Positions 1 through 64,000 of a stretch of DNA of 64,000 bases are shown in pieces. Numbering within the stretch: position 1 is the first letter of the stretch; each line of letters starts with the position of its first letter. A model generated the notes under the pieces. It was not told the origin of the DNA. It did not search any database and saw only the letters and a list, made by a program, of their open reading frames with translations. Source of the DNA: Neisseriaceae bacterium ESL0693 (GTDB taxonomy: Bacteria > Pseudomonadota > Gammaproteobacteria > Burkholderiales > Neisseriaceae). The position numbers and the translations under genes are program-made. The stretch is from NCBI GenBank assembly GCA_029433475.1, contig JAQTIE010000007.1:1-64000 (forward strand), written 5' to 3'.

Positions 1-1974
1 GGCGCCAGTGGTAGCGCTGATTACAGCCACAGCAAGATCAACGCCGACTATGCCGCGGTCACCGAACAAAGCGGCCTGTTTGCCGGTGATGGCGGCTATC
101 AGGTTAATGTCAGTGGCCATACCCAGCTCACCGGAGCCCTCATCACTTCGACCGACAAAGCCGAACAGACAGGCAAGAATCAATTCACTACCGGCACCAT
201 CGGCTTTACCGACCTACACAACCACAGCAACTACAAAGGCGAAGGCATCGGCATTGGCCTCAGCGGTGATATCAATGGCGGCGCCAACGGCCAGACCGTG
301 GATAAAAACGGCAACGCCACCAACAGCCTCATGGCCGGCATAGGTTATGGCAGTGATAAAGGCAATGATGCCAGCACCACCCACAGCGGCATCAATACCA
401 GCAACATCAGCATTACCAACCCCGACAAACAACAGCAGGACATTAATCAAGTCCATACTGACGTCAGCACCGACAACTACGCTGAACATGCTGGTTATCT
501 CAGCAACAACTTTGACAAAGACCGAGTACAAAGTGAGCTGGATACCCAGATAGACGTCAGCAAAGAATTCAGCCAGAACACCCAGAAAGCACAGGCTGAA
601 ATCAACCAGAAGAAAGACCAGCTCAAAGACAAGATCAAACACGAAACCGACCCGGCCAAACTGAATGAATACCAGCAGCAACTGGACAACTGGAATACCG
701 CCAGCTGGCTGTTGGGCAGCATCAGCGCTGGTCTGTCAGCACCCACCAATAATGTAGCCGGTATTGCCGCCGCCACCGCCAGCCCCGCGGTTGCCCATGC
801 CATCGGTGACTATTTCCATGACCACGGCAGCGAAGACAGCGCCGCCCACCTCCTGGCACATGCTGCTTTGGGTGCGGCGGTGGCCGCTGCCGGTGGCAAT
901 AATGCCCTGGTGGGCGCTGCCTCAGCCGCCGGCAGTGAAGCCGCCGCCCCAGCGCTAGCCCACTGGCTTTATGGCAAAGACGCTGCCGACCTTACCACCG
1001 AAGAGAAACAGACCATCTCAAGCATTGTCGGATTGGCCAGTGCGGCAATAGGTGCGGCCACCGGTAACAGCGCCGATATCGCCAGCGGTGCCCAGATTGG
1101 CCAAAATGCAGTTGATAACAACTATCTGAGCGAACATCAGCAGAAACAACGCGATAAAGAGCTGATAGAGTGTCAGGGGAAACTGTGTAAAATCAAGGTT
1201 AACGGCAAATGGCTGGCGATCAGCGGCGCCCAGCAGGCCAGCCTGACTGCCGGCATTGTGGCCGGTGTACCGGTAGAAATCGGCCAAAGCATGGAGGACT
1301 TACTCCATATGGTGACCAGTCCGATTGAAACCTACAATGCCATCAAATCACTGATCAACAGCGATGACATTTTTGGCAATGTGTCAGACGCCTTAAAGCA
1401 GGAATACAGTAAGCGCATAGATAACCTGATCAACCAGTATGAGCAAGCCGGCGCCAGTGGCTCATTTCAGGCCGGTGTTGAGATCGGGCGGTTGTTAACC
1501 GATGCAGGTACTCTTGTTGCTGGTGGTATTGGTGTGGGTAAAGGGGTGGCTAAGGTTACTGAAAAGGTGGTGAGTAAGATTAGCAAACAAGGAGTAGGAT
1601 ATAGTGAAGCACTTATAAATAATGGAATAAAATTAGAAATAGATCCAAATAAATTTAATTATTTATATGGAAATGTATCTAGTGGAATACATAATATAGA
1701 TAGATCAACTCAATTAGCACAAACAATGAGAAAATTAGGTATAGAGCAAAATGACTCAGGTACACAAATATTAATAGATCATTTCAATACTGTTGTAAAT
1801 ACAAAAAATAATATTGTAAATACATATAGCAAAGGATCTCAAAATTTTGAAGTTCGAGAATCTTTATTATTTGGTCCATCTGGTAAAGCGGTAAAGTTAG
1901 AAACCTCATTTGAAGTAATGCCTAATGGTTCCAGAAGATTTATTACAACAATACCGAAAGAAGGGAAAAAATAA
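1..1974 (+). CDS. cdiA: CdiA-type contact-dependent inhibition exoprotein, 3' part with toxin tip
   Basis: The frame is open from base 1, so the gene enters from the left and only its last 657 codons are seen. The first part (codons about 1-200) has the Gly/Ser/Thr/Asn-rich texture of the FHA-2 part of two-partner-secreted hemagglutinins. An Ala-rich pre-toxin region follows, and a VDNN motif at 1111-1122 stands where CdiA proteins carry VENN, the junction before the variable C-terminal toxin. Codons about 375-530 are still moderately GC-rich, perhaps an entry domain. From about base 1600 the DNA turns strongly AT-rich and stays so to the stop, so the toxin tip (about 120 residues, ending in a TSFEVMPNGSRRF-like tail) looks like a swapped cassette. 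I do not recognise its catalytic family. It is followed with no gap by a probable immunity gene. Family call secure; toxin activity unknown. Confidence 0.88.
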   Translation, partial: GASGSADYSHSKINADYAAVTEQSGLFAGDGGYQVNVSGHTQLTGALITSTDKAEQTGKNQFTTGTIGFTDLHNHSNYKGEGIGIGLSGDINGGANGQTVDKNGNATNSLMAGIGYGSDKGNDASTTHSGINTSNISITNPDKQQQDINQVHTDVSTDNYAEHAGYLSNNFDKDRVQSELDTQIDVSKEFSQNTQKAQAEINQKKDQLKDKIKHETDPAKLNEYQQQLDNWNTASWLLGSISAGLSAPTNNVAGIAAATASPAVAHAIGDYFHDHGSEDSAAHLLAHAALGAAVAAAGGNNALVGAASAAGSEAAAPALAHWLYGKDAADLTTEEKQTISSIVGLASAAIGAATGNSADIASGAQIGQNAVDNNYLSEHQQKQRDKELIECQGKLCKIKVNGKWLAISGAQQASLTAGIVAGVPVEIGQSMEDLLHMVTSPIETYNAIKSLINSDDIFGNVSDALKQEYSKRIDNLINQYEQAGASGSFQAGVEIGRLLTDAGTLVAGGIGVGKGVAKVTEKVVSKISKQGVGYSEALINNGIKLEIDPNKFNYLYGNVSSGIHNIDRSTQLAQTMRKLGIEQNDSGTQILIDHFNTVVNTKNNIVNTYSKGSQNFEVRESLLFGPSGKAVKLETSFEVMPNGSRRFITTIPKEGKK

Positions 1975-2325
1975 ATGTTTATTGAATTATTTCCTAATGA
2001 AATTGATTTACTGAGTTTTTTTGAAAGTGAACCAATATTTTACAACCCCGAAGATTTACATTATGCATATAAATTTTCCGACAATAATGATATGGCCTTA
2101 GTATTTTCTTTTAGTGCAACAGGTGGTTGGATTCAAGTGAACATTGAATTCAATAGTAGAGAAATTACTCATTATTTAATAGAGAATATAAAAGAATTTT
2201 TTATAAAAAAAGATATTAATGGGGAGTATTTAAGCTCAATAGTTGAGAATAATGACACCAAGACAATGATAGAAATAAGAGTTATTCCTATAATTTCTGT
2301 TAAATGTATAACTCTTATTAAATAG
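1975..2325 (+). CDS. probable cognate CdiI immunity protein
   Basis: A small acidic protein of 116 residues whose ATG directly follows the cdiA stop codon (TAA then ATG), so translation is probably coupled. Position and AT-rich composition match the toxin tip upstream, as expected of a toxin/immunity cassette moved as one unit. No signal peptide or membrane segment is evident, fitting a cytosolic inhibitor. I do not recognise a named immunity family. Function is inferred only from position. Confidence 0.7.
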   Translation: MFIELFPNEIDLLSFFESEPIFYNPEDLHYAYKFSDNNDMALVFSFSATGGWIQVNIEFNSREITHYLIENIKEFFIKKDINGEYLSSIVENNDTKTMIEIRVIPIISVKCITLIK

Positions 2326-2366
2326 TCATCCATAACACATGCACGATATATAGGAGTACATTAATA

Positions 2367-2750
2367 ATGGATATTATGATCAATCATCCTATAAAAATTT
2401 TTATGGAAACAATAGAAATAGATGATCACTTACCATCATTGAAATTTAATATCAAATTTTTTATTGATAAATATGGTTTTAATGCTTCTCTTGAAGGTAA
2501 TTTTTGGATTGAATGTATTGTTTTTGATTCCTTTATTAAAAATTTACAATCATCTAAATTAGCCATACTGCATGACCTTGATCAGAACATGAAACTAGAA
2601 ATAAACACAGCACAACAAAAAATGTATTGGTTTTGTGTGAAAGATGACTTAAATGGCAATTTAGTTAGATTTGAGAGCACAGAGCAAATTAGTTTGGATG
2701 AGCAGAAAGAAGTATTAAATCAATTTCAAGCGTATCCACAATGGTGGTAA
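2367..2750 (+). CDS. orphan immunity-like protein
   Basis: A 127-residue acidic, Phe/Trp-rich protein ending in a YPQWW tail, with a good Shine-Dalgarno (aggag, 10-11 bases before ATG). It lies 41 bases after the first immunity gene and is equally AT-rich. A displaced toxin tail begins in the same frame directly after its stop. Its place in a run of small cytosolic-looking genes behind cdiA suggests an immunity gene retained after its toxin was replaced. No catalytic motif or known family is recognised. Confidence 0.5.
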   Translation: MDIMINHPIKIFMETIEIDDHLPSLKFNIKFFIDKYGFNASLEGNFWIECIVFDSFIKNLQSSKLAILHDLDQNMKLEINTAQQKMYWFCVKDDLNGNLVRFESTEQISLDEQKEVLNQFQAYPQWW

Positions 2751-2870
2751 ATTAATCTAATATTAGAAACCTCATTTAAATTTAATGGAAATAAACCAAC
2801 TAATACAATAACTATTTTGACAGATAAACACGGAAATCTAAAAACGGCTATACCAGGTAGATTAAAATGA
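2751..2870 (+). pseudogene. displaced CdiA toxin C-terminal tail (remnant)
   Basis: The frame between two small genes is open for 39 codons without a start and reads as the end of a polymorphic toxin: it contains LETSF, TNTITILTDKHGNL and TAIPGRLK. The last toxin residues of the complete cdiA also contain LETSF, and the DNA is identical over 15 bases (1897-1911 and 2763-2777). The stop overlaps the next start as ATGA, exactly the coupling expected between a cdiA tail and its immunity gene. I read it as the tail of a toxin displaced when the present tip was acquired. Confidence 0.6.
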
Positions 2871-3196
2871 TAAATAAATCTAATGATACATTTAATAATA
2901 AAAAATTAAAATTCTTGGAATTAGAAAAAGAAAAAATTTATCCTTTTTTGAAAAAAGAGTTTTATACAGTCAATTCTATGTATTTACTAGGAGTGGGAAT
3001 AGACCAAGAGTCAGATATTTATACCTATCTTGTTAATAAAAAATATGTAATTGAATTTGATCTATCAAGAATTGATGGAAAAATAGTTAAAAATGAAATT
3101 ATTTCACTTGAAGATTATGAGAAAAGTATACAAGGCAAAGGAGTAGCTAAGAAAAGGTCTCGCGATTATTTAAAGTCTATTTTAAATAATCAATAG
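2867..3196 (+). CDS. probable immunity protein of the displaced toxin
   Basis: A 109-residue charged protein, Lys/Glu-rich at the N terminus, with no signal or membrane segment. The ATG overlaps the stop of the toxin-tail remnant (ATGA at 2867-2870), so it once was the coupled immunity gene of that toxin. The very AT-rich base composition matches the other genes of the array. The protein family is not recognised; the call rests on arrangement. Confidence 0.6.
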   Translation: MINKSNDTFNNKKLKFLELEKEKIYPFLKKEFYTVNSMYLLGVGIDQESDIYTYLVNKKYVIEFDLSRIDGKIVKNEIISLEDYEKSIQGKGVAKKRSRDYLKSILNNQ

Positions 3197-3233
3197 TAAA
3201 CAAGGTAAATATTTAAATTTATGAATAAGATAA

Positions 3234-3261
3234 GAAGTAATGGTTTTGAAGTAATGGTTTT
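3234..3261 (+). repeat. 14-bp perfect tandem duplication
   Basis: GAAGTAATGGTTTT occurs twice back to back (3234-3247 and 3248-3261) just before the next small gene. In one frame the bases after it read GFIVGANAVGSK and stop in a TAATG overlap with the start at 3294. This may be the last trace of another toxin tail, disrupted by an in-frame TGA at 3247. Confidence 0.7.
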
Positions 3262-3293
3262 ATTGTTGGTGCTAATGCCGTTGGAAGTAAGTA

Positions 3294-3584
3294 ATGAAAA
3301 AAATAAAATTAATGGCTGATTATGAATGTTATCCATTATGGCTTGATTTTGATGATGAAATAGGAAATATTAATCCTAATACTTTACCAATAAGTGATTC
3401 ATTGAAGAATGAATTAAAGAACTGGACAGATGATTATGATAAAACATTAAACTTAGATGACCCATTGCACTCAGGCTTTAAAACAACTAATGATGAAATA
3501 ACTTTTAAAGAAAGAGGAAAAATTTTACAAAAAAAATTGCAAACTGAATTGAGTAATAGTTATGAAGTGATCTATCAGCCATAA
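3294..3584 (+). CDS. orphan immunity-type protein
   Basis: A 96-residue acidic protein beginning MKKIKLMADYECYPLW, with NPNTLPIS and LKNELKNWTDDYDKTLN segments. From memory this belongs to a widespread, unnamed family of small proteins found next to polymorphic toxins (Cdi, Rhs and Maf loci) and considered immunity proteins; I cannot confirm this by search. The start overlaps a preceding stop (TAATG). No toxin with which it would pair is left in the window. Confidence 0.6.
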   Translation: MKKIKLMADYECYPLWLDFDDEIGNINPNTLPISDSLKNELKNWTDDYDKTLNLDDPLHSGFKTTNDEITFKERGKILQKKLQTELSNSYEVIYQP

Positions 3585-3668
3585 ACTTAACTCATTAGCT
3601 CTATATGGTAAAAATAGTGTTCATATTGTACTATCAAGGCCTTAACTATTTAATTTAATGGATATATT

Positions 3669-3965
3669 ATGAATGATATGATTTTATTGAGATTATCAAT
3701 ACAGTCTGCACTAATTGGTGAGATTACACCAAATATTAGAAGAGTAATTGTTAATATTATTGAGAAAAAAATAAAATTATTTTTCTTTATAGATGGTGAA
3801 GTAACAGAAGATATGGAAGAAGAAATATCTTGCATTGAAACTGAGGTTATAGCAGATTTTGAACAAGGCTATACCATTGAAACAACAATAAAAAGGGTAG
3901 ATTTTCCTATAGAAATCAATATATCCCAAGGATATTGTGTTTATGGCAAAAAAGAATATTTTTAA
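3669..3965 (+). CDS. orphan immunity-type protein (colicin-immunity-like)
   Basis: A 98-residue protein starting MNDMILLRLSIQSALIGEITPNIRR, a pattern I recall from a common family of small proteins in toxin-immunity clusters, with a later EVIADFEQGY segment typical of the same family. It is the last AT-rich gene of the array, 84 bases after its neighbour, preceded by a modest ribosome site. Immunity against an absent toxin is the likely role; the family assignment is from memory and unverified. Confidence 0.6.
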   Translation: MNDMILLRLSIQSALIGEITPNIRRVIVNIIEKKIKLFFFIDGEVTEDMEEEISCIETEVIADFEQGYTIETTIKRVDFPIEINISQGYCVYGKKEYF

Positions 3966-4430
3966 TATGATAATCAGTACATCACAGTTTTAAATTGTCT
4001 GGCCTCAGCTATTGACATCAACATAAAAATGCGGCAATATTATCCCACTACGTTCAATAGCGTGGGCAGTTTTGAAAGACTGATATACAACGGCAGACAA
4101 GCCGCCTTAATTCCTTTTTAGGCGGCTATTTTATGTCTGTTTCCCATACCATTAATACATCTTTCTATGGTGGACAATGGCAGGGAGGCCTTATGCCTAC
4201 TGGTTCGTTGTGCCAGTCTTTCAATCCTGCCATTTGTCTGCCCTCATCATTGTTTGAAAGCAATGTAAGGGTATTTTAAGACCACAACGAAAGAAGTGTA
4301 TTATGGCTCTAATTTGTCAGGTGTTTTCATGTCTTATCATGGTGCATTCTTTGCGCTTATTCTCTACTTCGTTTCAGACTACTGTATTGAATGATTATTG
4401 TATGGCTTATGCTACCTTTGGAGGTGCTGC
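3966..4430. other. intergenic region with hairpins and a possible small RNA
   Basis: Some 465 bases without a convincing gene. It holds a TTGACA box at 4012-4017 with a TATTAT at 4038-4043 (spacing 20, long), a hairpin at 4100-4127, and a near-perfect inverted repeat around ACAATGGCAGG (about 4173-4184) and CCTGCCATTTGT (about 4227-4238). The rest shows nothing I recognise. Confidence 0.4.
4100..4132 (+). terminator. hairpin, possible terminator
   Basis: AGCCGCCT (4100-4107) pairs with AGGCGGCT (4120-4127) across a 12-base T-rich loop, followed by ATTTTAT. The U-tract is short, so it could be a terminator or the 3' end of a small RNA begun near 4050. Confidence 0.45.
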
Positions 4431-4685
4431 ATGAAGACCTACACTGTTGACTACAATCTACTGGCCTCCTCGGCTGATACCTTACTGGTTTTTGATTATT
4501 TCAGCCAGCATGTGGAAATTATCGCCGAAGTGATAGAAGCATTAACCAAGCCGGAAGATTTATTAGTTAAACGTCTGGCCGATATGCTGATACAAATGGC
4601 TACTCATGTGCAAAATTGCGAAAGTGGTCGATTGGCGGCTAATTTGTGTACGGTGTTTGATGGTGGTGAAGAAATCAAGCAATAA
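4431..4685 (+). CDS. small protein of unknown function
   Basis: Eighty-four residues starting MKTYTVDYN. I chose the ATG at 4431 rather than the in-frame ATG at 4398 because GGAGG (4420-4424) sits seven bases upstream. The middle is predicted helical (EIIAEVIEALTKPEDLLVKRLADML), with two cysteines near the end. No signal or membrane segment. Codon use is closer to the core genome than to the immunity genes before it, and a strong hairpin follows, so it looks expressed. I do not recognise the family; the name and role are open. Confidence 0.6.
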   Translation: MKTYTVDYNLLASSADTLLVFDYFSQHVEIIAEVIEALTKPEDLLVKRLADMLIQMATHVQNCESGRLAANLCTVFDGGEEIKQ

Positions 4686-4705
4686 AGATTAAATATCCAT
4701 CTTTC

Positions 4706-4743
4706 CCGCTTGTGATACTTAACCGTATCACAAGCGGATTTTG
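4706..4743 (+). terminator. strong intrinsic terminator
   Basis: A perfect 13-bp stem, CCGCTTGTGATAC (4706-4718) with GTATCACAAGCGG (4725-4737), six-base loop, followed by ATTTT. It lies 20 bases after the small gene and probably ends its transcript. Confidence 0.8.
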
Positions 4744-4889
4744 AATAAGCTTTTAATAGCAATGATTTAATCATACGTAATATGTAAATTATTGTATAAT
4801 ATGATACTTTTATCATAGCTATCGGTTGTTGTATGGTTAGGGTCAATAAATCTAAAGCTCGCTATTTTATATTTATATATGCAGCAAGC

Positions 4890-5165
4890 TTTACTATCCC
4901 CACCAAAGTACAACAAGCCACCCATGCCGTGCACACCATCGGCGAAAGTAAAAACAACCGCGTTAATGCCATGGCGGCCATGAATAGCGGCTACGACAGC
5001 TACAAAGCCGCCCAAAGCATCGGCAACCTCAATAACCCCAACCCACAGGCCAACAGCGCCAGTATCAAAGTCAGCCTCACCTATGGCCAGCAAAAAAGCA
5101 AACAGGAAAACCACAGCCAAAGCACCGTCGCCAGCGCCAGCCAGATAAACGCCGGCGGTGCCGCA
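4890..5165 (+). pseudogene. stranded CdiA/hemagglutinin fragment
   Basis: Within a frame open from 4833 to 5252, about 85 residues read as CdiA FHA-2 body: NRVNAMAAMNSGYDSYKAAQ, then SIKVSLTYGQQKSKQ and SQSTVASASQINAGG. The coding flanks on either side do not resemble CdiA. The fragment is GC-richer than its surroundings and has no upstream secretion domain. It is best read as a leftover of a second cdiA copy or of a recombination event, inserted between a terminator and hemL. A TATAAT at 4795-4800 lies upstream, but a functional product is unlikely. Confidence 0.7.
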
Positions 5166-5229
5166 ATAACAGATATGAGATGGCTGAAATCATTGATCTC
5201 AGGCTGTTATACAAGTCATATCACTACCA

Positions 5230-6516
5230 TTACCCGCGAGCCATTTCTGTGAATACCTCAGCCGCGATGCCTAAAGTATCGGCAATGTTTTCGGCTGTAT
5301 GGGCGCCTGACATAAAACTGGCTTCAAACGCAGAGGGTGCAAAAGAAACCCCGCGCGCCAGCATGCCATGGAAAAACTGTTTGAAGTGCTGGTTGTCTGT
5401 TTTCTGCATGTCATCAAAACACACAGGTAAAGCGGGAGTAAAGTAAAAACCAAACATGCCACCTATATAACGGCTACTGAATGGAATACCGGCTTCTTCA
5501 GCGATGGCATTGAGGCCTTGGCATAAATCATTACAACGGCGGTTTAATACATCATAAAAACCGCTGCGCTGAATAATTTCCAGGGTTTTCAGACCAGCGG
5601 CCACGGCGATCGGATTACCGGAAAGGGTACCGGCCTGATAGACGCCGCCAAGGGGTGAAATGCATTGCATAATGTCTTTGCGGCCGCCAAAGGCAGCCAT
5701 TGGCATACCACCACCAATGACTTTGCCTATGGTGGTTAAATCCGGCTGAATATTCTGCAACGATTGCGCGCCGCCCAAAGCGACCCGGAATCCGGTCATG
5801 ACTTCATCGTAAATCAGAATACTGCCGTATTGCTCGGTCAGTGAGCGCAGTGCCTGCACGAATTCAGCTGAGGCAGGCACCATGTTCATATTACCGGCGA
5901 CTGGCTCAACAATCACACCGGCAATGTCATTGCCTTGTTCTTTAAACAGTTTGTGTAGTGCTTCCACATCATTGTAAGGCAAAACAATGGTGTGCCGGCT
6001 AAAATCGGCCGGTACACCGGCAGAACTGGGGTTGCCGAAGGTCAGTAAGCCTGAGCCGGCTTTCACCAGCAAACTATCGGAATGACCATGATAGCAGCCT
6101 TCGAATTTAACAATATTATCGCGTCCGGTAAAACCGCGTGCCAGACGAATGGCGCTCATAGTAGCTTCTGTGCCGGAACTGACCAGGCGCAGTTGCTCGA
6201 TACTGGGCATGAGTTTAATGATTTCTTCGGCAATCCGGATTTCGCCTTCTGTAGGTGCGCCGAAAGAAAGGCCATCAAGTGCTGCCTCGCGAACAGCATC
6301 AATAACTTCCGGATGAGCATGGCCAACAATGACAGGCCCCCATGAGCCCACATAGTCAATGTATTGCCGGCCATCTTCGTCCCAAAGATAAGCACCTTTG
6401 GCTTTACGAATGAAGCACGGTGTGCCGCCCACGCTGCCAAATGCACGCACAGGCGAATTCACGCCACCCGGGATCACTTTTTTTGCTTGTTCAAATAATT
6501 GCTGGTTACGATCCAT
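5230..6516 (-). CDS. hemL: glutamate-1-semialdehyde 2,1-aminomutase
   Basis: Converts glutamate-1-semialdehyde to 5-aminolevulinate, the second step of C5-pathway tetrapyrrole synthesis, in the cytoplasm; hemA for the preceding step is at 39400-40662. The 428-residue length is normal. The class-III aminotransferase fold is evident: [10 protein letters not shown] near the start, SSGTEATM at about 113-120, YDEVMTGFR, and the PLP lysine in [13 protein letters not shown] (K265). The ATG follows AGGAACC. The 3' end abuts the CdiA fragment. Nothing odd in the protein. Confidence 0.97.
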
Positions 6517-6644
6517 AATGGTTCCTTAGATATTGATGGGTGGCCGGTGGTGTGATGATGAGATCAGAATGACCGGCGGATATTAGAATAATATTATTTT
6601 ACATCGTGTGGCTGACATAAGCATCATGATCCTATCGACCCGGA

Positions 6645-7292
6645 TCAGGAGGCAGGCTTGTGTTTAATGATGCTGGTTAATGCGTGTGACCAGTAATACA
6701 TCATCAATGAACCACTTTCCTGTGTCAGAAAAGGCAATTTTGACATTAAGCTATTATAGCGTGTGGTGGGGGTAGGAGAAATCTGAATGTTGTTCATGCC
6801 CAAATCCCGTGCCATGATGGCCGCGCGTGCCAGATGAAAGGGGTCACTGACGATAATCAGACTGTCAATATCGTTATTGGCGGCGATGGCTTGTGCATTA
6901 ACCAGATTCTGCCAAGTGTCACGTGACTGGTTTTCATAGACGATATCATTTTTATCAACCCCTTTTTTAATGGCATAACGGCGCCCTACGGCGGCTTCAG
7001 TCATGTAACCGGTTTTGGGGGTGCCGCCGGTAAAGATCAGTTTATCGACCATGCCTTGCTGATACAGGATTAATGCATGGTTTATGCGTTCGCGAAATAC
7101 GGGAGAAGGGTGTTTATCCCAGGCGGCAGCGCCCAGTATCAGTGCAGCATCGGCGTGATGTAACGGTTTTGGCTGGCTGTAGCGGTATACCTGATAGACA
7201 CAGAAGCCATAGTTGATCAGCAGTAGACCGGCACTGATCAGAATGCCTTGCATGATATGCCGCCAGAAACCATGTCGCTTACGCTTTTTCAT
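6645..7292 (-). CDS. DUF218 (SanA/YdcF-like) envelope protein
   Basis: A 215-residue protein, start taken at the ATG at 7292 because the KKRKRH stretch before one membrane segment (about residues 15-33) makes a typical anchor; an in-frame ATG at 7304 is possible. The rest is a DUF218 domain: DAALILGAAAWDKHPSP, then FTGGTPKTGY, the ENQSRDTWQNL block and VSDPFHLARA. E. coli relatives SanA, YdcF and ElyC act in envelope integrity or peptidoglycan/ECA balance, but biochemistry is poorly defined. It overlaps the end of the ArsC-like gene by 14 bases, so the two are likely one operon. Confidence 0.8.
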   Translation of the reverse strand: MKKRKRHGFWRHIMQGILISAGLLLINYGFCVYQVYRYSQPKPLHHADAALILGAAAWDKHPSPVFRERINHALILYQQGMVDKLIFTGGTPKTGYMTEAAVGRRYAIKKGVDKNDIVYENQSRDTWQNLVNAQAIAANNDIDSLIIVSDPFHLARAAIMARDLGMNNIQISPTPTTRYNSLMSKLPFLTQESGSLMMYYWSHALTSIIKHKPAS

Positions 7293-7650
7293 AATCCCCA
7301 TCAATAAATGCCTGAATATTTTCGAGCGGGCGACCCATCACGGCTTTGCTGCCTGATTGTATAATCGGGCGTTGCATTAATAGGGGGTGCTTCAGTAACT
7401 GAGCCAATAATGTGGCTTCATCGGCCTCGTCAAGTTTTAATTCATGGTACAAATCATCATTAACGCGCATCATGTCACGCAATGAGGCCATATTAAGCTG
7501 GGTTTTCAGTTCAAGTAATGTCTGGCCTGATAAAGGCTGGGTGACATAAGGTATCACTTTCAGTGAAATAGACGGTTGGTTTTCAAGTAAATCTAAAGCC
7601 GCGCGTGATTTGGAGCAATTTGGGTTATGGTAAAGGATAACAGTTTCCAT
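7279..7650 (-). CDS. ArsC-family (YfgD-like) arsenate reductase homologue
   Basis: A 123-residue thioredoxin-fold protein. The ATG at 7650 is chosen because the family starts directly at METVILYHNP; a longer frame to 7812 has no homology-like content. HNPNCSKSR holds the catalytic Cys12, and MQRPII carries the conserved RP. These features define glutaredoxin-coupled ArsC proteins; with no ars operon nearby, the chromosomal YfgD subgroup, whose substrate is unclear, is more likely than a dedicated arsenic enzyme. Confidence 0.82.
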   Translation of the reverse strand: METVILYHNPNCSKSRAALDLLENQPSISLKVIPYVTQPLSGQTLLELKTQLNMASLRDMMRVNDDLYHELKLDEADEATLLAQLLKHPLLMQRPIIQSGSKAVMGRPLENIQAFIDGDYEKA

Positions 7651-7838
7651 GATGTTATTTTCAATAAATGCTATGATATTAGAAATCAGATGAATAGTTT
7701 GGCTGATGTTTTTCAAGCTGACAAGAGGAAAAACAATGCGTCTTTCTGCCTTCTGGGGTGGGTGCTGTATTCCATCAGCCAGATTCAGAAGACTGATGTA
7801 AACCCTTACCAACCAAGTATGAAATACAGATTAATAAA

Positions 7839-8369
7839 ATGAACCTGTCATTAAAACAACATACATTTCTGGCCGGCGTGATGGCCGCTTTGGCGATACC
7901 AGCCGCACTGGCTGCCACACCGGCGGCAACGTTACAAACATGGCCGCAACATCAGGCTGCCGATATGAACCCAACCCGTACCATTCAGGTGGTGAATATC
8001 TGGGCCACATGGTGCACGCCTTGTCGTCAGGAAATGCCGATGTTATCGCACTGGGCACAGCAAAAGCAACGACAGGAAGGCAGGCGCGCGCCTGAGGTCA
8101 TTGGCATTGCCATTGATAATGATGCGAATTTGCAACGATTTAGCCGACAGGTAAAAGTAAGTTATCCTTTGTTGCGCTATACCGGACAGGACAGTCAGGC
8201 ATGGATGCAGAGTCTGGGTAATAGTGTGGGCGGTTTACCTTTTACACTGGTGCGTGCGCCGCGTTGTGGCGGATTCAGTCAGACCTTGCTGGGCGCACTT
8301 GATCCGGACAAACTGAATAAGGCAGTCGCGGCCGCCCAACAGGCGTGTGTACGTCAAGGCATTAAATAA
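7839..8369 (+). CDS. TlpA-like periplasmic thioredoxin
   Basis: A 176-residue protein with a signal peptide (about 1-25, cut near ALA-ATPA), then a thioredoxin fold with the redox motif WCTPC (Cys59, Cys62) after VVNIWAT. The conserved cis-proline region reads GGLPFTLV. It resembles TlpA/ResA-type reductases that donate electrons to cytochrome c maturation or other periplasmic disulphides. Two extra cysteines near the C terminus (PRCGG, QQACV) are unusual. It is divergent from the arsC-like gene and has no cytochrome neighbours, so its partner is unknown. Confidence 0.85.
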   Translation: MNLSLKQHTFLAGVMAALAIPAALAATPAATLQTWPQHQAADMNPTRTIQVVNIWATWCTPCRQEMPMLSHWAQQKQRQEGRRAPEVIGIAIDNDANLQRFSRQVKVSYPLLRYTGQDSQAWMQSLGNSVGGLPFTLVRAPRCGGFSQTLLGALDPDKLNKAVAAAQQACVRQGIK

Positions 8370-8636
8370 ACCAGCATGTGAGGTGCGGGTTCAGGCTAAC
8401 CTTGAGCTGTTATTTGAATATCTCTCAATCAATATAGTTGTGATGGTCATCAACTTTATAAGCCTAGGCTGGATTGGCAGTCCCTGATTTGCTGACTGAA
8501 AGCATGGCTAAAATGAGGGCGTTTTCTGCTGATTTTTTTGTGTTTGCTGCCAGATGGTCTAAAGCCATCCTGAAGTGCATACTCTTAAAATCGTGTAATA
8601 CCCGATCAATCTGCAACAGTTGTTTAAGCCGTTAGC

Positions 8637-10202
8637 TTATTCTGCTGATGGAGAGGCATGGTTGAGGCATAGCAAATCAATATTATAGTGTGCGCCATGG
8701 TTGCGGTTTTGATGCAGGCCGTCATACACCATCAGAATGGTGGTGATGAGGGACTGGGTATCTGTTGATGATGGTTCGCTTTGCTGATACCAGTAATGTA
8801 ACTGTTGCCATAGTTTTCGCATGCCTGCATCAGAGCGGCAAATACCAAAATACTGGCTCATGTGGTGTTGTAAAACAGTCAGATTGAACGCAATAGGCTT
8901 AATGCTGTTGTCTGTTTTTGTCTGCGCCAAGGCCGTTTTCACGGTATTCCAGCTGATGGCGGATACATCGGTTTTCATGGCCGGCCAGGTATTTGTCTGA
9001 TCAGCCAGATAATGTTGGATATTCTGTGCAGCGGCTCGCCCCAGTACTACGCATTCCAGGAGTGAATTACTGGCCAGCCGATTGGCACCATGTAAACCGG
9101 TACAGGCGGTTTCTCCGACCACGTATAAGGCAGGCACATCAGTGCGCGCAGCCAGATCAGTGATTACGCCACCACAGGCATAATGCGCTGCCGGCGCTAC
9201 CGGTATCCAGTCGCGGGTGATGTCTATCTGGTGTGTCAGGCAATGCTGATAAATGCTGGGAAAATGGCGAATGATAAAATCTGTGTCTAAATGAGTAATA
9301 TCCAAAAATACATGCGACTGCCGGTTTTCGGCCATTTCAGTAGCGATGGCGCGCGCCACAATATCACGCGGCGCCAACTCAAGTCTTTGATCGTATTTTT
9401 CCATAAAGCGCTCACCGCGGTGATTGCGCAATAATCCACCTTCGCCACGCACGGCTTCAGAAATTAAAAAGCAGGGATTTTGTGGCTTTGCCAAGGCAGT
9501 GGGGTGAAATTGCACAAAAGCCAGCTGTTTAACACGGCAGCCGGCCAGTGCCGCCAGCGCCACACCATGCCCTTGTGCTGACAGGGGGTTGGTTGTCAGG
9601 CCAAATAACTGGCCAAGACCACCAGTGGCCAGCACAGTACAGCGGGCATGAATGATACCCGTTGACCCATCGGCCTGCCTTACAAGGCCACCGTTGCAAC
9701 CTTGTGTGTCGGTGATTAATTGCTGTAATTGCGTTTGTGGCAAAAGCCGGATATTGGGGCGGTGCTTTAAATGCTGTTGCAGTGTGGTGGTGATGCTTAA
9801 ACCGGTATGATCAGCCACATGGGCAATACGCCGCTGACTGTGGCCGCCTTCGCGGGTCAGATGCAAAGTGCCGTTTTCACGGCTGAAGGGTACACCCAGC
9901 TGACACAGCCACTGAATGGCGTCACCCGCCTGAGACAGAATATGCCGGACATGGTCAGTATCGCATAAACCAGCGCCGGCAATCAATGTATCGTGTACAT
10001 GTTCTTTAACCTGATCAAAAGGATCCAGTACGGCGGCGATGCCACCTTGTGCATAGCCGCTGGCGCATTCGATAAGATCAGACTGGGCAATCAGTGTAAT
10101 GTGGGTTTCCGCGGGCAGCGACAATGCCACACTCAGGCCGGCCAGACCGGCGCCCACAATCAATACGTCTGTCTGAGATTCAGGCAAAAGAGCCCTTTGC
10201 AT
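8637..10202 (-). CDS. nadB: L-aspartate oxidase
   Basis: Oxidises L-aspartate to iminoaspartate with FAD, the first step of de novo NAD synthesis. At 521 residues it has the family length. The FAD-binding [11 protein letters not shown] lies at about 17-27, [13 protein letters not shown] follows, HPTALAKPQ and SEAVRGEGG mark the succinate-dehydrogenase-type active region, and [18 protein letters not shown] the C-terminal FAD contact. Its first 23 bases overlap the end of nadA, so translation is probably coupled and iminoaspartate can pass to NadA. Regulation is expected from the nadA promoter. Confidence 0.96.
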
Positions 10203-11376
10203 GATGTGTTCCTAACCAGTGGGTGAATTGAGCCATCTGTTTGCTTAAATCAGACTGTGAATATGGCTGTTGTGACTTGAATGTACGCCAGGCTGTTGAA
10301 AAATCCAGCATACGCTGAATCGGCTGGCGGGCAGCTTTTTGCAGGTGTTCGCTCACCGTGATGGATTGCTGTGGCTGTGTCAGCGCCTCTATGCAGGCAG
10401 TTAAACTATTCATGGCCATCCATGGGCAAAAGGCACAGGATTTACAGGTAGCGCCATTGCCGGCCGTGGGTGCGGCCAGAAAAGTTTTTTGCGGGGCTTT
10501 TTTGCGCATTTCATGCAAAATACCCAGATCGGTGGCCACGATAAAGGTATCGGTATGATCTTCAGTGACTGCTTGTAATAAACGGCTGGTGGAGCCAACC
10601 ACATCTGCCTGTGCCACCACGCTGTCAGGCGATTCAGGATGAACCAGCACCTTGGCCTGAGGGTAGCGTAATTTCATGCTGGCCAGTTCCTGCCCTTTAA
10701 ATTCATGATGAACAATACAGGCACCCTGCCATAACAGCATATCCGCCCCCGTGTGGCTCTGGATATAGTGTCCCAGATGACGATCAGGCCCCCAGATGAT
10801 TTTGTGCCCTAAACTGTGCAGATAAGCCACGATCTCCAGAGCAATGGAAGAGGTGACCACCCAGTCAGCACGTGCTTTGACCGCAGCACTGGTATTGGCA
10901 TAAACCACCACCAGCCGGTCAGGGTGCTGATCACAAAAGGCGCTGAATTCTTCGGCCGGACAACCCAGATCAAGTGAACAGTTGGCTTCTTGTTCCGGCA
11001 TGAGAATGGTTTTGGCCGGACTGAGTATTTTGGCGGTTTCACCCATAAAGCGCACACCGGCCACCAGCAAGGTGCTGGCGGCGTGTTGAGCACCAAACCG
11101 CGCCATTTCCAGCGAATCGCCGACCATGCCGCCGGTTGCCAGTGCCAAGTCCTGTATTTCAGGTTCAACATAATAATGCGCCAGTAGCACCGCCTGCTGT
11201 TGCCGCAATAATGGCACCAGTTTTTGACTGAGCTGCTGCTTCTGTTGTCGCGTCAGTGCTTCGGGTACTTTTGCCCATGCGTGCTGCAATGATGACCGGG
11301 CATCAGCCGGCGTGCTGTGAACAGGTTTTTCATAATCAACCGCACGCCAGCAGGCATGGGAATCGGTAGTAGACAT
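10180..11376 (-). CDS. nadA: quinolinate synthase
   Basis: Condenses iminoaspartate with dihydroxyacetone phosphate to quinolinate, using a 4Fe-4S cluster. I take the ATG at 11376 (398 residues), preceded by GAGAAAG; a TTG at 11391 is the only longer choice. [16 protein letters not shown] and the conserved cysteines in [21 protein letters not shown] and [14 protein letters not shown] supply the cluster ligands and active site. It is the first gene of nadA-nadB, divergent from the NrtR gene, with a palindrome overlapping its promoter. Confidence 0.96.
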
Positions 11377-11411
11377 GGGTTTCTTTCTCAAGACCAGTTG
11401 ACTGAGTTTAT

Positions 11412-11430
11412 TATGCTCATTTTGATTATA
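11412..11430. promoter_or_regulatory. candidate NrtR operator at the nadA promoter
   Basis: TATGCTCATTTTGATTATA is an imperfect inverted repeat that matches the palindrome in front of nadC at 14 of 19 positions by my count. On the minus strand the same bases include TATAAT (complement of 11425-11430), a likely -10 box for nadA, so a bound protein would block transcription. Confidence 0.6.
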
Positions 11431-11545
11431 AAAGGCAAATATTTAACCGCTATACCCACTGGCAGAACAAAAAACCAACATTATTTTGTTTTCAGGTGTT
11501 AAGTTTCTTACAATAAGCCGAGTAATGACTGAATGAATCATAATC

Positions 11546-12520
11546 ATGATAGAGACAACGGCTGAAGAATCAGCAATTTCTGCTACCCACATGGTCACGC
11601 AGCCAGGCAGTGTGGCCGAGCTCGTAGTGGTGCTGTTTGCCGTAACAGATTTTGTGGCACGGGTATTAACCATTGAAGCGGGCGAATGCCTGCCATTTGG
11701 ACCTTTGATGCCTGTGCATCACTCCTTGCAGGCAGGGGCGCGGGCATGGGTGCATCAGCAAACAGGGCAGCCATTGGGATATATGGAGCAGCTTTATACT
11801 TTTGTTGATGTTAAGCGTGCCAGTCAGAATGGTTATTCGCTGATTTATATCAGTTATCTCGGGCTGGTGCAGGAAGCCGATGAATCTGGCCTGAACCTGG
11901 CTGCCCGCTGGCAGGATTATTATGTTTATTTTCCGTGGGAGGATACTCGCAGCCCGACGCAGCCACACATACTGGCGCAGATAATGCCATTATTGCAATA
12001 TTGGGTAGATGCCGCGCCTGACCCAATTACCCGCAGCGCACGCCAGCAACGGCTGAATCTTGGCTGGGGGCTGGGAGAATATACCTGGCTGGCCGAAAAT
12101 ACATTGTTGCGGTATGAATTGCTATATGAAGTGGGGTTGATTCCCGAATCCCCTTATTATGCGCACCAATTACCTGCCGAGGTGGTCGGGGTACCGATGA
12201 AATATGATCACCGCCGCATTCTGGCCACTGCCGTATCGCGCTTGCGTGCCAAGCTGCATTATCGGCCAGTGATCTTTGATTTGATGCCGCCACAATTTAC
12301 CTTGTATCAATTGCAGCGCAGCATTGAAGCTTTGAGCGGTACCGAGTTACACAAACAGAATTTTCGCCGGCTGGTGCATCATCAGCAATTGGTGATTCCT
12401 ACCGGCCAATCGGCTGTGGCCGAACGCGGACGACCGGCACAATTATTCTGTTTCAATCAGGCCGTGCTGCAAGAAAGTTTATTGTCTGGCTATCGTTTGC
12501 CGATACTGAATCAAAACTGA
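11546..12520 (+). CDS. nrtR: NrtR-type Nudix-related regulator of NAD synthesis
   Basis: A 324-residue protein lying between the divergent nadA and nadC. The N-terminal part (about 25-165) has a Nudix-like outline (VVLFAVTDFVARVLTIEAG, TGQPLGYMEQLYTF) but no intact Nudix catalytic box, as in NrtR regulators. The C-terminal part (about 225-315) is the winged-helix region: FTLYQLQRSIEALSG, LHKQNFRRLV, GRPAQLFCFN. NrtR proteins repress NAD genes and are released by ADP-ribose; ligand here is inferred. Start is uncertain: the first ATG is used, and a later one at 11591 is possible. Confidence 0.85.
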   Translation: MIETTAEESAISATHMVTQPGSVAELVVVLFAVTDFVARVLTIEAGECLPFGPLMPVHHSLQAGARAWVHQQTGQPLGYMEQLYTFVDVKRASQNGYSLIYISYLGLVQEADESGLNLAARWQDYYVYFPWEDTRSPTQPHILAQIMPLLQYWVDAAPDPITRSARQQRLNLGWGLGEYTWLAENTLLRYELLYEVGLIPESPYYAHQLPAEVVGVPMKYDHRRILATAVSRLRAKLHYRPVIFDLMPPQFTLYQLQRSIEALSGTELHKQNFRRLVHHQQLVIPTGQSAVAERGRPAQLFCFNQAVLQESLLSGYRLPILNQN

Positions 12521-12695
12521 ATCAGAATGTGTGTGGTGAGCAGGATAGGGGACGGCGATTATTTTATGGATAAAGACCAAATATTTTTTATGGTTCTGAA
12601 ACCAGGAAAGCATTCTCTAAGCGCAATGATGTTTAAGGCCTGATGATGGCTTTGGTAATGGCAAACATCAGAGGTGGTTTTTCAAAGCGTAAGCG

Positions 12696-12736
12696 TATAA
12701 TATATACTCCCATTGAGTATATAAAAAGAGGCTGAT
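12696..12736 (+). promoter_or_regulatory. nadC promoter and candidate NrtR operator
   Basis: A TATAAT box (12696-12701) is followed at once by the palindrome TATACTCCCATTGAGTATA (12703-12721), nearly perfect around its centre. The site would cover the transcription start. A ribosome site (AAGAGG) then precedes the nadC ATG. The same motif lies at the nadA promoter. Confidence 0.65.
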
Positions 12737-13588
12737 ATGCATGATGTTTTACCCTCGGTATTAACCCGGCCGCTGGTTGAGGCTGCGTTGACAGAAGATC
12801 TCGGGCGGCGCGGTGATCTCACTTCTGCGGCGGTAGTGTCGCCTGATTTAACTACCCGTCTGGCCATTGTAGCGCGCGAGGCTGGGGTGGCATGTGGCCT
12901 GGAGCTTGCACGGCAAAGCTTTCAATATCTGAATGAACAGATTGAATTTAATGCCTTACTGGCAGATGGTGACTCATTAAAGGCCGGTCAGGTCATGGCT
13001 GAGGTATCAGGCAATGCACGCGCCATACTGGCTGCGGAACGCACGGCGTTGAATTTTCTGACGCATTTAAGCGGCATTGCCACCACTACCCATGAAATAC
13101 AGACCCTGATTGCACCCACTGGCGCCCAGGTAACCTGCACCCGTAAAACCTTGCCCGGATTGCGGGTATTACAAAAATATGCGGTACGTGTCGGCGGTGG
13201 TCGCAACCATCGCATGGGGCTGGATGATGCGATTCTGATTAAAGACAATCATATTGCGCTGGCTGGCGGTGATATTGTGGCTACCTTGCGGCAAGCCAAA
13301 GCGTTTGCCGGCCATCTGATTGCGATAGAGGTGGAAGTGGATACTCTGGCGCAGTTAGAAAAGGTGCTGCATGAAGGGGTAGCGCTGGTGTTGCTGGATA
13401 ATATGAGTCTGGCTGATTTGTCTACCGCAGTATCGTGGTGTCGCGGTATATGTCAGACCGAAGCTTCTGGCGGCCTACGACCGGAAACCGCCTTGGCTGT
13501 TGCCAAGACGGGCGTGGATTTTCTGGCCATGGGCTATGTTACCCACAGTGCGCGCTATCTGGATATCGGTCTGGATTATACCGATTAA
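12737..13588 (+). CDS. nadC: nicotinate-nucleotide pyrophosphorylase (quinolinate phosphoribosyltransferase)
   Basis: Decarboxylates and ribosylates quinolinate with PRPP to nicotinate mononucleotide, third step of de novo NAD synthesis. The 283-residue length is typical. Motifs seen: ALTEDLGRRGDLTS near the N terminus, TCTRKTLPGLRVLQKYAV and GGGRNHRMGLDDAILIKDNH (PRPP/quinolinate contacts), IEVEVDTLAQ, LVLLDNMS and EASGGL at the C-terminal barrel. It is transcribed away from nrtR with its own operator-bearing promoter. Confidence 0.96.
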   Translation: MHDVLPSVLTRPLVEAALTEDLGRRGDLTSAAVVSPDLTTRLAIVAREAGVACGLELARQSFQYLNEQIEFNALLADGDSLKAGQVMAEVSGNARAILAAERTALNFLTHLSGIATTTHEIQTLIAPTGAQVTCTRKTLPGLRVLQKYAVRVGGGRNHRMGLDDAILIKDNHIALAGGDIVATLRQAKAFAGHLIAIEVEVDTLAQLEKVLHEGVALVLLDNMSLADLSTAVSWCRGICQTEASGGLRPETALAVAKTGVDFLAMGYVTHSARYLDIGLDYTD

Positions 13589-14174
13589 AAGAAACAATCC
13601 TTACTGCATATCAAGATTGCAATGGGTAAAATAGCTTTGTTTTGTTATTATAACTATTCATTATGCATTTGATTTTTCTGTTGGTTTCTAAGTTTTTAAG
13701 TTGTGAAGAGGATAATTTCTATAAAGCCAATCATTAATGCATGAGAAAGAAAATGTAATATGCACTGCTTTAATAAGCTTTGAATATAATTTACTCAGTA
13801 AAATACATTATTTCTATAGTGTTTAAAAAATAATGCCAAAAGAGATGAATATCCAGGCACTAAATAGACAGCGTATACCTATAGTATCAATTTAAGGCTT
13901 AAATTATGCTTCAAAATTAAATCTTTAATTTTGATTGGCTATAAAATTAATCAGATATCTGAATCATACAGAGTATAAAGCCAACACGGCTGTTTACTAC
14001 GTATTAAGTTATTTGTGTGGTTGCCTTTGATCAAATGATGGCCGGCTTTATGCGCTGATGATCAGTTATTTTTATCCTGTACGCCATCTGATCCTTTTCT
14101 TGAAGATAGCGGGTAATACAGCCTGAATAAGCCGCTTACCCGCAGTTAAAGCATCATGCAGCATGATTTAATCA
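13589..14174. other. AT-rich intergenic region
   Basis: About 585 bases between two converging genes. No open frame with coding character and no RNA gene seen. A hairpin GCGGGTAA (14109-14116)/TTACCCGC (14136-14143) with a 19-base loop lies 30 bases beyond the ilvA stop but lacks a U-tract. Confidence 0.4.
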
Positions 14175-15692
14175 TCAGCTCATGAATAATTGATAGGCAG
14201 CATTATCCGTATATTCCTGATAGGCATAACCAATATTATTCAGAAAATTCTGGAATGCGGCCTTGTCCTGTGGTGGGACATCAATGCCCACCAGTACCCG
14301 GCCAAAATCAGCGCCATGGTTGCGATAATGGAATAAGGTAATGTTCCAGTCGGATTGCATGGACGCTAAAAAGCGTGCCAGTGCGCCCGGGCGTTCGGGA
14401 AATTCAAAGCTGAACAAGCGCTCATGTGCCACTTTTTCTGTCCGGCCACCCACCATATAGCGAATATGAATTTTAGCAATCTCATCCTGAGTCAGGTCTA
14501 ATACGGCTAAATCAGCCTGTCTGAGGGTATGCACCAATTGCTGTAAGTCATCATTACTGCTGCTTTGAATGCCGACAAAAATATGGGCTTTATGCGCATC
14601 ACCATAGCGATAATTAAATTCCGTGATGTTACGGTTGCCGATCAGGTCAATGAAACGGCGGAAACTGCCCGGTTTTTCAGGAATGGTTACTGCCAGAATG
14701 CCTTCATGGCCTTCGGTCAATTCGCTGCGTTCAGAAACATGACGCAGGCGATGAAAATTCATGTTGGCGCCACTGGCCACGGCCACCAGCTGAGCATCAG
14801 TACACTGGTTTCTGGCAATATAAGCCTTTAAGCCAGCCAGTGCCAGCGCGCCGGAAGGTTCGGTAATGCTGCGGGTGTCATCAAAAATATCTTTAATGGC
14901 CGAGCAAATGGCATCAGTATCCACCAGAATAATCTCATCCAGCAAATCCCGACACAGGGTAAAGGTTTCTTCACCCACCAGTTTTACTGCGGTACCATCG
15001 GCAAACAGACCCACGTCTTTCAATTCAACCCGCTGGCCGGCTTGAATGGATTGCTGCATGGCACAGGCATCGGTGGTTTCCACGCCGATGACCTTGATTT
15101 CCGGCCGTACATTCTTAATAAACGCCGCCACACCAGCCGCCAGACCGCCACCGCCAATGGCCACAAAAATCGCATCCAATGGTTTCGGATGCTGACGGGC
15201 AATCTCCAGACCGATGGTACCCTGACCGGCAATCACATCCGGGTCATCAAAGGGAGGAATATAGGTCAGCCCGCTGTCGGCCACCAGTTTCATGGCGTGC
15301 TGATAAGCATCACTATACGATTCCCCCGATAAAACCACTTCCGCACCGCGTTTTTTTACAGCATCAATTTTAATCTGTGGCGTGGTTTTGGGCATAACAA
15401 TGGTGGCGTTACAGCCCAGTTTTTGTGCAGATAAAGCCACGCCTTGAGCGTGATTGCCGGCTGAAGCAGTAATTACACCTTTTTGCAGCTGGGCTGCATT
15501 CAGCTTGGCCATTTTGTTGTAGGCGCCACGAATTTTAAATGAAAAAACCGGCTGCAAATCTTCGCGCTTAATCCAGATATGATTGTGAAGGCGGTCAGAA
15601 AGATTGTGTGCATAATCCAGGGGTGTTTCAATGGCTACATCGTAAACGGCACTGGTCAGAATGCGGGTGAGATAATCGGTATGGGTATTCAT
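14175..15692 (-). CDS. ilvA: biosynthetic threonine dehydratase
   Basis: PLP enzyme converting threonine to 2-oxobutyrate, the entry to isoleucine. The 505-residue size with a double regulatory region fits the biosynthetic, isoleucine-inhibited form. The PLP lysine lies in FSFKIRGAYNK (K53), with TASAGNHAQGVA and GGGGLAAGVA as cofactor loops. Two ACT-like segments begin near VTIPEKPGSFRRF and FEFPERPGALARF. ilvC, ilvN and ilvB are at the far end of the window. It is divergent from the PBP5-like gene. Confidence 0.96.
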   Translation of the reverse strand: MNTHTDYLTRILTSAVYDVAIETPLDYAHNLSDRLHNHIWIKREDLQPVFSFKIRGAYNKMAKLNAAQLQKGVITASAGNHAQGVALSAQKLGCNATIVMPKTTPQIKIDAVKKRGAEVVLSGESYSDAYQHAMKLVADSGLTYIPPFDDPDVIAGQGTIGLEIARQHPKPLDAIFVAIGGGGLAAGVAAFIKNVRPEIKVIGVETTDACAMQQSIQAGQRVELKDVGLFADGTAVKLVGEETFTLCRDLLDEIILVDTDAICSAIKDIFDDTRSITEPSGALALAGLKAYIARNQCTDAQLVAVASGANMNFHRLRHVSERSELTEGHEGILAVTIPEKPGSFRRFIDLIGNRNITEFNYRYGDAHKAHIFVGIQSSSNDDLQQLVHTLRQADLAVLDLTQDEIAKIHIRYMVGGRTEKVAHERLFSFEFPERPGALARFLASMQSDWNITLFHYRNHGADFGRVLVGIDVPPQDKAAFQNFLNNIGYAYQEYTDNAAYQLFMS

Positions 15693-15865
15693 AGGATGAC
15701 TGGAATAAATTGAATAATTTTAATCAGGTTTAAAGAAAATGATTGCGGATTAACTTACAATAACGCGCATAATGGCTGAATGCAAGTAAAACGCAAAAAT
15801 GAGTGTTGATCCTGAGTATTATGGAAAGAATGATCAATGGCAATGGGTCTGTGTGAAAACAGAAG

Positions 15866-16969
15866 ATGAATAAAATAATACTGATACTGATTTGTTGTCT
15901 GGGTTGGTTGGCCGGTTTGCCTGTGGCAAAGGCGAGCGCTTTGCCGCCCATCAATGCGGCGGCATATATCGTCAGCGATGAACAAAGTGGCCGTATCCTG
16001 GCCAGACATGAAGCGTCGGCGCGCATTGAACCAGCGGCCTTAACGCAATTGATGACTGCTTATCTGGTTTTTCAAGCGCTTGAGCGGCAGCAATTAAGTT
16101 TAAAACAACCCTTGGTGGTGTCTGAGGCAGGCTGGCAGGTAACGGGCAGCCGTCTGTTCATGCAGCCCGGGCAGCCTGTGGCCACACAGACCGTGATTCA
16201 AGGAATGCTGACCATAGCCGCCAATGATGCAGCCCTGACATTGGCTCAGGCAGTAGCCGGCAATGAGGCGGCGTTTGTGCGTCAGATGAATCATGCTGCC
16301 AGCAAAATGGGTTTGAAAAACAGCCATTTTGTCAATTGTACGGGTCTGCCGGCTGTCGGGCAATACAGCAGTGCCGAGGATATCTTAACGCTGGCGCGGG
16401 CGTTGTGGCAGGATTTTCCGCAGTATCGCTCATGGTTTGGTCAGAAAAAACTGACGCATCACGGCCTGACACAGTTAAATCATAATTTATTGCTGTTTCG
16501 TGATGCATCAATAGAGGGTCTGGCTACCGGTTCAAGCATCAATGGCGGTTATCATCTGGCGGCACTCAGTCAGAAGAATAAACGGCAGCTGATGGTGGTG
16601 GTGATGGGAGCAGACAGTAGCGTTGCCCGGGCGATTGAGGCGGGTAAATTGCTGGAATGGGCGCAGAATGAATTTAATACGGTACCCATTACCGCAGTGA
16701 ATCACCCCATCGCGCATTTATCGGTTTATCATGGCCGGCAGGCTGAAATAGCGGTGGGATTGCAAGAGAAGGCTTATATCACGTTACCGAATCATCTTCA
16801 CACTACGCTGACACTGCAATTGGAGGCAACACAACCGGTATTGGCGCCAATACGCAAAGGGCAGGTGCTGGGTAAGCTGATCTGGCGGCAACACGATAAG
16901 GTGGTGGCACAAAAAAATGTGGTGGCACTACAAAGCGTGTCCGAAGCAGCTTGGTGGCAGCGCTGGTGA
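15866..16969 (+). CDS. PBP5-like (peptidase S11) protein lacking catalytic residues
   Basis: A 367-residue exported protein with a signal peptide (cut near AKASA) and the full S11 D-Ala-D-Ala carboxypeptidase layout, including a C-terminal PBP5-type domain (about 265-360) with a terminal WWQRW that could be membrane-facing. All three active-site motifs are altered. The usual SLTK reads ALTQ (A58, Q61), the usual SGN reads AAN (A118, N120), and the usual KTG reads ATG (A220). Nucleophile and both general-base lysines are gone, so DD-carboxypeptidase activity is not expected. The frame is intact, with surrounding family residues kept (AYIVSDEQSGRIL, GMLTIAANDA), suggesting selection for a non-catalytic role such as peptidoglycan binding. 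Homology is secure; the role is not. Confidence 0.85.
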   Translation: MNKIILILICCLGWLAGLPVAKASALPPINAAAYIVSDEQSGRILARHEASARIEPAALTQLMTAYLVFQALERQQLSLKQPLVVSEAGWQVTGSRLFMQPGQPVATQTVIQGMLTIAANDAALTLAQAVAGNEAAFVRQMNHAASKMGLKNSHFVNCTGLPAVGQYSSAEDILTLARALWQDFPQYRSWFGQKKLTHHGLTQLNHNLLLFRDASIEGLATGSSINGGYHLAALSQKNKRQLMVVVMGADSSVARAIEAGKLLEWAQNEFNTVPITAVNHPIAHLSVYHGRQAEIAVGLQEKAYITLPNHLHTTLTLQLEATQPVLAPIRKGQVLGKLIWRQHDKVVAQKNVVALQSVSEAAWWQRW

Positions 16970-17067
16970 TGGCGCTAAAGCAGGCGACTGATCGATCACC
17001 ATGATGAAAAGTGAACGATGATTTATAATGAATGTACAGTATTGATGGGGTTAATGAAAAGAGAACA

Positions 17068-18012
17068 ATGGGTACTAAACTGAATCTGAGTCAATGCACG
17101 GCGGCCTTTCTGAAAGATCATGCGGAAGTGAAATACACGGCCAGAGAAATTGCACAATGGATTTTTGAACACTATCCTGAAGCCTGTGCCGCTAAAAAAG
17201 AGGCCAGTAAAGTGTTGCACACGGATGCCGATTTAATCCAGCAGCTGGTGGCCGAAATCAGTGGTCAACGGCCGCATATGCAGCGGCGTCATCCCAACAT
17301 CAAAGTCACTGAGGGAAAACCAAGGCGGTATTATTATTCGGATAAATCTGATGAAACAGAGATTGCCGAAGCTGAAATGCCTGTCACAACAGACCCTGTG
17401 TCCGGGCTGACCAAATGGCATGAGGCTGATTTATACCCGTTATTGTCACAATATCTGGCACAGGAACTGGCGCTTTATTCCAGGCGGATTGATGAGAAAA
17501 CCTCTTCCAATCGTCAGGGAAGCCGGGGGAACCATTGGTTGCATCCGGATATTGTGGCGCTGGAAAATCTGAGCGCGGATTGGGATCGGGAAGTGAGTGA
17601 CTGTGTACAGGTATATTCTATTCAGAAAACCAAACTATGGTCATTTGAAGTAAAGCTGAAAATCAATACCGCCAATGTGCGCGAATGTTTTTTTCAGGCA
17701 GTTTCCAATTCTTCCTGGGCCAATCTGGGTTATCTGGTGGCATCTGAATTTAATGGCCGCAATATTATGAAAGAATTGCGAATGCTGGCTACGGCGCACG
17801 GCATCGGAATTATGCAGCTGGACATGAATAATCCGGCTGAAAGCCAGATTCTGCTTCCGGCGCGTGAGCGCGATGAGATCGACTGGGATATGGTTAACCG
17901 GCTGGCAACGGAAAATAAAGATTTTATGGCCTATGTGGTTTCTATCCGTAAGTTTTATCAGACTGGGGGTGTTAACCGGCATGAATGGGATGGAGTACCT
18001 TACACGCAATAA
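17068..18012 (+). CDS. COG2958-like protein: HARE-HTH plus nuclease-like domain
   Basis: A 314-residue protein, start set at the ATG at 17068 preceded by AAGAGA. Residues 3-50 resemble a HARE-HTH domain (FLKDHAEVKYTAREIAQWIF). The second half recalls PD-(D/E)xK enzymes: HPDIVAL at about 159-165 and SFEVKLKI with E194 and K196, followed by a conserved WANLGYLVASEF helix. Such proteins (COG2958, HrgA-like) occur beside restriction systems in some bacteria; here there is no methylase neighbour. DNA binding and cleavage are inferred. A bidirectional terminator follows. Confidence 0.7.
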   Translation: MGTKLNLSQCTAAFLKDHAEVKYTAREIAQWIFEHYPEACAAKKEASKVLHTDADLIQQLVAEISGQRPHMQRRHPNIKVTEGKPRRYYYSDKSDETEIAEAEMPVTTDPVSGLTKWHEADLYPLLSQYLAQELALYSRRIDEKTSSNRQGSRGNHWLHPDIVALENLSADWDREVSDCVQVYSIQKTKLWSFEVKLKINTANVRECFFQAVSNSSWANLGYLVASEFNGRNIMKELRMLATAHGIGIMQLDMNNPAESQILLPARERDEIDWDMVNRLATENKDFMAYVVSIRKFYQTGGVNRHEWDGVPYTQ

Positions 18013-18016
18013 AATA

Positions 18017-18055
18017 AAATCCGGTCTGATGGCTGTATATCATCAGACCGGATTT
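18017..18055. terminator. bidirectional terminator
   Basis: A 15-bp perfect stem, AAATCCGGTCTGATG (18017-18031) with CATCAGACCGGATTT (18041-18055), nine-base loop. A and T runs on both sides let it serve both the plus-strand gene and serC. Confidence 0.85.
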
Positions 18056-18078
18056 ACTGATATGCGCTTGTTTACCTA

Positions 18079-19191
18079 TTAACCATGGCGACGCTGAAAG
18101 TCGCGCATAAAGTCGATTAGCGCCTCAACCCCTTGCAATGGCATGGCATTGTAGATACTGGCACGCATGCCGCCCATGCTCTTATAGCCGTTAAGCATGC
18201 TCAGACCGCGTAGACTGGCTTCCTGAATAAATAAATCATCGGTTGCTTTATCCGCTGTATGAAAAATCACATTCATGCGCGAACGGGCATGTTCTTTGAT
18301 GTTGTTGATGTAAAAACCATTGCTGTTGTCAATGGCCTGATACAGTAAACTGGCTTTGAGTGCATTGGTTTTTTCTATCTGGGCAACACCACCTTGTGCC
18401 TGCAACCAGCGAAACACCAGACCGGAGATATAAATAGGGTAAGTGGCTGGTGTATTGTACATGCCTTGTTTGATAACATGTTTTTTATAATTCCATACAT
18501 CCGGAATGCTGTCGTCTGATCGATCCAGTAAATCTTCCCGGATAATCACAATGGTGGCGCCGGAAGGACCAATATTTTTTTGTGCCCCCGCATAAATCAT
18601 GCCGTAATCAGACACATTAATCTGACGGGACAGAATTTCACTGGACATATCGCATACCAGAGTGGGTAAACCGTCTGGTTTGGGCAGATCAAGATATTGC
18701 AGGCCATGCACAGTTTCATTACTGCAAAAATGGACAAAGGCAGATTGCGGATCAATATCCCAGCTCGCGGCTGGCGGGATGTCCTGATAATCGAATAAAT
18801 CGCCGCCATGTGCAGCCAGATGTATTTCTGTCTGGGTCAGTTTGCCCATTTGCTGGTGAGCAATGCGGCTCCAGTTGCCCGATACCACCGAGTCTGCCCG
18901 TTTGAATCCATGCGCCAGATTTAAGGTCATCATATTAAATTGTGCGCTGGCTCCCCCTTGTAAAAATAATATTTTATAGTTATCAGGGATATTCAGTAGC
19001 TGGCGTAAATCTTGTTCAGCATGATGCAGAATACTCATGAAGACATCGGAACGATGGCTCATGGTCATGACAGACAGACCGCTGCCATTGTAGTCCAGTA
19101 ATTCCTGCTGTGCTGTGCGTAATACGGCGTCAGGCAAAATAGCGGGGCCGGCTGAAAAGTTGTAAACGGGTGAATTTTGGGTTGTCATCAT
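18079..19191 (-). CDS. serC: phosphoserine aminotransferase
   Basis: Makes 3-phosphoserine from 3-phosphohydroxypyruvate and glutamate; the same enzyme serves pyridoxine synthesis, and pdxH is in this window. The length of 370 is usual. YNFSAGPAILPD opens the protein, FLQGGASAQFNMM binds PLP phosphate, and the lysine in YAGAQKNIGPSG forms the Schiff base. MGGMRASIYNAMP lies near the C terminus. Start could be either of two tandem ATGs; the first is given. Confidence 0.96.
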   Translation of the reverse strand: MMTTQNSPVYNFSAGPAILPDAVLRTAQQELLDYNGSGLSVMTMSHRSDVFMSILHHAEQDLRQLLNIPDNYKILFLQGGASAQFNMMTLNLAHGFKRADSVVSGNWSRIAHQQMGKLTQTEIHLAAHGGDLFDYQDIPPAASWDIDPQSAFVHFCSNETVHGLQYLDLPKPDGLPTLVCDMSSEILSRQINVSDYGMIYAGAQKNIGPSGATIVIIREDLLDRSDDSIPDVWNYKKHVIKQGMYNTPATYPIYISGLVFRWLQAQGGVAQIEKTNALKASLLYQAIDNSNGFYINNIKEHARSRMNVIFHTADKATDDLFIQEASLRGLSMLNGYKSMGGMRASIYNAMPLQGVEALIDFMRDFQRRHG

Positions 19192-19643
19192 GCAATTAAA
19201 GCCTTTGGTCGCTGAAACGGTATAAGTCGGGTTTCAATAAAAGCGAAGTATCAGAAAAGCAATTGTTTTGTTAAAAAACAGCTTGCTTTAATTCAATAAA
19301 GATTTCGTAAGGATTCTAGAAGGTTGTTTACATAAACGCAAACTTAATCTGTGTTTATATGTCTGATCAGATAAAGCTGGTTGATTTATTCCGGGACGCT
19401 TCGTTTTGTAGTGATAAAACCTTTTTTAAGCCTTATTTTTAGTGTTTTTTAATGCATGTCGATGCTTTATAATCCGTCCATACCACTGCTACCGCGATTT
19501 AGCCGGGAAAAATGGCGATAACGATGATTGTGGATTTACATTATTGGCTGGATTTAAAGTAAAGGCTTGGAATGTGTGCTTTACTGCTGAGGCAGACATG
19601 CCGCCGGGGTGGATAGATTAAATCTTTTAATCCATCAACATGC
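19192..19643. other. intergenic region
   Basis: About 450 bases upstream of serC and downstream of the MoCF gene. AT-rich, no coding frame or RNA gene recognised, no clear hairpin. Confidence 0.35.
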
Positions 19644-20459
19644 TTATGTTTCGCTGCTGTGCTCTAATAAGGTCAGACGGGTAGCACCGAGTTGTTTTAA
19701 TTCGGCCAGCGCATACTGCCATGCTTCGCTTAAGGCTTTATCTGCGTGCGCCGGAGCTTTGAGACCGAATTCCAGCCGATATTGCCGTACCTGTTGCTCC
19801 GGCGGTAAATCCTCGCGAATAGTGGGCAGGCTGAATGTTTTGACTTCTGGCCAGCGGTGTTCAATTTTCAGCATCAGTGGTGTGATTTTTGATTCAGCCA
19901 GACCGTCAACCATGGCAGCGTGGGCATGTTGCTGATGTTGGAAAAAATATTTAGCATAATAAGTATTCAATACCCATTCGGCCATGGGGTGCGCCATTTT
20001 GGGAAAACCGGGAAAGAAGTAATGCTGATGGATAGAGAAGCCGGCAATATGGTTAAACGGATTGGGAATCAATGCCGCATGCTGGGGAAATTCAGCCATT
20101 TTAACCCGTTGCAGGTGTGCCGGACTATCCAGCGCATCTCCTTGTTGCAAGGATACGGTTTCCAGATATTGTGCCGCTTCAGGATGCGCCATGAGCGGGA
20201 CGGCCAAAGCCTGGGCAGCGGCCTGGCGGGTATGGTCATCGGGTGTGGCACCGATACCGCCGGTAACAAAAACCGGTATGCTGCCGGCAAAACTGTGCTG
20301 TAACTGCTCGGTCAGTAAAGCACGATCGTCTGGCAGATACTGTGTCCATGCCAGTGATAATCCTTTACTACCTAACAGGTTTTTGAAAAAGATAAAATGG
20401 CTATCCTGACGTGAGCCAGTCAGTATTTCATCACCAATAATCATTAAACCAAATTTCAT
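19644..20459 (-). CDS. MoCF-domain (CinA N-terminal-like) protein
   Basis: A 271-residue protein whose first 170 residues form a molybdopterin-binding-like domain: MIIGDEILTGSRQDSH, the VFVTGGIGATPDDHTRQA substrate loop and FFPGFPKM. The C-terminal amidohydrolase of full CinA is missing, as in many proteobacterial COG1058 proteins. In other bacteria such domains act as pyrophosphatases on nucleotide sugars/NAD-like compounds or in molybdopterin work; no such neighbour here decides between them. Single gene with its own spacing. Confidence 0.85.
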   Translation of the reverse strand: MKFGLMIIGDEILTGSRQDSHFIFFKNLLGSKGLSLAWTQYLPDDRALLTEQLQHSFAGSIPVFVTGGIGATPDDHTRQAAAQALAVPLMAHPEAAQYLETVSLQQGDALDSPAHLQRVKMAEFPQHAALIPNPFNHIAGFSIHQHYFFPGFPKMAHPMAEWVLNTYYAKYFFQHQQHAHAAMVDGLAESKITPLMLKIEHRWPEVKTFSLPTIREDLPPEQQVRQYRLEFGLKAPAHADKALSEAWQYALAELKQLGATRLTLLEHSSET

Positions 20460-20616
20460 GGGTATATTGTCCTGATTGCTATCTGCTTCAGTAGCATAAA
20501 CCTAAGGCAATGCTTTGAAAAGATATCATTATTAATTATTGTATCTGATCGATTTTTGTCGTACTGTATGCACTGATGTTTAGATGGATTTCTCTTTGAT
20601 AGTGAAAGGACAAAAA

Positions 20617-21429
20617 ATGAATATAAAAACCGGATTTATGCTGGCCACCATGGCCGGTGCTCTGGCTGCCTGTGCGCATGATCGTTCTGGCGCCATTGTA
20701 CAAACCCCGACCGAGCCTGTATTAAGCCAATACCATTGGCAACTGGTTAAGGCGGTAGATAAAGAACGCAAACCATTGCTGGATTTGGCAGCATCAGGCA
20801 CCATGCAGCTGGATTTTAACCAGCAGCAATTAAAGTTGGCTGGTGGTTGTAATGACATCAGTGCCGGATATCAATTGGATAAAAACCAGTTATTACTGCA
20901 AAAGCCAGTCAGCACACGCAAACAATGTGCGGCCAGTGAGATGGCCAAAGACACGACTTTCATCAATTTTATCGAAAACCCGAAAATCAAAGCCAAAATC
21001 GTTGTACCAGCGCCTGACCAGGCTCAAACCCAGCCGTCTACCAAACTGGTGTTAAAGAATGTGCGCGGTGATGTGCTGGTATTAAAGGGTGTACCTACGC
21101 TGGAATCTTTATATGGCCAGCCGGTAAAGGTATTCTGGCAGGTAAGCGATAAAATCCAGCCGTGCCAGACTGCCAATGCTGTTGGCCGCTGTCTGAAAGT
21201 GCGGGAAATACAATATGACGCCCAAGGGATCAAAAGGAACGTGGGCGCATGGCAGAATTTTGCCGGCCGGATTGAAGGCTGGCAGCCTCAAAATAATGTC
21301 AGCGAAATATTGCGCCTGAACCGCTATACCCGTCAGGCAGCCACGGCCACCCAGCCGGCTGATTATGTGTATGTGCTGGATATGGTGGTTGAACAGCAGC
21401 AAGTGATTAAGACAAAAATCCGCCGCTAA
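20617..21429 (+). CDS. META/DUF4377-type outer lipoprotein
   Basis: A 270-residue lipoprotein. The ATG at 20617 is preceded by AAAGGA, and a lipobox LAAC gives Cys19. Residues about 40-130 resemble a META (HslJ-like) domain (YHWQLVKAVD, LAGGCNDISAGY, then a QCAASEM segment). Residues about 155-265 resemble DUF4377 (QPCQTANAVGRCLKVRE, GRIEGWQP). HslJ/META proteins are linked to envelope stress but have no known activity. A frame to 20584 exists but lacks a ribosome site. Confidence 0.8.
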   Translation: MNIKTGFMLATMAGALAACAHDRSGAIVQTPTEPVLSQYHWQLVKAVDKERKPLLDLAASGTMQLDFNQQQLKLAGGCNDISAGYQLDKNQLLLQKPVSTRKQCAASEMAKDTTFINFIENPKIKAKIVVPAPDQAQTQPSTKLVLKNVRGDVLVLKGVPTLESLYGQPVKVFWQVSDKIQPCQTANAVGRCLKVREIQYDAQGIKRNVGAWQNFAGRIEGWQPQNNVSEILRLNRYTRQAATATQPADYVYVLDMVVEQQQVIKTKIRR

Positions 21430-21456
21430 AAGCTGCTATTTATCGGGTTAAATGTT

Positions 21457-21490
21457 CAGCTCCCTGTCTCTTAAATGATACAGGGGGCTG
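21457..21490. terminator. probable bidirectional terminator
   Basis: CAGCTCCCTGT (21457-21467) pairs with ACAGGGGGCTG (21480-21490) with one G-T position. It lies between the lipoprotein gene and the convergent pilin-like gene. Confidence 0.6.
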
Positions 21491-21527
21491 TTATATACAT
21501 GCGTGGCATGGTCAGCAGCATATAGTA

Positions 21528-21956
21528 TTAGAACGGGGTACAGTTATTTTGATCATTGCGCTTACAGGAGCGCATCCCCTCAATGCTGTCATAAATAATT
21601 TCCCGGGTATTGATTGTATTGCTTGATTTGGGTGTGGCTCTTAAGGTGTAGCCGAATCTTTTGAAGGGTTTGGTATTGCGGCGGTAGTTGTAATCGTAAA
21701 ATTCATTTTCACTGATAAAGTTAAAACCCTCCGGCTGACCCGGCTTACTGCTTTGCTCATCAGGATACCTTTTATTAATACTGTAATAGCGATCCAGTGC
21801 CTGGGCATTTTTAACCAGATCAGCACGGACATTCTGTTCCCGTGTCTGCCGGACAAAACTGCGGTAGCCCGGATAGGCGATTGCTGCAATGATGGCCATG
21901 ATGGTGACGGTGATCATGAGTTCTATTAAAGTAAATCCTTGCTGATGGCGTTGCAT
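21528..21956 (-). CDS. type IV pilin-like protein
   Basis: A 142-residue prepilin. The ATG at 21956 is chosen since it follows AGAGAAA and gives the short leader MQRHQQG before FTLIELM, the type III prepilin cleavage motif with Glu5. The hydrophobic helix MITVTIMAIIAAIAYPGY follows, then QALDRYYSINKRYP as in PilE-type and minor pilins. A C-terminal cysteine pair (SCKRNDQNNC) may form the D-loop disulphide. No other pilus genes are adjacent. Probably a minor pilin or ComP-like pseudopilin; which cannot be told from sequence alone. Confidence 0.85.
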   Translation of the reverse strand: MQRHQQGFTLIELMITVTIMAIIAAIAYPGYRSFVRQTREQNVRADLVKNAQALDRYYSINKRYPDEQSSKPGQPEGFNFISENEFYDYNYRRNTKPFKRFGYTLRATPKSSNTINTREIIYDSIEGMRSCKRNDQNNCTPF

Positions 21957-21973
21957 AGATTTCTCTTTATAAG

Positions 21974-22315
21974 CTATTGAATAATATCGAGCTGAGTATA
22001 TATGGGTTGTACCAGTACGAAAGGGGCAACCACAACAGCCCACATGGATTGGTTCTGCTGGTAAAACAGGCGAGCCTGTTCATCGCTGACCCGACCCAAT
22101 TGTCCTTGCTGTATCAGGGGTAAGAGCGATGATGTTTCATCTTTGGCCATAAGATGCGCAATATGGATCAAATCCAGGCCGGGTGCCACATAAATACAGT
22201 GACCGCGGGCAAAATAAGGCTGTAATTCAGTCCAGCAAATACGCGCGGTCTCAAGATTCAGTTTATCTTCGAGTGTTACACATGCTTCAGGTGCTGAAGC
22301 CGGATCATTTTTCAT
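21974..22315 (-). CDS. DUF2288 family protein
   Basis: A 113-residue cytosolic protein with the DUF2288 pattern: ETARICWTELQPYFARG at about 23-39, then DLIHIAHLMAKD and a VVAPFVLVQP tail. Family function is unknown. It ends 17 bases before the pilin-like gene, so the two are probably cotranscribed. Confidence 0.82.
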   Translation of the reverse strand: MKNDPASAPEACVTLEDKLNLETARICWTELQPYFARGHCIYVAPGLDLIHIAHLMAKDETSSLLPLIQQGQLGRVSDEQARLFYQQNQSMWAVVVAPFVLVQPIYTQLDIIQ

Positions 22316-22390
22316 AACAATTTAATACGGTAAAATAATAAGGTATTCGCCATGGGCAGACAAGTATTTTTATCATACCGTATTTCCTTT

Positions 22391-23254
22391 TTAATTGCTT
22401 GCACCAGATGCGCTTAAATGGTTTTCTGTGTGCCAGCTTTGTGGATATTTGTAACCGGCAAAGCGTTTATAGGCATATTGTTTAAAGTCATCGGAATTAT
22501 AGGCGGCGGTAATGTCTTTAACCCAGGCAGTATCTTTGTCTTCAGTGCGAATGGCAGCCCAATTGACGTAGGTATAACCGGGTTCCAGAAATAATGCTGA
22601 AGTGAATTTCAGCCCTGAGCTGGTGGCAAAATTACCATTGATAATGGCAAAATCCACATCTGCACGTGATCGCGGCAGCTGGGCGGCTTCCAGCGGTACC
22701 AGTTTCAGGTTTTTGCTGTTGTCCTGAATATCATTGACTGACACGGAAAGCGGATTAATGTTGTCTTTTAGTCTGATCCAGCCTAGCTGATCCAGCATAA
22801 CCAGAGCACGCGCCTGGTTGGAAGGGTCGTTGGGGATAGAAACGCTACTGCCGGAATGAACATTCTTTAGTTGAGTTTCTCTGCCGGCATAAAGACCGAG
22901 AGGGCCGGTAGGTACCTGAAAGGCTTCTGTCAGGTTCAGTTTGCGTGAGGTTTTGAATTCATCTAAATAAGGTTTATGCTGAAAAATATTGATGTCAATG
23001 GATTTATCTGCCAAAGCCATGTTGGGGCGGACATAATCGGTAAATTCAACTAATTTAACGGTGTAGCCTTTTTTTTCTAGTTCAGGTTTGACTTCATCAC
23101 GCACCATGTCGGCAAAATCACCGATGGTGGTTCCGATAATGATTTCTTTTTTAGTCTGGGTTTGCGTCTGGCCGGGTTGTTCTCCACTACAGGCAGCCAG
23201 AACTAAGGCAAATACCGCAGCCAGAAAAAATTTTACTTTCATCTTTACTTTCAT
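22391..23254 (-). CDS. metQ: MetQ/NlpA-family substrate-binding lipoprotein
   Basis: A lipoprotein of about 287 residues, the periplasmic ligand-binding part of a D/L-methionine ABC importer. LAACSG is the lipobox. EIIIGTTIGDFADMV, FTDYVRPNMALADKSID and NIFQHKPYLDEF are typical NlpA/MetQ signatures. The start is ambiguous: ATGAAAGTAAAG is followed by a second ATGAAAGTAAA, so translation may begin at 23254 or 23242. The partner genes metN and metI are not adjacent in this window, so it may rely on a transporter encoded elsewhere. Confidence 0.88.
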   Translation of the reverse strand: MKVKMKVKFFLAAVFALVLAACSGEQPGQTQTQTKKEIIIGTTIGDFADMVRDEVKPELEKKGYTVKLVEFTDYVRPNMALADKSIDINIFQHKPYLDEFKTSRKLNLTEAFQVPTGPLGLYAGRETQLKNVHSGSSVSIPNDPSNQARALVMLDQLGWIRLKDNINPLSVSVNDIQDNSKNLKLVPLEAAQLPRSRADVDFAIINGNFATSSGLKFTSALFLEPGYTYVNWAAIRTEDKDTAWVKDITAAYNSDDFKQYAYKRFAGYKYPQSWHTENHLSASGASN

Positions 23255-23470
23255 TATTAAATATTGATTAATCAGTTTTTTATACAAATATCAGGTTCAC
23301 ATGACCGGATGATTATGGTGGCTATGTGATAAACATGGATGTATATAATTAATATTATTGCGTTTATAAATTATTTACAGTGTGCAGATTATAGGGGTTT
23401 AGCGCAACCATGACAATCATCCTGCCTTAACTGTGTTCTGTTGATGCATGCATTTGCCGTATGGCACACT

Positions 23471-24109
23471 TTACTTTAGTATGGGCTCAGCATAGGCATA
23501 AATACAGATAAACTGCGCCACACTGCCTAATAATACAAAAAGATGCCAGATACCGTGCCCATGCCTGATTTTGGTATCGTTGACAAACCAGTAGATGCCA
23601 ATACTATAGGCTAAGCCACCGGTGACCAGCCAGAAAAGGCCGGCGGTTGACATGTATTTGATCAAGGGATAAATGGCCACCACAATCAGCCAGCCCATAA
23701 CCGTATACAATATCATGGATAAGAGCCGTTTTTCGCTTCTGCGCCCGATGGTCAGTTCCTGAATGATGCCAAACAGAGCCAATCCCCATGATATACCAAA
23801 TAAAGACCAGCCCCAGCCGCCGTTGAGCGTGGTCAGGGTAAAAGGGGTATAACTGCCGGCAATGAGTAAATAGATGGCACAATGATCACATTTTTGTAAG
23901 ATCTCCTTAAATTTCAGGCTGTTTACACTGTGATATATCGTAGAAACCGCATACAGGAAAATCAGACAGGCGCCGTAAATGGCTGAGCCGGTGATGCGGT
24001 AAGGATTGCCGCTATGGGCAGACTGAATCAAGAGTAATACGGTGCCGATAATGGCCAGTATCAGCCCTGCCAGATGTGAGTATGCATTAAAACGTTCACC
24101 ATAATACAT
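23471..24109 (-). CDS. hemolysin III / PAQR family membrane protein
   Basis: A 212-residue protein with seven predicted membrane segments and the family motifs: GERFNAYSHLAG at the start, STIYHSV, LQKCDHCAIYLLIAGSYTPF and a C-terminal HGHGIWHLFVLLG histidine cluster, which bind a metal in PAQR proteins. Relatives (YqfA, TrhA) influence membrane lipid energetics. Despite the name, a toxin role is not implied. Confidence 0.9.
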   Translation of the reverse strand: MYYGERFNAYSHLAGLILAIIGTVLLLIQSAHSGNPYRITGSAIYGACLIFLYAVSTIYHSVNSLKFKEILQKCDHCAIYLLIAGSYTPFTLTTLNGGWGWSLFGISWGLALFGIIQELTIGRRSEKRLLSMILYTVMGWLIVVAIYPLIKYMSTAGLFWLVTGGLAYSIGIYWFVNDTKIRHGHGIWHLFVLLGSVAQFICIYAYAEPILK

Positions 24110-24293
24110 ATTTTTTGTCAGCTTTATTGAATAACGATGAATTCTATCATTTCATTCCTGCTTCGGCAGAGCAAGTTTTTTTGAATAAAATCGTTTCTGT
24201 CACATAAATTAAGCGTTAATCAACTGCTCTCTGTTCAATTATGGTCAGGAGAAGTAAAATAGCCCTTTTTGCAGACAACATAAACGCCTCGTC

Positions 24294-25202
24294 ATGCTCA
24301 CTTTTCAAGAAATTATTTTTACGCTTCAGACCTACTGGGCCAATCATGGCTGCGTATTATTGCAACCTCTGGATATGGAAGTGGGAGCCGGAACCAGCCA
24401 CCCTGCAACCTGTCTGCGTGCTTTAGGGCCAGAGCCCTGGTTTGCCGCCTATGTGCAGCCGTCGCGCCGGCCTAAAGATGGTCGTTATGGTGAAAATCCC
24501 AACCGCTTACAGCATTACTACCAGTTTCAGGTGGCTTTGAAGCCGGCACCTGATAATATTCAGGAATTGTATCTGGATTCATTGAAACAACTGGGCATCG
24601 ATCCTTGTCAGCACGACATCCGTTTTGTGGAAGACGATTGGGAAAATCCAACGCTGGGTGCCTGGGGACTGGGTTGGGAAGTCTGGCTTAATGGTATGGA
24701 AGTCACCCAGTTTACTTATTTTCAGCAGGTAGGCGGTATCGATTGTACGCCGGTGCTGGGTGAGATTACCTATGGTATTGAGCGGTTAGCCATGTATCTG
24801 CAAGGGGTGGATAACGTTTATGATCTGGTGTGGGCAAAAAATCTGGCCGGACAGACCGTAACTTATGGCGATATTTTCCATCAGAATGAAGTAGAGCAAT
24901 CCACCTATAATTTTGAATACAGTAATACAGACTGGTTACTGGATCAGTTTAATTGTTATGAGCGTGAAGCTAAAAGATTACTGGCCGTAGAAGATGCCAG
25001 TCTGGCGCTGCCTGCGTATGAACTGGTCTTGAAAGCAGGGCATACGTTTAATTTACTGGATGCACGCGGTGCCATTTCTGTCACTGAAAGAGCCACCTAT
25101 ATTGGCCGGGTTCGTGCCTTAAGCCGTGCCGTTGCCCATAAATTTGTTGAGAGTCGCGAGCGCCTCGGCTTTCCGTTATTGAAAAATCAACCGGCCAGAT
25201 AG
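24294..25202 (+). CDS. glyQ: glycyl-tRNA synthetase alpha subunit
   Basis: Catalytic subunit of the bacterial alpha2beta2 glycyl-tRNA synthetase. At 302 residues it has the usual size. [16 protein letters not shown] near the start, then [20 protein letters not shown] and a [15 protein letters not shown] block form the class II core, with [11 protein letters not shown] later. glyS follows after 44 bases, so both subunits come from one transcript. Confidence 0.97.
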
Positions 25203-25246
25203 ACGATTGCAATACATGCAACACAGAATGAAAGTCATTGCTCAAT

Positions 25247-27310
25247 ATGAATGCTCCTTTACTCATTGAATTACGTACCGAAGAATTGCCACCAAAGGCA
25301 TTGTATGCCTTAGCCCAGAGTATGGCTCACGGGGTGGCTGAAGGGCTGGAAAAAGCCCAGTTGATTGATGGTGCGGCCGATTATCAGGTTTTTGCTTCGC
25401 CGCGGCGTCTGGCGGTACTGATCCGGCAGGTTAAAGCCATGCAGGCTGATCAGCAAGTAGTTAAAAAAGGACCCAGCGTGGCCGCTGGCATGAAAGAAGG
25501 TCAACCAACCAAGGCGCTGGAAGGTTTTGCCCGCAGCAATCAGATCAGCATTGATCAGTTAAGCCAGATTGATGACGGCAAACAAATGGTTTTTGCCTAT
25601 GAATATACTCAGCCAGGCCAGTCACTGGCGGCGTTGTTGAGTGATATTCTGGCGCAGGCGCTGAAAAAATTACCCATACCCAAAGTAATGCGCTGGGGCA
25701 GCAGCAGCCATACTTTTGTCCGGCCGGTGCATGGTCTGATGATGCTGCATGGTAAGGAGCTGATCAAAGGCCATGTGTTGGGACTGGAGAGCCAGAACTG
25801 GACATTGGGTCACCGGTTTTTAAGTCAGGGCAGAATTGAACTGACGCAGGCCGGTGATTATCAGCAGCTGATGCAGGCACAAGGCAAGGTAGTGGCGTCA
25901 TTTACAGCGCGGCGCCAGATGATTGAGGCGCAACTGAATCAGGCTGCCATGCGTTTAAATGCCCATTTATCCATGACCGATGAACTGTTGGATGAAGTCA
26001 CGGCGCTGGTGGAATGGCCTCAGGTATTGGAAGCCGGTTTTGATGCCCATTTTCTGCAAGTACCGCAGGAATGCCTGATTCTGACCATGCAACAAAATCA
26101 GAAATATTTCCCCTTGCTGGATCAGGAAGGTAAATTGATCAACCGGTTTTTATTGGTGTCTAATCTTGAGACCAGTCAGCCGCAAGCGATTATTCAGGGT
26201 AATGAGCGCGTATTGCGGGCACGTCTGGCTGATGCGGCATTCTTTTTTAATCAGGATCAGAAACACAGTCTGGAAAGCCGCCTGCCTAAATTGGCACAAG
26301 TGGTGTATCACAATAAACTGGGCAGTCAGGCGGAACGCACCCAGCGTCTGAGTCAGCTTGCTGCCACTGTAGCCCAAGTGTTGGGGGCAGATGTTGACAA
26401 AGCCATTCGTGCGGCGCAATTGGCCAAGGCCGATTTAATTACTGATATGGTCGGTGAATTTCCTGAATTACAAGGCACCATGGGTAAGTGTTATGCCTTG
26501 CATGATGGCGAGGATCCGGAGGTTGCTCTGGCGATAGAACAACATTATCAGCCTCGCTTTGCGGGTGATCAGTTGCCCGATAATCGGGTGGGCACTGCGG
26601 TGGCTCTGGCTGACAAGCTGGAAACACTGGTCGGCATCTGGGGCATTGGTCTGATTCCAACCGGTGATAAAGATCCTTACGCTTTACGCCGTAATGCGCT
26701 GGGAATTTTGCGCATGCTGATGCAGCATCATCTGGCGCTGCGTCCGTTATTAGAGGCGGCATATGGCACTTTTGCGTCAGGTAAATTGGCTGGCAATACA
26801 GTAGATGAAGTATGGGCATTTATGCAAGCCCGCTTGGCAGTACTGTTGCAACAACGGTATGCTCATGATGAGGTGGCCGCCGTGCTGGCCGTTGAAGTCC
26901 ATGATCTGGGCGAAATTGATGACCGGTTAGAGGCGGTAGCGGCGTTTAAACAATTACCACAAGCCGCTGCATTGGCTGCGGCCAATAAGCGGGTACATAA
27001 TTTACTGAAGAAAACCGATGATGCTTTGGATCAGGCGGTGAATGTTGATTTATTGCAAGAGCCGGCTGAACAGGATTTATATACAGCAACCATTACCGTG
27101 GCTGATGAAATCAGCACCGCGCTTCAGCATAAAAATTTTCAGGCGGCTTTACTGGCATTGGCAGGTATCAAACTTAAAGTAGATGCTTTTTTTGCGGATG
27201 TGATGGTTATGGCTGAGGATCAGCGTATCCGCGAAAACCGTCTGGCCTTATTGTCTGCTTTATCTGAACAGATGAATGCGGTGGCCGATATTTCGTTACT
27301 GAATGATTGA
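25247..27310 (+). CDS. glyS: glycyl-tRNA synthetase beta subunit
   Basis: tRNA-binding subunit of glycyl-tRNA synthetase, 687 residues from the ATG at 25247; a TTG at 25238 would add three. PLLIELRTEELPPKAL at the N terminus, ASPRRLAVLI, MRWGSSSHTFVRPVH, the HD-like segment KADLITDMVGEFPELQGTMG and KDPYALRRNALGILR are standard for GlyS. A helical anticodon-binding end finishes the protein. No anomalies. Confidence 0.96.
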   Translation: MNAPLLIELRTEELPPKALYALAQSMAHGVAEGLEKAQLIDGAADYQVFASPRRLAVLIRQVKAMQADQQVVKKGPSVAAGMKEGQPTKALEGFARSNQISIDQLSQIDDGKQMVFAYEYTQPGQSLAALLSDILAQALKKLPIPKVMRWGSSSHTFVRPVHGLMMLHGKELIKGHVLGLESQNWTLGHRFLSQGRIELTQAGDYQQLMQAQGKVVASFTARRQMIEAQLNQAAMRLNAHLSMTDELLDEVTALVEWPQVLEAGFDAHFLQVPQECLILTMQQNQKYFPLLDQEGKLINRFLLVSNLETSQPQAIIQGNERVLRARLADAAFFFNQDQKHSLESRLPKLAQVVYHNKLGSQAERTQRLSQLAATVAQVLGADVDKAIRAAQLAKADLITDMVGEFPELQGTMGKCYALHDGEDPEVALAIEQHYQPRFAGDQLPDNRVGTAVALADKLETLVGIWGIGLIPTGDKDPYALRRNALGILRMLMQHHLALRPLLEAAYGTFASGKLAGNTVDEVWAFMQARLAVLLQQRYAHDEVAAVLAVEVHDLGEIDDRLEAVAAFKQLPQAAALAAANKRVHNLLKKTDDALDQAVNVDLLQEPAEQDLYTATITVADEISTALQHKNFQAALLALAGIKLKVDAFFADVMVMAEDQRIRENRLALLSALSEQMNAVADISLLND

Positions 27311-27354
27311 TATTCAATGGTAGCCATGGCGTAACACCATGAAAGGAACGTGTG

Positions 27355-27813
27355 ATGGTGCTGGATCATGTTGTTTTTCATACGGAAGAAGATTATCCGG
27401 CTGATTTATCTGTGGCTTCTGCTGCCACCCATATGGGGTATTACTGGTCATGGATTGTCCGGCGTGATTTGCATAATTCTCAATGGAATGAAGTGGCGCC
27501 TGATGATATTCAGGCGGTACAGTCTGGTCTGATGAGTGGCGCTGAATTTATTCTGAACCATATGGGCGGTGGCTTGGAAGACACGGATTTTAATCCGGAA
27601 GGCCGTCGTTTTTCATTATATTACTATGATGATGAAGAAGAGGGTTATGGCCGCTTTATGGAAGATTATGTGCAGGCATTGAATACCACTTTGCTGGACA
27701 GTTTCTATCATGTGACGGTCAGTGCGGAAAATCAGCTGTTACTTGATGGTGTATTTGATGCCGCATTGTTGCAGTGGCGACAAAGCCTGAAGCCATCTCA
27801 TGAGGAGAAGTAA
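27355..27813 (+). CDS. DUF7832-like protein of unknown function
   Basis: A 152-residue acidic protein. The ATG at 27355 has AAAGGA upstream; a GTG directly before is less likely. EEDYPADLSVASAATHMGYY and WSWIVRRDLHN recall the DUF7832 pattern of a dipped Asp/Leu start and a THxGxxxxW helix, as remembered rather than searched. No signal or membrane segment. It sits between glyS and gmhB, six bases from the latter, and probably shares their transcript. Confidence 0.6.
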   Translation: MVLDHVVFHTEEDYPADLSVASAATHMGYYWSWIVRRDLHNSQWNEVAPDDIQAVQSGLMSGAEFILNHMGGGLEDTDFNPEGRRFSLYYYDDEEEGYGRFMEDYVQALNTTLLDSFYHVTVSAENQLLLDGVFDAALLQWRQSLKPSHEEK

Positions 27814-27819
27814 GGTATT

Positions 27820-28401
27820 ATGGTCGTGGCGGGAAAAGACAAATTAATTGTTCTGGATCGTGATGGTGTCATCAATGCTGTCCGCGACCAGCCTATTACC
27901 GATCCTGAGCAATGGCAGCCGCTGGCTGGCAGTATGGATGCCATTGCTTTTTTAACCCAGAGTGGCTATGAGGTGGTGATTGCCGAAAATATGTCAGGCA
28001 TCGGACAGGGGCTGGTCAGTATGCAGCAATTAAATGAAGTGCATCGCAAACTGCATATTGAAATTCAGAAAGCCGGTGGTCATTTAACCGGCATCTGGTT
28101 TTGTCCACATACTGCCGAGGATGATTGTTTATGTCGCAAACCCAAACCAGGTATGCTTAATGATATTCTCGAACGATTACGCATAAAACCGGAAAATACC
28201 TGGCTGGTGGGTGATGGATTGCGCGATATGCAGGCCATTGAGGCTATTGGTGGTCATCCGGCTTTGGTATTGACGGGTAAAGGTAAAGAAACATTGGTGA
28301 TGGAAATGTTGCCGGAAGACGCTCAGGTATTTGACAACTTACTTGATTTTGCCAAGTATCGGATTGCAGAAGATGAAGCGTTGGCAAAGAGGGAAAAATA
28401 A
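27820..28401 (+). CDS. gmhB: GmhB-like heptose bisphosphate phosphatase with altered motif II
   Basis: A HAD-superfamily phosphatase of 193 residues, expected to remove the 7-phosphate of D-glycero-D-manno-heptose 1,7-bisphosphate on the way to ADP-heptose for lipooligosaccharide. Motif I is intact (LDRDGVIN, Asp13 and Asp15), as are the zinc loop (CPHTAEDDCLC), KPKPGM and motif IV (VGDGLRDMQA). Motif II, normally TNQSGI, reads ENMSGI (Glu56, Met58), removing the phosphate-binding Thr. The codons (gaa, atg) are not single-step changes from Thr or Gln. Activity could be altered. plsC follows by one base. Confidence 0.85.
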   Translation: MVVAGKDKLIVLDRDGVINAVRDQPITDPEQWQPLAGSMDAIAFLTQSGYEVVIAENMSGIGQGLVSMQQLNEVHRKLHIEIQKAGGHLTGIWFCPHTAEDDCLCRKPKPGMLNDILERLRIKPENTWLVGDGLRDMQAIEAIGGHPALVLTGKGKETLVMEMLPEDAQVFDNLLDFAKYRIAEDEALAKREK

Positions 28402-28402
28402 T

Positions 28403-29170
28403 ATGTTGTGGTTGCGTAATGGAATTTATTGGTTATTGTTGTGTCTTTTTTCGATTGTCTGGTTACCGGTTGTGGTGATATCCCTTTTATTTAAAGGCGG
28501 AATTAACTGGTCAACCAGATTCTGGGCATTAACCCTATTATGGATGCTGGAACATATTATCGGTTTAAAATATCGTGTTACAGGTAGGGAAAATATTCCC
28601 GCTGAGCCGGTCATTGTCTGCTGTAAACACCAGTCCGGCTGGGAGACTCTGGCTTTATTCCGGTTGTTTCCTTCACTGGTGTATGTGGCCAAGCGTGAAT
28701 TATTCCTGATTCCGATATTTGGCTGGGCATTAAAATGGGTGGGTACTATTGGGATTGACCGTTCCAATCCTAAAGCGGCAACACAGCAGATTATTGAGCA
28801 AGGACAGAAATGCCAGAGTAAAGGGTTGTCGATCGTCATTTTCCCTGAAGGTACGCGGGTAAAGCCAGGTTTTCGCGGCCATTATAAAAAAGGTGCGGCA
28901 CGTATGGCGCAACTTTTACAGATGAATCTGGTGCCGGTAGCGTTAAATAGCGGTGAATTCTGGCCTAAAAATTCATTTTTGAAATATCCGGGTATGATTG
29001 ATGTGGTGATTGGTCAAAATATTGCCTATCATGATGCGGATACGCCTGAAGAACTCATTAAAAAATGTGAACATTGGATTGAAGAACAACAAATCCTGAT
29101 TCAGGGTAAAGGACCATTCGCACCCACTAAACCCGAGGTGCCAACGCCCTATGTGCCGCATGTTAAGTAA
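28403..29170 (+). CDS. plsC: 1-acyl-sn-glycerol-3-phosphate acyltransferase
   Basis: Adds the second acyl chain to lysophosphatidate at the inner membrane. I start at ATG 28403, one base after the gmhB stop (255 residues); the longer frame lies inside gmhB. One or two membrane segments (about 8-30) precede the acyltransferase fold. Motif I is KHQSGWE, an HX4E variant (H76, E81) of the common HX4D, and motif III is FPEGTR. In betaproteobacteria this variant occurs in genes next to gmhB. A second, HX4D-type homologue is at 41496-42272. Confidence 0.9.
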   Translation: MLWLRNGIYWLLLCLFSIVWLPVVVISLLFKGGINWSTRFWALTLLWMLEHIIGLKYRVTGRENIPAEPVIVCCKHQSGWETLALFRLFPSLVYVAKRELFLIPIFGWALKWVGTIGIDRSNPKAATQQIIEQGQKCQSKGLSIVIFPEGTRVKPGFRGHYKKGAARMAQLLQMNLVPVALNSGEFWPKNSFLKYPGMIDVVIGQNIAYHDADTPEELIKKCEHWIEEQQILIQGKGPFAPTKPEVPTPYVPHVK

Positions 29171-29216
29171 TGAATCAGCAGCGGGTTGCCTGCAATAGAT
29201 TATTGTCTGAATACTC

Positions 29217-29918
29217 ATGACAGATTATGTATTTACCACTCGGCAAGGCGCCCTGATTTTATTGCAGCTGCGATTTAATACCCGTAAAAACATCATTATC
29301 CGGACTCAGCTGTCTGGCCGTTTACAGCTGAGCATACCCAGAAGATTTACTCAGAATGCATTAGATCAATGGTTGTCTGACCATGAAACACTGCTTGAGC
29401 AATACTGGCAGCGACAACAGCAATTATTATCTACCCAGCCAGAAACGATATGGTTTAAAGGCCAGTGCTACCCGTATGTAGTCAGCCCGGTATGTGTAAA
29501 AGTGGGCTGGTATGGTGATCGTGGCTTTGTCTTACCTCTGGCGATGGATAAAGAGCGTCCATATCGCGATTTGATCTCTTGGTTACAAGAAGAGGCACAA
29601 GATTATCTGCTTGAGCGGTTACGCTATTGGTCACAACAATTAAACCTGCGGCCAGTCAGTATGAAACTGACTACAGCCCGGACGTTATGGGGCGTCTGCC
29701 GCCCGCAGACGGGAATACGGCTTAACTGGCGCTTGGTAGGGGCACCATTATGGGTAGTGGATTATGTGTGTATCCATGAATTGTGTCATTTAATACATCT
29801 TAATCATGGTGCAGCATTCTGGCAGCTGGTAAACAGGCATACGCCGCATACGCAGACAGCCAGAATGTGGTTAAAACAGCATGGATCCGCGTTGTTTATT
29901 CCTGAGAAACGGTGGTAG
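29217..29918 (+). CDS. YgjP-like (DUF45) zinc metallopeptidase
   Basis: A 233-residue cytosolic protein. The zinc motif HELCHLIHLNH (HExxH-type, with the third ligand H in LNH) is at about residues 182-192. WGVCRPQTGIRLNWRL and the DYVCIHELCH context are typical of YgjP/DUF45 proteins. Substrate unknown. The last 23 bases overlap the end of mfd on the opposite strand. Confidence 0.85.
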   Translation: MTDYVFTTRQGALILLQLRFNTRKNIIIRTQLSGRLQLSIPRRFTQNALDQWLSDHETLLEQYWQRQQQLLSTQPETIWFKGQCYPYVVSPVCVKVGWYGDRGFVLPLAMDKERPYRDLISWLQEEAQDYLLERLRYWSQQLNLRPVSMKLTTARTLWGVCRPQTGIRLNWRLVGAPLWVVDYVCIHELCHLIHLNHGAAFWQLVNRHTPHTQTARMWLKQHGSALFIPEKRW

Positions 29919-32900
29919 TCAGCTGATTCAATAGGGTGTGGATCCTCTGAATACGTTGATTAATATCCGCTATATCGATATCAACTCTCAGTTTATCCGC
30001 ACCAGCCAGATGATAATTTTTATTGCTTTGTATCAGCGTCACTATTTTTACCGGATCAATATGATGGTGTTTGCCTAAGGTTAATGTAATGGCGTCATGC
30101 GTGGCGTCAATAACATCAATCCCGAGTGTTTCAGCCTGTAGCCGTAAATGGTGACTGGCGATCAATGTTTTTACCGGTTGCTCCGGCAGGCCAAAGCGAT
30201 CAATCAGCTCTTCATATATGGTATCGATCTCAGATTCGGATTCACAACTGGCCAGACGTTTATATAAAACCAGACGCTCGTGAATATCAGGGCAATATTG
30301 TTCAGGCAACAAGGCCGGACTGTGTAGTTTAATATCACTGGTAACACCCAAAGGCATATCCAGATCAGGCTGGCGGCCTTTTTTCAATTCACGCACGGCC
30401 TGCTTTAGCATTTCAGTATAAAGCGTAAATCCTACTTGCAGCATTTCGCCGGATTGACCCTCGCCCAGAATTTCACCTGCACCGCGAATTTCCAGATCCT
30501 GCATGGCCAGAGTAAAGCCTGCCCCCAGTTCATCGGCGCTTTCAATGGCATCCAGGCGCTTTTGGGCGTCTTTAGTGATGCTTTCAGGGGTGAGCAGATA
30601 GGCATAAGCCTGATGATGCGAACGACCTACCCGGCCACGTAATTGGTGTAATTGAGCCAAGCCGAATTTGTCAGCCCGTTCAATGATGATGGTATTAGCA
30701 TTCGGAATATCAATGCCGGTTTCAATAATGGTGGAGCACAATAATACATTGTAGCGTTGTTGCAGAAAATCGCGCATCACTTGCTCTAATTCGCGCTCAC
30801 GCAATTGACCATGCCCAATACCAATACGGGCTTCAGGCAATAACTGACTGAGGCGATCATAAGCATTATTGATGGTGTCTACTTCATTGTGCAGAAAAAA
30901 TACCTGGCCACCGCGTTTTAATTCACGCAGCACAGCTTCACGGATTAATCCTTCGCTGTAAGTGTGTACAAAGGTTTTTACAGCCAGTCGGCGGCTGGGG
31001 GCAGTAGTGATTAATGAAAAATCACGCAGGCCCTCCAGTGCCATGCTTAAAGTGCGCGGAATAGGGGTGGCTGTCAGTGTTAATACATCCACATTGGCGC
31101 GTAGGCGTTTTAATTGCTCTTTCTGGCGCACGCCGAAGCGATGCTCTTCATCAATAATGACCAGACCCAGATTATTGAATTGAACATCAGGCTGTACCAG
31201 CTTATGGGTGCCGATCACAATATCAATACTGCCATCAGCAAGCCCCGCCAATACTTCCTGGGTTTGTTTGCTGCTGTTAAAACGGGACAGTTGGGCTACT
31301 TTGACAGGGAAGTCGGCAAACCGGTCAGCAAAATTCTGCGCATGTTGCTCTACCAGCAGCGTTGTGGGCGCCAGTACGGCCACTTGTTTACCCGACATGG
31401 CTGCCACAAAGGCGGCGCGCAGCGCCACTTCGGTTTTACCAAAACCCACATCGCCACAAATTAACCGATCCATGGGTTTTTCAGCACACAAATCCTTAAG
31501 CGTCATGGCAATGGCAGCGGCCTGATCTTCGGTTTCTTCATAATCAAAACCATCAGCAAAAGCCTGATAATCGTGTTGACTCAGTTCAAAAGCATGGCCG
31601 TGTCTGGCTGCTCGTTGCGCATACAGATTCAATAATTCCGCCGCTGTATCGCGCGCTTTTTCGGCTGCCTTATGGCGGGCTTTATTCCATGCGCCATGTC
31701 CGAGTTTGTGCAGACTGATATGATCATAGGCCTGTCCGGCGTAGCGTGAAATCAGATGCAATTGGGATACGGGGACATATAATTGACCATTATCCGCATA
31801 TTCAAGCGACATCATCTCGCAAGCGCCTTCACCCAGATCCAGTGTAACCAAACCCTGATAGCGGCCAATACCATGCTGTTCATGCACCACCGGATCACCA
31901 ATATTGATTTCAGCCAGATCACGCACGATACCACTGGAAATGGCCGCGTGTTTGTGGCGTGTACGCTGGCCACGCACCACATACTGATATAAATCGGCTT
32001 CGGTAATGACCGCTATTTTTTGCTGAGGCAGACAAAACCCATAAGCCAGCGGTGCAACAGTCAGACAAAGAGGGGCATCGGATTGTAAAAAAGCCGCCCA
32101 GTCTGCCACAATGCTGGCAGAAAGCGCATATTGGCGCAAAAAGCCAAGCATGGTTTCACGCCGTCCCAGACTTTCAGCACACAGTAAAATCCGGCCTGAC
32201 CAGCTGTCTTTAAACGCCTTAAGTGCGGTTAGCGGGTCTTCCGCTTTACGATTGACAGCCACTACCGGTAAATCAAAGGTGTGGGTTGACTGCCATTCCG
32301 GCACGATGCGGGCATAAGGTTTGATGCGCGCACCAAACTGATCTTCGCTGAAATACAATTGCTGTGGTGCCAAGGGTGGATAGCTTGTGTCTCCCTGCGC
32401 CATGACATAGCGCTGTTTGACTTCTTTCCAGAAACGAGTGGCCTCGTCATGAATGTTGCCCACACAGATCAGAATCGCATCCTCACTGATGTAGTCAAAA
32501 ATGCTGCTTAATGGTTCTTCAAAAAACAAGGGTAAATAATATTCTACCCCAGCACCAAAATGACCCTGAGAAACGGCATTGTATACAGTGGCTTTGCGTT
32601 CATCTGTTTCGATTACTTCCCGAAACTGGCTACGGAAAATTTGTTGCGCCTCTTTATCGGTCGGAAATTCATGCGCAGGCAATAGCCGGATTTCGGAGAC
32701 ACTGCTTAAAGTACGCTGAGTATCAGCATCAAACGTTTTAATGTTGTCGATTTCATTATCGAATAAATCCAGCCGGAAGGGTGTTTCGCTGCCCATTGGG
32801 AAAATATCTAAAATACCGCCCCGCATGGCAAATTCACCGGTAGCCACTACATGAGTGACATGATTGTAGCCTGCTTCTGTCAGATTATGGCGCAGGGTAT

Positions 32901-33312
32901 CAATATCCAATGTCTGACCTTGTTTGAGCCAGAAGGTATGACCAAGTAAAAAAGACTGGGGTGCTACTTTCTGCATGGCGGTGGATACCGGTAGCAAGAG
33001 AACATCAACCAGATTATTTTTTAACTGCCACAATACGGACAAGCGCTCTGAGATGAGTTCCTGATGAGGTGAGAACCGTTCGTAAGGCAAAGTTTCCCAG
33101 TCCGGGAAAAAAACTACCTTTGCCTGGGGATCAAAAAAACGCCAGGCCGTCTGAATACGCAAAGCCTGTTCCGCATCGGTGGTCAATACCACTTTGATAG
33201 GTTTTGGAGGTAAATGTTCACTTAATATCAGCGGCAGACTGCCGGCATTAAGCTCAGACCAGACGCTTGAGCGTGCGGGCTTTGGAATAGGATAAGAAGT
33301 GGCAGAAGTCAT
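29896..33312 (-). CDS. mfd: transcription-repair coupling factor
   Basis: ATP-driven translocase that removes stalled RNA polymerase from lesions and recruits UvrA. The 1138 residues hold the UvrB-like N-terminal module (GGILDIFPMGSE), the RNA-polymerase-interacting region (INIGDPVVHEQHGIGRYQG), then the RecG-like motor with GDVGFGKTEVALRA (Walker A), DEEHRFGVRQKE (Walker B), TATPIPRTL and QLRGRVGRS, and a C-terminal TRCF domain. Complete, single gene. It contains the window's one perfect AGGCCGTCTGAA (33144-33155). Confidence 0.97.
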   Translation of the reverse strand: MTSATSYPIPKPARSSVWSELNAGSLPLILSEHLPPKPIKVVLTTDAEQALRIQTAWRFFDPQAKVVFFPDWETLPYERFSPHQELISERLSVLWQLKNNLVDVLLLPVSTAMQKVAPQSFLLGHTFWLKQGQTLDIDTLRHNLTEAGYNHVTHVVATGEFAMRGGILDIFPMGSETPFRLDLFDNEIDNIKTFDADTQRTLSSVSEIRLLPAHEFPTDKEAQQIFRSQFREVIETDERKATVYNAVSQGHFGAGVEYYLPLFFEEPLSSIFDYISEDAILICVGNIHDEATRFWKEVKQRYVMAQGDTSYPPLAPQQLYFSEDQFGARIKPYARIVPEWQSTHTFDLPVVAVNRKAEDPLTALKAFKDSWSGRILLCAESLGRRETMLGFLRQYALSASIVADWAAFLQSDAPLCLTVAPLAYGFCLPQQKIAVITEADLYQYVVRGQRTRHKHAAISSGIVRDLAEINIGDPVVHEQHGIGRYQGLVTLDLGEGACEMMSLEYADNGQLYVPVSQLHLISRYAGQAYDHISLHKLGHGAWNKARHKAAEKARDTAAELLNLYAQRAARHGHAFELSQHDYQAFADGFDYEETEDQAAAIAMTLKDLCAEKPMDRLICGDVGFGKTEVALRAAFVAAMSGKQVAVLAPTTLLVEQHAQNFADRFADFPVKVAQLSRFNSSKQTQEVLAGLADGSIDIVIGTHKLVQPDVQFNNLGLVIIDEEHRFGVRQKEQLKRLRANVDVLTLTATPIPRTLSMALEGLRDFSLITTAPSRRLAVKTFVHTYSEGLIREAVLRELKRGGQVFFLHNEVDTINNAYDRLSQLLPEARIGIGHGQLRERELEQVMRDFLQQRYNVLLCSTIIETGIDIPNANTIIIERADKFGLAQLHQLRGRVGRSHHQAYAYLLTPESITKDAQKRLDAIESADELGAGFTLAMQDLEIRGAGEILGEGQSGEMLQVGFTLYTEMLKQAVRELKKGRQPDLDMPLGVTSDIKLHSPALLPEQYCPDIHERLVLYKRLASCESESEIDTIYEELIDRFGLPEQPVKTLIASHHLRLQAETLGIDVIDATHDAITLTLGKHHHIDPVKIVTLIQSNKNYHLAGADKLRVDIDIADINQRIQRIHTLLNQLTTTVSQE

Positions 33313-33466
33313 GTTTAGCTAATGATATCGGTATGCGGGATAGCCCAATGAGTAACATAAAAATGATGAAATCATGAATGTCTTGAGCTGATTTAATATA
33401 AAACGGGCATTCACTTGATGCAAGTTTTTATCGGTTAAAAGCCGGTACTGATCTATTGCAACCCAG

Positions 33467-33958
33467 TCAGTTGAATGCAGACCAGACATGCATGGTCAGC
33501 ATAATCAACAGCATGGCAGCGGCACAGCCGATTTTGGCGACCACGCCAATAATAAAACCAATAAATGTGGCGATACCCACTTTACCGGCAGCAACCAGAT
33601 CACGCCTGGCCAGCCATTCACCAATGGCAGCACCGATTAAAGGCCCCAGAATCAGGCCGGGCAGGTGGAAGAATAAACCCACAATAGACCCCAGTAACGC
33701 TCCCCAAAGCGCCTGTTTACTGGCGCCGCAGGCTTTGGCACCGAGTAATCCGGCCAGAAAATCCAGTAACCAGCCGAAAATCGTGATCACCGCTAATATA
33801 ATCAGAGTAGCTGTGCCCATGATCTGGTAATGGCCAAGATGAGCCAATAACCAGGCTCCGGCAAACATTAATGGTAAGCCAGGCAGGGCAGGCAAAACAA
33901 TGCCACATAAACCAATGAGTAACAGAATAATGGCTAAAGCCATCAGAAACATGCTCAT
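33467..33958 (-). CDS. DUF456 family membrane protein
   Basis: A 163-residue very hydrophobic protein with four or five predicted membrane segments and Gly-rich turns, as in DUF456: GIVLPALPGLPLMFAGAWLL near the start, LLGAKACGASKQALWGAL in the middle and LGPLIGAAIGEW later. Function is unknown. Stands between mfd and typA as its own unit. Confidence 0.85.
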   Translation of the reverse strand: MSMFLMALAIILLLIGLCGIVLPALPGLPLMFAGAWLLAHLGHYQIMGTATLIILAVITIFGWLLDFLAGLLGAKACGASKQALWGALLGSIVGLFFHLPGLILGPLIGAAIGEWLARRDLVAAGKVGIATFIGFIIGVVAKIGCAAAMLLIMLTMHVWSAFN

Positions 33959-34167
33959 GCTGATCGTCTTTCATTACAACAAAATAAGTTGTGGTTACAT
34001 GGGGTTAATTGGACAGACTACAAGGGCTGACTTGTTTGAATCTGGCAATAAGACCAATAGAATAACTGAAATCGGCTGAGGTTATTGCCCTATAAAAGGG
34101 TTATTCAGTATTTAAAGAGGGGATACTTAAAGTATCCGTAAATTTTCCATACAGAATCATTCCGGAT

Positions 34168-34205
34168 AAAAAAAGACTGAATACCGCATCACACAGTATT
34201 CAGTC
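34168..34205 (-). terminator. typA terminator
   Basis: Read on the minus strand, GACTGAATAC pairs with GTATTCAGTC (34196-34205 and 34175-34184) with an 11-base loop, followed by seven T residues (34168-34174). It lies about 90 bases after typA. Confidence 0.88.
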
Positions 34206-34292
34206 CTTGACTAATTTTCAGCGCGCCAATAGCAATATCGATTGAATCGATCAGGTTTTTATGACACAGCAGCGCTTAAAACCGGATGACGA

Positions 34293-36107
34293 TTAATCCA
34301 GTTTTTTGAAGTGTTTGCGGCGTTCCTGTTCGCTCAGGTAACGTTTGCGCAAACGGATATTTTTAGGTGTTATTTCCACCAATTCATCATCGTCAATAAA
34401 CTCAACCGCACCTTCCAGTGACATTAATACCGGTGGCGTCAGCCGTACGGCTTCATCTGTGCCGGAAGCGCGAACGTTAGTCAGCTTTTTGCCTTTTAAC
34501 GGATTAACCACCAGATCATTATCGCGGCTGTGAATACCAATGATCATGCCTTCATAGATTTTTTCGCCCGGGCCGATGAACATACGGCCACGATCTTCCA
34601 GATTCCATAGCGCATAGGCAACAGCATCGCCTTGCTCCTGTGAAACCAGCACCCCGTTGCGGCGACCAGGAATATCGGCTTTAACTGGCGCATAATTGTC
34701 AAATACATGGCTCATCAGACCTTGTCCGCGGGTCAGGGTCATGAATTCACCCTGAAAACCGATCAGGCCACGGGCAGGAATACGGTATTCCAGACGGGTG
34801 CGGCCTTTACCATCACTTTCCATGTTGGTCAACTCCCCACGGCGGCGTCCCAGTTCTTCCATAACGGCACCCTGGCTGTTGTCTTCTACGTCAACAGTCA
34901 GATTTTCATAAGGCTCACATTTTTGTCCGTCAATTTCGCGGAAAACCACACGGGGTTTACCTACGGCCAGTTCATAACCCTCACGGCGCATGTTTTCAAT
35001 CAGAATGGTCAGATGTAATTCACCACGGCCTGAAACACGAAAAATATCCGCATCGGCAGTGTCTTCCACCCGCAAGGCCACATTGGTTAACAGTTCTTTT
35101 TGCAGACGTTCACGAATCTGGCGACTGGTGACAAATTTACCTTCTGTGCCGGCCAGCGGGCTGGTATTGACCATAAAGTCCATGGTCAGGGTAGGTTCAT
35201 CCACGCTCAGCATCGGTAGCCCCTGCGGTGCCTCTCTGTCGGCTAGTGTAACACCGATACCAATGTCTTCCAGACCGGAAATGGTCACAATATCGCCGGC
35301 TTCTGCTTCTTCCAAAGGAATCCGATCCAAGCCTTGAAATCCCAGTAACTGGTTGATCCGACCCTGGCCGATCTGTTCATTTTCTTTCATGACAGCCACA
35401 ACCTGACCCGGTTTGATGCGACCATTCAGAATACGGCCAATACCAAGGCGACCGGTATAGTTGTCGTAGTCAAGCTGGGAAATCTGAAACTGCAAGGGCT
35501 TATCCGCATCACCTGCGGGTTCGGGCGTGTATTTCAGAATGGTTTCAAACAATGGTCGCATATCGCTGGAATCATCCTCTTCTTCCAGCTTGGCAAAACC
35601 AGACAGACCGGAAGCATAGACAATGGGGAAATCCAGCTGTTCATCAGTAGCGCCCAGTTTGTCGAAAAGTTCGAATGTCTGATCAATCACCCAGCTAGGG
35701 CGGGCGCTGGGTTTATCAATTTTATTAATAACAACAATGGGTTTTAAACCCAATGCCAATGCTTTTTTAGTCACAAAGCGGGTTTGGGGCATCGGGCCTT
35801 CCTGTGCGTCCACCAATAGAAGTACACAGTCAACCATCCCTAAAACGCGTTCTACTTCACCACCAAAATCAGCGTGTCCGGGAGTGTCGACAATATTGAT
35901 GTGATAACCTTCATACTGGATAGCAGTGTTTTTTGCCAGAATGGTAATGCCACGTTCTTTTTCAAGGTCATTACTGTCCATCACACGTTCATCAACTTGC
36001 TGATTGGCGCGAAATGTACCTGACTGACGCAAAAGCTGGTCAACTAAAGTGGTTTTACCATGGTCAACGTGGGCGATAATGGCAATATTGCGGATTTTTT
36101 TGCTCAT
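34293..36107 (-). CDS. typA: ribosome-associated GTPase TypA/BipA
   Basis: Translational GTPase linked to stress and cold responses and to ribosome assembly. At 604 residues it is full length. [14 protein letters not shown] (G1), [15 protein letters not shown] (G3) and [12 protein letters not shown] (G4) are intact; [18 protein letters not shown] and the C-terminal [14 protein letters not shown] region are BipA-specific. Single gene with a clear terminator. Confidence 0.97.
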
Positions 36108-36337
36108 GGGCGTGTAGTTACTCTGAATATAAATGTAAAATTAACCTGAAATTATAACATTTTTAGGTTATATGGGGAGTTTTATTTATATAAATCAGCA
36201 CATCGATATAGAAATTGATACATATTTTTTATATAGTTGATAGAGAATACAGTAAACCAGACTGATTTGATGGCTGGTTTGAAATGATAAAATATAAGAT
36301 ACCTGTAATTTGGCTGCACTGAAAGGCAGGCATTTAA

Positions 36338-36619
36338 ATGAATGATACAAGCATGCGGCAGCTGGAGATTTTTACCATTCGCAGCCCGTGCAAAGGCATA
36401 TGTGAAAGTAATCGCAAAGGTTACTGTAAAGGGTGTTTTCGCAGCCGTGATGAACGGTTACACTGGCTGAGCATGACTGATGCTCAGAAACATCATGTTT
36501 TGTATTTGTGCGCGTTGCGGCAGCGTAAACTACAATTACTGGCCTGGCAGGCTATTTCTGATCATAATCAGCATGAAACAGAAACCACGCAAACCCTACA
36601 GACAGCGTTTGATTTCTGA
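36338..36619 (+). CDS. DUF1289 family protein
   Basis: A 93-residue protein with the DUF1289 cysteine pattern SPCKGICESNRKGYCKGCFR (four cysteines, probably metal-binding) at about residues 16-35, followed by RDERLHWLSMTDAQK. Function unknown in the family; often called an Fe-S or zinc small protein. The N-terminal extension is a little longer than usual. Confidence 0.88.
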   Translation: MNDTSMRQLEIFTIRSPCKGICESNRKGYCKGCFRSRDERLHWLSMTDAQKHHVLYLCALRQRKLQLLAWQAISDHNQHETETTQTLQTAFDF

Positions 36620-36922
36620 AAAAACGCCATCGCTTTTTATGCGCATAGAATATTAAACATAATAAACGGATTCATTCTCTCCAAATGCATCCCCGTCTCA
36701 TGCTACACTCACTCTTTTTTCAATCAAAACATTTATTTTTATTGAATAATCTATTTATTTATAATCAGTTGAGCCCGATCTGGATAAAATCACGTCAGAT
36801 GATATCTGTCATACACCATGACTCGGGCAGAATATTTTAAATCATTAACAAAAGCAAATAGTACCCCTCAATGCCGTATTGATCACTGGTCATAAAGAGG
36901 GTGCAGGATTCAGGTAGATAAG
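36620..36922. other. intergenic region
   Basis: About 300 AT-rich bases before the DMT transporter gene. I see no coding frame, RNA gene or convincing hairpin. A weak ribosome site (AGGGTGCAGG) lies near 36898-36908. Confidence 0.3.
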
Positions 36923-37810
36923 ATGCAATTTTTAATCATCAGTATTGTATGTAGTGTGGCTGTATCTATTTTATTCAAACTGGCCAGAAAATATCGTATC
37001 CAGATCATACAGGCGGTGGCCGTTAATTACGTGGTGGCCATTGCCTGTACTTTATATTTTTTAAAGCCGAATTTGGGCAACTGGTCGCAATATGGCCATC
37101 ACTGGTTATTATTTGCGCTACTGGGTATTTTGTTTCCTCTGGGTTTTGTGGTTCTGGGCAAAGCCATTGAGCGGGTTGGTATGGTTAAAACCGATGCAGC
37201 GCAAAGATTGTCGGTATTTTTATCTATTCTGGCTGCGTTCCTTATTTTTCATGAGGTACTGACGTTAAGTAAAATGATCAGTATCGTACTGGCCTTTATG
37301 GCTCTGGTCTGCTTACTGTACCACCCGGGTCAAAGCAGTAAAAAAGCCGCTGGCCAGTCTCTTGGCCAGACGGTATTCTGGCTTTTGCTGGTTTTGGTAT
37401 GTTATGGCAGCGTCGACATTATTTTAAAAATACTGGCCAAAAGCGGGCAGGCATTTTCTTCTGTGCTGTGTGTGGCTTTTATACTCAGTGCACTATTTAT
37501 TTTTACCTATCTTCTGCTTAAAAGAACAGTATGGCAAGCAGTCAGCATTCTGGCCGGCCTAATACTGGGCAGTCTGAATTTTATTAATATTCTGTTTTAT
37601 ATAAAAGCACATCAGGCCTATAGTCAGCATCCTGCACTGGTCTTTGCGGGCATGAATCTGGGTGTGATCACGCTGGCCACGTTATTGGGCACGGGTATAT
37701 TCAGAGAAAAAATTAATGCGGTCAATATTGTAGGTATTATACTGGCGCTGGTGGCATTAACCGGCTTATTTTATGGTGCAGATATTCAGTTATGGCTGAG
37801 CAGAAGATAA
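36923..37810 (+). CDS. EamA/DMT-family transporter
   Basis: A 295-residue membrane protein with about ten predicted segments in two halves, as in the drug/metabolite transporter superfamily. GFVVLGKAIERVGMVKTDAAQ in the first half and GTGIFREKINAVNIVGIILA at the end match EamA-type packing motifs. Substrate cannot be told. The gene stands alone with a hairpin after it. Confidence 0.82.
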   Translation: MQFLIISIVCSVAVSILFKLARKYRIQIIQAVAVNYVVAIACTLYFLKPNLGNWSQYGHHWLLFALLGILFPLGFVVLGKAIERVGMVKTDAAQRLSVFLSILAAFLIFHEVLTLSKMISIVLAFMALVCLLYHPGQSSKKAAGQSLGQTVFWLLLVLVCYGSVDIILKILAKSGQAFSSVLCVAFILSALFIFTYLLLKRTVWQAVSILAGLILGSLNFINILFYIKAHQAYSQHPALVFAGMNLGVITLATLLGTGIFREKINAVNIVGIILALVALTGLFYGADIQLWLSRR

Positions 37811-37815
37811 AAATA

Positions 37816-37852
37816 ACCAGACCGGCGGTTTAACGCCAGTCTGGTGTTATTT
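37816..37852 (+). terminator. terminator after the DMT transporter
   Basis: ACCAGACCGGCG (37816-37827) pairs with CGCCAGTCTGGT (37834-37845) with one C-A mismatch and a six-base loop, followed by a T-rich stretch. Confidence 0.75.
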
Positions 37853-38176
37853 CTTCAGGTAATAAATGCATGTTTTGAAATTAATTCTGGTGCAAATACT
37901 GTGTATGAGTATCTTAAAAATTCCAGCCTTTAATTTTATGGTTTTCGCATCATTGTATAATTAGATTTTATTGAAAAATTAATGATATAGCATAATATTT
38001 TAATTTATCGATATCATCTGATTTAATTGCAGCTATCTGAGTAAAAGAGTGTATTTTATACTTTGTAATTATTGCGTGAATTAATCAAAGTAAGCGTATT
38101 TGGTCTGGTAAGGTATTTATATTGTTATCATTCAAAGATCAATAAAAAGCCATCTGGCGGCTGTGAATGGCTAAAA

Positions 38177-38206
38177 CAGGAAACCAAGGCACTTATTGGT
38201 TTCCTG
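38177..38206 (-). terminator. prfA terminator
   Basis: CAGGAAACCAA (38177-38187) pairs perfectly with TTGGTTTCCTG (38196-38206); on the minus strand TTTTAG follows. It lies 12 bases beyond the prfA stop. A second small hairpin (AGCCAT/ATGGCT, 38148-38172) lies just downstream. Confidence 0.75.
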
Positions 38207-38217
38207 CCAGGTAAAAA

Positions 38218-39300
38218 TTAATTGTTTTCGCTTAATTGTGCCAATTGCTGTGCCTGATGCTCGGCAATTAAAGCAGATGTTAATTCAGCCAGATCACCGT
38301 CCATAATAAAATCCAACTTGTGTAAGGTAAGATTGATGCGATGATCAGTGACCCGTCCCTGAGGATAGTTATAGGTACGAATACGTTCGCTGCGGTCACC
38401 ACTGCCGATCAGGCTTTTACGTTCAGCGGCTTCCTTAGCATGCGCCGCATGTTTTTTCTGCTCATACAGCCGTGAAGCCAGCACCCGTAGCGCCTGTGCT
38501 TTATTGGCGTGCTGAGAACGGCCATCCTGACACTCAACCACCAGACCAGTAGGCAGATGGGTGATGCGTACAGCAGAATCGGTTTTATTGATGTGCTGGC
38601 CACCGGCACCCGACGCCCTGAAGGTGTCAATACGTAAATCACTGGCGTTAAGTTCCACTTCGCTGACCTCATCGGCTTCAGGCATAACCGCCACGGTACA
38701 GGCTGAAGTGTGGATACGCCCCTGACTTTCCGTGGTGGGCACCCGTTGTACCCGATGACCGCCGGATTCAAATTTCAGCTGACTATAAACCCCTTGGCCG
38801 GCGATACGGACAATAATTTCCTTATAACCGCCAAGATCGCTTTCACTGGCCGAAACAACTTCTACCTGCCAGCCCATTCTCTCGGCATAGCGAGTATACA
38901 TTCGCATTAAATCTCCGGCAAACAAAGCCGCTTCATCACCACCCGTACCGGCACGAACCTCAATAAAAATATTTTTATCATCGTCTTCATCTTTGGGTAA
39001 TAACTGTTTTTGTAAGGTCAGGCTTAATTCAAGCATGCGGTTTCGTGCCTGATCAATTTCTTCCGCTGCAAAATCTTTTAAATCCGGGTCCTCTGCCATT
39101 TCTTCAGCAGTATGTAAATCGGCCTGTGCCTGAATGTAATGCTGATAAGTTTCTACAACAGGTGTTAATTCTGCATGTTCACGAGTCAGGCGGCGATATT
39201 CATCTAAATTACTGGTAATGTCAGGTGAGGACAACAGCGCGGTTACTTCTTCAAGGCGATCAGACAGGTGTTGTAATTTTGCAATCAGCGAGGATTTCAT
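38218..39300 (-). CDS. prfA: peptide chain release factor 1
   Basis: Reads UAA and UAG and releases the chain. The 360-residue length is standard; the GGQ loop lies in [18 protein letters not shown] and the acidic block [19 protein letters not shown] precedes it. The codon-reading segment is [17 protein letters not shown], with domain 1 helical at the N terminus. It follows hemA by 99 bases on the same strand, the usual hemA-prfA order. Confidence 0.96.
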
Positions 39301-39399
39301 GGTTATCCTTTAATGATAATTATTTTTTAAGGGATGATCTGGATACATCATAATGAGAAAACGGACACTGAATCATGGCTGATTCGGTAAATGTATGTG

Positions 39400-40662
39400 C
39401 TAACGATGCTCTTTTTTTGTCGAAAGCTGATAGATATGCGTAATGGCAGATGTCAGCTCCGGATGTTGCTGACTGTCTTTATTTAACGTCCGGGTAGGCG
39501 CGTGAAGCAGGGCATTGGTTAATTCGTGGCTAAGGCGGTTTAATACTTCCTCTACCGGCGTGCCTTTGCGTAAACGGCGCAATGCTTTATTTAATGATTG
39601 CTGACGGGTCTGGTCAGCTTGCTGGCGCAGTGTCCGGATTAAAGGGACAGCTTTTCTTGATTGCTGCCATGCCATAAATTCGGCTACTTTTTCTTCAACC
39701 ATATTTTCTGCCGCCGCCGCCGCTTCCCGGCGGGCGGCCTTACCTGTCTGTACAATATCGGCCATGTCATCAATAGAGTACAGATAAGCATCATCCAGAT
39801 CACCGGCTTCCTCTTCAATATCACGAGGTACCGCCAGATCCAGTAAAAATAAGGGCATACCACGCCGTTGCTTCAGCGTTCGCTCAATTAATCCCTTTCC
39901 GATCACAGGAAAAGGGCTGGCAGTTGATGAAACCACAATATCATATTGCGGTAAAATTTCCGGTAGTCGGTTTAAAAGATCAGCATTGGCATGATAACCC
40001 AGTTTCTGGCACAACTCTTCAGCCCGCGCCAATGTCCGGTTGAGGACGGTTAACCGGCGCGGATTTTCTGCGGCGAAATAAGTCGCTACCAATTCAATCA
40101 TTTCACCCGCACCCACCATCAGCACATTCAATGCTGAAATATCCGGAAAAATCTGGGCAGCCATTTTGACAGAAGCTGCTGCCATGGAAACTGAATTTTC
40201 ACCCACCGCACTTTCAGTACGCACTTCCTTGGCAAAAGCAAAAGTTTTCTGAAACAATGTATTGAGTTCACGCCCAAGCGTGCCGGCATTTTGTGCGCTG
40301 ATTACCGCGGCTTTCAGCTGACCCAGAATCTGCGGCTCTCCCAGCACCATAGAATCCAGACCGCAGGCCACACGGAAAGTATGTCTTACCGCTTCTTCAT
40401 CGGAAAGCTGATAAAGATAAGGCATAATATCTACGCTTTTGACATGGTGATATTCAGACAACCATTGAATAATGTTTTCTGCATTGCCGATGCAATATAA
40501 TTCAGTCCGGTTACACGTCGATAAAATCATGGCTTCGGTTGCAGCATGACTATCCGCTAAAGACAATAATGCCTGCGATAATGCGACAGCGGGAAAAGCC
40601 AGTTTTTCACGAACACTGACAGGCGCAGTCTGATGATTGAGCCCAATAATGATTAACGACAT
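39400..40662 (-). CDS. hemA: glutamyl-tRNA reductase
   Basis: NADPH-dependent reduction of glutamyl-tRNA to glutamate-1-semialdehyde, first committed step of tetrapyrrole synthesis; HemL for the next step is at 5230. Full length of 420 residues. The catalytic cysteine is C50 in MILSTCNRTELYC. SMVLGEPQILGQLK and VGAGEMIELVATYFA (NADPH-binding) follow, and a C-terminal dimerisation helix region is present. Probably cotranscribed with prfA. Confidence 0.96.
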   Translation of the reverse strand: MSLIIIGLNHQTAPVSVREKLAFPAVALSQALLSLADSHAATEAMILSTCNRTELYCIGNAENIIQWLSEYHHVKSVDIMPYLYQLSDEEAVRHTFRVACGLDSMVLGEPQILGQLKAAVISAQNAGTLGRELNTLFQKTFAFAKEVRTESAVGENSVSMAAASVKMAAQIFPDISALNVLMVGAGEMIELVATYFAAENPRRLTVLNRTLARAEELCQKLGYHANADLLNRLPEILPQYDIVVSSTASPFPVIGKGLIERTLKQRRGMPLFLLDLAVPRDIEEEAGDLDDAYLYSIDDMADIVQTGKAARREAAAAAENMVEEKVAEFMAWQQSRKAVPLIRTLRQQADQTRQQSLNKALRRLRKGTPVEEVLNRLSHELTNALLHAPTRTLNKDSQQHPELTSAITHIYQLSTKKEHR

Positions 40663-40837
40663 GGTGCTTGATGTGTATCTGTATATTTGTACAAATGAGC
40701 AGGCAAAGGCTACTGATCCTGATCAGTGAATGGTATGAGTCATGTATAAATGCAGCAATTATACGCTAAACAGACTAAAAAAGCAGTGTTAAACTGGTTG
40801 CCTTTCGATGCATACACAAATGATCAAAGGATCAGCC

Positions 40838-41476
40838 ATGAATGGTTTGGATTTACACGGTATCCGGCAGGTATACAGTAAAGAAACCCTGAATGAAGAA
40901 GACTGCCACCCCGATCCCTTAAAACAATTTGAACTATGGTTAAATGCAGCCATAGAGGCCAAGGTACATGAACCCACGGCTATGAATGTTGCTACCGTGG
41001 ATGAACACGGGCGCCCCAATGCACGCATTGTTTTACTGAAAGAGGTGAGTGACGGCTTTGTTTTTTTCAGTAATTATCATAGCCGCAAAGGCTGTGCGCT
41101 GGCGCTTCATCCTTTTGCTGCACTAACCTTTTTCTGGCCCGAACTCGAACGACAGGTGCGAATAGAAGGAAAAGTCAGCCAGTTGGCTGCTGAGCAATCG
41201 GATGAATACTTTTATTCCAGACCTTATACCAGTCGCATTGGCGCATGGGCCAGTCATCAAAGTGAAGTCATAAAAAGCAAACAGGAATTATTAACCCGTG
41301 CTGCATTAATAGGCGCCAGACATCCTGTTAAGGTGCCAAGACCGCCGCATTGGGGTGGCTATATCGTCCGGCCTGATCTATTGGAATTCTGGCAGGGCAG
41401 ACCAAGCCGGTTACATGATCGCATTCAGTATCGTCTGGTTGACGGCAGCTGGATCAAGGAGCGTTTATCGCCCTAG
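40838..41476 (+). CDS. pdxH: pyridoxamine 5'-phosphate oxidase
   Basis: FMN enzyme oxidising pyridoxamine- or pyridoxine-5'-phosphate to PLP. The ATG at 40838 is preceded by AAAGGA and gives 212 residues, the family length; an upstream in-frame ATG adds ten unlikely residues. [62 protein letters not shown] and RLHDRIQYR are the family motifs. Divergent from hemA. Confidence 0.95.
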
Positions 41477-41479
41477 AAT

Positions 41480-41496
41480 ATCCGGCAAGCCCGGAT
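41480..41496. terminator. short hairpin between convergent genes
   Basis: ATCCGG (41480-41485) and CCGGAT (41491-41496) form a small hairpin flanked by AATA and TATT between the pdxH and acyltransferase stops. Short, so a weak terminator at best. Confidence 0.4.
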
Positions 41497-42272
41497 TATT
41501 TAATCGCGTTGTCACTGCCTACTTTGGTAGCAATAAAAGCCTCTGCCGCCGCTTTTAGGCTGTAGCGGCTTGAATCAGATTCAATAGGAATTAAAGGCGC
41601 ATAATCCATTTTTACCCTGATTTGCGGCAACGCAAGAATGCGCCAGAGTGAAACAAACAGATTGGTCTGACCCACATAGGCCACTTGCGTAGTGCGCAGG
41701 TTATTCTGATCATAATAACGCAATGCTATTGCCTGAACAGGAGTACCGGTTTTAATGGCCGGCTCAAAAAGTGCTGCCTTGAAAGGCAGAATAGATTCAC
41801 CATCGGACGTGCGGGATTCCGGAAAGAAGATAACACTCTGTTGCCGGGTCAGAGACTCTGCTATTTGTTGATTAATATCCTGAATCACTGAACGAGAATC
41901 ACGATCAATAAAAATAACCCCGATTCTGCGCGCTAAAAGACCGATGACTGGCCAGTGGCGAATACTCTGTTTGGCAATAAATCCACCAGGACATTGAGCC
42001 AGTAACACAAAAATATCCAGCCATGAAATATGGTTGGCCACAATCAATACCGGTTTTTGCACGGTTGATGGTATTACTGACGGATTATTTTCCAGCTGAA
42101 TATGCAAAGCACGCAATAAACGATGGGCGATGATCTGTAAATCCTGAGCGCGTTGTGCCTGATTTTTTTTATTAAACCCAAAAGCCATATAACCCGTACA
42201 GATTAACCAGCCAGCCAGCCGCGCAATACGTCGTAAACGTTCAAATAAAGAAGTAGAATGAGCAGTGTTCAT
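41496..42272 (-). CDS. lysophospholipid acyltransferase (PlsC/NlaA-like)
   Basis: A 258-residue inner-membrane acyltransferase with the canonical motif NHISWLDIF (HX4D) and FFPESRTSDGE as motif III, after an N-terminal hydrophobic stretch (about 16-30). It is distinct from the HX4E enzyme at 28403. Neisseria have more than one such acyltransferase with different lysophosphatidate preferences. It lies 36 bases after mutM on the same strand, so the two are likely cotranscribed. Confidence 0.87.
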   Translation of the reverse strand: MNTAHSTSLFERLRRIARLAGWLICTGYMAFGFNKKNQAQRAQDLQIIAHRLLRALHIQLENNPSVIPSTVQKPVLIVANHISWLDIFVLLAQCPGGFIAKQSIRHWPVIGLLARRIGVIFIDRDSRSVIQDINQQIAESLTRQQSVIFFPESRTSDGESILPFKAALFEPAIKTGTPVQAIALRYYDQNNLRTTQVAYVGQTNLFVSLWRILALPQIRVKMDYAPLIPIESDSSRYSLKAAAEAFIATKVGSDNAIK

Positions 42273-42308
42273 AAAGAAAGATAGAAGAAATTTTTAGTAT
42301 AAATAATA

Positions 42309-43130
42309 TTAATGTTGGCAATGAGTGCAGTAAAAACTACTTCGCTGACCAATAATGGTTTTCTGAATGGGTGTATGACAAATACGGCAAGGCTGATTGG
42401 CTTGTCCGTAAACAAAGTGTTCTTGCTGAAAATGTCCGTTTTCGCCCCGCGTATTAACAAAATCACGCAGACTACTGCCACCAGCATCAATCGCTGCCCG
42501 TAAAACCTGCCTAATTTTCTCAACCAGTATTTCACACTCATCCGGCTGCAAAGATAATGCTGGCCGGTCAGGCAATATACCCGCATGAAATAAAGCCTCA
42601 TTGGCATAAATATTACCTACACCAACCACCAGCTTATTGTCCATAAGCGCCAGCTTGATGGCGCGTTTTTGTGTTTTCAGCTTATCTGTCAGATAGGCAG
42701 CATTAAAATCAGCCTCCAGAGGTTCAGGCCCCAGATGACACAACAAAGGATGATGCTCCAGCGCACCCGCAAACCATAAAACAGCACCAAACCGGCGCGG
42801 ATCATGGAAACGCAATAAAAATCCATTGGAAAACAGAATATCAACATGATCATGTTTTTGTGGCGCAGGTGCCTGATCCTGTGACCAGATGCGCAAACTG
42901 CCAGACATGCCCAGATGCATCATCAGATAGCCAGTAGGCAATTGAAAAATCAAATATTTTGCACGGCGCTGGATAGATAAAACAGGTTGATGACTAATGA
43001 TTTCATGCAGATTATCAACAATTGGCCATCTCAGTTTTGGCTGTCTGACGATAACATCGGTAATTGTCTGCTGCGTGACAAAAGGAGCAATACCTGCACG
43101 AGTAGTTTCAACTTCAGGTAATTCAGGCAT
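42309..43130 (-). CDS. mutM: formamidopyrimidine-DNA glycosylase
   Basis: Excises 8-oxoguanine and formamidopyrimidines with AP-lyase activity. The 273-residue protein starts MPELPEVETTRAG, giving the catalytic Pro2/Glu3, with the conserved lysine in RRAKYLIFQL. VGNIYANEALFHAGI, the helix-two-turn-helix, and a C-terminal zinc finger (CRICHTPIQK, YCTHCQ) are intact. Nothing unusual. Confidence 0.96.
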   Translation of the reverse strand: MPELPEVETTRAGIAPFVTQQTITDVIVRQPKLRWPIVDNLHEIISHQPVLSIQRRAKYLIFQLPTGYLMMHLGMSGSLRIWSQDQAPAPQKHDHVDILFSNGFLLRFHDPRRFGAVLWFAGALEHHPLLCHLGPEPLEADFNAAYLTDKLKTQKRAIKLALMDNKLVVGVGNIYANEALFHAGILPDRPALSLQPDECEILVEKIRQVLRAAIDAGGSSLRDFVNTRGENGHFQQEHFVYGQANQPCRICHTPIQKTIIGQRSSFYCTHCQH

Positions 43131-43438
43131 AAACGATCAAAGAGTAAAATAAATTTTTAAGGCATGAAAATAACACAAAGTTTTTCTTATGGATAGTTTT
43201 ACTTTAACCAACATGAATAATATAGATCAATCCATCAAGACTTAATCTGATGTAGTCATGTAAAATACCCGCATGAAACAAAAGCTGACACAAGATTAAA
43301 CATGATACCTGCAGCATTAAAAATGCTGAAAGCAAAAATTTTAATTTAATAATTTAATTGTTTATACTGTAGCGCATTTGTTTTATCGTTTGGAACGAAT
43401 CAGCAACCATGAATATGGTCAGTAAAATGGAGAATTGA
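43131..43438. other. AT-rich divergent promoter region
   Basis: About 308 bases between mutM and the TPR gene. It contains a small hairpin CAGCAT/ATGCTG (43312-43328) and, near the right end, TTGTTTA and TATACT-like boxes with a good ribosome site (GGAG) before 43439. No gene seen. Confidence 0.4.
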
Positions 43439-45301
43439 ATGTTGCGTTGGATACACCGCATAACCCCCATGGCTTTGTGTTTATTGATGGCATTTGGTGC
43501 TCATGCACAATCGCAAACTGGCGATCCCCAGCCAGCCAGCACCCAGACAGAAGCAGAAAAAGCCTTGTCTGGTTCACAGTTTGTGCAGACAAGCCGGGCA
43601 TCACTGACACGCCGCATAGAGATTTCAGAAAGAGCCAATGCAGTATTTACCTTACTGGCCAGTGAATTGGCCTGGGGACAAGGGCAGACCGGAACGGCGC
43701 TTGCCACCCATGAACTGGTTTTACAGAAAAGCCAAGACCCTGCCGTGGCTGAAAGAGCCATGGAAATGGCATTAGCCATCAATGCCACCCAAAAAGCCCG
43801 AACCATTTTACAACAATGGCAAAATGCACAACCTGAAGATACTCCGGCCAGACAACGCCTGTCATGGCAACTGGCATTGGCAGAAAAAGATATTCCCTTT
43901 GTAGCCAGCCACATTGATACCGTATTGAATCAGGCCAGCGAATATCAATTGCGGCGTTTATTTCTACTCTTGGCACAATCCAGTTTAAGTCAGAAAAACT
44001 GGCCGGATTCAGTGTATACCGCCATTCATAAAGCAGCACAGAAACATCAGGATATGCCCGAGGCCATGATTGCCGAAGCCATTTATAGCGCTTTAGGTGA
44101 ATATGACCGGCGGGCAGTAGCTGCACTGCAAAAACTGGCCTCATTAGACGGTAATATGCAGCCTGGCTCCCAGATCACCATCAGTCTGGTAGGGCAGCTT
44201 CGCCCGCAGGTGCTGACCACCTTTTTCCAGCCGGAAAGCTTTAATGCCTTACCTGCGGTCTGGCAAAGTATTTATATAGATTGGTTGATAACACATAAAA
44301 AAACAGCCGCAGCCTATCAGGCTCTGCAACCTGTATTGAATCATACACAAAGCCCGGCACTGTATTTGCAGGCAGTATTTCTGGCCATAAACCAACGAGC
44401 CCAGACCAGCACGATCTTAGACTATGCACAACAAGCCTATGCTCTGGGCGATGACACACAAAAAAGTAAAACAGCCCTAATGCTTGCGGCGTATATGGCT
44501 GAACGTGATCGTAATCAGGAAGCCAGACAATGGGCACAAAAAATCATTGCCCCCCAATTCACTTTTGATCGCGCACTGGTTCAGGCCACCATTGAGCAAC
44601 AAGATAAACACTGGTCAGCAGCCCAAAACTGGCTCGATAAAGCAGCAAAACTCAAACAACCAGGACAATTTTTTGATCAGCAGAATTTATTTCGGTTACA
44701 GGTAGTGCAGGCAAATGAAACCCTCATACCCGCACAATACCTCAATAAACTGAATATCTGGCTGAAACAGGCTGAAAAACAAAAAAATGAAGATCTGATC
44801 GCCCAGATTATCTTCTTACGTGGCATGGTTTATGTTGATCAATTGCATCAGCCACAAAAAGCCGCCACAGATTTTCGCCATTACCTGACACTTCGTCCGG
44901 ACAGCGTTGAAGGATTGAATTCTTTAGGTTACACATTACTGGCCTTACCTCAAAGTCATTGGGAAGAAGCCTTAAATTTACTCGAACGCGCCCATCAGCT
45001 AGACAGCCAGTCAGCCTATATTGCAGATAGCCTCGGCTGGGGCTACTATCTTAATGGCCGGCTCGAAGAAGCATTACCCTTATTGCAATATGCCTATGCC
45101 CAATATCCCAATGCAGAAGTTGCCGCACACTTAGGCGCCGTTTTATGGGACAGCAACCAGCAGGATAAAGCACGTCAGATATGGGCAGAGGGCAGGGCAA
45201 GCAAGGATGATCAGTATGTATTAATTCAGATTCTGAAACGATTCAACATCAATCCGGCCACCTTGCCCAAATTACCGCCAGCCAGCATCAAAGAGGAGTA
45301 A
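43439..45301 (+). CDS. exported tetratricopeptide-repeat protein
   Basis: A 620-residue protein with a signal peptide (about 1-23, cut near AHAQ) and many TPR-like helical repeats, clearest near the end: EGLNSLGYTLLALPQSHWEE, AYIADSLGWGYYLNGRLEEA and PNAEVAAHLGAVLWDSNQQDKA. Such genes stand before lolB in Neisseria and other betaproteobacteria; the role is thought to be envelope-related but unproved. GGAG precedes the ATG. lolB starts four bases after the stop. Confidence 0.85.
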   Translation: MLRWIHRITPMALCLLMAFGAHAQSQTGDPQPASTQTEAEKALSGSQFVQTSRASLTRRIEISERANAVFTLLASELAWGQGQTGTALATHELVLQKSQDPAVAERAMEMALAINATQKARTILQQWQNAQPEDTPARQRLSWQLALAEKDIPFVASHIDTVLNQASEYQLRRLFLLLAQSSLSQKNWPDSVYTAIHKAAQKHQDMPEAMIAEAIYSALGEYDRRAVAALQKLASLDGNMQPGSQITISLVGQLRPQVLTTFFQPESFNALPAVWQSIYIDWLITHKKTAAAYQALQPVLNHTQSPALYLQAVFLAINQRAQTSTILDYAQQAYALGDDTQKSKTALMLAAYMAERDRNQEARQWAQKIIAPQFTFDRALVQATIEQQDKHWSAAQNWLDKAAKLKQPGQFFDQQNLFRLQVVQANETLIPAQYLNKLNIWLKQAEKQKNEDLIAQIIFLRGMVYVDQLHQPQKAATDFRHYLTLRPDSVEGLNSLGYTLLALPQSHWEEALNLLERAHQLDSQSAYIADSLGWGYYLNGRLEEALPLLQYAYAQYPNAEVAAHLGAVLWDSNQQDKARQIWAEGRASKDDQYVLIQILKRFNINPATLPKLPPASIKEE

Positions 45302-45305
45302 CTAT

Positions 45306-45926
45306 ATGCTGTTTAAGCGTTTTATAATGCCATTGCTGGGTATACTCATGATATTCTCAAGCGGTTGTGCCCAGCTACAGCAAAAACCAGATGCCTCATC
45401 AGCAACGTGGCCGGCCGCTCCCGAGCCGCTGACCGAAGGATTTAACAGCTCAGGACGACTGGCTGTCAAAGATTACGGCAAAGGCTCATATGCCAATTTT
45501 ACCTGGCAAAATGAGGGCGAAATACAAAGTATTGATGTTAAAACCCCTCTGGGCAACAGTGTCGGGCAGCTGTGTCAGGACAAACAAGGCGTTATCGCCA
45601 GAGACAGCCACGGGCAGATAATGCAGGCAGACAGCATTGCCTCATTAAGCCAGGACTTGCTTGGCGTTGCCTTGCCCTTTGAATATCTGAACCAATGGGT
45701 ACAAGGCTATCGCATTAATCATGAAGCGTATGAAATCCAGTCTGAAGATCGCCTGTATCAGCTAGGGTGGCGCATACAGCGACAATTAAGGCCAGATGGT
45801 CAAACCCCGCGCATGATCAGATTAATCAATCAGCAGTTTGACATCAAACTACTATTTGATGAATATTATCCGGCCAGCACTAAAGCCAGTGGTGATTGCC
45901 AGCTGCGTCATCAAATCGGACTTTGA
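45306..45926 (+). CDS. lolB: outer-membrane lipoprotein receptor LolB
   Basis: Accepts lipoproteins from LolA and inserts them in the outer membrane. 206 residues with a lipobox SSGC (Cys21) after a hydrophobic signal. FNSSGRLAVKDYGKGSYANFTWQ, SIDVKTPLGNSVGQL and LPFEYLNQWVQGYR match LolB; the protein is essential in related Gram-negatives. Coupled closely to the TPR gene upstream. Confidence 0.9.
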   Translation: MLFKRFIMPLLGILMIFSSGCAQLQQKPDASSATWPAAPEPLTEGFNSSGRLAVKDYGKGSYANFTWQNEGEIQSIDVKTPLGNSVGQLCQDKQGVIARDSHGQIMQADSIASLSQDLLGVALPFEYLNQWVQGYRINHEAYEIQSEDRLYQLGWRIQRQLRPDGQTPRMIRLINQQFDIKLLFDEYYPASTKASGDCQLRHQIGL

Positions 45927-46005
45927 GACCTATGCGTCAGGCGCTATAAAGGTTGATGGCTAACTTGCTTTTGGGGTGCCAAACACACAAACCCTATCCA
46001 TAACC

Positions 46006-46878
46006 ATGAATAACAACACACACCAACACACTAACCCCCAGCCGGCTGATGATGCCAGACTCTATCTGGCACCCGCCAAACTGAATCTGGATTTACGCAT
46101 TATCGGCCAGCGTGAAGATGGCTACCATTTACTGGAGAGTATCTTTACCCTGATTGATCTCTATGACCGCATCTGGCTAAAACCGGCCAATCATGGGCAG
46201 ATTGTGCTGCATACACCTGTGGAAGGCATTTCACCTGAAGAGGACTTGTGTTTTCGCGCGGCTGCTTTATTGCAGGCCGCCAGCGGTACCCGCCAAGGAG
46301 TGGATATCTGGGTACAGAAAAATATCCCCATGGGCGGGGGCTTGGGCGGCGGGAGCTCTGACGCCGCACTGATACTGATGGCACTCAATCAATTGTGGCA
46401 AACCGGCATAACACAAACCGATCTTATGCATATGGCCTTGCAGCTGGGCGCCGATGTGCCATTCTTTATTTTTGGAGAGAATGCATTCGTACAGGGCGTT
46501 GGCGAAAAAATGACCACGTTTTCCTTACCAAAACAATGGTATGTCATTATTCATCCGCCAGTACACGTCAGCACCTCTGAAATTTTTGCACACAAAAGCT
46601 TGACACGTGATTCCAAGCCACGCATAATGCCAGTCTTTCAAGCGATGCAGCACTGGCAGAATGATATGCAAAGTGTTGTTTTAGCTGATTATCCGGTAGT
46701 CAGGCTGGCGTTCGATGAGTTGGCTCGATATGGCCGTCCCATGATGAGCGGCTCAGGCGCATGTGTATTTTTGCGTTTTGATAATCAGCAAGAGGCTAAA
46801 GCCGTTTATCGCCAGATACAGAACACACATCAGGTATATTGTGTTGCTTCATTAGCAAAACATCCTTTTTATAGCTGA
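46006..46878 (+). CDS. ispE: 4-diphosphocytidyl-2-C-methyl-D-erythritol kinase
   Basis: GHMP kinase of the non-mevalonate isoprenoid pathway. LAPAKLNLDLRIIGQREDGYH and the ATP loop MGGGLGGGSSDAALIL are diagnostic, with the C-terminal GSGACVFLRF. The ATG at 46006 gives 290 residues; an in-frame GTG at 45976 is possible but lacks a better ribosome site. Third gene of TPR-lolB-ispE, directly before the tRNA genes. Confidence 0.93.
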   Translation: MNNNTHQHTNPQPADDARLYLAPAKLNLDLRIIGQREDGYHLLESIFTLIDLYDRIWLKPANHGQIVLHTPVEGISPEEDLCFRAAALLQAASGTRQGVDIWVQKNIPMGGGLGGGSSDAALILMALNQLWQTGITQTDLMHMALQLGADVPFFIFGENAFVQGVGEKMTTFSLPKQWYVIIHPPVHVSTSEIFAHKSLTRDSKPRIMPVFQAMQHWQNDMQSVVLADYPVVRLAFDELARYGRPMMSGSGACVFLRFDNQQEAKAVYRQIQNTHQVYCVASLAKHPFYS

Positions 46879-46888
46879 TATGTTGTGT

Positions 46889-46964
46889 TGGGGAGTCGTC
46901 AAGTGGTTAAGACACTGGGTTTTGATCCCAGTATGCGTAGGTTCGAATCCTACCTCCCCAGCCA
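46889..46964 (+). tRNA. tRNA-Gln (UUG)
   Basis: A complete 76-base cloverleaf with CCA encoded. TGGGGAG pairs with CTCCCCA; the anticodon stem CTGGG/CCCAG encloses TTTTGAT, anticodon TTG. The T-arm has GTTCGAATC. Discriminator G. Confidence 0.96.
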
Positions 46965-46987
46965 AGTCATTGGCTGTAACCCGTTTT

Positions 46988-47063
46988 TGGGGAGTCGTCA
47001 AGTGGTTAAGACCCCGGATTCTGATTCCGGTATGCGTAGGTTCGAATCCTACCTCCCCAGCCA
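46988..47063 (+). tRNA. tRNA-Gln (CUG)
   Basis: A second 76-base tRNA, 23 bases after the first and identical outside the anticodon arm. Stem CCGGA/TCCGG encloses TTCTGAT, anticodon CTG. CCA is encoded. The pair shares one terminator. Confidence 0.96.
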
Positions 47064-47066
47064 AAT

Positions 47067-47098
47067 AAAAAGCGTGTAAGAAAACTTACACGCTTTTT
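47067..47098 (+). terminator. tRNA operon terminator
   Basis: AAAAAGCGTGTAAG (47067-47080) pairs with CTTACACGCTTTTT (47085-47098) with a four-base loop and ends in a T run, directly after the second tRNA. Confidence 0.9.
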
Positions 47099-47275
47099 AA
47101 TATTTTAGTGTTAAAATTAACCGGTCGGGCGTTGCAAAAGTCATCTAACGTAGTATTATGACAAGCCCGATTGATTGCCTTACGCGCCACACATATTGAA
47201 ATGCGGAGCAAGGTTATGTTTCATACGGCACACACAAATCTCAAGAAACCTAAACAGGATTCAGGTACAGAAGAA

Positions 47276-48262
47276 ATGGCAGCATACGATAGTCTGATGG
47301 TGTTTACTGGTAACGCCAACCCGCAACTGGCCAATAATGTAGCCAGACATTTGGATATTTCATTGGGGCGTGCCTCCGTAGGGAAGTTTTCCGATGGCGA
47401 AATTGCCGTTGAATTACTGGAAAATGTACGAGGCAGAGACGTCTTTATCGTACAATCCACCTGCTCACCCACCAATGATAACCTGATGGAAATTCTGACC
47501 ATGGCCGATGCACTAAAACGCGCTTCCGCCGGTCGTATTACCGCTGCCATTCCTTATTTTGGCTATGCCCGCCAGGATCGTCGTCCGCGCTCAGTCCGCG
47601 TGCCGATTTCAGCCAAGCTGGTGGCCAACATGCTTTATTCTGCCGGCATTGATCGTGTGCTGACCGTTGATTTGCATGCCGATCAGATTCAGGGCTTTTT
47701 TGATATTCCGGTAGATAATATCTATGCCACGCCCATTCTGGTTAATGATATTGAAAAACAAAGAATTGACAACCTGATCGTTGTCAGCCCCGATATTGGC
47801 GGCGTAGTGCGTGCCCGTGCCGTAGCCAAAAATCTGGGTACTGATCTGGCTATCATTGATAAACGGCGTCCCAAAGCCAATGTAGCCGAAGTCATGAATG
47901 TGATTGGTGAAATTCAGGATCGTACCTGCCTGATTATTGATGACATGATCGATACCGCCAACACCCTTTGCAAAGCAGCCTCAGCACTTAAAGAACGCGG
48001 CGCTGAGCGCGTACTCGCTTATGCTACTCATGCGGTTTTCTCAGGTGAAGCCATCAACCGGATTGCCTCCTCAGACATTGATCAGGTTGTGGTTACCGAT
48101 ACCATTCCATTATCTGATGCCGCTACACAATGCGATCGTATCCGTCAGGTAAGCATTTCAGGTTTACTGGCCGAAACCGTTCGCCGAATCAGTAATGAAG
48201 AATCTGTGTCATATCTTTTTAATGAAGATGTGCCAGTACCGGGAGCAATGTTTATCCCATAA
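47276..48262 (+). CDS. prs: ribose-phosphate pyrophosphokinase
   Basis: Makes PRPP from ribose-5-phosphate and ATP; PRPP feeds NadC in this window and nucleotide synthesis. The ATG at 47276 ([12 protein letters not shown]) gives the usual 328 residues; in-frame starts back to 47171 are possible but would add an atypical extension. Key motifs: [44 protein letters not shown] (metal-binding His), the flexible loop [12 protein letters not shown] and the PRPP loop [11 protein letters not shown]. Followed by rplY. Confidence 0.94.
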
Positions 48263-48321
48263 TTGAATCATCTAAAGCTGGTCGCGGCCGATGATGATTA
48301 TTTATTTTTTGGAGTTTTTTT

Positions 48322-48894
48322 ATGTCATATGAAGTTAAAGCAGAAATTCGTGAAGCACATGGCACTGGTGCGAGCCGCCGCCTGCGTCGCGAAGGTAAAG
48401 TACCCGCCGTTTTGTACGGTGACAACATCAAGCCGCTGTCTATTTCCGTAGATCAGAGCACCATGTGGTATGCATTACAAAAAGAATCTTTCCATACAGC
48501 CATCATTAAATTAGATGTTGATGGTAAAGTATACGATGTGATCTTGCGTGATTTCCAGATGCATCCAGTAAAACAACAAGTACAGCATATTGACTTCCAG
48601 GCTGTTGAAGCCAACAGACCGATTAATATTCATGTACCTTTGCATTTATTGAATGCTGCTATATCACCAGCAGAAAAATTACAAAGTGGTCGCGTAAGCT
48701 TATTGGCCACCAGCGTAGAAATCAATGCATTGCCTAAAGATATTCCTGCCTCATTGGATTTAGACGTTGCTACCATGAGAGCCGGTGAAATCCGTCATTT
48801 ATCTGACTTGGTATATCCTGAAGGCGTGGTTAGCACCGCATTGCGTCGCAATGAAAATCTGGCCATTGCTTCTGCTACCGGTAAAAACAAATAA
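48322..48894 (+). CDS. rplY: 50S ribosomal protein L25/TL5 (Ctc type)
   Basis: 5S rRNA-binding protein, 190 residues, so of the long CTC/TL5 type with a C-terminal beta extension. [21 protein letters not shown] and [22 protein letters not shown] and VQHIDFQAV are typical. GGAG sits seven bases before the ATG. The usual neisserial order prs-rplY is kept, with a strong terminator after. Confidence 0.93.
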
Positions 48895-48913
48895 ATTATC
48901 TTATGATAATAAA

Positions 48914-48939
48914 AACGATGCTTTCAGGCATCGTTTTTT
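48914..48939 (+). terminator. rplY terminator
   Basis: AACGATGC (48914-48921) with GCATCGTT (48928-48935), preceded by A and followed by TTTT to 48939; 20 bases after the rplY stop. Confidence 0.88.
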
Positions 48940-49039
48940 GTAAGCTTTTAATGGATAAAGTCAGAATTATCCTGAAAATCAGATGTATTGTATTTGATTC
49001 TATACTTCACCGATTGCAAACCATATACACATCACATAA

Positions 49040-49645
49040 TTATTGCTGATACACAACCGGCTGGGTAGAACCATCTTCATTTACCTGCAATACCGCCACA
49101 CCGCAATGAGCACTATTGTAAGCCGGCACAACCTCATAATCTTTTCCTGCTTCCGGTGTAAAGGTCACATCATCACTTTGACATGAAGGCTGTGTGTGAG
49201 TCACTTTCGAATAATGAGTTTTCAACACATGGCTCATACCAATAAAAGCATTATTCACTGTAATCGGCGTATTGGCCGGAATGGTAAATTCCTGATAGAA
49301 CATCTTAGACAGAATACCATTATATTGAGCCATATTGGTGGACATGTCAGTAGCAGGAATACCAAGACTGCGATTTTTAGGTGAGCCTGCAAAAGATAAA
49401 AAAGCATCTTTGAAAGAGCTGCCGGTATTAATCCGTACTTTATGCTGCCCCTGAAAATATTCCATCTTACTGGGTTTCTGATTCTGGCCATACAAGCGAA
49501 TTCTGGCTTGAGATGAAGTATCAACCGTAGCTGAAGAAGCATCGATGGTATTGTTTGCTGAAGCACATGCCGTAATGCCTGCAAGAGCCATACAGACTAA
49601 ACTCAGCGATATTGTTTTATTAATCAATGACATAATTAATTTCAT
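49040..49645 (-). CDS. putative lipoprotein of unknown function
   Basis: A 201-residue exported protein with a lipobox ITAC (Cys27) after a hydrophobic signal; a second in-frame ATG at 49633 would shorten the leader by four residues. SSQARIRLYGQNQKPSKMEY is followed by a possible beta-rich body and two cysteines (QPSCQSDD, SAHCGVAV) that could pair. No family recognised. It stands alone between rplY and an AT-rich spacer, transcribed leftward toward the rplY terminator. Confidence 0.65.
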   Translation of the reverse strand: MKLIMSLINKTISLSLVCMALAGITACASANNTIDASSATVDTSSQARIRLYGQNQKPSKMEYFQGQHKVRINTGSSFKDAFLSFAGSPKNRSLGIPATDMSTNMAQYNGILSKMFYQEFTIPANTPITVNNAFIGMSHVLKTHYSKVTHTQPSCQSDDVTFTPEAGKDYEVVPAYNSAHCGVAVLQVNEDGSTQPVVYQQ

Positions 49646-50176
49646 CTTAACAAAAAAATATTTATAAGTATAAATCCATTACAAATGAAATACAAACCAT
49701 AAAATTCAATAATCTAAAATAAACAAAATAGGCGATACAATTAACCAATCCGTCCCTGGATACTAAATCCAGCTTAGCCAACCAGATCAGCCTGAGAAGG
49801 CTATTGTTTCAGATTGGCTGAACAGGTTTTAATTGAAGCATCATCTCAATGATTAAATACGCCATAAACCTTAAATTTAATGGGTTTGAGTAGATTTGTA
49901 TGTATTTAATGACTCAATGGCCATCTTTAGATTATGGCTTATTTTGCGGTTGTATCTGAAAATAAGAATATCGATATTATTAATATAAAAATCCAATATA
50001 TTTTTAAATATCAATATATTGTAGAAAATAAAGCATCTGATGCCCAAAAACACTGAATAAATAATTCATAATTTAAAATATAAGCAATAGAGTATTGATT
50101 TATATGATGTCATTTGCTTACAATAACCAGCAAACTGTGTTATATTTTTGAATAGTATACCTAACCCAGAAAACCT
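49646..50176. other. AT-rich intergenic region
   Basis: About 530 bases. Around 49770-49830 several complementary bits (AGCCAA with TTGGCT, AGCCT with AGGCT) suggest local secondary structure, but no clear RNA or gene. The last 150 bases are very AT-rich, a likely promoter for the JAB gene. Confidence 0.35.
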
Positions 50177-50863
50177 ATGGACATCAAACTTGGCAAAAAC
50201 GACAAGCGTTATATCGAAAGTACAGAAGATGTATTTTTAATCATGCAGCGTATCCTACGGCGCGAGAATAAGATAGACAAAGAAAAAGAGCATTTCTGGA
50301 TTATCGGTATGAATACCGTTGGCTATATTCTTTATATCGAGTTGATTGCTTTGGGTACAGTTAACTCAGTACCGATTGAGCCGATGAATGTTTTTCGGGT
50401 TGCCGTGATGAAAAACGCCACTCAGGTGATTGCCGTGCATAATCACCCCACCGGGCGGCTCACACCTTCAGCCGCAGACATTGACATAACTGATCGGTTG
50501 TTTCAAGTGGGAAGAATACTGAATATTACATTAACCGACCATCTGATTATCAGCCCCAATAGCTATCTGGGTTTTCGCGCTTGCGGCAAGATGGAAGAAA
50601 TAGAGCAAAGCCTGAAATATGTGCCTACCTATGAAATTATCGAACGGATTAGAAAAGAAGAAAAAGCCATAGCCGACGAAGTGATTCAGGCTGAGAAAGA
50701 AGCGACTAAAAAAGAACGTCAGCAAAAAGAAGCATTGGTAATGGCTTTATGGGCGCAAGAAATGCCCATCAAACAAATCGCCGCGCTGATTGATACTACC
50801 CCTAAAATCATTGAGCGAATGGTTAGTAGGAAACAGCAAGAGGATGCTAATTCGGTGTCCTAG
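50177..50863 (+). CDS. JAB/RadC-like putative metalloprotease
   Basis: A 228-residue protein with a RadC-type JAB domain: an intact JAMM metal motif AVHNHPTGRLTPSAADIDIT (H88, H90, S98, D101) after a GTVNSVPIEPMNVFRVAV block. A Lys/Glu-rich helical tail (about 155-190) and a possible helix-turn-helix (PIKQIAALIDTTPKIIERMV) follow, unlike short RadC. Similar proteins are common on mobile elements and are not needed for repair. No mobile-element genes flank it. Function unknown. Confidence 0.75.
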   Translation: MDIKLGKNDKRYIESTEDVFLIMQRILRRENKIDKEKEHFWIIGMNTVGYILYIELIALGTVNSVPIEPMNVFRVAVMKNATQVIAVHNHPTGRLTPSAADIDITDRLFQVGRILNITLTDHLIISPNSYLGFRACGKMEEIEQSLKYVPTYEIIERIRKEEKAIADEVIQAEKEATKKERQQKEALVMALWAQEMPIKQIAALIDTTPKIIERMVSRKQQEDANSVS

Positions 50864-51443
50864 GTTCACATTGATGGATAATATATAATTAAAGCAGAGC
50901 CAGACTGGTTTTAGTATAAAGTGTTATTTGCGATTTATTCTATAAATAAAAAGTATAGTAGTTATTGGTGCAGTTGTTGAGGCTCAAATGTATTTCGAGC
51001 GTATTAAGTTTAGGTAATTAGCTGGTTGGTAGTAAGCATGGTCATTACGTGTGGTTTTATTAATCCTATGGCTATGTTCCTGGCAAGCTAAATATTCAAC
51101 GAGTTTGGCATTAATGGCGTTTTAACGGTTAATTTTTAAATTTTTTCTAAATTTAGTTTAAATTAGCTTTGATTTGCATATTTTTGACAAATGCTTTAAA
51201 CAGAGTCAAAAGTAGTTCATTGTCCATAGTAAGTCTCTTGGTTTCATTCCAAAAGTATTGTGGAGAGTTTAGCGAATACATCGTTTTATTTATAGTTTCT
51301 AGTTATTATAAATGGCCATTTTTATCTATTTTTAGTAAGGCTCTTCATATATCAGTCCAATCGTTGATGGAAGATATATGAATTGATCAGAATCTGCTAG
51401 TTACAAAAATGAAACTTAGCCTATTGCCGATTTAAGTATTGTA
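50864..51443. other. AT-rich intergenic region
   Basis: About 580 bases between converging genes. A 70-codon frame at 51169-51381 has no ribosome site and poor codon use, so I do not call it. Nothing else recognised. Confidence 0.35.
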
Positions 51444-54400
51444 TTATGTACCAAGACTTGATTTTCCTATGTGTTTTTCTAAAAGGTTATCGATCTGTCT
51501 AAGAAATTCAATGAGCTCCTTATAATCCAACTGGTCTTTCTCCCATGGTCCTGTCATAGTAAGGTTTCGCACATCTTGCAATAGATTTTCTAAATGATGG
51601 TCAATCATTTTACGGAAATGTAATTGTAATTTACTCGATTTACTAAAGGCCAGTATCCATAGAAATATTTTAAATGCGTTGTTCCAATGAGTAGAATTCG
51701 AAGCACCTGCTAGTGGCTGTTGTACAATCATTCGATTTTGTTTCAAAATTTTATTTATTTTCTGTAGTTGAAATTCCTTTTGTTTTGAGCTACTCTTGGC
51801 AAAGAGAAATGAAGTTATTTTAATTGTATTACCTTCATATACTTGGTTAAAATATAAATTTTTATTCTCTGGCAATTCTAATCTGTTGATAAATGCATTC
51901 ATCCATATATCTAAAGCATCTTCACTGGTAATATGGCTATTTTGCAGCAATGGACTGATTACATCATAAAATAGCCATGGTTCAGTCAATGTTAAATGTT
52001 GATTACCTTTTAAGAAGTCAACCAAATCCCGTAATGCCTCAATATCAATTTTTGCTGGTAGTATTTTATGTAGTGCTACAATTAAACCTTCATAAATTCC
52101 AGTGTTTTTATAAAGATCCTTTTTCTTTGTATCTGTGGCTGTATGACGAATCATCCAGCAAAGTATTTTTAATTGCGTTTGATAGGGAAAATCTTCCAAA
52201 AATAATAATACTGAATCAAGACTATTTGGAATATCTAATTGTTGTCTGATTGCATGAAAACCTATCCATTGCAGCAGATCCTGATTGCTATGAACAAGAA
52301 GATCCAGTTGAGTTTTATTAATACCAGATTGTATTGAGCATGCAATTTGTTGGATAATTCGGCCCAATAGAGATAAATTTGCATTGGGTTTGGTTGGCAG
52401 GCTAGAGATTTGTAGTTCGATGATTGACAACAAAGAGTCTGGAGCATGTTTCCATAAAATTTCAATAGCATAAAATTCTGACCAAATGAAAACAGTATGA
52501 TCTTTACTAGGAATTAGATGATTTATGTCAATAGGCTCACCTAGTAATGTTTCAATTCGTTCTCTAAAAAGCTGAATATTTTCTATAACCAATCCTTTAT
52601 CTGTATTTTTATCATGTTTACGATCAAATGAAGCAATAAGGAAATGGTTTAAAAATTCAAGAAAATCACGCTCGAATTTAATATTTGGCTCTTTAGGAAA
52701 ATGTTTGAGTATTTCACTTAATATCTCCCAGATTGCATGAAAATCCTTGGAGTTAATTGCTTGTTTGTTGATACAGTTGTGTAATCCGTTAGGTAAGGTA
52801 AGTGAATTATTTTTAAGGAAGCCTAAAACCTTCATCTGTTCTCTTAATTGGTTACCATTCAATCCCTTTAGAGATGTTTCTCCAGTCCACACACTGAGTA
52901 CGTTGCCTGCTTCTGGCTTCTCCAAGAATTGGAGTCGATTGTAAGTAGTAGGAAATGTGGTAGAGTCAAAAAAAGGCTTTTTGTAGGAATTTTTATTTTG
53001 GCTGTCAGAATGTGCAGCCAATGCTTGTCGAACTAATGCAAGTTTATATGGTTCTATTTTGAGTAGAACATCTGCAGGAATTGGCGTAATCAGCAAGGGA
53101 TAATTTTCAGCAGTTTTTTGCAACGAATTGGATAAATGGAATCCAATTTTCCAAAATCCATCTGATCCTATTACCAGGATATAACGATCATGCAGCTTGC
53201 CTTTTTTTAAATAATAGATACGTAAATTTATACGGCTCAGTAAGTGCCTATTATCCTCAAGATATTTTTCCAGTGTATTGTTGTCTCTATCTGAGGTGAA
53301 AACAATATAATTAGATTCTTCTTCTTGATGCATCAATAGCAGTTGTACGCCAATATCATCAAAATAAGGATCAAAAATTATGATTTGATGTTGTCGATAT
53401 TTTTCCAACAGGGCTTTAAACCATTCTACAAATTGTAATCGGCCATCGCCAACTCCATCTCCCGTATTCCATCGCTGGAAAAAATTTCCTTTAGACTCAG
53501 GTGGATGAAGTTGTTCAAAAAGGTAAATGAGCTCATTATTTATAGGTACCCACGGATCAGCTATTCTGCTACCAATATAGTTTTCAATCCTCAAGCTGTC
53601 ATGAGCAGGCGTAAGCGCATTTTTTACACGATTGTGAAGAGTTGGTTTGGTCGTTTTTTCGAGCCAGTCAAATTTGTTTGGTTTAGTTGCATTTCCTATT
53701 ACAGTAATTTGAGAGCAAATTCCTCGAACATAGGCTTCTCGCCATCGACAACAGAGTATACTCTCATGGGGACAATCGTTTCTGTAGCCAAAAATCTCTA
53801 CTTCTATTGCATTCTTCCGTGCCCATAATTTCTTGGGTAACTGGAATTCATATTTAAATATTCCATCATCTTTGCGATTTGCCAAACCAATCATTGAGCA
53901 AAAGATTTGTCTATTGTTTATAATTTTTAAGTAGAATTGAAATTTTTCAAAGTATGGTACCTGTACTGGATTGAAAAGAATAGTTAGTACAGATGTGGGG
54001 TTAGGCCATTCTACATTAAGCAGATTTTGTTCATTGTCGTTTAGTGTAGGGAAAACTAATAACTCGAGATCTCCAAACCGTGTGATATCTACATTATTAA
54101 AATTCAAATCGGTTTCAGCATTAAGCTGCTTAGCTATAAAAGTAGTTAAGTCAGTATTATGCTTTCCATTCAGAAGAAATAACGCATTCTTATTTATTTG
54201 GATAATCGAAGCACTTAATGCTCCAGCTTTCTGATGTGGGCTAGTCAATGTTTCATAATTATATACATCGCGATTTAATAAATAAGCAACAGGTCGATAG
54301 GTTAAGTTATTCGGTGTAAGGATAATATGACCAAATTGTTTACTAAATTTATCTGAGCATTCAAACCCCATTGTTTTATTAATTGACGATATAGACTGCC

Positions 54401-54728
54401 CACTACTTAATTGTCTTAATAGATCCGCACAATCGCTGCTGCTTATATACAAATTAAGACGAATAATTTTTGCTTTAACTTGTTCTATAGCAGCGTATTT
54501 ATCATTGTCATTGAAAGACCATTTTCTGTTAACATGACGATATGGAAGAAGACGTCCATAAACCAGACGATTTTCAGTCAACTGGCTATTATATTTAATT
54601 TGTAAAATCCATAATTGTAAAGCGCAAGGACGGGCTTCGGTAGAAAATAAACGTGCCAACCGATAATCATTCAAGATTTCATCTAATGTAGGTTCCATTA
54701 AATTCTGTGTATTCCGTATTTTTGACAT
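51444..54728 (-). CDS. VPA1262-family protein with phospholipase-D-like motif
   Basis: A 1094-residue cytosolic protein, AT-rich compared with the core genome. The first 300 residues look like the VPA1262 N-terminal domain (RLARLFSTEARPCALQLWI, KIIRLNLYISSSDCADLL); this is from memory. Residues about 448-540 resemble half a phospholipase D-like fold: IIIFDPYFDDIGVQLLL, then KLHDRYILVIGSDGFWKIGF (His513 and Asp514, in place of the usual HxK). About 500 residues of helical, repeat-like sequence follow. No partner gene is adjacent. VPA1262 homologues occur on variable islands and some PLD-like proteins act in defence, so a nuclease or defence role is conceivable but not shown. Confidence 0.55.
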   Translation of the reverse strand: MSKIRNTQNLMEPTLDEILNDYRLARLFSTEARPCALQLWILQIKYNSQLTENRLVYGRLLPYRHVNRKWSFNDNDKYAAIEQVKAKIIRLNLYISSSDCADLLRQLSSGQSISSINKTMGFECSDKFSKQFGHIILTPNNLTYRPVAYLLNRDVYNYETLTSPHQKAGALSASIIQINKNALFLLNGKHNTDLTTFIAKQLNAETDLNFNNVDITRFGDLELLVFPTLNDNEQNLLNVEWPNPTSVLTILFNPVQVPYFEKFQFYLKIINNRQIFCSMIGLANRKDDGIFKYEFQLPKKLWARKNAIEVEIFGYRNDCPHESILCCRWREAYVRGICSQITVIGNATKPNKFDWLEKTTKPTLHNRVKNALTPAHDSLRIENYIGSRIADPWVPINNELIYLFEQLHPPESKGNFFQRWNTGDGVGDGRLQFVEWFKALLEKYRQHQIIIFDPYFDDIGVQLLLMHQEEESNYIVFTSDRDNNTLEKYLEDNRHLLSRINLRIYYLKKGKLHDRYILVIGSDGFWKIGFHLSNSLQKTAENYPLLITPIPADVLLKIEPYKLALVRQALAAHSDSQNKNSYKKPFFDSTTFPTTYNRLQFLEKPEAGNVLSVWTGETSLKGLNGNQLREQMKVLGFLKNNSLTLPNGLHNCINKQAINSKDFHAIWEILSEILKHFPKEPNIKFERDFLEFLNHFLIASFDRKHDKNTDKGLVIENIQLFRERIETLLGEPIDINHLIPSKDHTVFIWSEFYAIEILWKHAPDSLLSIIELQISSLPTKPNANLSLLGRIIQQIACSIQSGINKTQLDLLVHSNQDLLQWIGFHAIRQQLDIPNSLDSVLLFLEDFPYQTQLKILCWMIRHTATDTKKKDLYKNTGIYEGLIVALHKILPAKIDIEALRDLVDFLKGNQHLTLTEPWLFYDVISPLLQNSHITSEDALDIWMNAFINRLELPENKNLYFNQVYEGNTIKITSFLFAKSSSKQKEFQLQKINKILKQNRMIVQQPLAGASNSTHWNNAFKIFLWILAFSKSSKLQLHFRKMIDHHLENLLQDVRNLTMTGPWEKDQLDYKELIEFLRQIDNLLEKHIGKSSLGT

Positions 54729-55206
54729 ATTAAGAAGATAATAATTTATTATTTTAACATTTTTCAGTAAAATAATATTCCAAATTTTCCTTATAATGTG
54801 ATTATATTATTCAGCTTTTCAATCATTAAAAGGTAGATTGGTTTTTAACTGAGTATTTGTAATGTCAGATAGAAAATTCAAGGTTTCAATTTATATATTA
54901 AAGAAAAAATAATAAATTTTTAAGTAAATTAATATCTATCTAAATAAATCGATCAGGCAGTCTTTCAGAATATAATTGTAGTAAAGGGATTAAGTTGGAT
55001 TCAGGTAGATACAATGGCCAAGTATTCACTATCTATTATTAATAATAAAACAGAAAATGTGTTGCTTAAATAGGCTCATTTTCGCAGATAAAACGAAGTA
55101 ATAGCACTATAAACAAGGGATAGTACGGTTTCGTACTATCCCTTGTCTTGCTGATCTACGTTGCAGAATATTTAACAACGAATCAATACCGGCTCATTTT
55201 GCTTAC
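54729..55206. other. AT-rich intergenic region
   Basis: About 480 bases. The only clear element is the hairpin at 55114-55145. The left end, directly upstream of the VPA1262-type gene on the minus strand, is the likely promoter of that gene. Confidence 0.4.
55114..55145 (-). terminator. guaA terminator
   Basis: CAAGGGATAGTACG (55114-55127) pairs perfectly with CGTACTATCCCTTG (55132-55145) across four bases. On the minus strand it follows the guaA stop by about 60 bases; the following T-run is short. Confidence 0.75.
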
Positions 55207-56772
55207 TTATTCCCACTCAATCGTAGCCGGTGGTTTGCCGCTGATATCATACACCACACGATTAATGCCGCGCACTTCATTAATAATCCGGTTGGACACG
55301 CGTCCTAATAAATCATAGGGCAGGTGTGCCCAGTGGGCAGTCATGAAGTCGCTGGTGACTACTGCGCGCAAGGCGACTACGTATTCATAAGTACGGCCAT
55401 CGCCCATTACTCCTACAGATTTAACCGGCAGAAAAACGGCAAAGGCCTGGCTGGTTTTGTCATACCAGGATACGCCATCTTCATCTGTGGTCTGGCGCAA
55501 TTCCTCGATAAAGATATGATCGGCGCGGCGCAGTAAATCAGCATATTCGGCCTTAACTTCGCCCAGAATTCGCACGCCTAAACCCGGACCCGGGAAGGGG
55601 TGGCGATAGACCATTTCGCGTGGCAGGCCAAGCGCAACGCCCAGTTCACGAACTTCGTCTTTAAACAGATCGCGCAAAGGCTCAAGTAATTTTAAATTCA
55701 GGGTTTCGGGTAAGCCGCCTACATTGTGATGGCTTTTAATGGCATGGGCTTTTTTGGTTTTGGCGCCGGCACTTTCGATTACATCGGGGTAAATGGTGCC
55801 TTGTGCCAACCAGCGTGCATTCTGACGTTTGCCTGCTTCGCGCTGGAATACTTCAATAAATTCTGAACCAATGATTTTGCGTTTCTTTTCCGGATCGGTT
55901 TCGCCGGCCAGTTTGGCCATAAAGTCGGCAGAAGCATCTACATGGATAACATTAACGCCCAGATTGCGGGCAAACATGTCCATCACCATTTCGGCTTCGC
56001 GATAGCGCAATAAACCATGATCAACAAACACACAGGTGAGCTGATTGCCAATGGCGCGGTGAATAAGGGCAGCGGCTACGGAGGAATCCACGCCGCCGGA
56101 TAAGCCTAAAATCACTTCATCCTGGCCTACCTGTTCGCGGATATGTGCGATGGCCTGATCGATATAATTGGGCATATTCCAGCTTGGATTGGCCTGACAG
56201 ATATCCAATACAAAGCGATTCAGAATGGCCTGGCCTTGTTTGGTATGGGTAACTTCAGGGTGAAACTGTACGCCATAAAAATGTTTTTGGGCATTTTCAA
56301 TGATGGCAAACGGACAGCTTTCTGTCTGGCCGACTACGTTAAAGTTATCGGGCAGGGCGGATACTTTATCGCCATGACTCATCCATACTTCGAGAGTATC
56401 AGGCTCGCCATCAAACAAGCCTTCAGTGAGGGCATTGGGGGTGGTGTGTACTTTGGCATAGCCGAATTCGCGCTGATTACCGGCGCTAACTTCGCCTCCC
56501 AGTATATGTGCCATCCATTGCATGCCATAGCAGATACCTAAAACAGGAATGCCAAGATTAAGGATTTCAGGATCAGCCTGATAGTCTGAGTCATAAACAG
56601 AATTAGGGCCGCCAGACAAGATGATGCCTTTGGGTGCAAAAGCTTTGATTTCTTCTAAAGGCATATCATAGGAATGCAGCTCGCAATAAACATGGGCTTC
56701 ACGCACGCGACGGGCGATGAGCTGTGTGACTTGAGAACCGAAGTCCAGAATCAGAATTTTATCTTGGGTCAT
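55207..56772 (-). CDS. guaA: GMP synthase (glutamine-hydrolysing)
   Basis: Aminates XMP to GMP. 521 residues with an N-terminal glutamine amidotransferase (catalytic C81 in [12 protein letters not shown] in FHPEVTHT) and a C-terminal ATP-pyrophosphatase (PP-loop [13 protein letters not shown]) plus the dimerisation end [19 protein letters not shown]. Full length, typical. A housekeeping gene within an otherwise accessory-looking AT-rich stretch. Confidence 0.97.
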
Positions 56773-57895
56773 AATGGGGCACAGAGCAGAAAAATAAAGT
56801 CGCTTATTTTAGCATTTTTTAGGGTGTGCTTCAGCACATTGACGCTATTGCCAGGTCAAATAAGATTAATGATTTACATGGATGCTTTTGTAAGAAAACA
56901 TGCTTAACGGGGGTGTTTGAGATGAAAAATCCAGATATTTGCCAAAATAATCTGATTTGGCATTTATTTAAATTTTCAAATTCGCTGATGAGTTGGGTTA
57001 AAGATTGAGTGCTGCATTCAATTAGGTAGGTAATTCATTGGTAATGGCTTTTATTTATGGGGTTATCAAATTTTATATTAATAGATGTATTTTTGTCTGA
57101 ATATCCCGTGATAAATATTGAATGATTAAAAATTTTTCTTTTTATCAATGATGGTCTGGATTGGCGATTAAGGCAGACGCAATGATAATGGTGTTTTAAG
57201 CTTTAATCAGGTTGTGGTGTTTAGGGCAATAATGCAGTAAATCATAGTGATATATTTATTTATGTAGGGCGCCGAATTCTTTTACACTTTTTTCCCTTTT
57301 CTTTTAAACCCAACTAATGGCATAAATTTCCTATTCTTTACACCAAAAAAGCAGCTTTAGCCGCTCTTTTTTCAGTACATACGTAAAAGTTTATTTTTTG
57401 GATAATAAGGTACTTATTTTTATATACTGTTGTTTTAATTTTAAATTTAAAGTTTTATTTTAGTGGTTTAAACATTTACGAGGACGTAAAAGATAACATG
57501 GCAAACATTGACGATGATAACGATGAATTCCCCATTTAAAAAATGAAGATGTGGCAATAAGAGGCAAGGTGGAATGGTTCGGGCGAAGAATTTAAAGCAG
57601 GTTTAAAACTTATTTAAAAAATGATTATTCTTGATCATTTTGGTATAAAAGAATACGCATTTTATAATCATTTTGGTGTAAAAGATATCATTTTTAGATT
57701 TTGGCATAAAACGGCGTTAAGTATTGTATTTAAAAGATTTTAGCCGTTTTTTTTGTTTGTTTACTTGGGTGTAAAAGATATCAGCACCTCACATTTACCA
57801 ATAATTTAAATAATATCTTTGGATAGAGGAAATAAGAGAGGTCAGGCAAGCAGGCTCATATATTCCAGAATTGAGCATATTAGAGGGTATCAATA
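56773..57895. other. AT-rich spacer with repeats and a decayed gene
   Basis: Over a kilobase without a full gene. The first half shows nothing recognisable. A GC-poor hairpin-like stretch (AAAAAAGCAGC with GCCGCTCTTTTTT, near 57346-57370) may be a terminator. Near 57498 an ATG with a ribosome-like site gives only MANIDDDNDEFPI; the adjacent frames carry EDVAIRGKVEWFGR and EEFKAGLKLI, suggesting a gene broken by frameshifts. Short repeats occupy 57274-57784. Confidence 0.4.
57274..57784. repeat. family of short dispersed repeats (GGTGTAAAAGATATC-like)
   Basis: Copies seen: 57637-57655 (ATTTTGGTATAAAAGAATA), 57669-57690, 57698-57713 (shorter), 57765-57784, a GGACGTAAAAGATAAC at 57482-57497, and two in opposite orientation at 57274-57293 and 57334-57350. 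Consensus is roughly TTTTGGYRTAAAAGATAT. Spacing is irregular, so this is not CRISPR. They could be protein-binding iterons or remnants of a mobile element. Confidence 0.55.
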
Positions 57896-58183
57896 ATGCT
57901 TTGCTTTAATTGCAATAATATTGATGGAGTGTTTGGCGTTTACACGGTTTTATTCTGGTTGTTTGGTATGTGCTGTGTTGCTATCTGATTTATGGTATGG
58001 CTTTTATTTTCTAGTGAACCAAAAAGTATCTGGTGCTTTATCAGCAACTTTATTGATATCATGATTAACGAGCATTTTGTCTGGATAATGCCTATTTCCT
58101 GCTATGTTTTGCCTTTAAATATGTATTTTTGGTTATCAATCTTTATTGATAGTCTTTTTATTGGCATCTATTGGAAATCCTGA
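57896..58183 (+). pseudogene. interrupted small membrane-protein gene
   Basis: One frame starts at ATG 57896 after an AGAGGGTAT ribosome-like site, hits TGA at 57986-57988 and continues, still in frame, from an ATG at 57992 to 58183. Both halves are hydrophobic and Trp/Phe-rich (VFGVYTVLFWLFGMCCVAI before the stop, then NEHFVWIMPISCYVLPLNMY). This reads as a single three- or four-segment membrane protein with a nonsense change. No family recognised. Reinitiation at 57992 is possible. Confidence 0.4.
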
Positions 58184-58230
58184 AATTTTACCTTTCATTT
58201 ATTTATTCTTTCCAAGATTTTGTCATTAGA

Positions 58231-58695
58231 TTAAGGTATGGCCATTAATAATGCAATGGCGCATATAATTAAACTTGAAATGGCCATTTTATTTCCATCA
58301 TATTTGTTTTTCAGGGTAATAATTGCAGTAACAATGGCTATGACCATAAAAAGAATAAATCCATTGGTAAGATCACGATCATTCTGGTTAAATTCGTATC
58401 CACCGAAGGTTACTAACAAACAAAAAATGGAGCAGAACAGTGAAGTAATGGCATATCCTATTTTCCCATTGGATATTTTTGATGTTTGCGTATCATGTTG
58501 CTGTTTTGGTTCACAGATAAAAATATCTATTGCTTCTCCGGAAATTTGATCAATATCGAAATCCACCAACATGTTTTTTTCCGGATTTACCTGCTCTCGC
58601 CATGCATTACCTTTAAACCGATATCGTGCGTTATCATTTCCACTTATAAAACCAGTATTTGTAGAGATTGAAAAATCTAAAATTTTACCTTGCAT
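58231..58695 (-). CDS. cold-shock-like domain membrane protein
   Basis: A 154-residue protein. The first 60 residues resemble a cold-shock/OB fold: MQGKILDFSISTNTGFISGN (TGFI as in the RNP1 region), RYRFKGNAWRE and MLVDFDIDQISGEA. Three hydrophobic segments follow (about 79-98, 112-128 and 138-153). AGGAAA precedes the ATG. Similar N-terminal domain/membrane tail fusions occur as small uncharacterised proteins. RNA binding at a membrane is only a guess. Confidence 0.65.
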   Translation of the reverse strand: MQGKILDFSISTNTGFISGNDNARYRFKGNAWREQVNPEKNMLVDFDIDQISGEAIDIFICEPKQQHDTQTSKISNGKIGYAITSLFCSIFCLLVTFGGYEFNQNDRDLTNGFILFMVIAIVTAIITLKNKYDGNKMAISSLIICAIALLMAIP

Positions 58696-59170
58696 TTGTG
58701 TTTCCTAAGTTATAAAAATAATTTTATTTTATGATTTTTAGAATGGTATCTATCGATCTTATTTTATATATAAAATATATCCGGACTGGGCAGAATAAGT
58801 GATAACCTGTTTTAGAGACATTGATTATGCCATATGCCTTGATGTTGGTTAAGGCTTTTTAGTATTTTTTTCAGGACTGAGGTTTTTCTTTGGTGTTACT
58901 TAGTGGTTATTGTAATAAAAATTAGTAGATTTAAGTTGTTATGCTGATTTCACTATATGTAATGAAATTGATGGTTTAATGATTTTTGAGCAATAGATTA
59001 TTAATGAATTAGTGGGATAAACAGGCGATTAGGGCAGTGTGACGTTGATTTGATCAAATGGTGATTCACCTGATCGATAGAGATAAACTGCCCTTAATTG
59101 CTGTATGGTCGTTTTATTCTGAATTAAGTTAAAAAGAAAAGAATATTCAATTGTTGGCTTCAATACTAGA
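58696..59170. other. intergenic region with long-range inverted repeat
   Basis: About 475 AT-rich bases. AGGGCAGT (59031-59038) and ACTGCCCT (59087-59094) enclose 48 bases that contain the smaller palindromes TTGATTTGATCAA and GGTGATTCACC. It may be a structured RNA end or operator cluster downstream of smpB. No gene seen. Confidence 0.4.
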
Positions 59171-59617
59171 CTAGCGGCTTTGTTTCAGTAGCCGTTGTTT
59201 TTCGCGGCTCCAATCTTTCTCTTTGCTGCTTTGGCGTTTGTCATGCAGTTTTTTACCTTTGGCCAGTCCCATTTCCATTTTAACAAAACCATGGCTGTAG
59301 TGCAGGTTAAGCGGTACCAGTGTATAGCCGCTGCGTTCTACTTTGCCGATAAATTTATTGATTTCGGCCTGGCGCAATAATAGTTTACGCGGGCGGGTAG
59401 GTATGGGTTTGACATGGTCAGAAGCAGTAGGTAGGGCGGTAATGTGGCAGCCGATCAGATAAAAGGCGCCTTTTTTCCATTGAATATAACTTTCTTTGAT
59501 CTGTACGCGGCCAGCACGAATGGCTTTGACTTCCCAGCCATCCAGCACTAGTCCGGCTTCAATCTTTTCTTCGATAAAGTAATCGTGAAAGGCTTTTTTA
59601 TTGTTAATAATGCTCAT
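59171..59617 (-). CDS. smpB: SsrA-binding protein SmpB
   Basis: Binds tmRNA for rescue of stalled ribosomes. 148 residues, normal length: [63 protein letters not shown] and a basic C-terminal tail ([19 protein letters not shown]). The tmRNA gene is not seen in this window. Confidence 0.95.
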
Positions 59618-59711
59618 AATGTTTATGGTCTTAGATTTTTAGTACGCTATTATTTTATCAGAAAGGGAACGATATCAGGGCGGACTTTTTTGGATAGGCG
59701 ATTTGATGTTT

Positions 59712-59742
59712 GAAAGCAGATCAAGAATAGTGATCTGCTTTC
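59712..59742 (-). terminator. hairpin after the MHS transporter
   Basis: GAAAGCAGATCA (59712-59723) pairs perfectly with TGATCTGCTTTC (59731-59742), 14 bases beyond the transporter stop. The U-run is missing, so it may be an mRNA-protecting 3' hairpin. Confidence 0.6.
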
Positions 59743-59755
59743 AGGTTTGATCATG

Positions 59756-61099
59756 TTATGAATCAATGTGCTGATGTCGTGTTTCTGGTAGAAACCATAC
59801 GGCAATCAAGCTGATAACACATGAAGCCATTAAGAACCAACCTACATAATCAATGCCTTTCTGGGCAAAATGTGTGACTAACCATGCTGCTGCAAAAGGA
59901 GTTAGCGAGCCGCCCAGTATGCCGCCAAAGCTGAAGGCGAGAGAAGCGCCGGTATAGCGGACATTGGTTGGAAAAATTTCAGGTAAAAAGGCGGCTAAGG
60001 GTGTCCATAATATGCCCATGATAAAGAGTGATACGGATAAAAATAAGAAGGTAATCCATGCATGGGTGCTATTCATCAGGTCACCAAAGAAATAGCCGAT
60101 AATAATGGTGGCTATGCCGCCGATAAAGAAGGTTGGCCGGCGGCCAAAACGATCAGCCAGCCAGGCAGAAACCGGCGAACCAAGAGCCATAAACACGATG
60201 GCCAGCATGAGCATGAATAAATAGGTGATCTGCGGGTATAAAGATTCTAATTGCCACGGGTGTACTGTAGTGGCATATGAGATTGAGAAAACCGAAGTCA
60301 GAAAAAATAGGGTAAAACAGGACATGGCGGATAATGAACCCAGAAACAGCAGCTTGTAATGTTTCTGAATGGTTTCCCTTATGGGCATTTTTAACTGGGT
60401 TTTCTTGGCGGTCATGTTTTGAAAAGCAGTACTTTCCATGATGGAGGTACGTACATACAAGCCCACACCAACCAAAACAAAGCTAAACAAAAAAGGCAGT
60501 CGCCAGCCCCAGCTGAATACTTGTTCTTTAGTCAGAGATTGATTAATCAGGATAAAAACCATGCTGGCCACAATAAAGCCAATGGGTGGGCCTATTTGTG
60601 GAAACATGGCAAACAGGGCGCGTTTGCCTTTGGGTGCATTTTCAGTAGCCAGAAGAGCTGCGCCACCCCATTCACCGCCTAAGCCCAGTCCCTGACAAAA
60701 GCGCATCAGACAAAGCAATACGGGGGCAATGACGCCAGCCTGTTGATAGGTGGGCAGGGCGCCAATCAATGTGGTGCTGATGCCCATGATCAGTAATGAG
60801 GCAATCAGGGTTGTTTTGCGGCCAATCCGATCGCCGAAATGGCCAAACAGGATGGCGCCGATCGGACGGGCAACAAAAGCGATACCGAAGGTTAGAAAGG
60901 CAGACATGACAGCAATGGCAGGATTATCATTGCTGAAAAACAATGGTCCCATCAAGGTTGCGGCAGCCAGACTGTAAATATAGAAATCATAAAATTCAAT
61001 CGTGGTGCCGATAAAGCTGGCAAAAGCAATTTTGCCAGGGGAGTTGATGGTGTTTTCTGGTAAGGTTTCACCATCTAAAGTAGACGATAGGGGTTTCAT
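59756..61099 (-). CDS. MFS transporter, metabolite:H+ symporter (MHS) type
   Basis: A 447-residue transporter with twelve predicted membrane segments. GTTIEFYDFYIYSLAAA in segment 1, GHFGDRIGRKTTLIASL between segments 2 and 3, and RFCQGLGLGGEWGGAALL are MHS family marks, as in ProP, ShiA or citrate carriers; ADRFGRRPTFF repeats the loop in the second half. Substrate unknown. It is the last gene on the strand after ilvC, separated by a terminator, so not clearly part of the ilv operon. Confidence 0.87.
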   Translation of the reverse strand: MKPLSSTLDGETLPENTINSPGKIAFASFIGTTIEFYDFYIYSLAAATLMGPLFFSNDNPAIAVMSAFLTFGIAFVARPIGAILFGHFGDRIGRKTTLIASLLIMGISTTLIGALPTYQQAGVIAPVLLCLMRFCQGLGLGGEWGGAALLATENAPKGKRALFAMFPQIGPPIGFIVASMVFILINQSLTKEQVFSWGWRLPFLFSFVLVGVGLYVRTSIMESTAFQNMTAKKTQLKMPIRETIQKHYKLLFLGSLSAMSCFTLFFLTSVFSISYATTVHPWQLESLYPQITYLFMLMLAIVFMALGSPVSAWLADRFGRRPTFFIGGIATIIIGYFFGDLMNSTHAWITFLFLSVSLFIMGILWTPLAAFLPEIFPTNVRYTGASLAFSFGGILGGSLTPFAAAWLVTHFAQKGIDYVGWFLMASCVISLIAVWFLPETRHQHIDS

Positions 61100-61135
61100 T
61101 GTGTTTTTTCTTCTATTGATTTTTTAGCGAAATTT

Positions 61136-61173
61136 AAAAAAAGCCTGTGTCGATATGCAAACACAAGCTTTTT
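61136..61173 (-). terminator. ilvC terminator
   Basis: On the minus strand AAGCTTGTGT pairs with ACACAGGCTT (one mismatch) around a 10-base loop, followed by T residues (complement of 61136-61142). It lies about 50 bases past ilvC. Confidence 0.8.
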
Positions 61174-61220
61174 ATCTTTATCAATGTTGATACAGATTAA
61201 TGATTAATTGGTCTGGCCAA

Positions 61221-62276
<1,056 letters not shown>

Positions 62277-62300
62277 TCAAAACTAAATGAAGAGAAAGAA

Positions 62301-62334
62301 AATCATGTGTTGCGCATGTGAACAACACATGATT
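62301..62334 (-). terminator. hairpin between ilvN and ilvC
   Basis: AATCATGTGTTG (62301-62312) pairs perfectly with CAACACATGATT (62323-62334), six bases past the ilvN stop; on the minus strand a TTTTCTTTCTCTT run follows. It may terminate part of the ilvBN transcripts or stabilise their end. Confidence 0.6.
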
Positions 62335-62340
62335 GATGAA

Positions 62341-62835
62341 CTAAATACGCAAAGTGTGTTCGCCACGACTCAAACCGGTAACGCCTGTTCTTGCCGTTTC
62401 CAGAATTAAACTGTGACCAATGGCTTTTAAAAAGGCATCCAGTTTCTCACTGGTACCAGTAAGTTCAATGGTTATGGTTTTGTCGGATATATCAATGATA
62501 TGGGCGCGGAATATCTCTGCCAGCTGAATGATATTGGCGCGATCTTTGTGATTTGCCTGTAATTTAACCAGCATTAATTCCCGTTCAACCAGACTGTGTC
62601 CGGTTAAATCACAGACTTTAATCACTTCAATCAGTTTATTAAGCTGTTTGACGATCTGTTCAATGGTGCCCTCATCAGACGAATAGGTAGTAATGGTCAT
62701 GCGTGAAAGTGAGGCATCTTCAGTGGGCGCGACGGAAAGTGAATTAATGTTGTAACCGCGTGCAGAAAATAGCCCTACAATCCGGCTCATGGCGCCGGCC
62801 TCATTTTCCATCAGGATAGATAATATGTGTTTCAT
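62341..62835 (-). CDS. ilvN: acetolactate synthase small (regulatory) subunit
   Basis: Binds valine and activates the large subunit. 164 residues with an N-terminal ACT domain (ILSILMENEAGAMSRIVGLFSARGYNINSL begins it) and a C-terminal regulatory half, the typical IlvH/IlvN length. Its ATG overlaps the ilvB stop as ATGA (62832-62835), so translation is coupled. Feeds the hairpin-separated ilvC. Confidence 0.95.
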   Translation of the reverse strand: MKHILSILMENEAGAMSRIVGLFSARGYNINSLSVAPTEDASLSRMTITTYSSDEGTIEQIVKQLNKLIEVIKVCDLTGHSLVERELMLVKLQANHKDRANIIQLAEIFRAHIIDISDKTITIELTGTSEKLDAFLKAIGHSLILETARTGVTGLSRGEHTLRI

Positions 62836-64000
62836 GGCATACTCCGGATATCATAAGTACGGTCTTGTACTTTGTTGACATGTGTATCTGCCTTTTTCTC
62901 ACACATGTGCTGAGGCAAAACCATTTCATCCAGACCTTTGCCATTACCTACCATGGGATAGACATTTTGTTTGCGATCAGTGATGAAGTCGATGAAAACC
63001 AGTTTATCTTTGAGTGCTATGGCTTCTTTTAAAGCTGCTTCCACTTCCGATGGTTTTTCAATCCGCATACCAACATGACCATAGGCTTCTGCCAGTTTGA
63101 CAAAGTCGGGTAATGATTCCATATAGGATGCAGCATAACGATCGTGATAATAAAATTCCTGCCACTGTCTGACCATACCCAGATAGCGATTGTTCAGGTT
63201 AATGATTTTTATGGGCAGGCTGTATTGAAAACAGGTGGATAGTTCCTGGATATTCATTTGAATGGAGCCTTCGCCTGTAATACAGAAAACATCTTCATCA
63301 GGGTGTACAAATTTGGCACCCATGGCATAAGGCAAACCCACACCCATGGTACCTTGTCCGCCCGAATTCAGCCATTGGCGTGGTCGCTGAAAGGGATAGT
63401 ACTGAGCCGCAAACATCTGGTGTTGTCCAACATCAGAGGTAATGATGGCGTTATTGTTTGTGAGTTTGGCCAATGTCTGAATCACAAACTGTGGTTTAAT
63501 GACTTCGTCGGAAGGTTCATACCAGAAGCCGTCACGCTGGCGCCAGTCTTCTATGGTATGCCACCATTTTTGTAATGCTTCTGTATTGAAGGTATAGCTT
63601 TGTTTTTCCCAGATGGCTAAAATTTCAGTCAGAATGTTTTTAACATCACCTACAATGGGCACATCAACTTTAACGCGTTTATCAATACTGGAAGGGTCAA
63701 TATCAATTTGAATGATTTTCTTGCCGTTGGCTGTAAATTTATCGGGCACGGAAATTACCCGGTCATCAAAGCGGGTGCCGATGGCCAGTACAACATCTGC
63801 ATTTTGCAAGGTCATATTGGCTTCATAGCTGCCATGCATACCAGCCATGCCCAGAAATTGTTTATCAGTAGACGGGTAGGCGCCCAGCCCCATGAGGGTG
63901 GCGGTAGCAGGTGATTGGGTTTTGTGAATTAATTGTGTCAGTATTTCGCTGGCATTACCAAGCACAACACCGCCGCCAAAATGAATGACGGGACGTTTGG
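62832..64000 (-). CDS. ilvB: acetolactate synthase large subunit (5' end beyond window)
   Basis: Thiamine-diphosphate enzyme joining pyruvate to pyruvate or 2-oxobutyrate. The frame stays open to base 64000, so the N-terminal third, with the catalytic glutamate, is outside. Seen are the middle domain (LMGLGAYPSTDKQFLGMAGM) with FAD/regulatory features, and the C-terminal ThDP-binding motif (GEGSIQMNIQELST, then NNRYLGMVRQWQEF). Downstream are ilvN and ilvC. No defects in the seen part. Confidence 0.96.
   Translation of the reverse strand, partial: KRPVIHFGGGVVLGNASEILTQLIHKTQSPATATLMGLGAYPSTDKQFLGMAGMHGSYEANMTLQNADVVLAIGTRFDDRVISVPDKFTANGKKIIQIDIDPSSIDKRVKVDVPIVGDVKNILTEILAIWEKQSYTFNTEALQKWWHTIEDWRQRDGFWYEPSDEVIKPQFVIQTLAKLTNNNAIITSDVGQHQMFAAQYYPFQRPRQWLNSGGQGTMGVGLPYAMGAKFVHPDEDVFCITGEGSIQMNIQELSTCFQYSLPIKIINLNNRYLGMVRQWQEFYYHDRYAASYMESLPDFVKLAEAYGHVGMRIEKPSEVEAALKEAIALKDKLVFIDFITDRKQNVYPMVGNGKGLDEMVLPQHMCEKKADTHVNKVQDRTYDIRSMP

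Follow-up and report, generated by a model that had tools for sequence, protein, structure and literature searches.

The window analyzed here, a stretch of 64,000 nucleotides from a Neisseriaceae bacterium, carries an orthologue of the Neisseriaceae gene dacC whose product has lost the catalytic motifs of its family. We consider this protein to be, most likely, a dead and maintained DacC that serves as a noncatalytic, peptidoglycan-binding adaptor. The features of the gene are collected in Table 1. Throughout, labels beginning with G, L, and g denote genomes, loci, and genera, respectively.

Table 1. Features of the window dacC gene and its divergent neighbor.
Feature	Position	Strand	Basis
dacC orthologue, PBP5-type (S11) protein of 367 aa with predicted dead active site	15866..16969	+	Open ORF, domains, alignment, ilvA-dacC order
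Predicted signal peptide, residues 1-24	15866..15937	+	Hydrophobic N terminus, low model confidence (pLDDT 54, residues 1-20)
Peptidase_S11 domain, residues 24-250	15935..16615	+	Pfam
SxxK site, A58-L-T-Q61	16037..16048	+	Ala58 in the 13 readable genus genes; within the genus, Gln61 in the window species only
SxN site, A118-A119-N120	16217..16225	+	Asn retained; within the genus, Ser loss in the window species only
KTG site, A220-T-G	16523..16531	+	AVG in the 12 other readable genus genes
Arg255	16628..16630	+	Retained in 69/71 Neisseriaceae genes
PBP5_C domain, residues 270-359	16673..16942	+	Pfam
Shortened C terminus (residues 356-367 plus stop codon) in which the amphipathic helix of congeners is missing	16931..16969	+	
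ilvA, divergent neighbor; orthology marker and rate control	14175..15692	-	

Membership in the PBP5 family is clear from the domain scores: Pfam gave 183.3 bits for Peptidase_S11 (gathering score, 27.6) and 50.5 bits for PBP5_C (gathering score, 21.2). By sequence, the best solved relative is PBP5 of P. aeruginosa (4k91; E value, 1.7e-65). An AlphaFold model built from a 50-sequence alignment reached a mean pLDDT of 92.6, and its three best Foldseek matches were 4k91_B, 6ntz, and 5j8x (PBP5 of P. aeruginosa and of E. coli), at query TM scores of 0.84 to 0.88. The protein is accordingly modeled with the two-domain fold of PBP5, a fold that the comparison also gives to E. coli PBP5 (DacA) and PBP6 (DacC), with query TM scores of 0.81 to 0.89 to the listed chains. 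Both E. coli proteins are active DD-carboxypeptidases; their motifs are intact, and an amphipathic anchor forms the C terminus. Such a C-terminal amphipathic helix is typical of most family members and is kept by the congeners of the window species, but it is missing from the window protein, which ends in SEAAWWQRW, 13 residues short of L004 and 10 to 16 residues short of the congeners' ends. A group of six members (ALTQ, SAN or CAN, and KAG; G022 among them, judged by eye) likewise has a shortened and altered C terminus. A scan for promoters and terminators around dacC gave nothing above shuffled controls. The preliminary description had spoken of an otherwise intact frame with the S11 fold pattern and the C-terminal domain, and the open ORF and the Pfam matches bear this out, except for the missing terminal helix.

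Alignment to 4k91 pairs AALTQLM with ASLTKLM, AAND with SGND, and LATG with LKTG, which confirms the earlier claim that ALTQ, AAN, and ATG replace SxxK, SxN, and KTG. The changes are S58A, K61Q, S118A, and K220A, while the Asn of SxN (N120) and the Thr and Gly of KTG are retained; E. coli PBP5, unlike the window protein, has its motifs intact in the alignment. A second set of motifs in an alternative register, which the preliminary description had named as a finding that would speak against it, was looked for over the full length of the protein and ruled out by a pattern scan. The scan found neither SxxK nor [KHR][ST]G, and the sole [SY]xN, at residue 224, lies downstream of the KTG site, so that no other register rescues the motifs. 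Because the nucleophile, the general base, the SxN serine, and the KTG lysine are all absent, the protein should be unable to act as a serine DD-carboxypeptidase.

To place the gene among its relatives, a protein search was made of 83 Neisseriaceae genomes (E value of ≤1e-30), which gave a match in 74. All 74 were read and comprise 71 intact genes, the gene of G022, and two genes split by frameshifts and read in pieces (L138 in G012 and L158 in G101; in G012, the neighboring ilvA is split as well). A match at E 1e-30 was missing from G021 and from all seven genomes of genus g5, yet S13 was found in 8/8 of these genomes. The motifs read SLTK/SGN/KTG in 34 of the 71 intact genes and otherwise in the remaining 37. 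The nucleophile Ser is retained in 42/71 and is Ala in 29/71, Ala being the sole replacement in every gene without the serine; a single-base change in a TCN codon has six nonsynonymous outcomes, of which Ala is one. Three incomplete genomes (G092, G091, and G089, at loci L147, L148, and L156) keep the Ser and Lys of SxxK and carry MTA, MAS, or MSA in place of KTG; no S13 was found in them. The Asn of SxN is present in 71/71 intact genes, and the equivalent of PBP5 Arg248 is present in 69/71. In the window protein this residue is Arg255, which occupies the position of E. coli PBP5 Arg248, a residue with a carboxylate-binding role. Outside Neisseriaceae, the Ser and Lys of SxxK and the KTG motif were intact in 75 of the 75 loci examined, one of which reads SAN, in a set biased by search patterns that included the SxxK site (72 loci among the best 80 of 577 candidates, with titles lacking Neisseriaceae, Neisseria, Eikenella, or Snodgrassella, plus L030 to L032). 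A contig search with the single window protein found no relative; a search with an alignment did.

Within the genus of the window species, which is of the Snodgrassella type, all 12 intact ORFs and the frameshifted gene of G012 have Ala at the nucleophile Ser and at the KTG Lys. Eleven of these genes read ALTK/SAN/AVG, the window gene reads ALTQ/AAN/ATG, and that of G012 reads ALVK/SGN/AVG. K61Q and S118A are confined within the genus to the window species, whose DacC shares 52 to 57% identity with those of the 11 congeners that have an intact ORF. Thus, of the four losses whose conservation in orthologues the preliminary description had raised, the equivalents of Ala58 and Ala220 are genus-wide and the other two are not. 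The dacC genes of G003 and G011 are identical to those of Snodgrassella communis LMG 28360 and S. gandavensis LMG 30236, respectively, and the 14th genome of the genus (G007, 60% complete) had no dacC match at E 1e-30. Beyond the genus, G024 (g12) reads ALVK/SGN/AVG and G019 (g7) reads ALTQ/SGN/KAG.

Gene order identifies the window gene as an orthologue of Neisseriaceae dacC, since the same divergent ilvA-dacC arrangement recurs. Among 14 neighborhoods examined, it was shared by the window, eight congeners whose dacC is intact, G012, G014, G020, and G030. The gap between the two genes is 167 to 204 bases in five of those eight congeners and 167 to 419 bases in eight loci overall, and it measures 0.8 to 2.6 kb in G012, G001, G005, and G004 (0.9 to 2.6 kb in the latter three). 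No conserved dacC neighbor other than ilvA was seen in the 14 neighborhoods, and the short stretches around dacC of G024 and G019 contained no ilvA. On its other side, the window gene adjoins an ORF of 326 aa (17032-18012, plus strand) that has no Pfam match over the cutoff and is absent from the 14 neighborhoods compared. Close to the window edge, an ORF at 298-1974 (plus strand) carries a PT-VENN pre-toxin domain and is presumably the end part of a protein of the contact-dependent inhibition type.

The loss of the serine does not appear to be a single event. On a quick tree of 78 rows, from which the motif columns were excluded, the Ser/Ala label requires at least six changes, five of them forced by starred branches. 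The hypothesis that one ancient loss accounts for all 29 genes with Ala was rejected (AU test, P = 2.2e-32), the group having been named after the tree was seen. The tree indicates that the serine was lost on several separate Neisseriaceae branches, and some of the Ser/Ala changes could be reversals. The window genus clusters with G024 and G019, with a weak support of 58, and one shared loss for the window genus and the genera of G024 and G019 is possible.

We asked how the dead gene evolves by pairwise Nei-Gojobori dN/dS, counting only pairs with a dS of <1.5. Values were 0.076 to 0.141 in the 26 of 66 genus pairs that qualified, none of which includes the window species, and 0.027 to 0.178 in an intact-enzyme control of 12 qualifying pairs among 17 selected (G066-G082 is excluded from the intact-enzyme counts; G082 reads KAG). 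In all 11 window pairs, synonymous distances were saturated, with a dS of ≥2.3 or not computable. Relative to ilvA, the dN of dacC was 1.55 to 3.19 in 36 genus pairs versus 1.32 to 1.65 in three intact pairs; the ratios of the eight window pairs, 2.81 to 3.16, lie inside the range of 1.55 to 3.19 of the other 28. Among congeners, in pairs formed without the window species, dead dacC is therefore under purifying selection at a somewhat raised rate, and the low dN/dS argues that the genus keeps the dead form. The earlier remark that this is not simple decay stands for these congeners, and a simple pseudogene is unsupported given the selection measured in pairs to which the window species itself does not belong. 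Other motif-lost pairs gave 0.036 to 0.040 (three pairs with G083), 0.032 (two pairs among G065, G099, and G084), 0.166 (G068-G061), and 0.229 to 0.284 (four pairs among G081, G078, G098, G073, and G064); constraint looks weaker in one such Neisseriaceae group.

We also compared 10 dead sequences, comprising nine congeners of the window species and G024, with intact sets of equal overall identity. At the noncatalytic pocket positions of PBP5, conservation was 0.893 in the dead sequences versus 0.944 expected from intact ones (z = -7.3). Conservation slightly exceeded expectation in the remainder of the N domain (z = 2.9) and did not depart from it in the C-terminal domain (z = -1.1). K220A, T221V, and H223Y are present in 10/10 dead sequences; the window protein has A, T, and S at these positions. 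The altered pocket is thus itself fixed in these 10 sequences from nine congeners and G024, and its lower conservation speaks against unchanged substrate binding in dead DacC. Stem-peptide binding would be possible in principle, because the SxN Asn and the Arg248 equivalent are retained.

These data also bear on the possibility that the gene is on its way out, the genus having fixed an inactive enzyme once the activity could be dispensed with, and the window species having decayed further, with the frame still open for lack of time. Several observations fit: few branches of the tree are as long as that of the window (0.94), and its residue makeup is odd; within the genus, the window species alone has K61Q and S118A, and it has lost the C-terminal helix; pocket conservation falls below that of intact enzymes, the G012 gene is frameshifted, and the g5 genomes gave 0/7 dacC matches at E 1e-30. 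The G012 frameshift may, however, be a sequence error, because ilvA is split there too. Furthermore, a frame of 367 codons is open in the window at the identity to congeners given above, congener dN/dS is low, the C-terminal domain is as conserved as expected, the serine has always become Ala, and the window dacC/ilvA ratios do not leave the range of the other genus pairs. We regard this account as a real but distinctly less probable one. A noncatalytic PBP5 homologue, as the preliminary description had proposed, remains the better reading: the kind of protein is maintained, with Ala genus-wide at the Ser and the KTG Lys and low dN/dS among congeners, although two of the four losses are unshared.

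A DacC without motifs is already known in N. gonorrhoeae. The review PMC6365954, citing Obergfell et al. 2018, describes many Neisseria DacC proteins with mutated motifs and a gonococcal DacC lacking all three. By the same review, loss of dacC alone in the gonococcus changes the sacculus little and leaves piliation as it was, while most piliation disappears when dacB and dacC are both mutated; DacC is proposed to act in complex with PBP3/DacB or as a pilus scaffold, and it is apparently functional in rods, its inactive form being linked to coccoid shape. The motif loss is repeated in PMC7012608 and PMC9337635. In PMC10269775, no gonococcal DacC band was detected by Bocillin labeling, and DacC is still termed a protein with carboxypeptidase activity; PMC9140248 reports that N. 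musculi requires dacC, among other genes, for colonization. A literature search for Snodgrassella with carboxypeptidase, peptidoglycan, or penicillin-binding returned nothing on DacC by titles and the starts of abstracts. By its published description, DacC of N. gonorrhoeae (NGO_0443; PBP6/PBP5 homologue) resembles the window protein in being a PBP5-type Neisseriaceae protein with a signal peptide and three lost motifs. It differs in belonging to another genus, one in which the gonococcus lacks MreB (PMC6365954), whereas the window genus has MreB and the window genome lacks S13/DacB. This comparison uses the published description, which G073 (ALTQ/CAN/KAG, no MreB) fits.

MreB was found in 14/14 genus genomes, which does not agree with a tie to coccoid shape or elongasome loss. 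S13 was found in only 4/14 (G001, G004, G007, and G012), with no match in the other 10; these include the window genome, an assembly of 2.23 Mb in 25 contigs that is 99.99% complete. The window genome has one other S11 protein, L001, of the PbpG/PBP7 type; 25% identical to the window DacC, it keeps intact SISK, SEN, and KTG motifs, and no other housekeeping low-mass PBP whose motifs are intact was found there. VanY and PF00144 (class C beta-lactamase-type PBP) gave no match in this genome, one YkuD protein was found, and the single M15_4 match was rejected as a housekeeping carboxypeptidase, belonging as it does with phage endolysin families. The short ORFs adjoining this M15-type ORF (L181 in G000, 4848-5279, minus strand) resemble a phage lysis cassette, which suggests a prophage. 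The preliminary description had also envisaged that the protein modulates a true carboxypeptidase; with no S13 found and the PbpG-type L001 as the only further S11 protein, there are few carboxypeptidases for it to modulate.

The proposal made for Neisseria, in which DacC is a scaffold directing DacB (S13, the gonococcal PBP3) to type IV pilus sites, draws on the double-mutant phenotype reported in PMC6365954 and would agree with genus g10, where S13 is present in 15/15 Ala-bearing genomes of the table, as it is in 18/29 that retain Ser. For the window species it is very improbable, since S13 is missing from 10/14 genus genomes, that of the window among them, and was not found in G019 (g7). 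Across the family, independent-pairs tests linked motif loss neither to S13 nor to MreB absence, at five pairs each, too few for significance. On the evidence of the assembly, the partner of DacC in the window species is not DacB; it could be PbpG. In favor of the adaptor reading taken up below, PilM was found in the window genome and a ComP-like minor pilin, a DNA uptake receptor, in the window (21528-22043, minus strand). The Neisseria DNA uptake core, GCCGTCTGAA, occurs once within the 64-kb window, and the window lineage may use a different uptake sequence with its ComP-like pilin.

The scarcity of carboxypeptidases also invites the reading that DacC binds pentapeptides and so protects their D-Ala-D-Ala termini against trimming, the wall having almost no DD-carboxypeptidase. 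The enzyme inventory of the window genome would suit such a function, with no S13, VanY, or PF00144 match, one intact S11 protein of the PbpG type, and an M15_4 match of the phage endolysin type, as would the retained SxN Asn and Arg255. However, the KTG lysine has changed, as have pocket residues close to it, and PbpG-type enzymes can have carboxypeptidase activity; we judge shielding unlikely, if less so than the DacB scaffold.

Returning to the adaptor, we suggest by analogy that DacC, probably exported, binds peptidoglycan stem peptides in its reshaped pocket by means of the retained SxN Asn and Arg248 equivalent; alternatively, partners may dock on its beta-rich C-terminal domain. It would then position remodeling enzymes (PbpG, for example) at the points where the wall is crossed by envelope machines such as type IV pili. 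Positioning at pilus sites is suggested by analogy with the gonococcal dacB dacC phenotype reported in PMC6365954. More speculatively, and with the doubt proper to so broad a claim, most Snodgrassella-type bacteria might lack a dedicated DD-carboxypeptidase, with PBP5 inactive, S13 gone, and PbpG alone left, and use dead PBP5 as a conserved, pentapeptide-reading adaptor that places wall remodeling without DacB. This might be the older, general role of DacC in Neisseriaceae, hence the repeated loss of its active site.

The literature cited treats the inactive DacC of Neisseria as a consequence of the shift to a coccoid form and as a potential helper of DacB. The window genus fits neither tie, because MreB is present in 14/14 genomes and S13/DacB was not found in 10/14. 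What is new here is the fixation of a dead DacC in a genus that has MreB and in most genomes lacks DacB, how widely the loss recurs across the family, and the evidence of selection for keeping the dead form. Fixation of the loss in this genus of bee symbionts separates a noncatalytic role of DacC from both ties, and bee-gut bacteria offer a system in which the function of a dead penicillin-binding protein can be tested.
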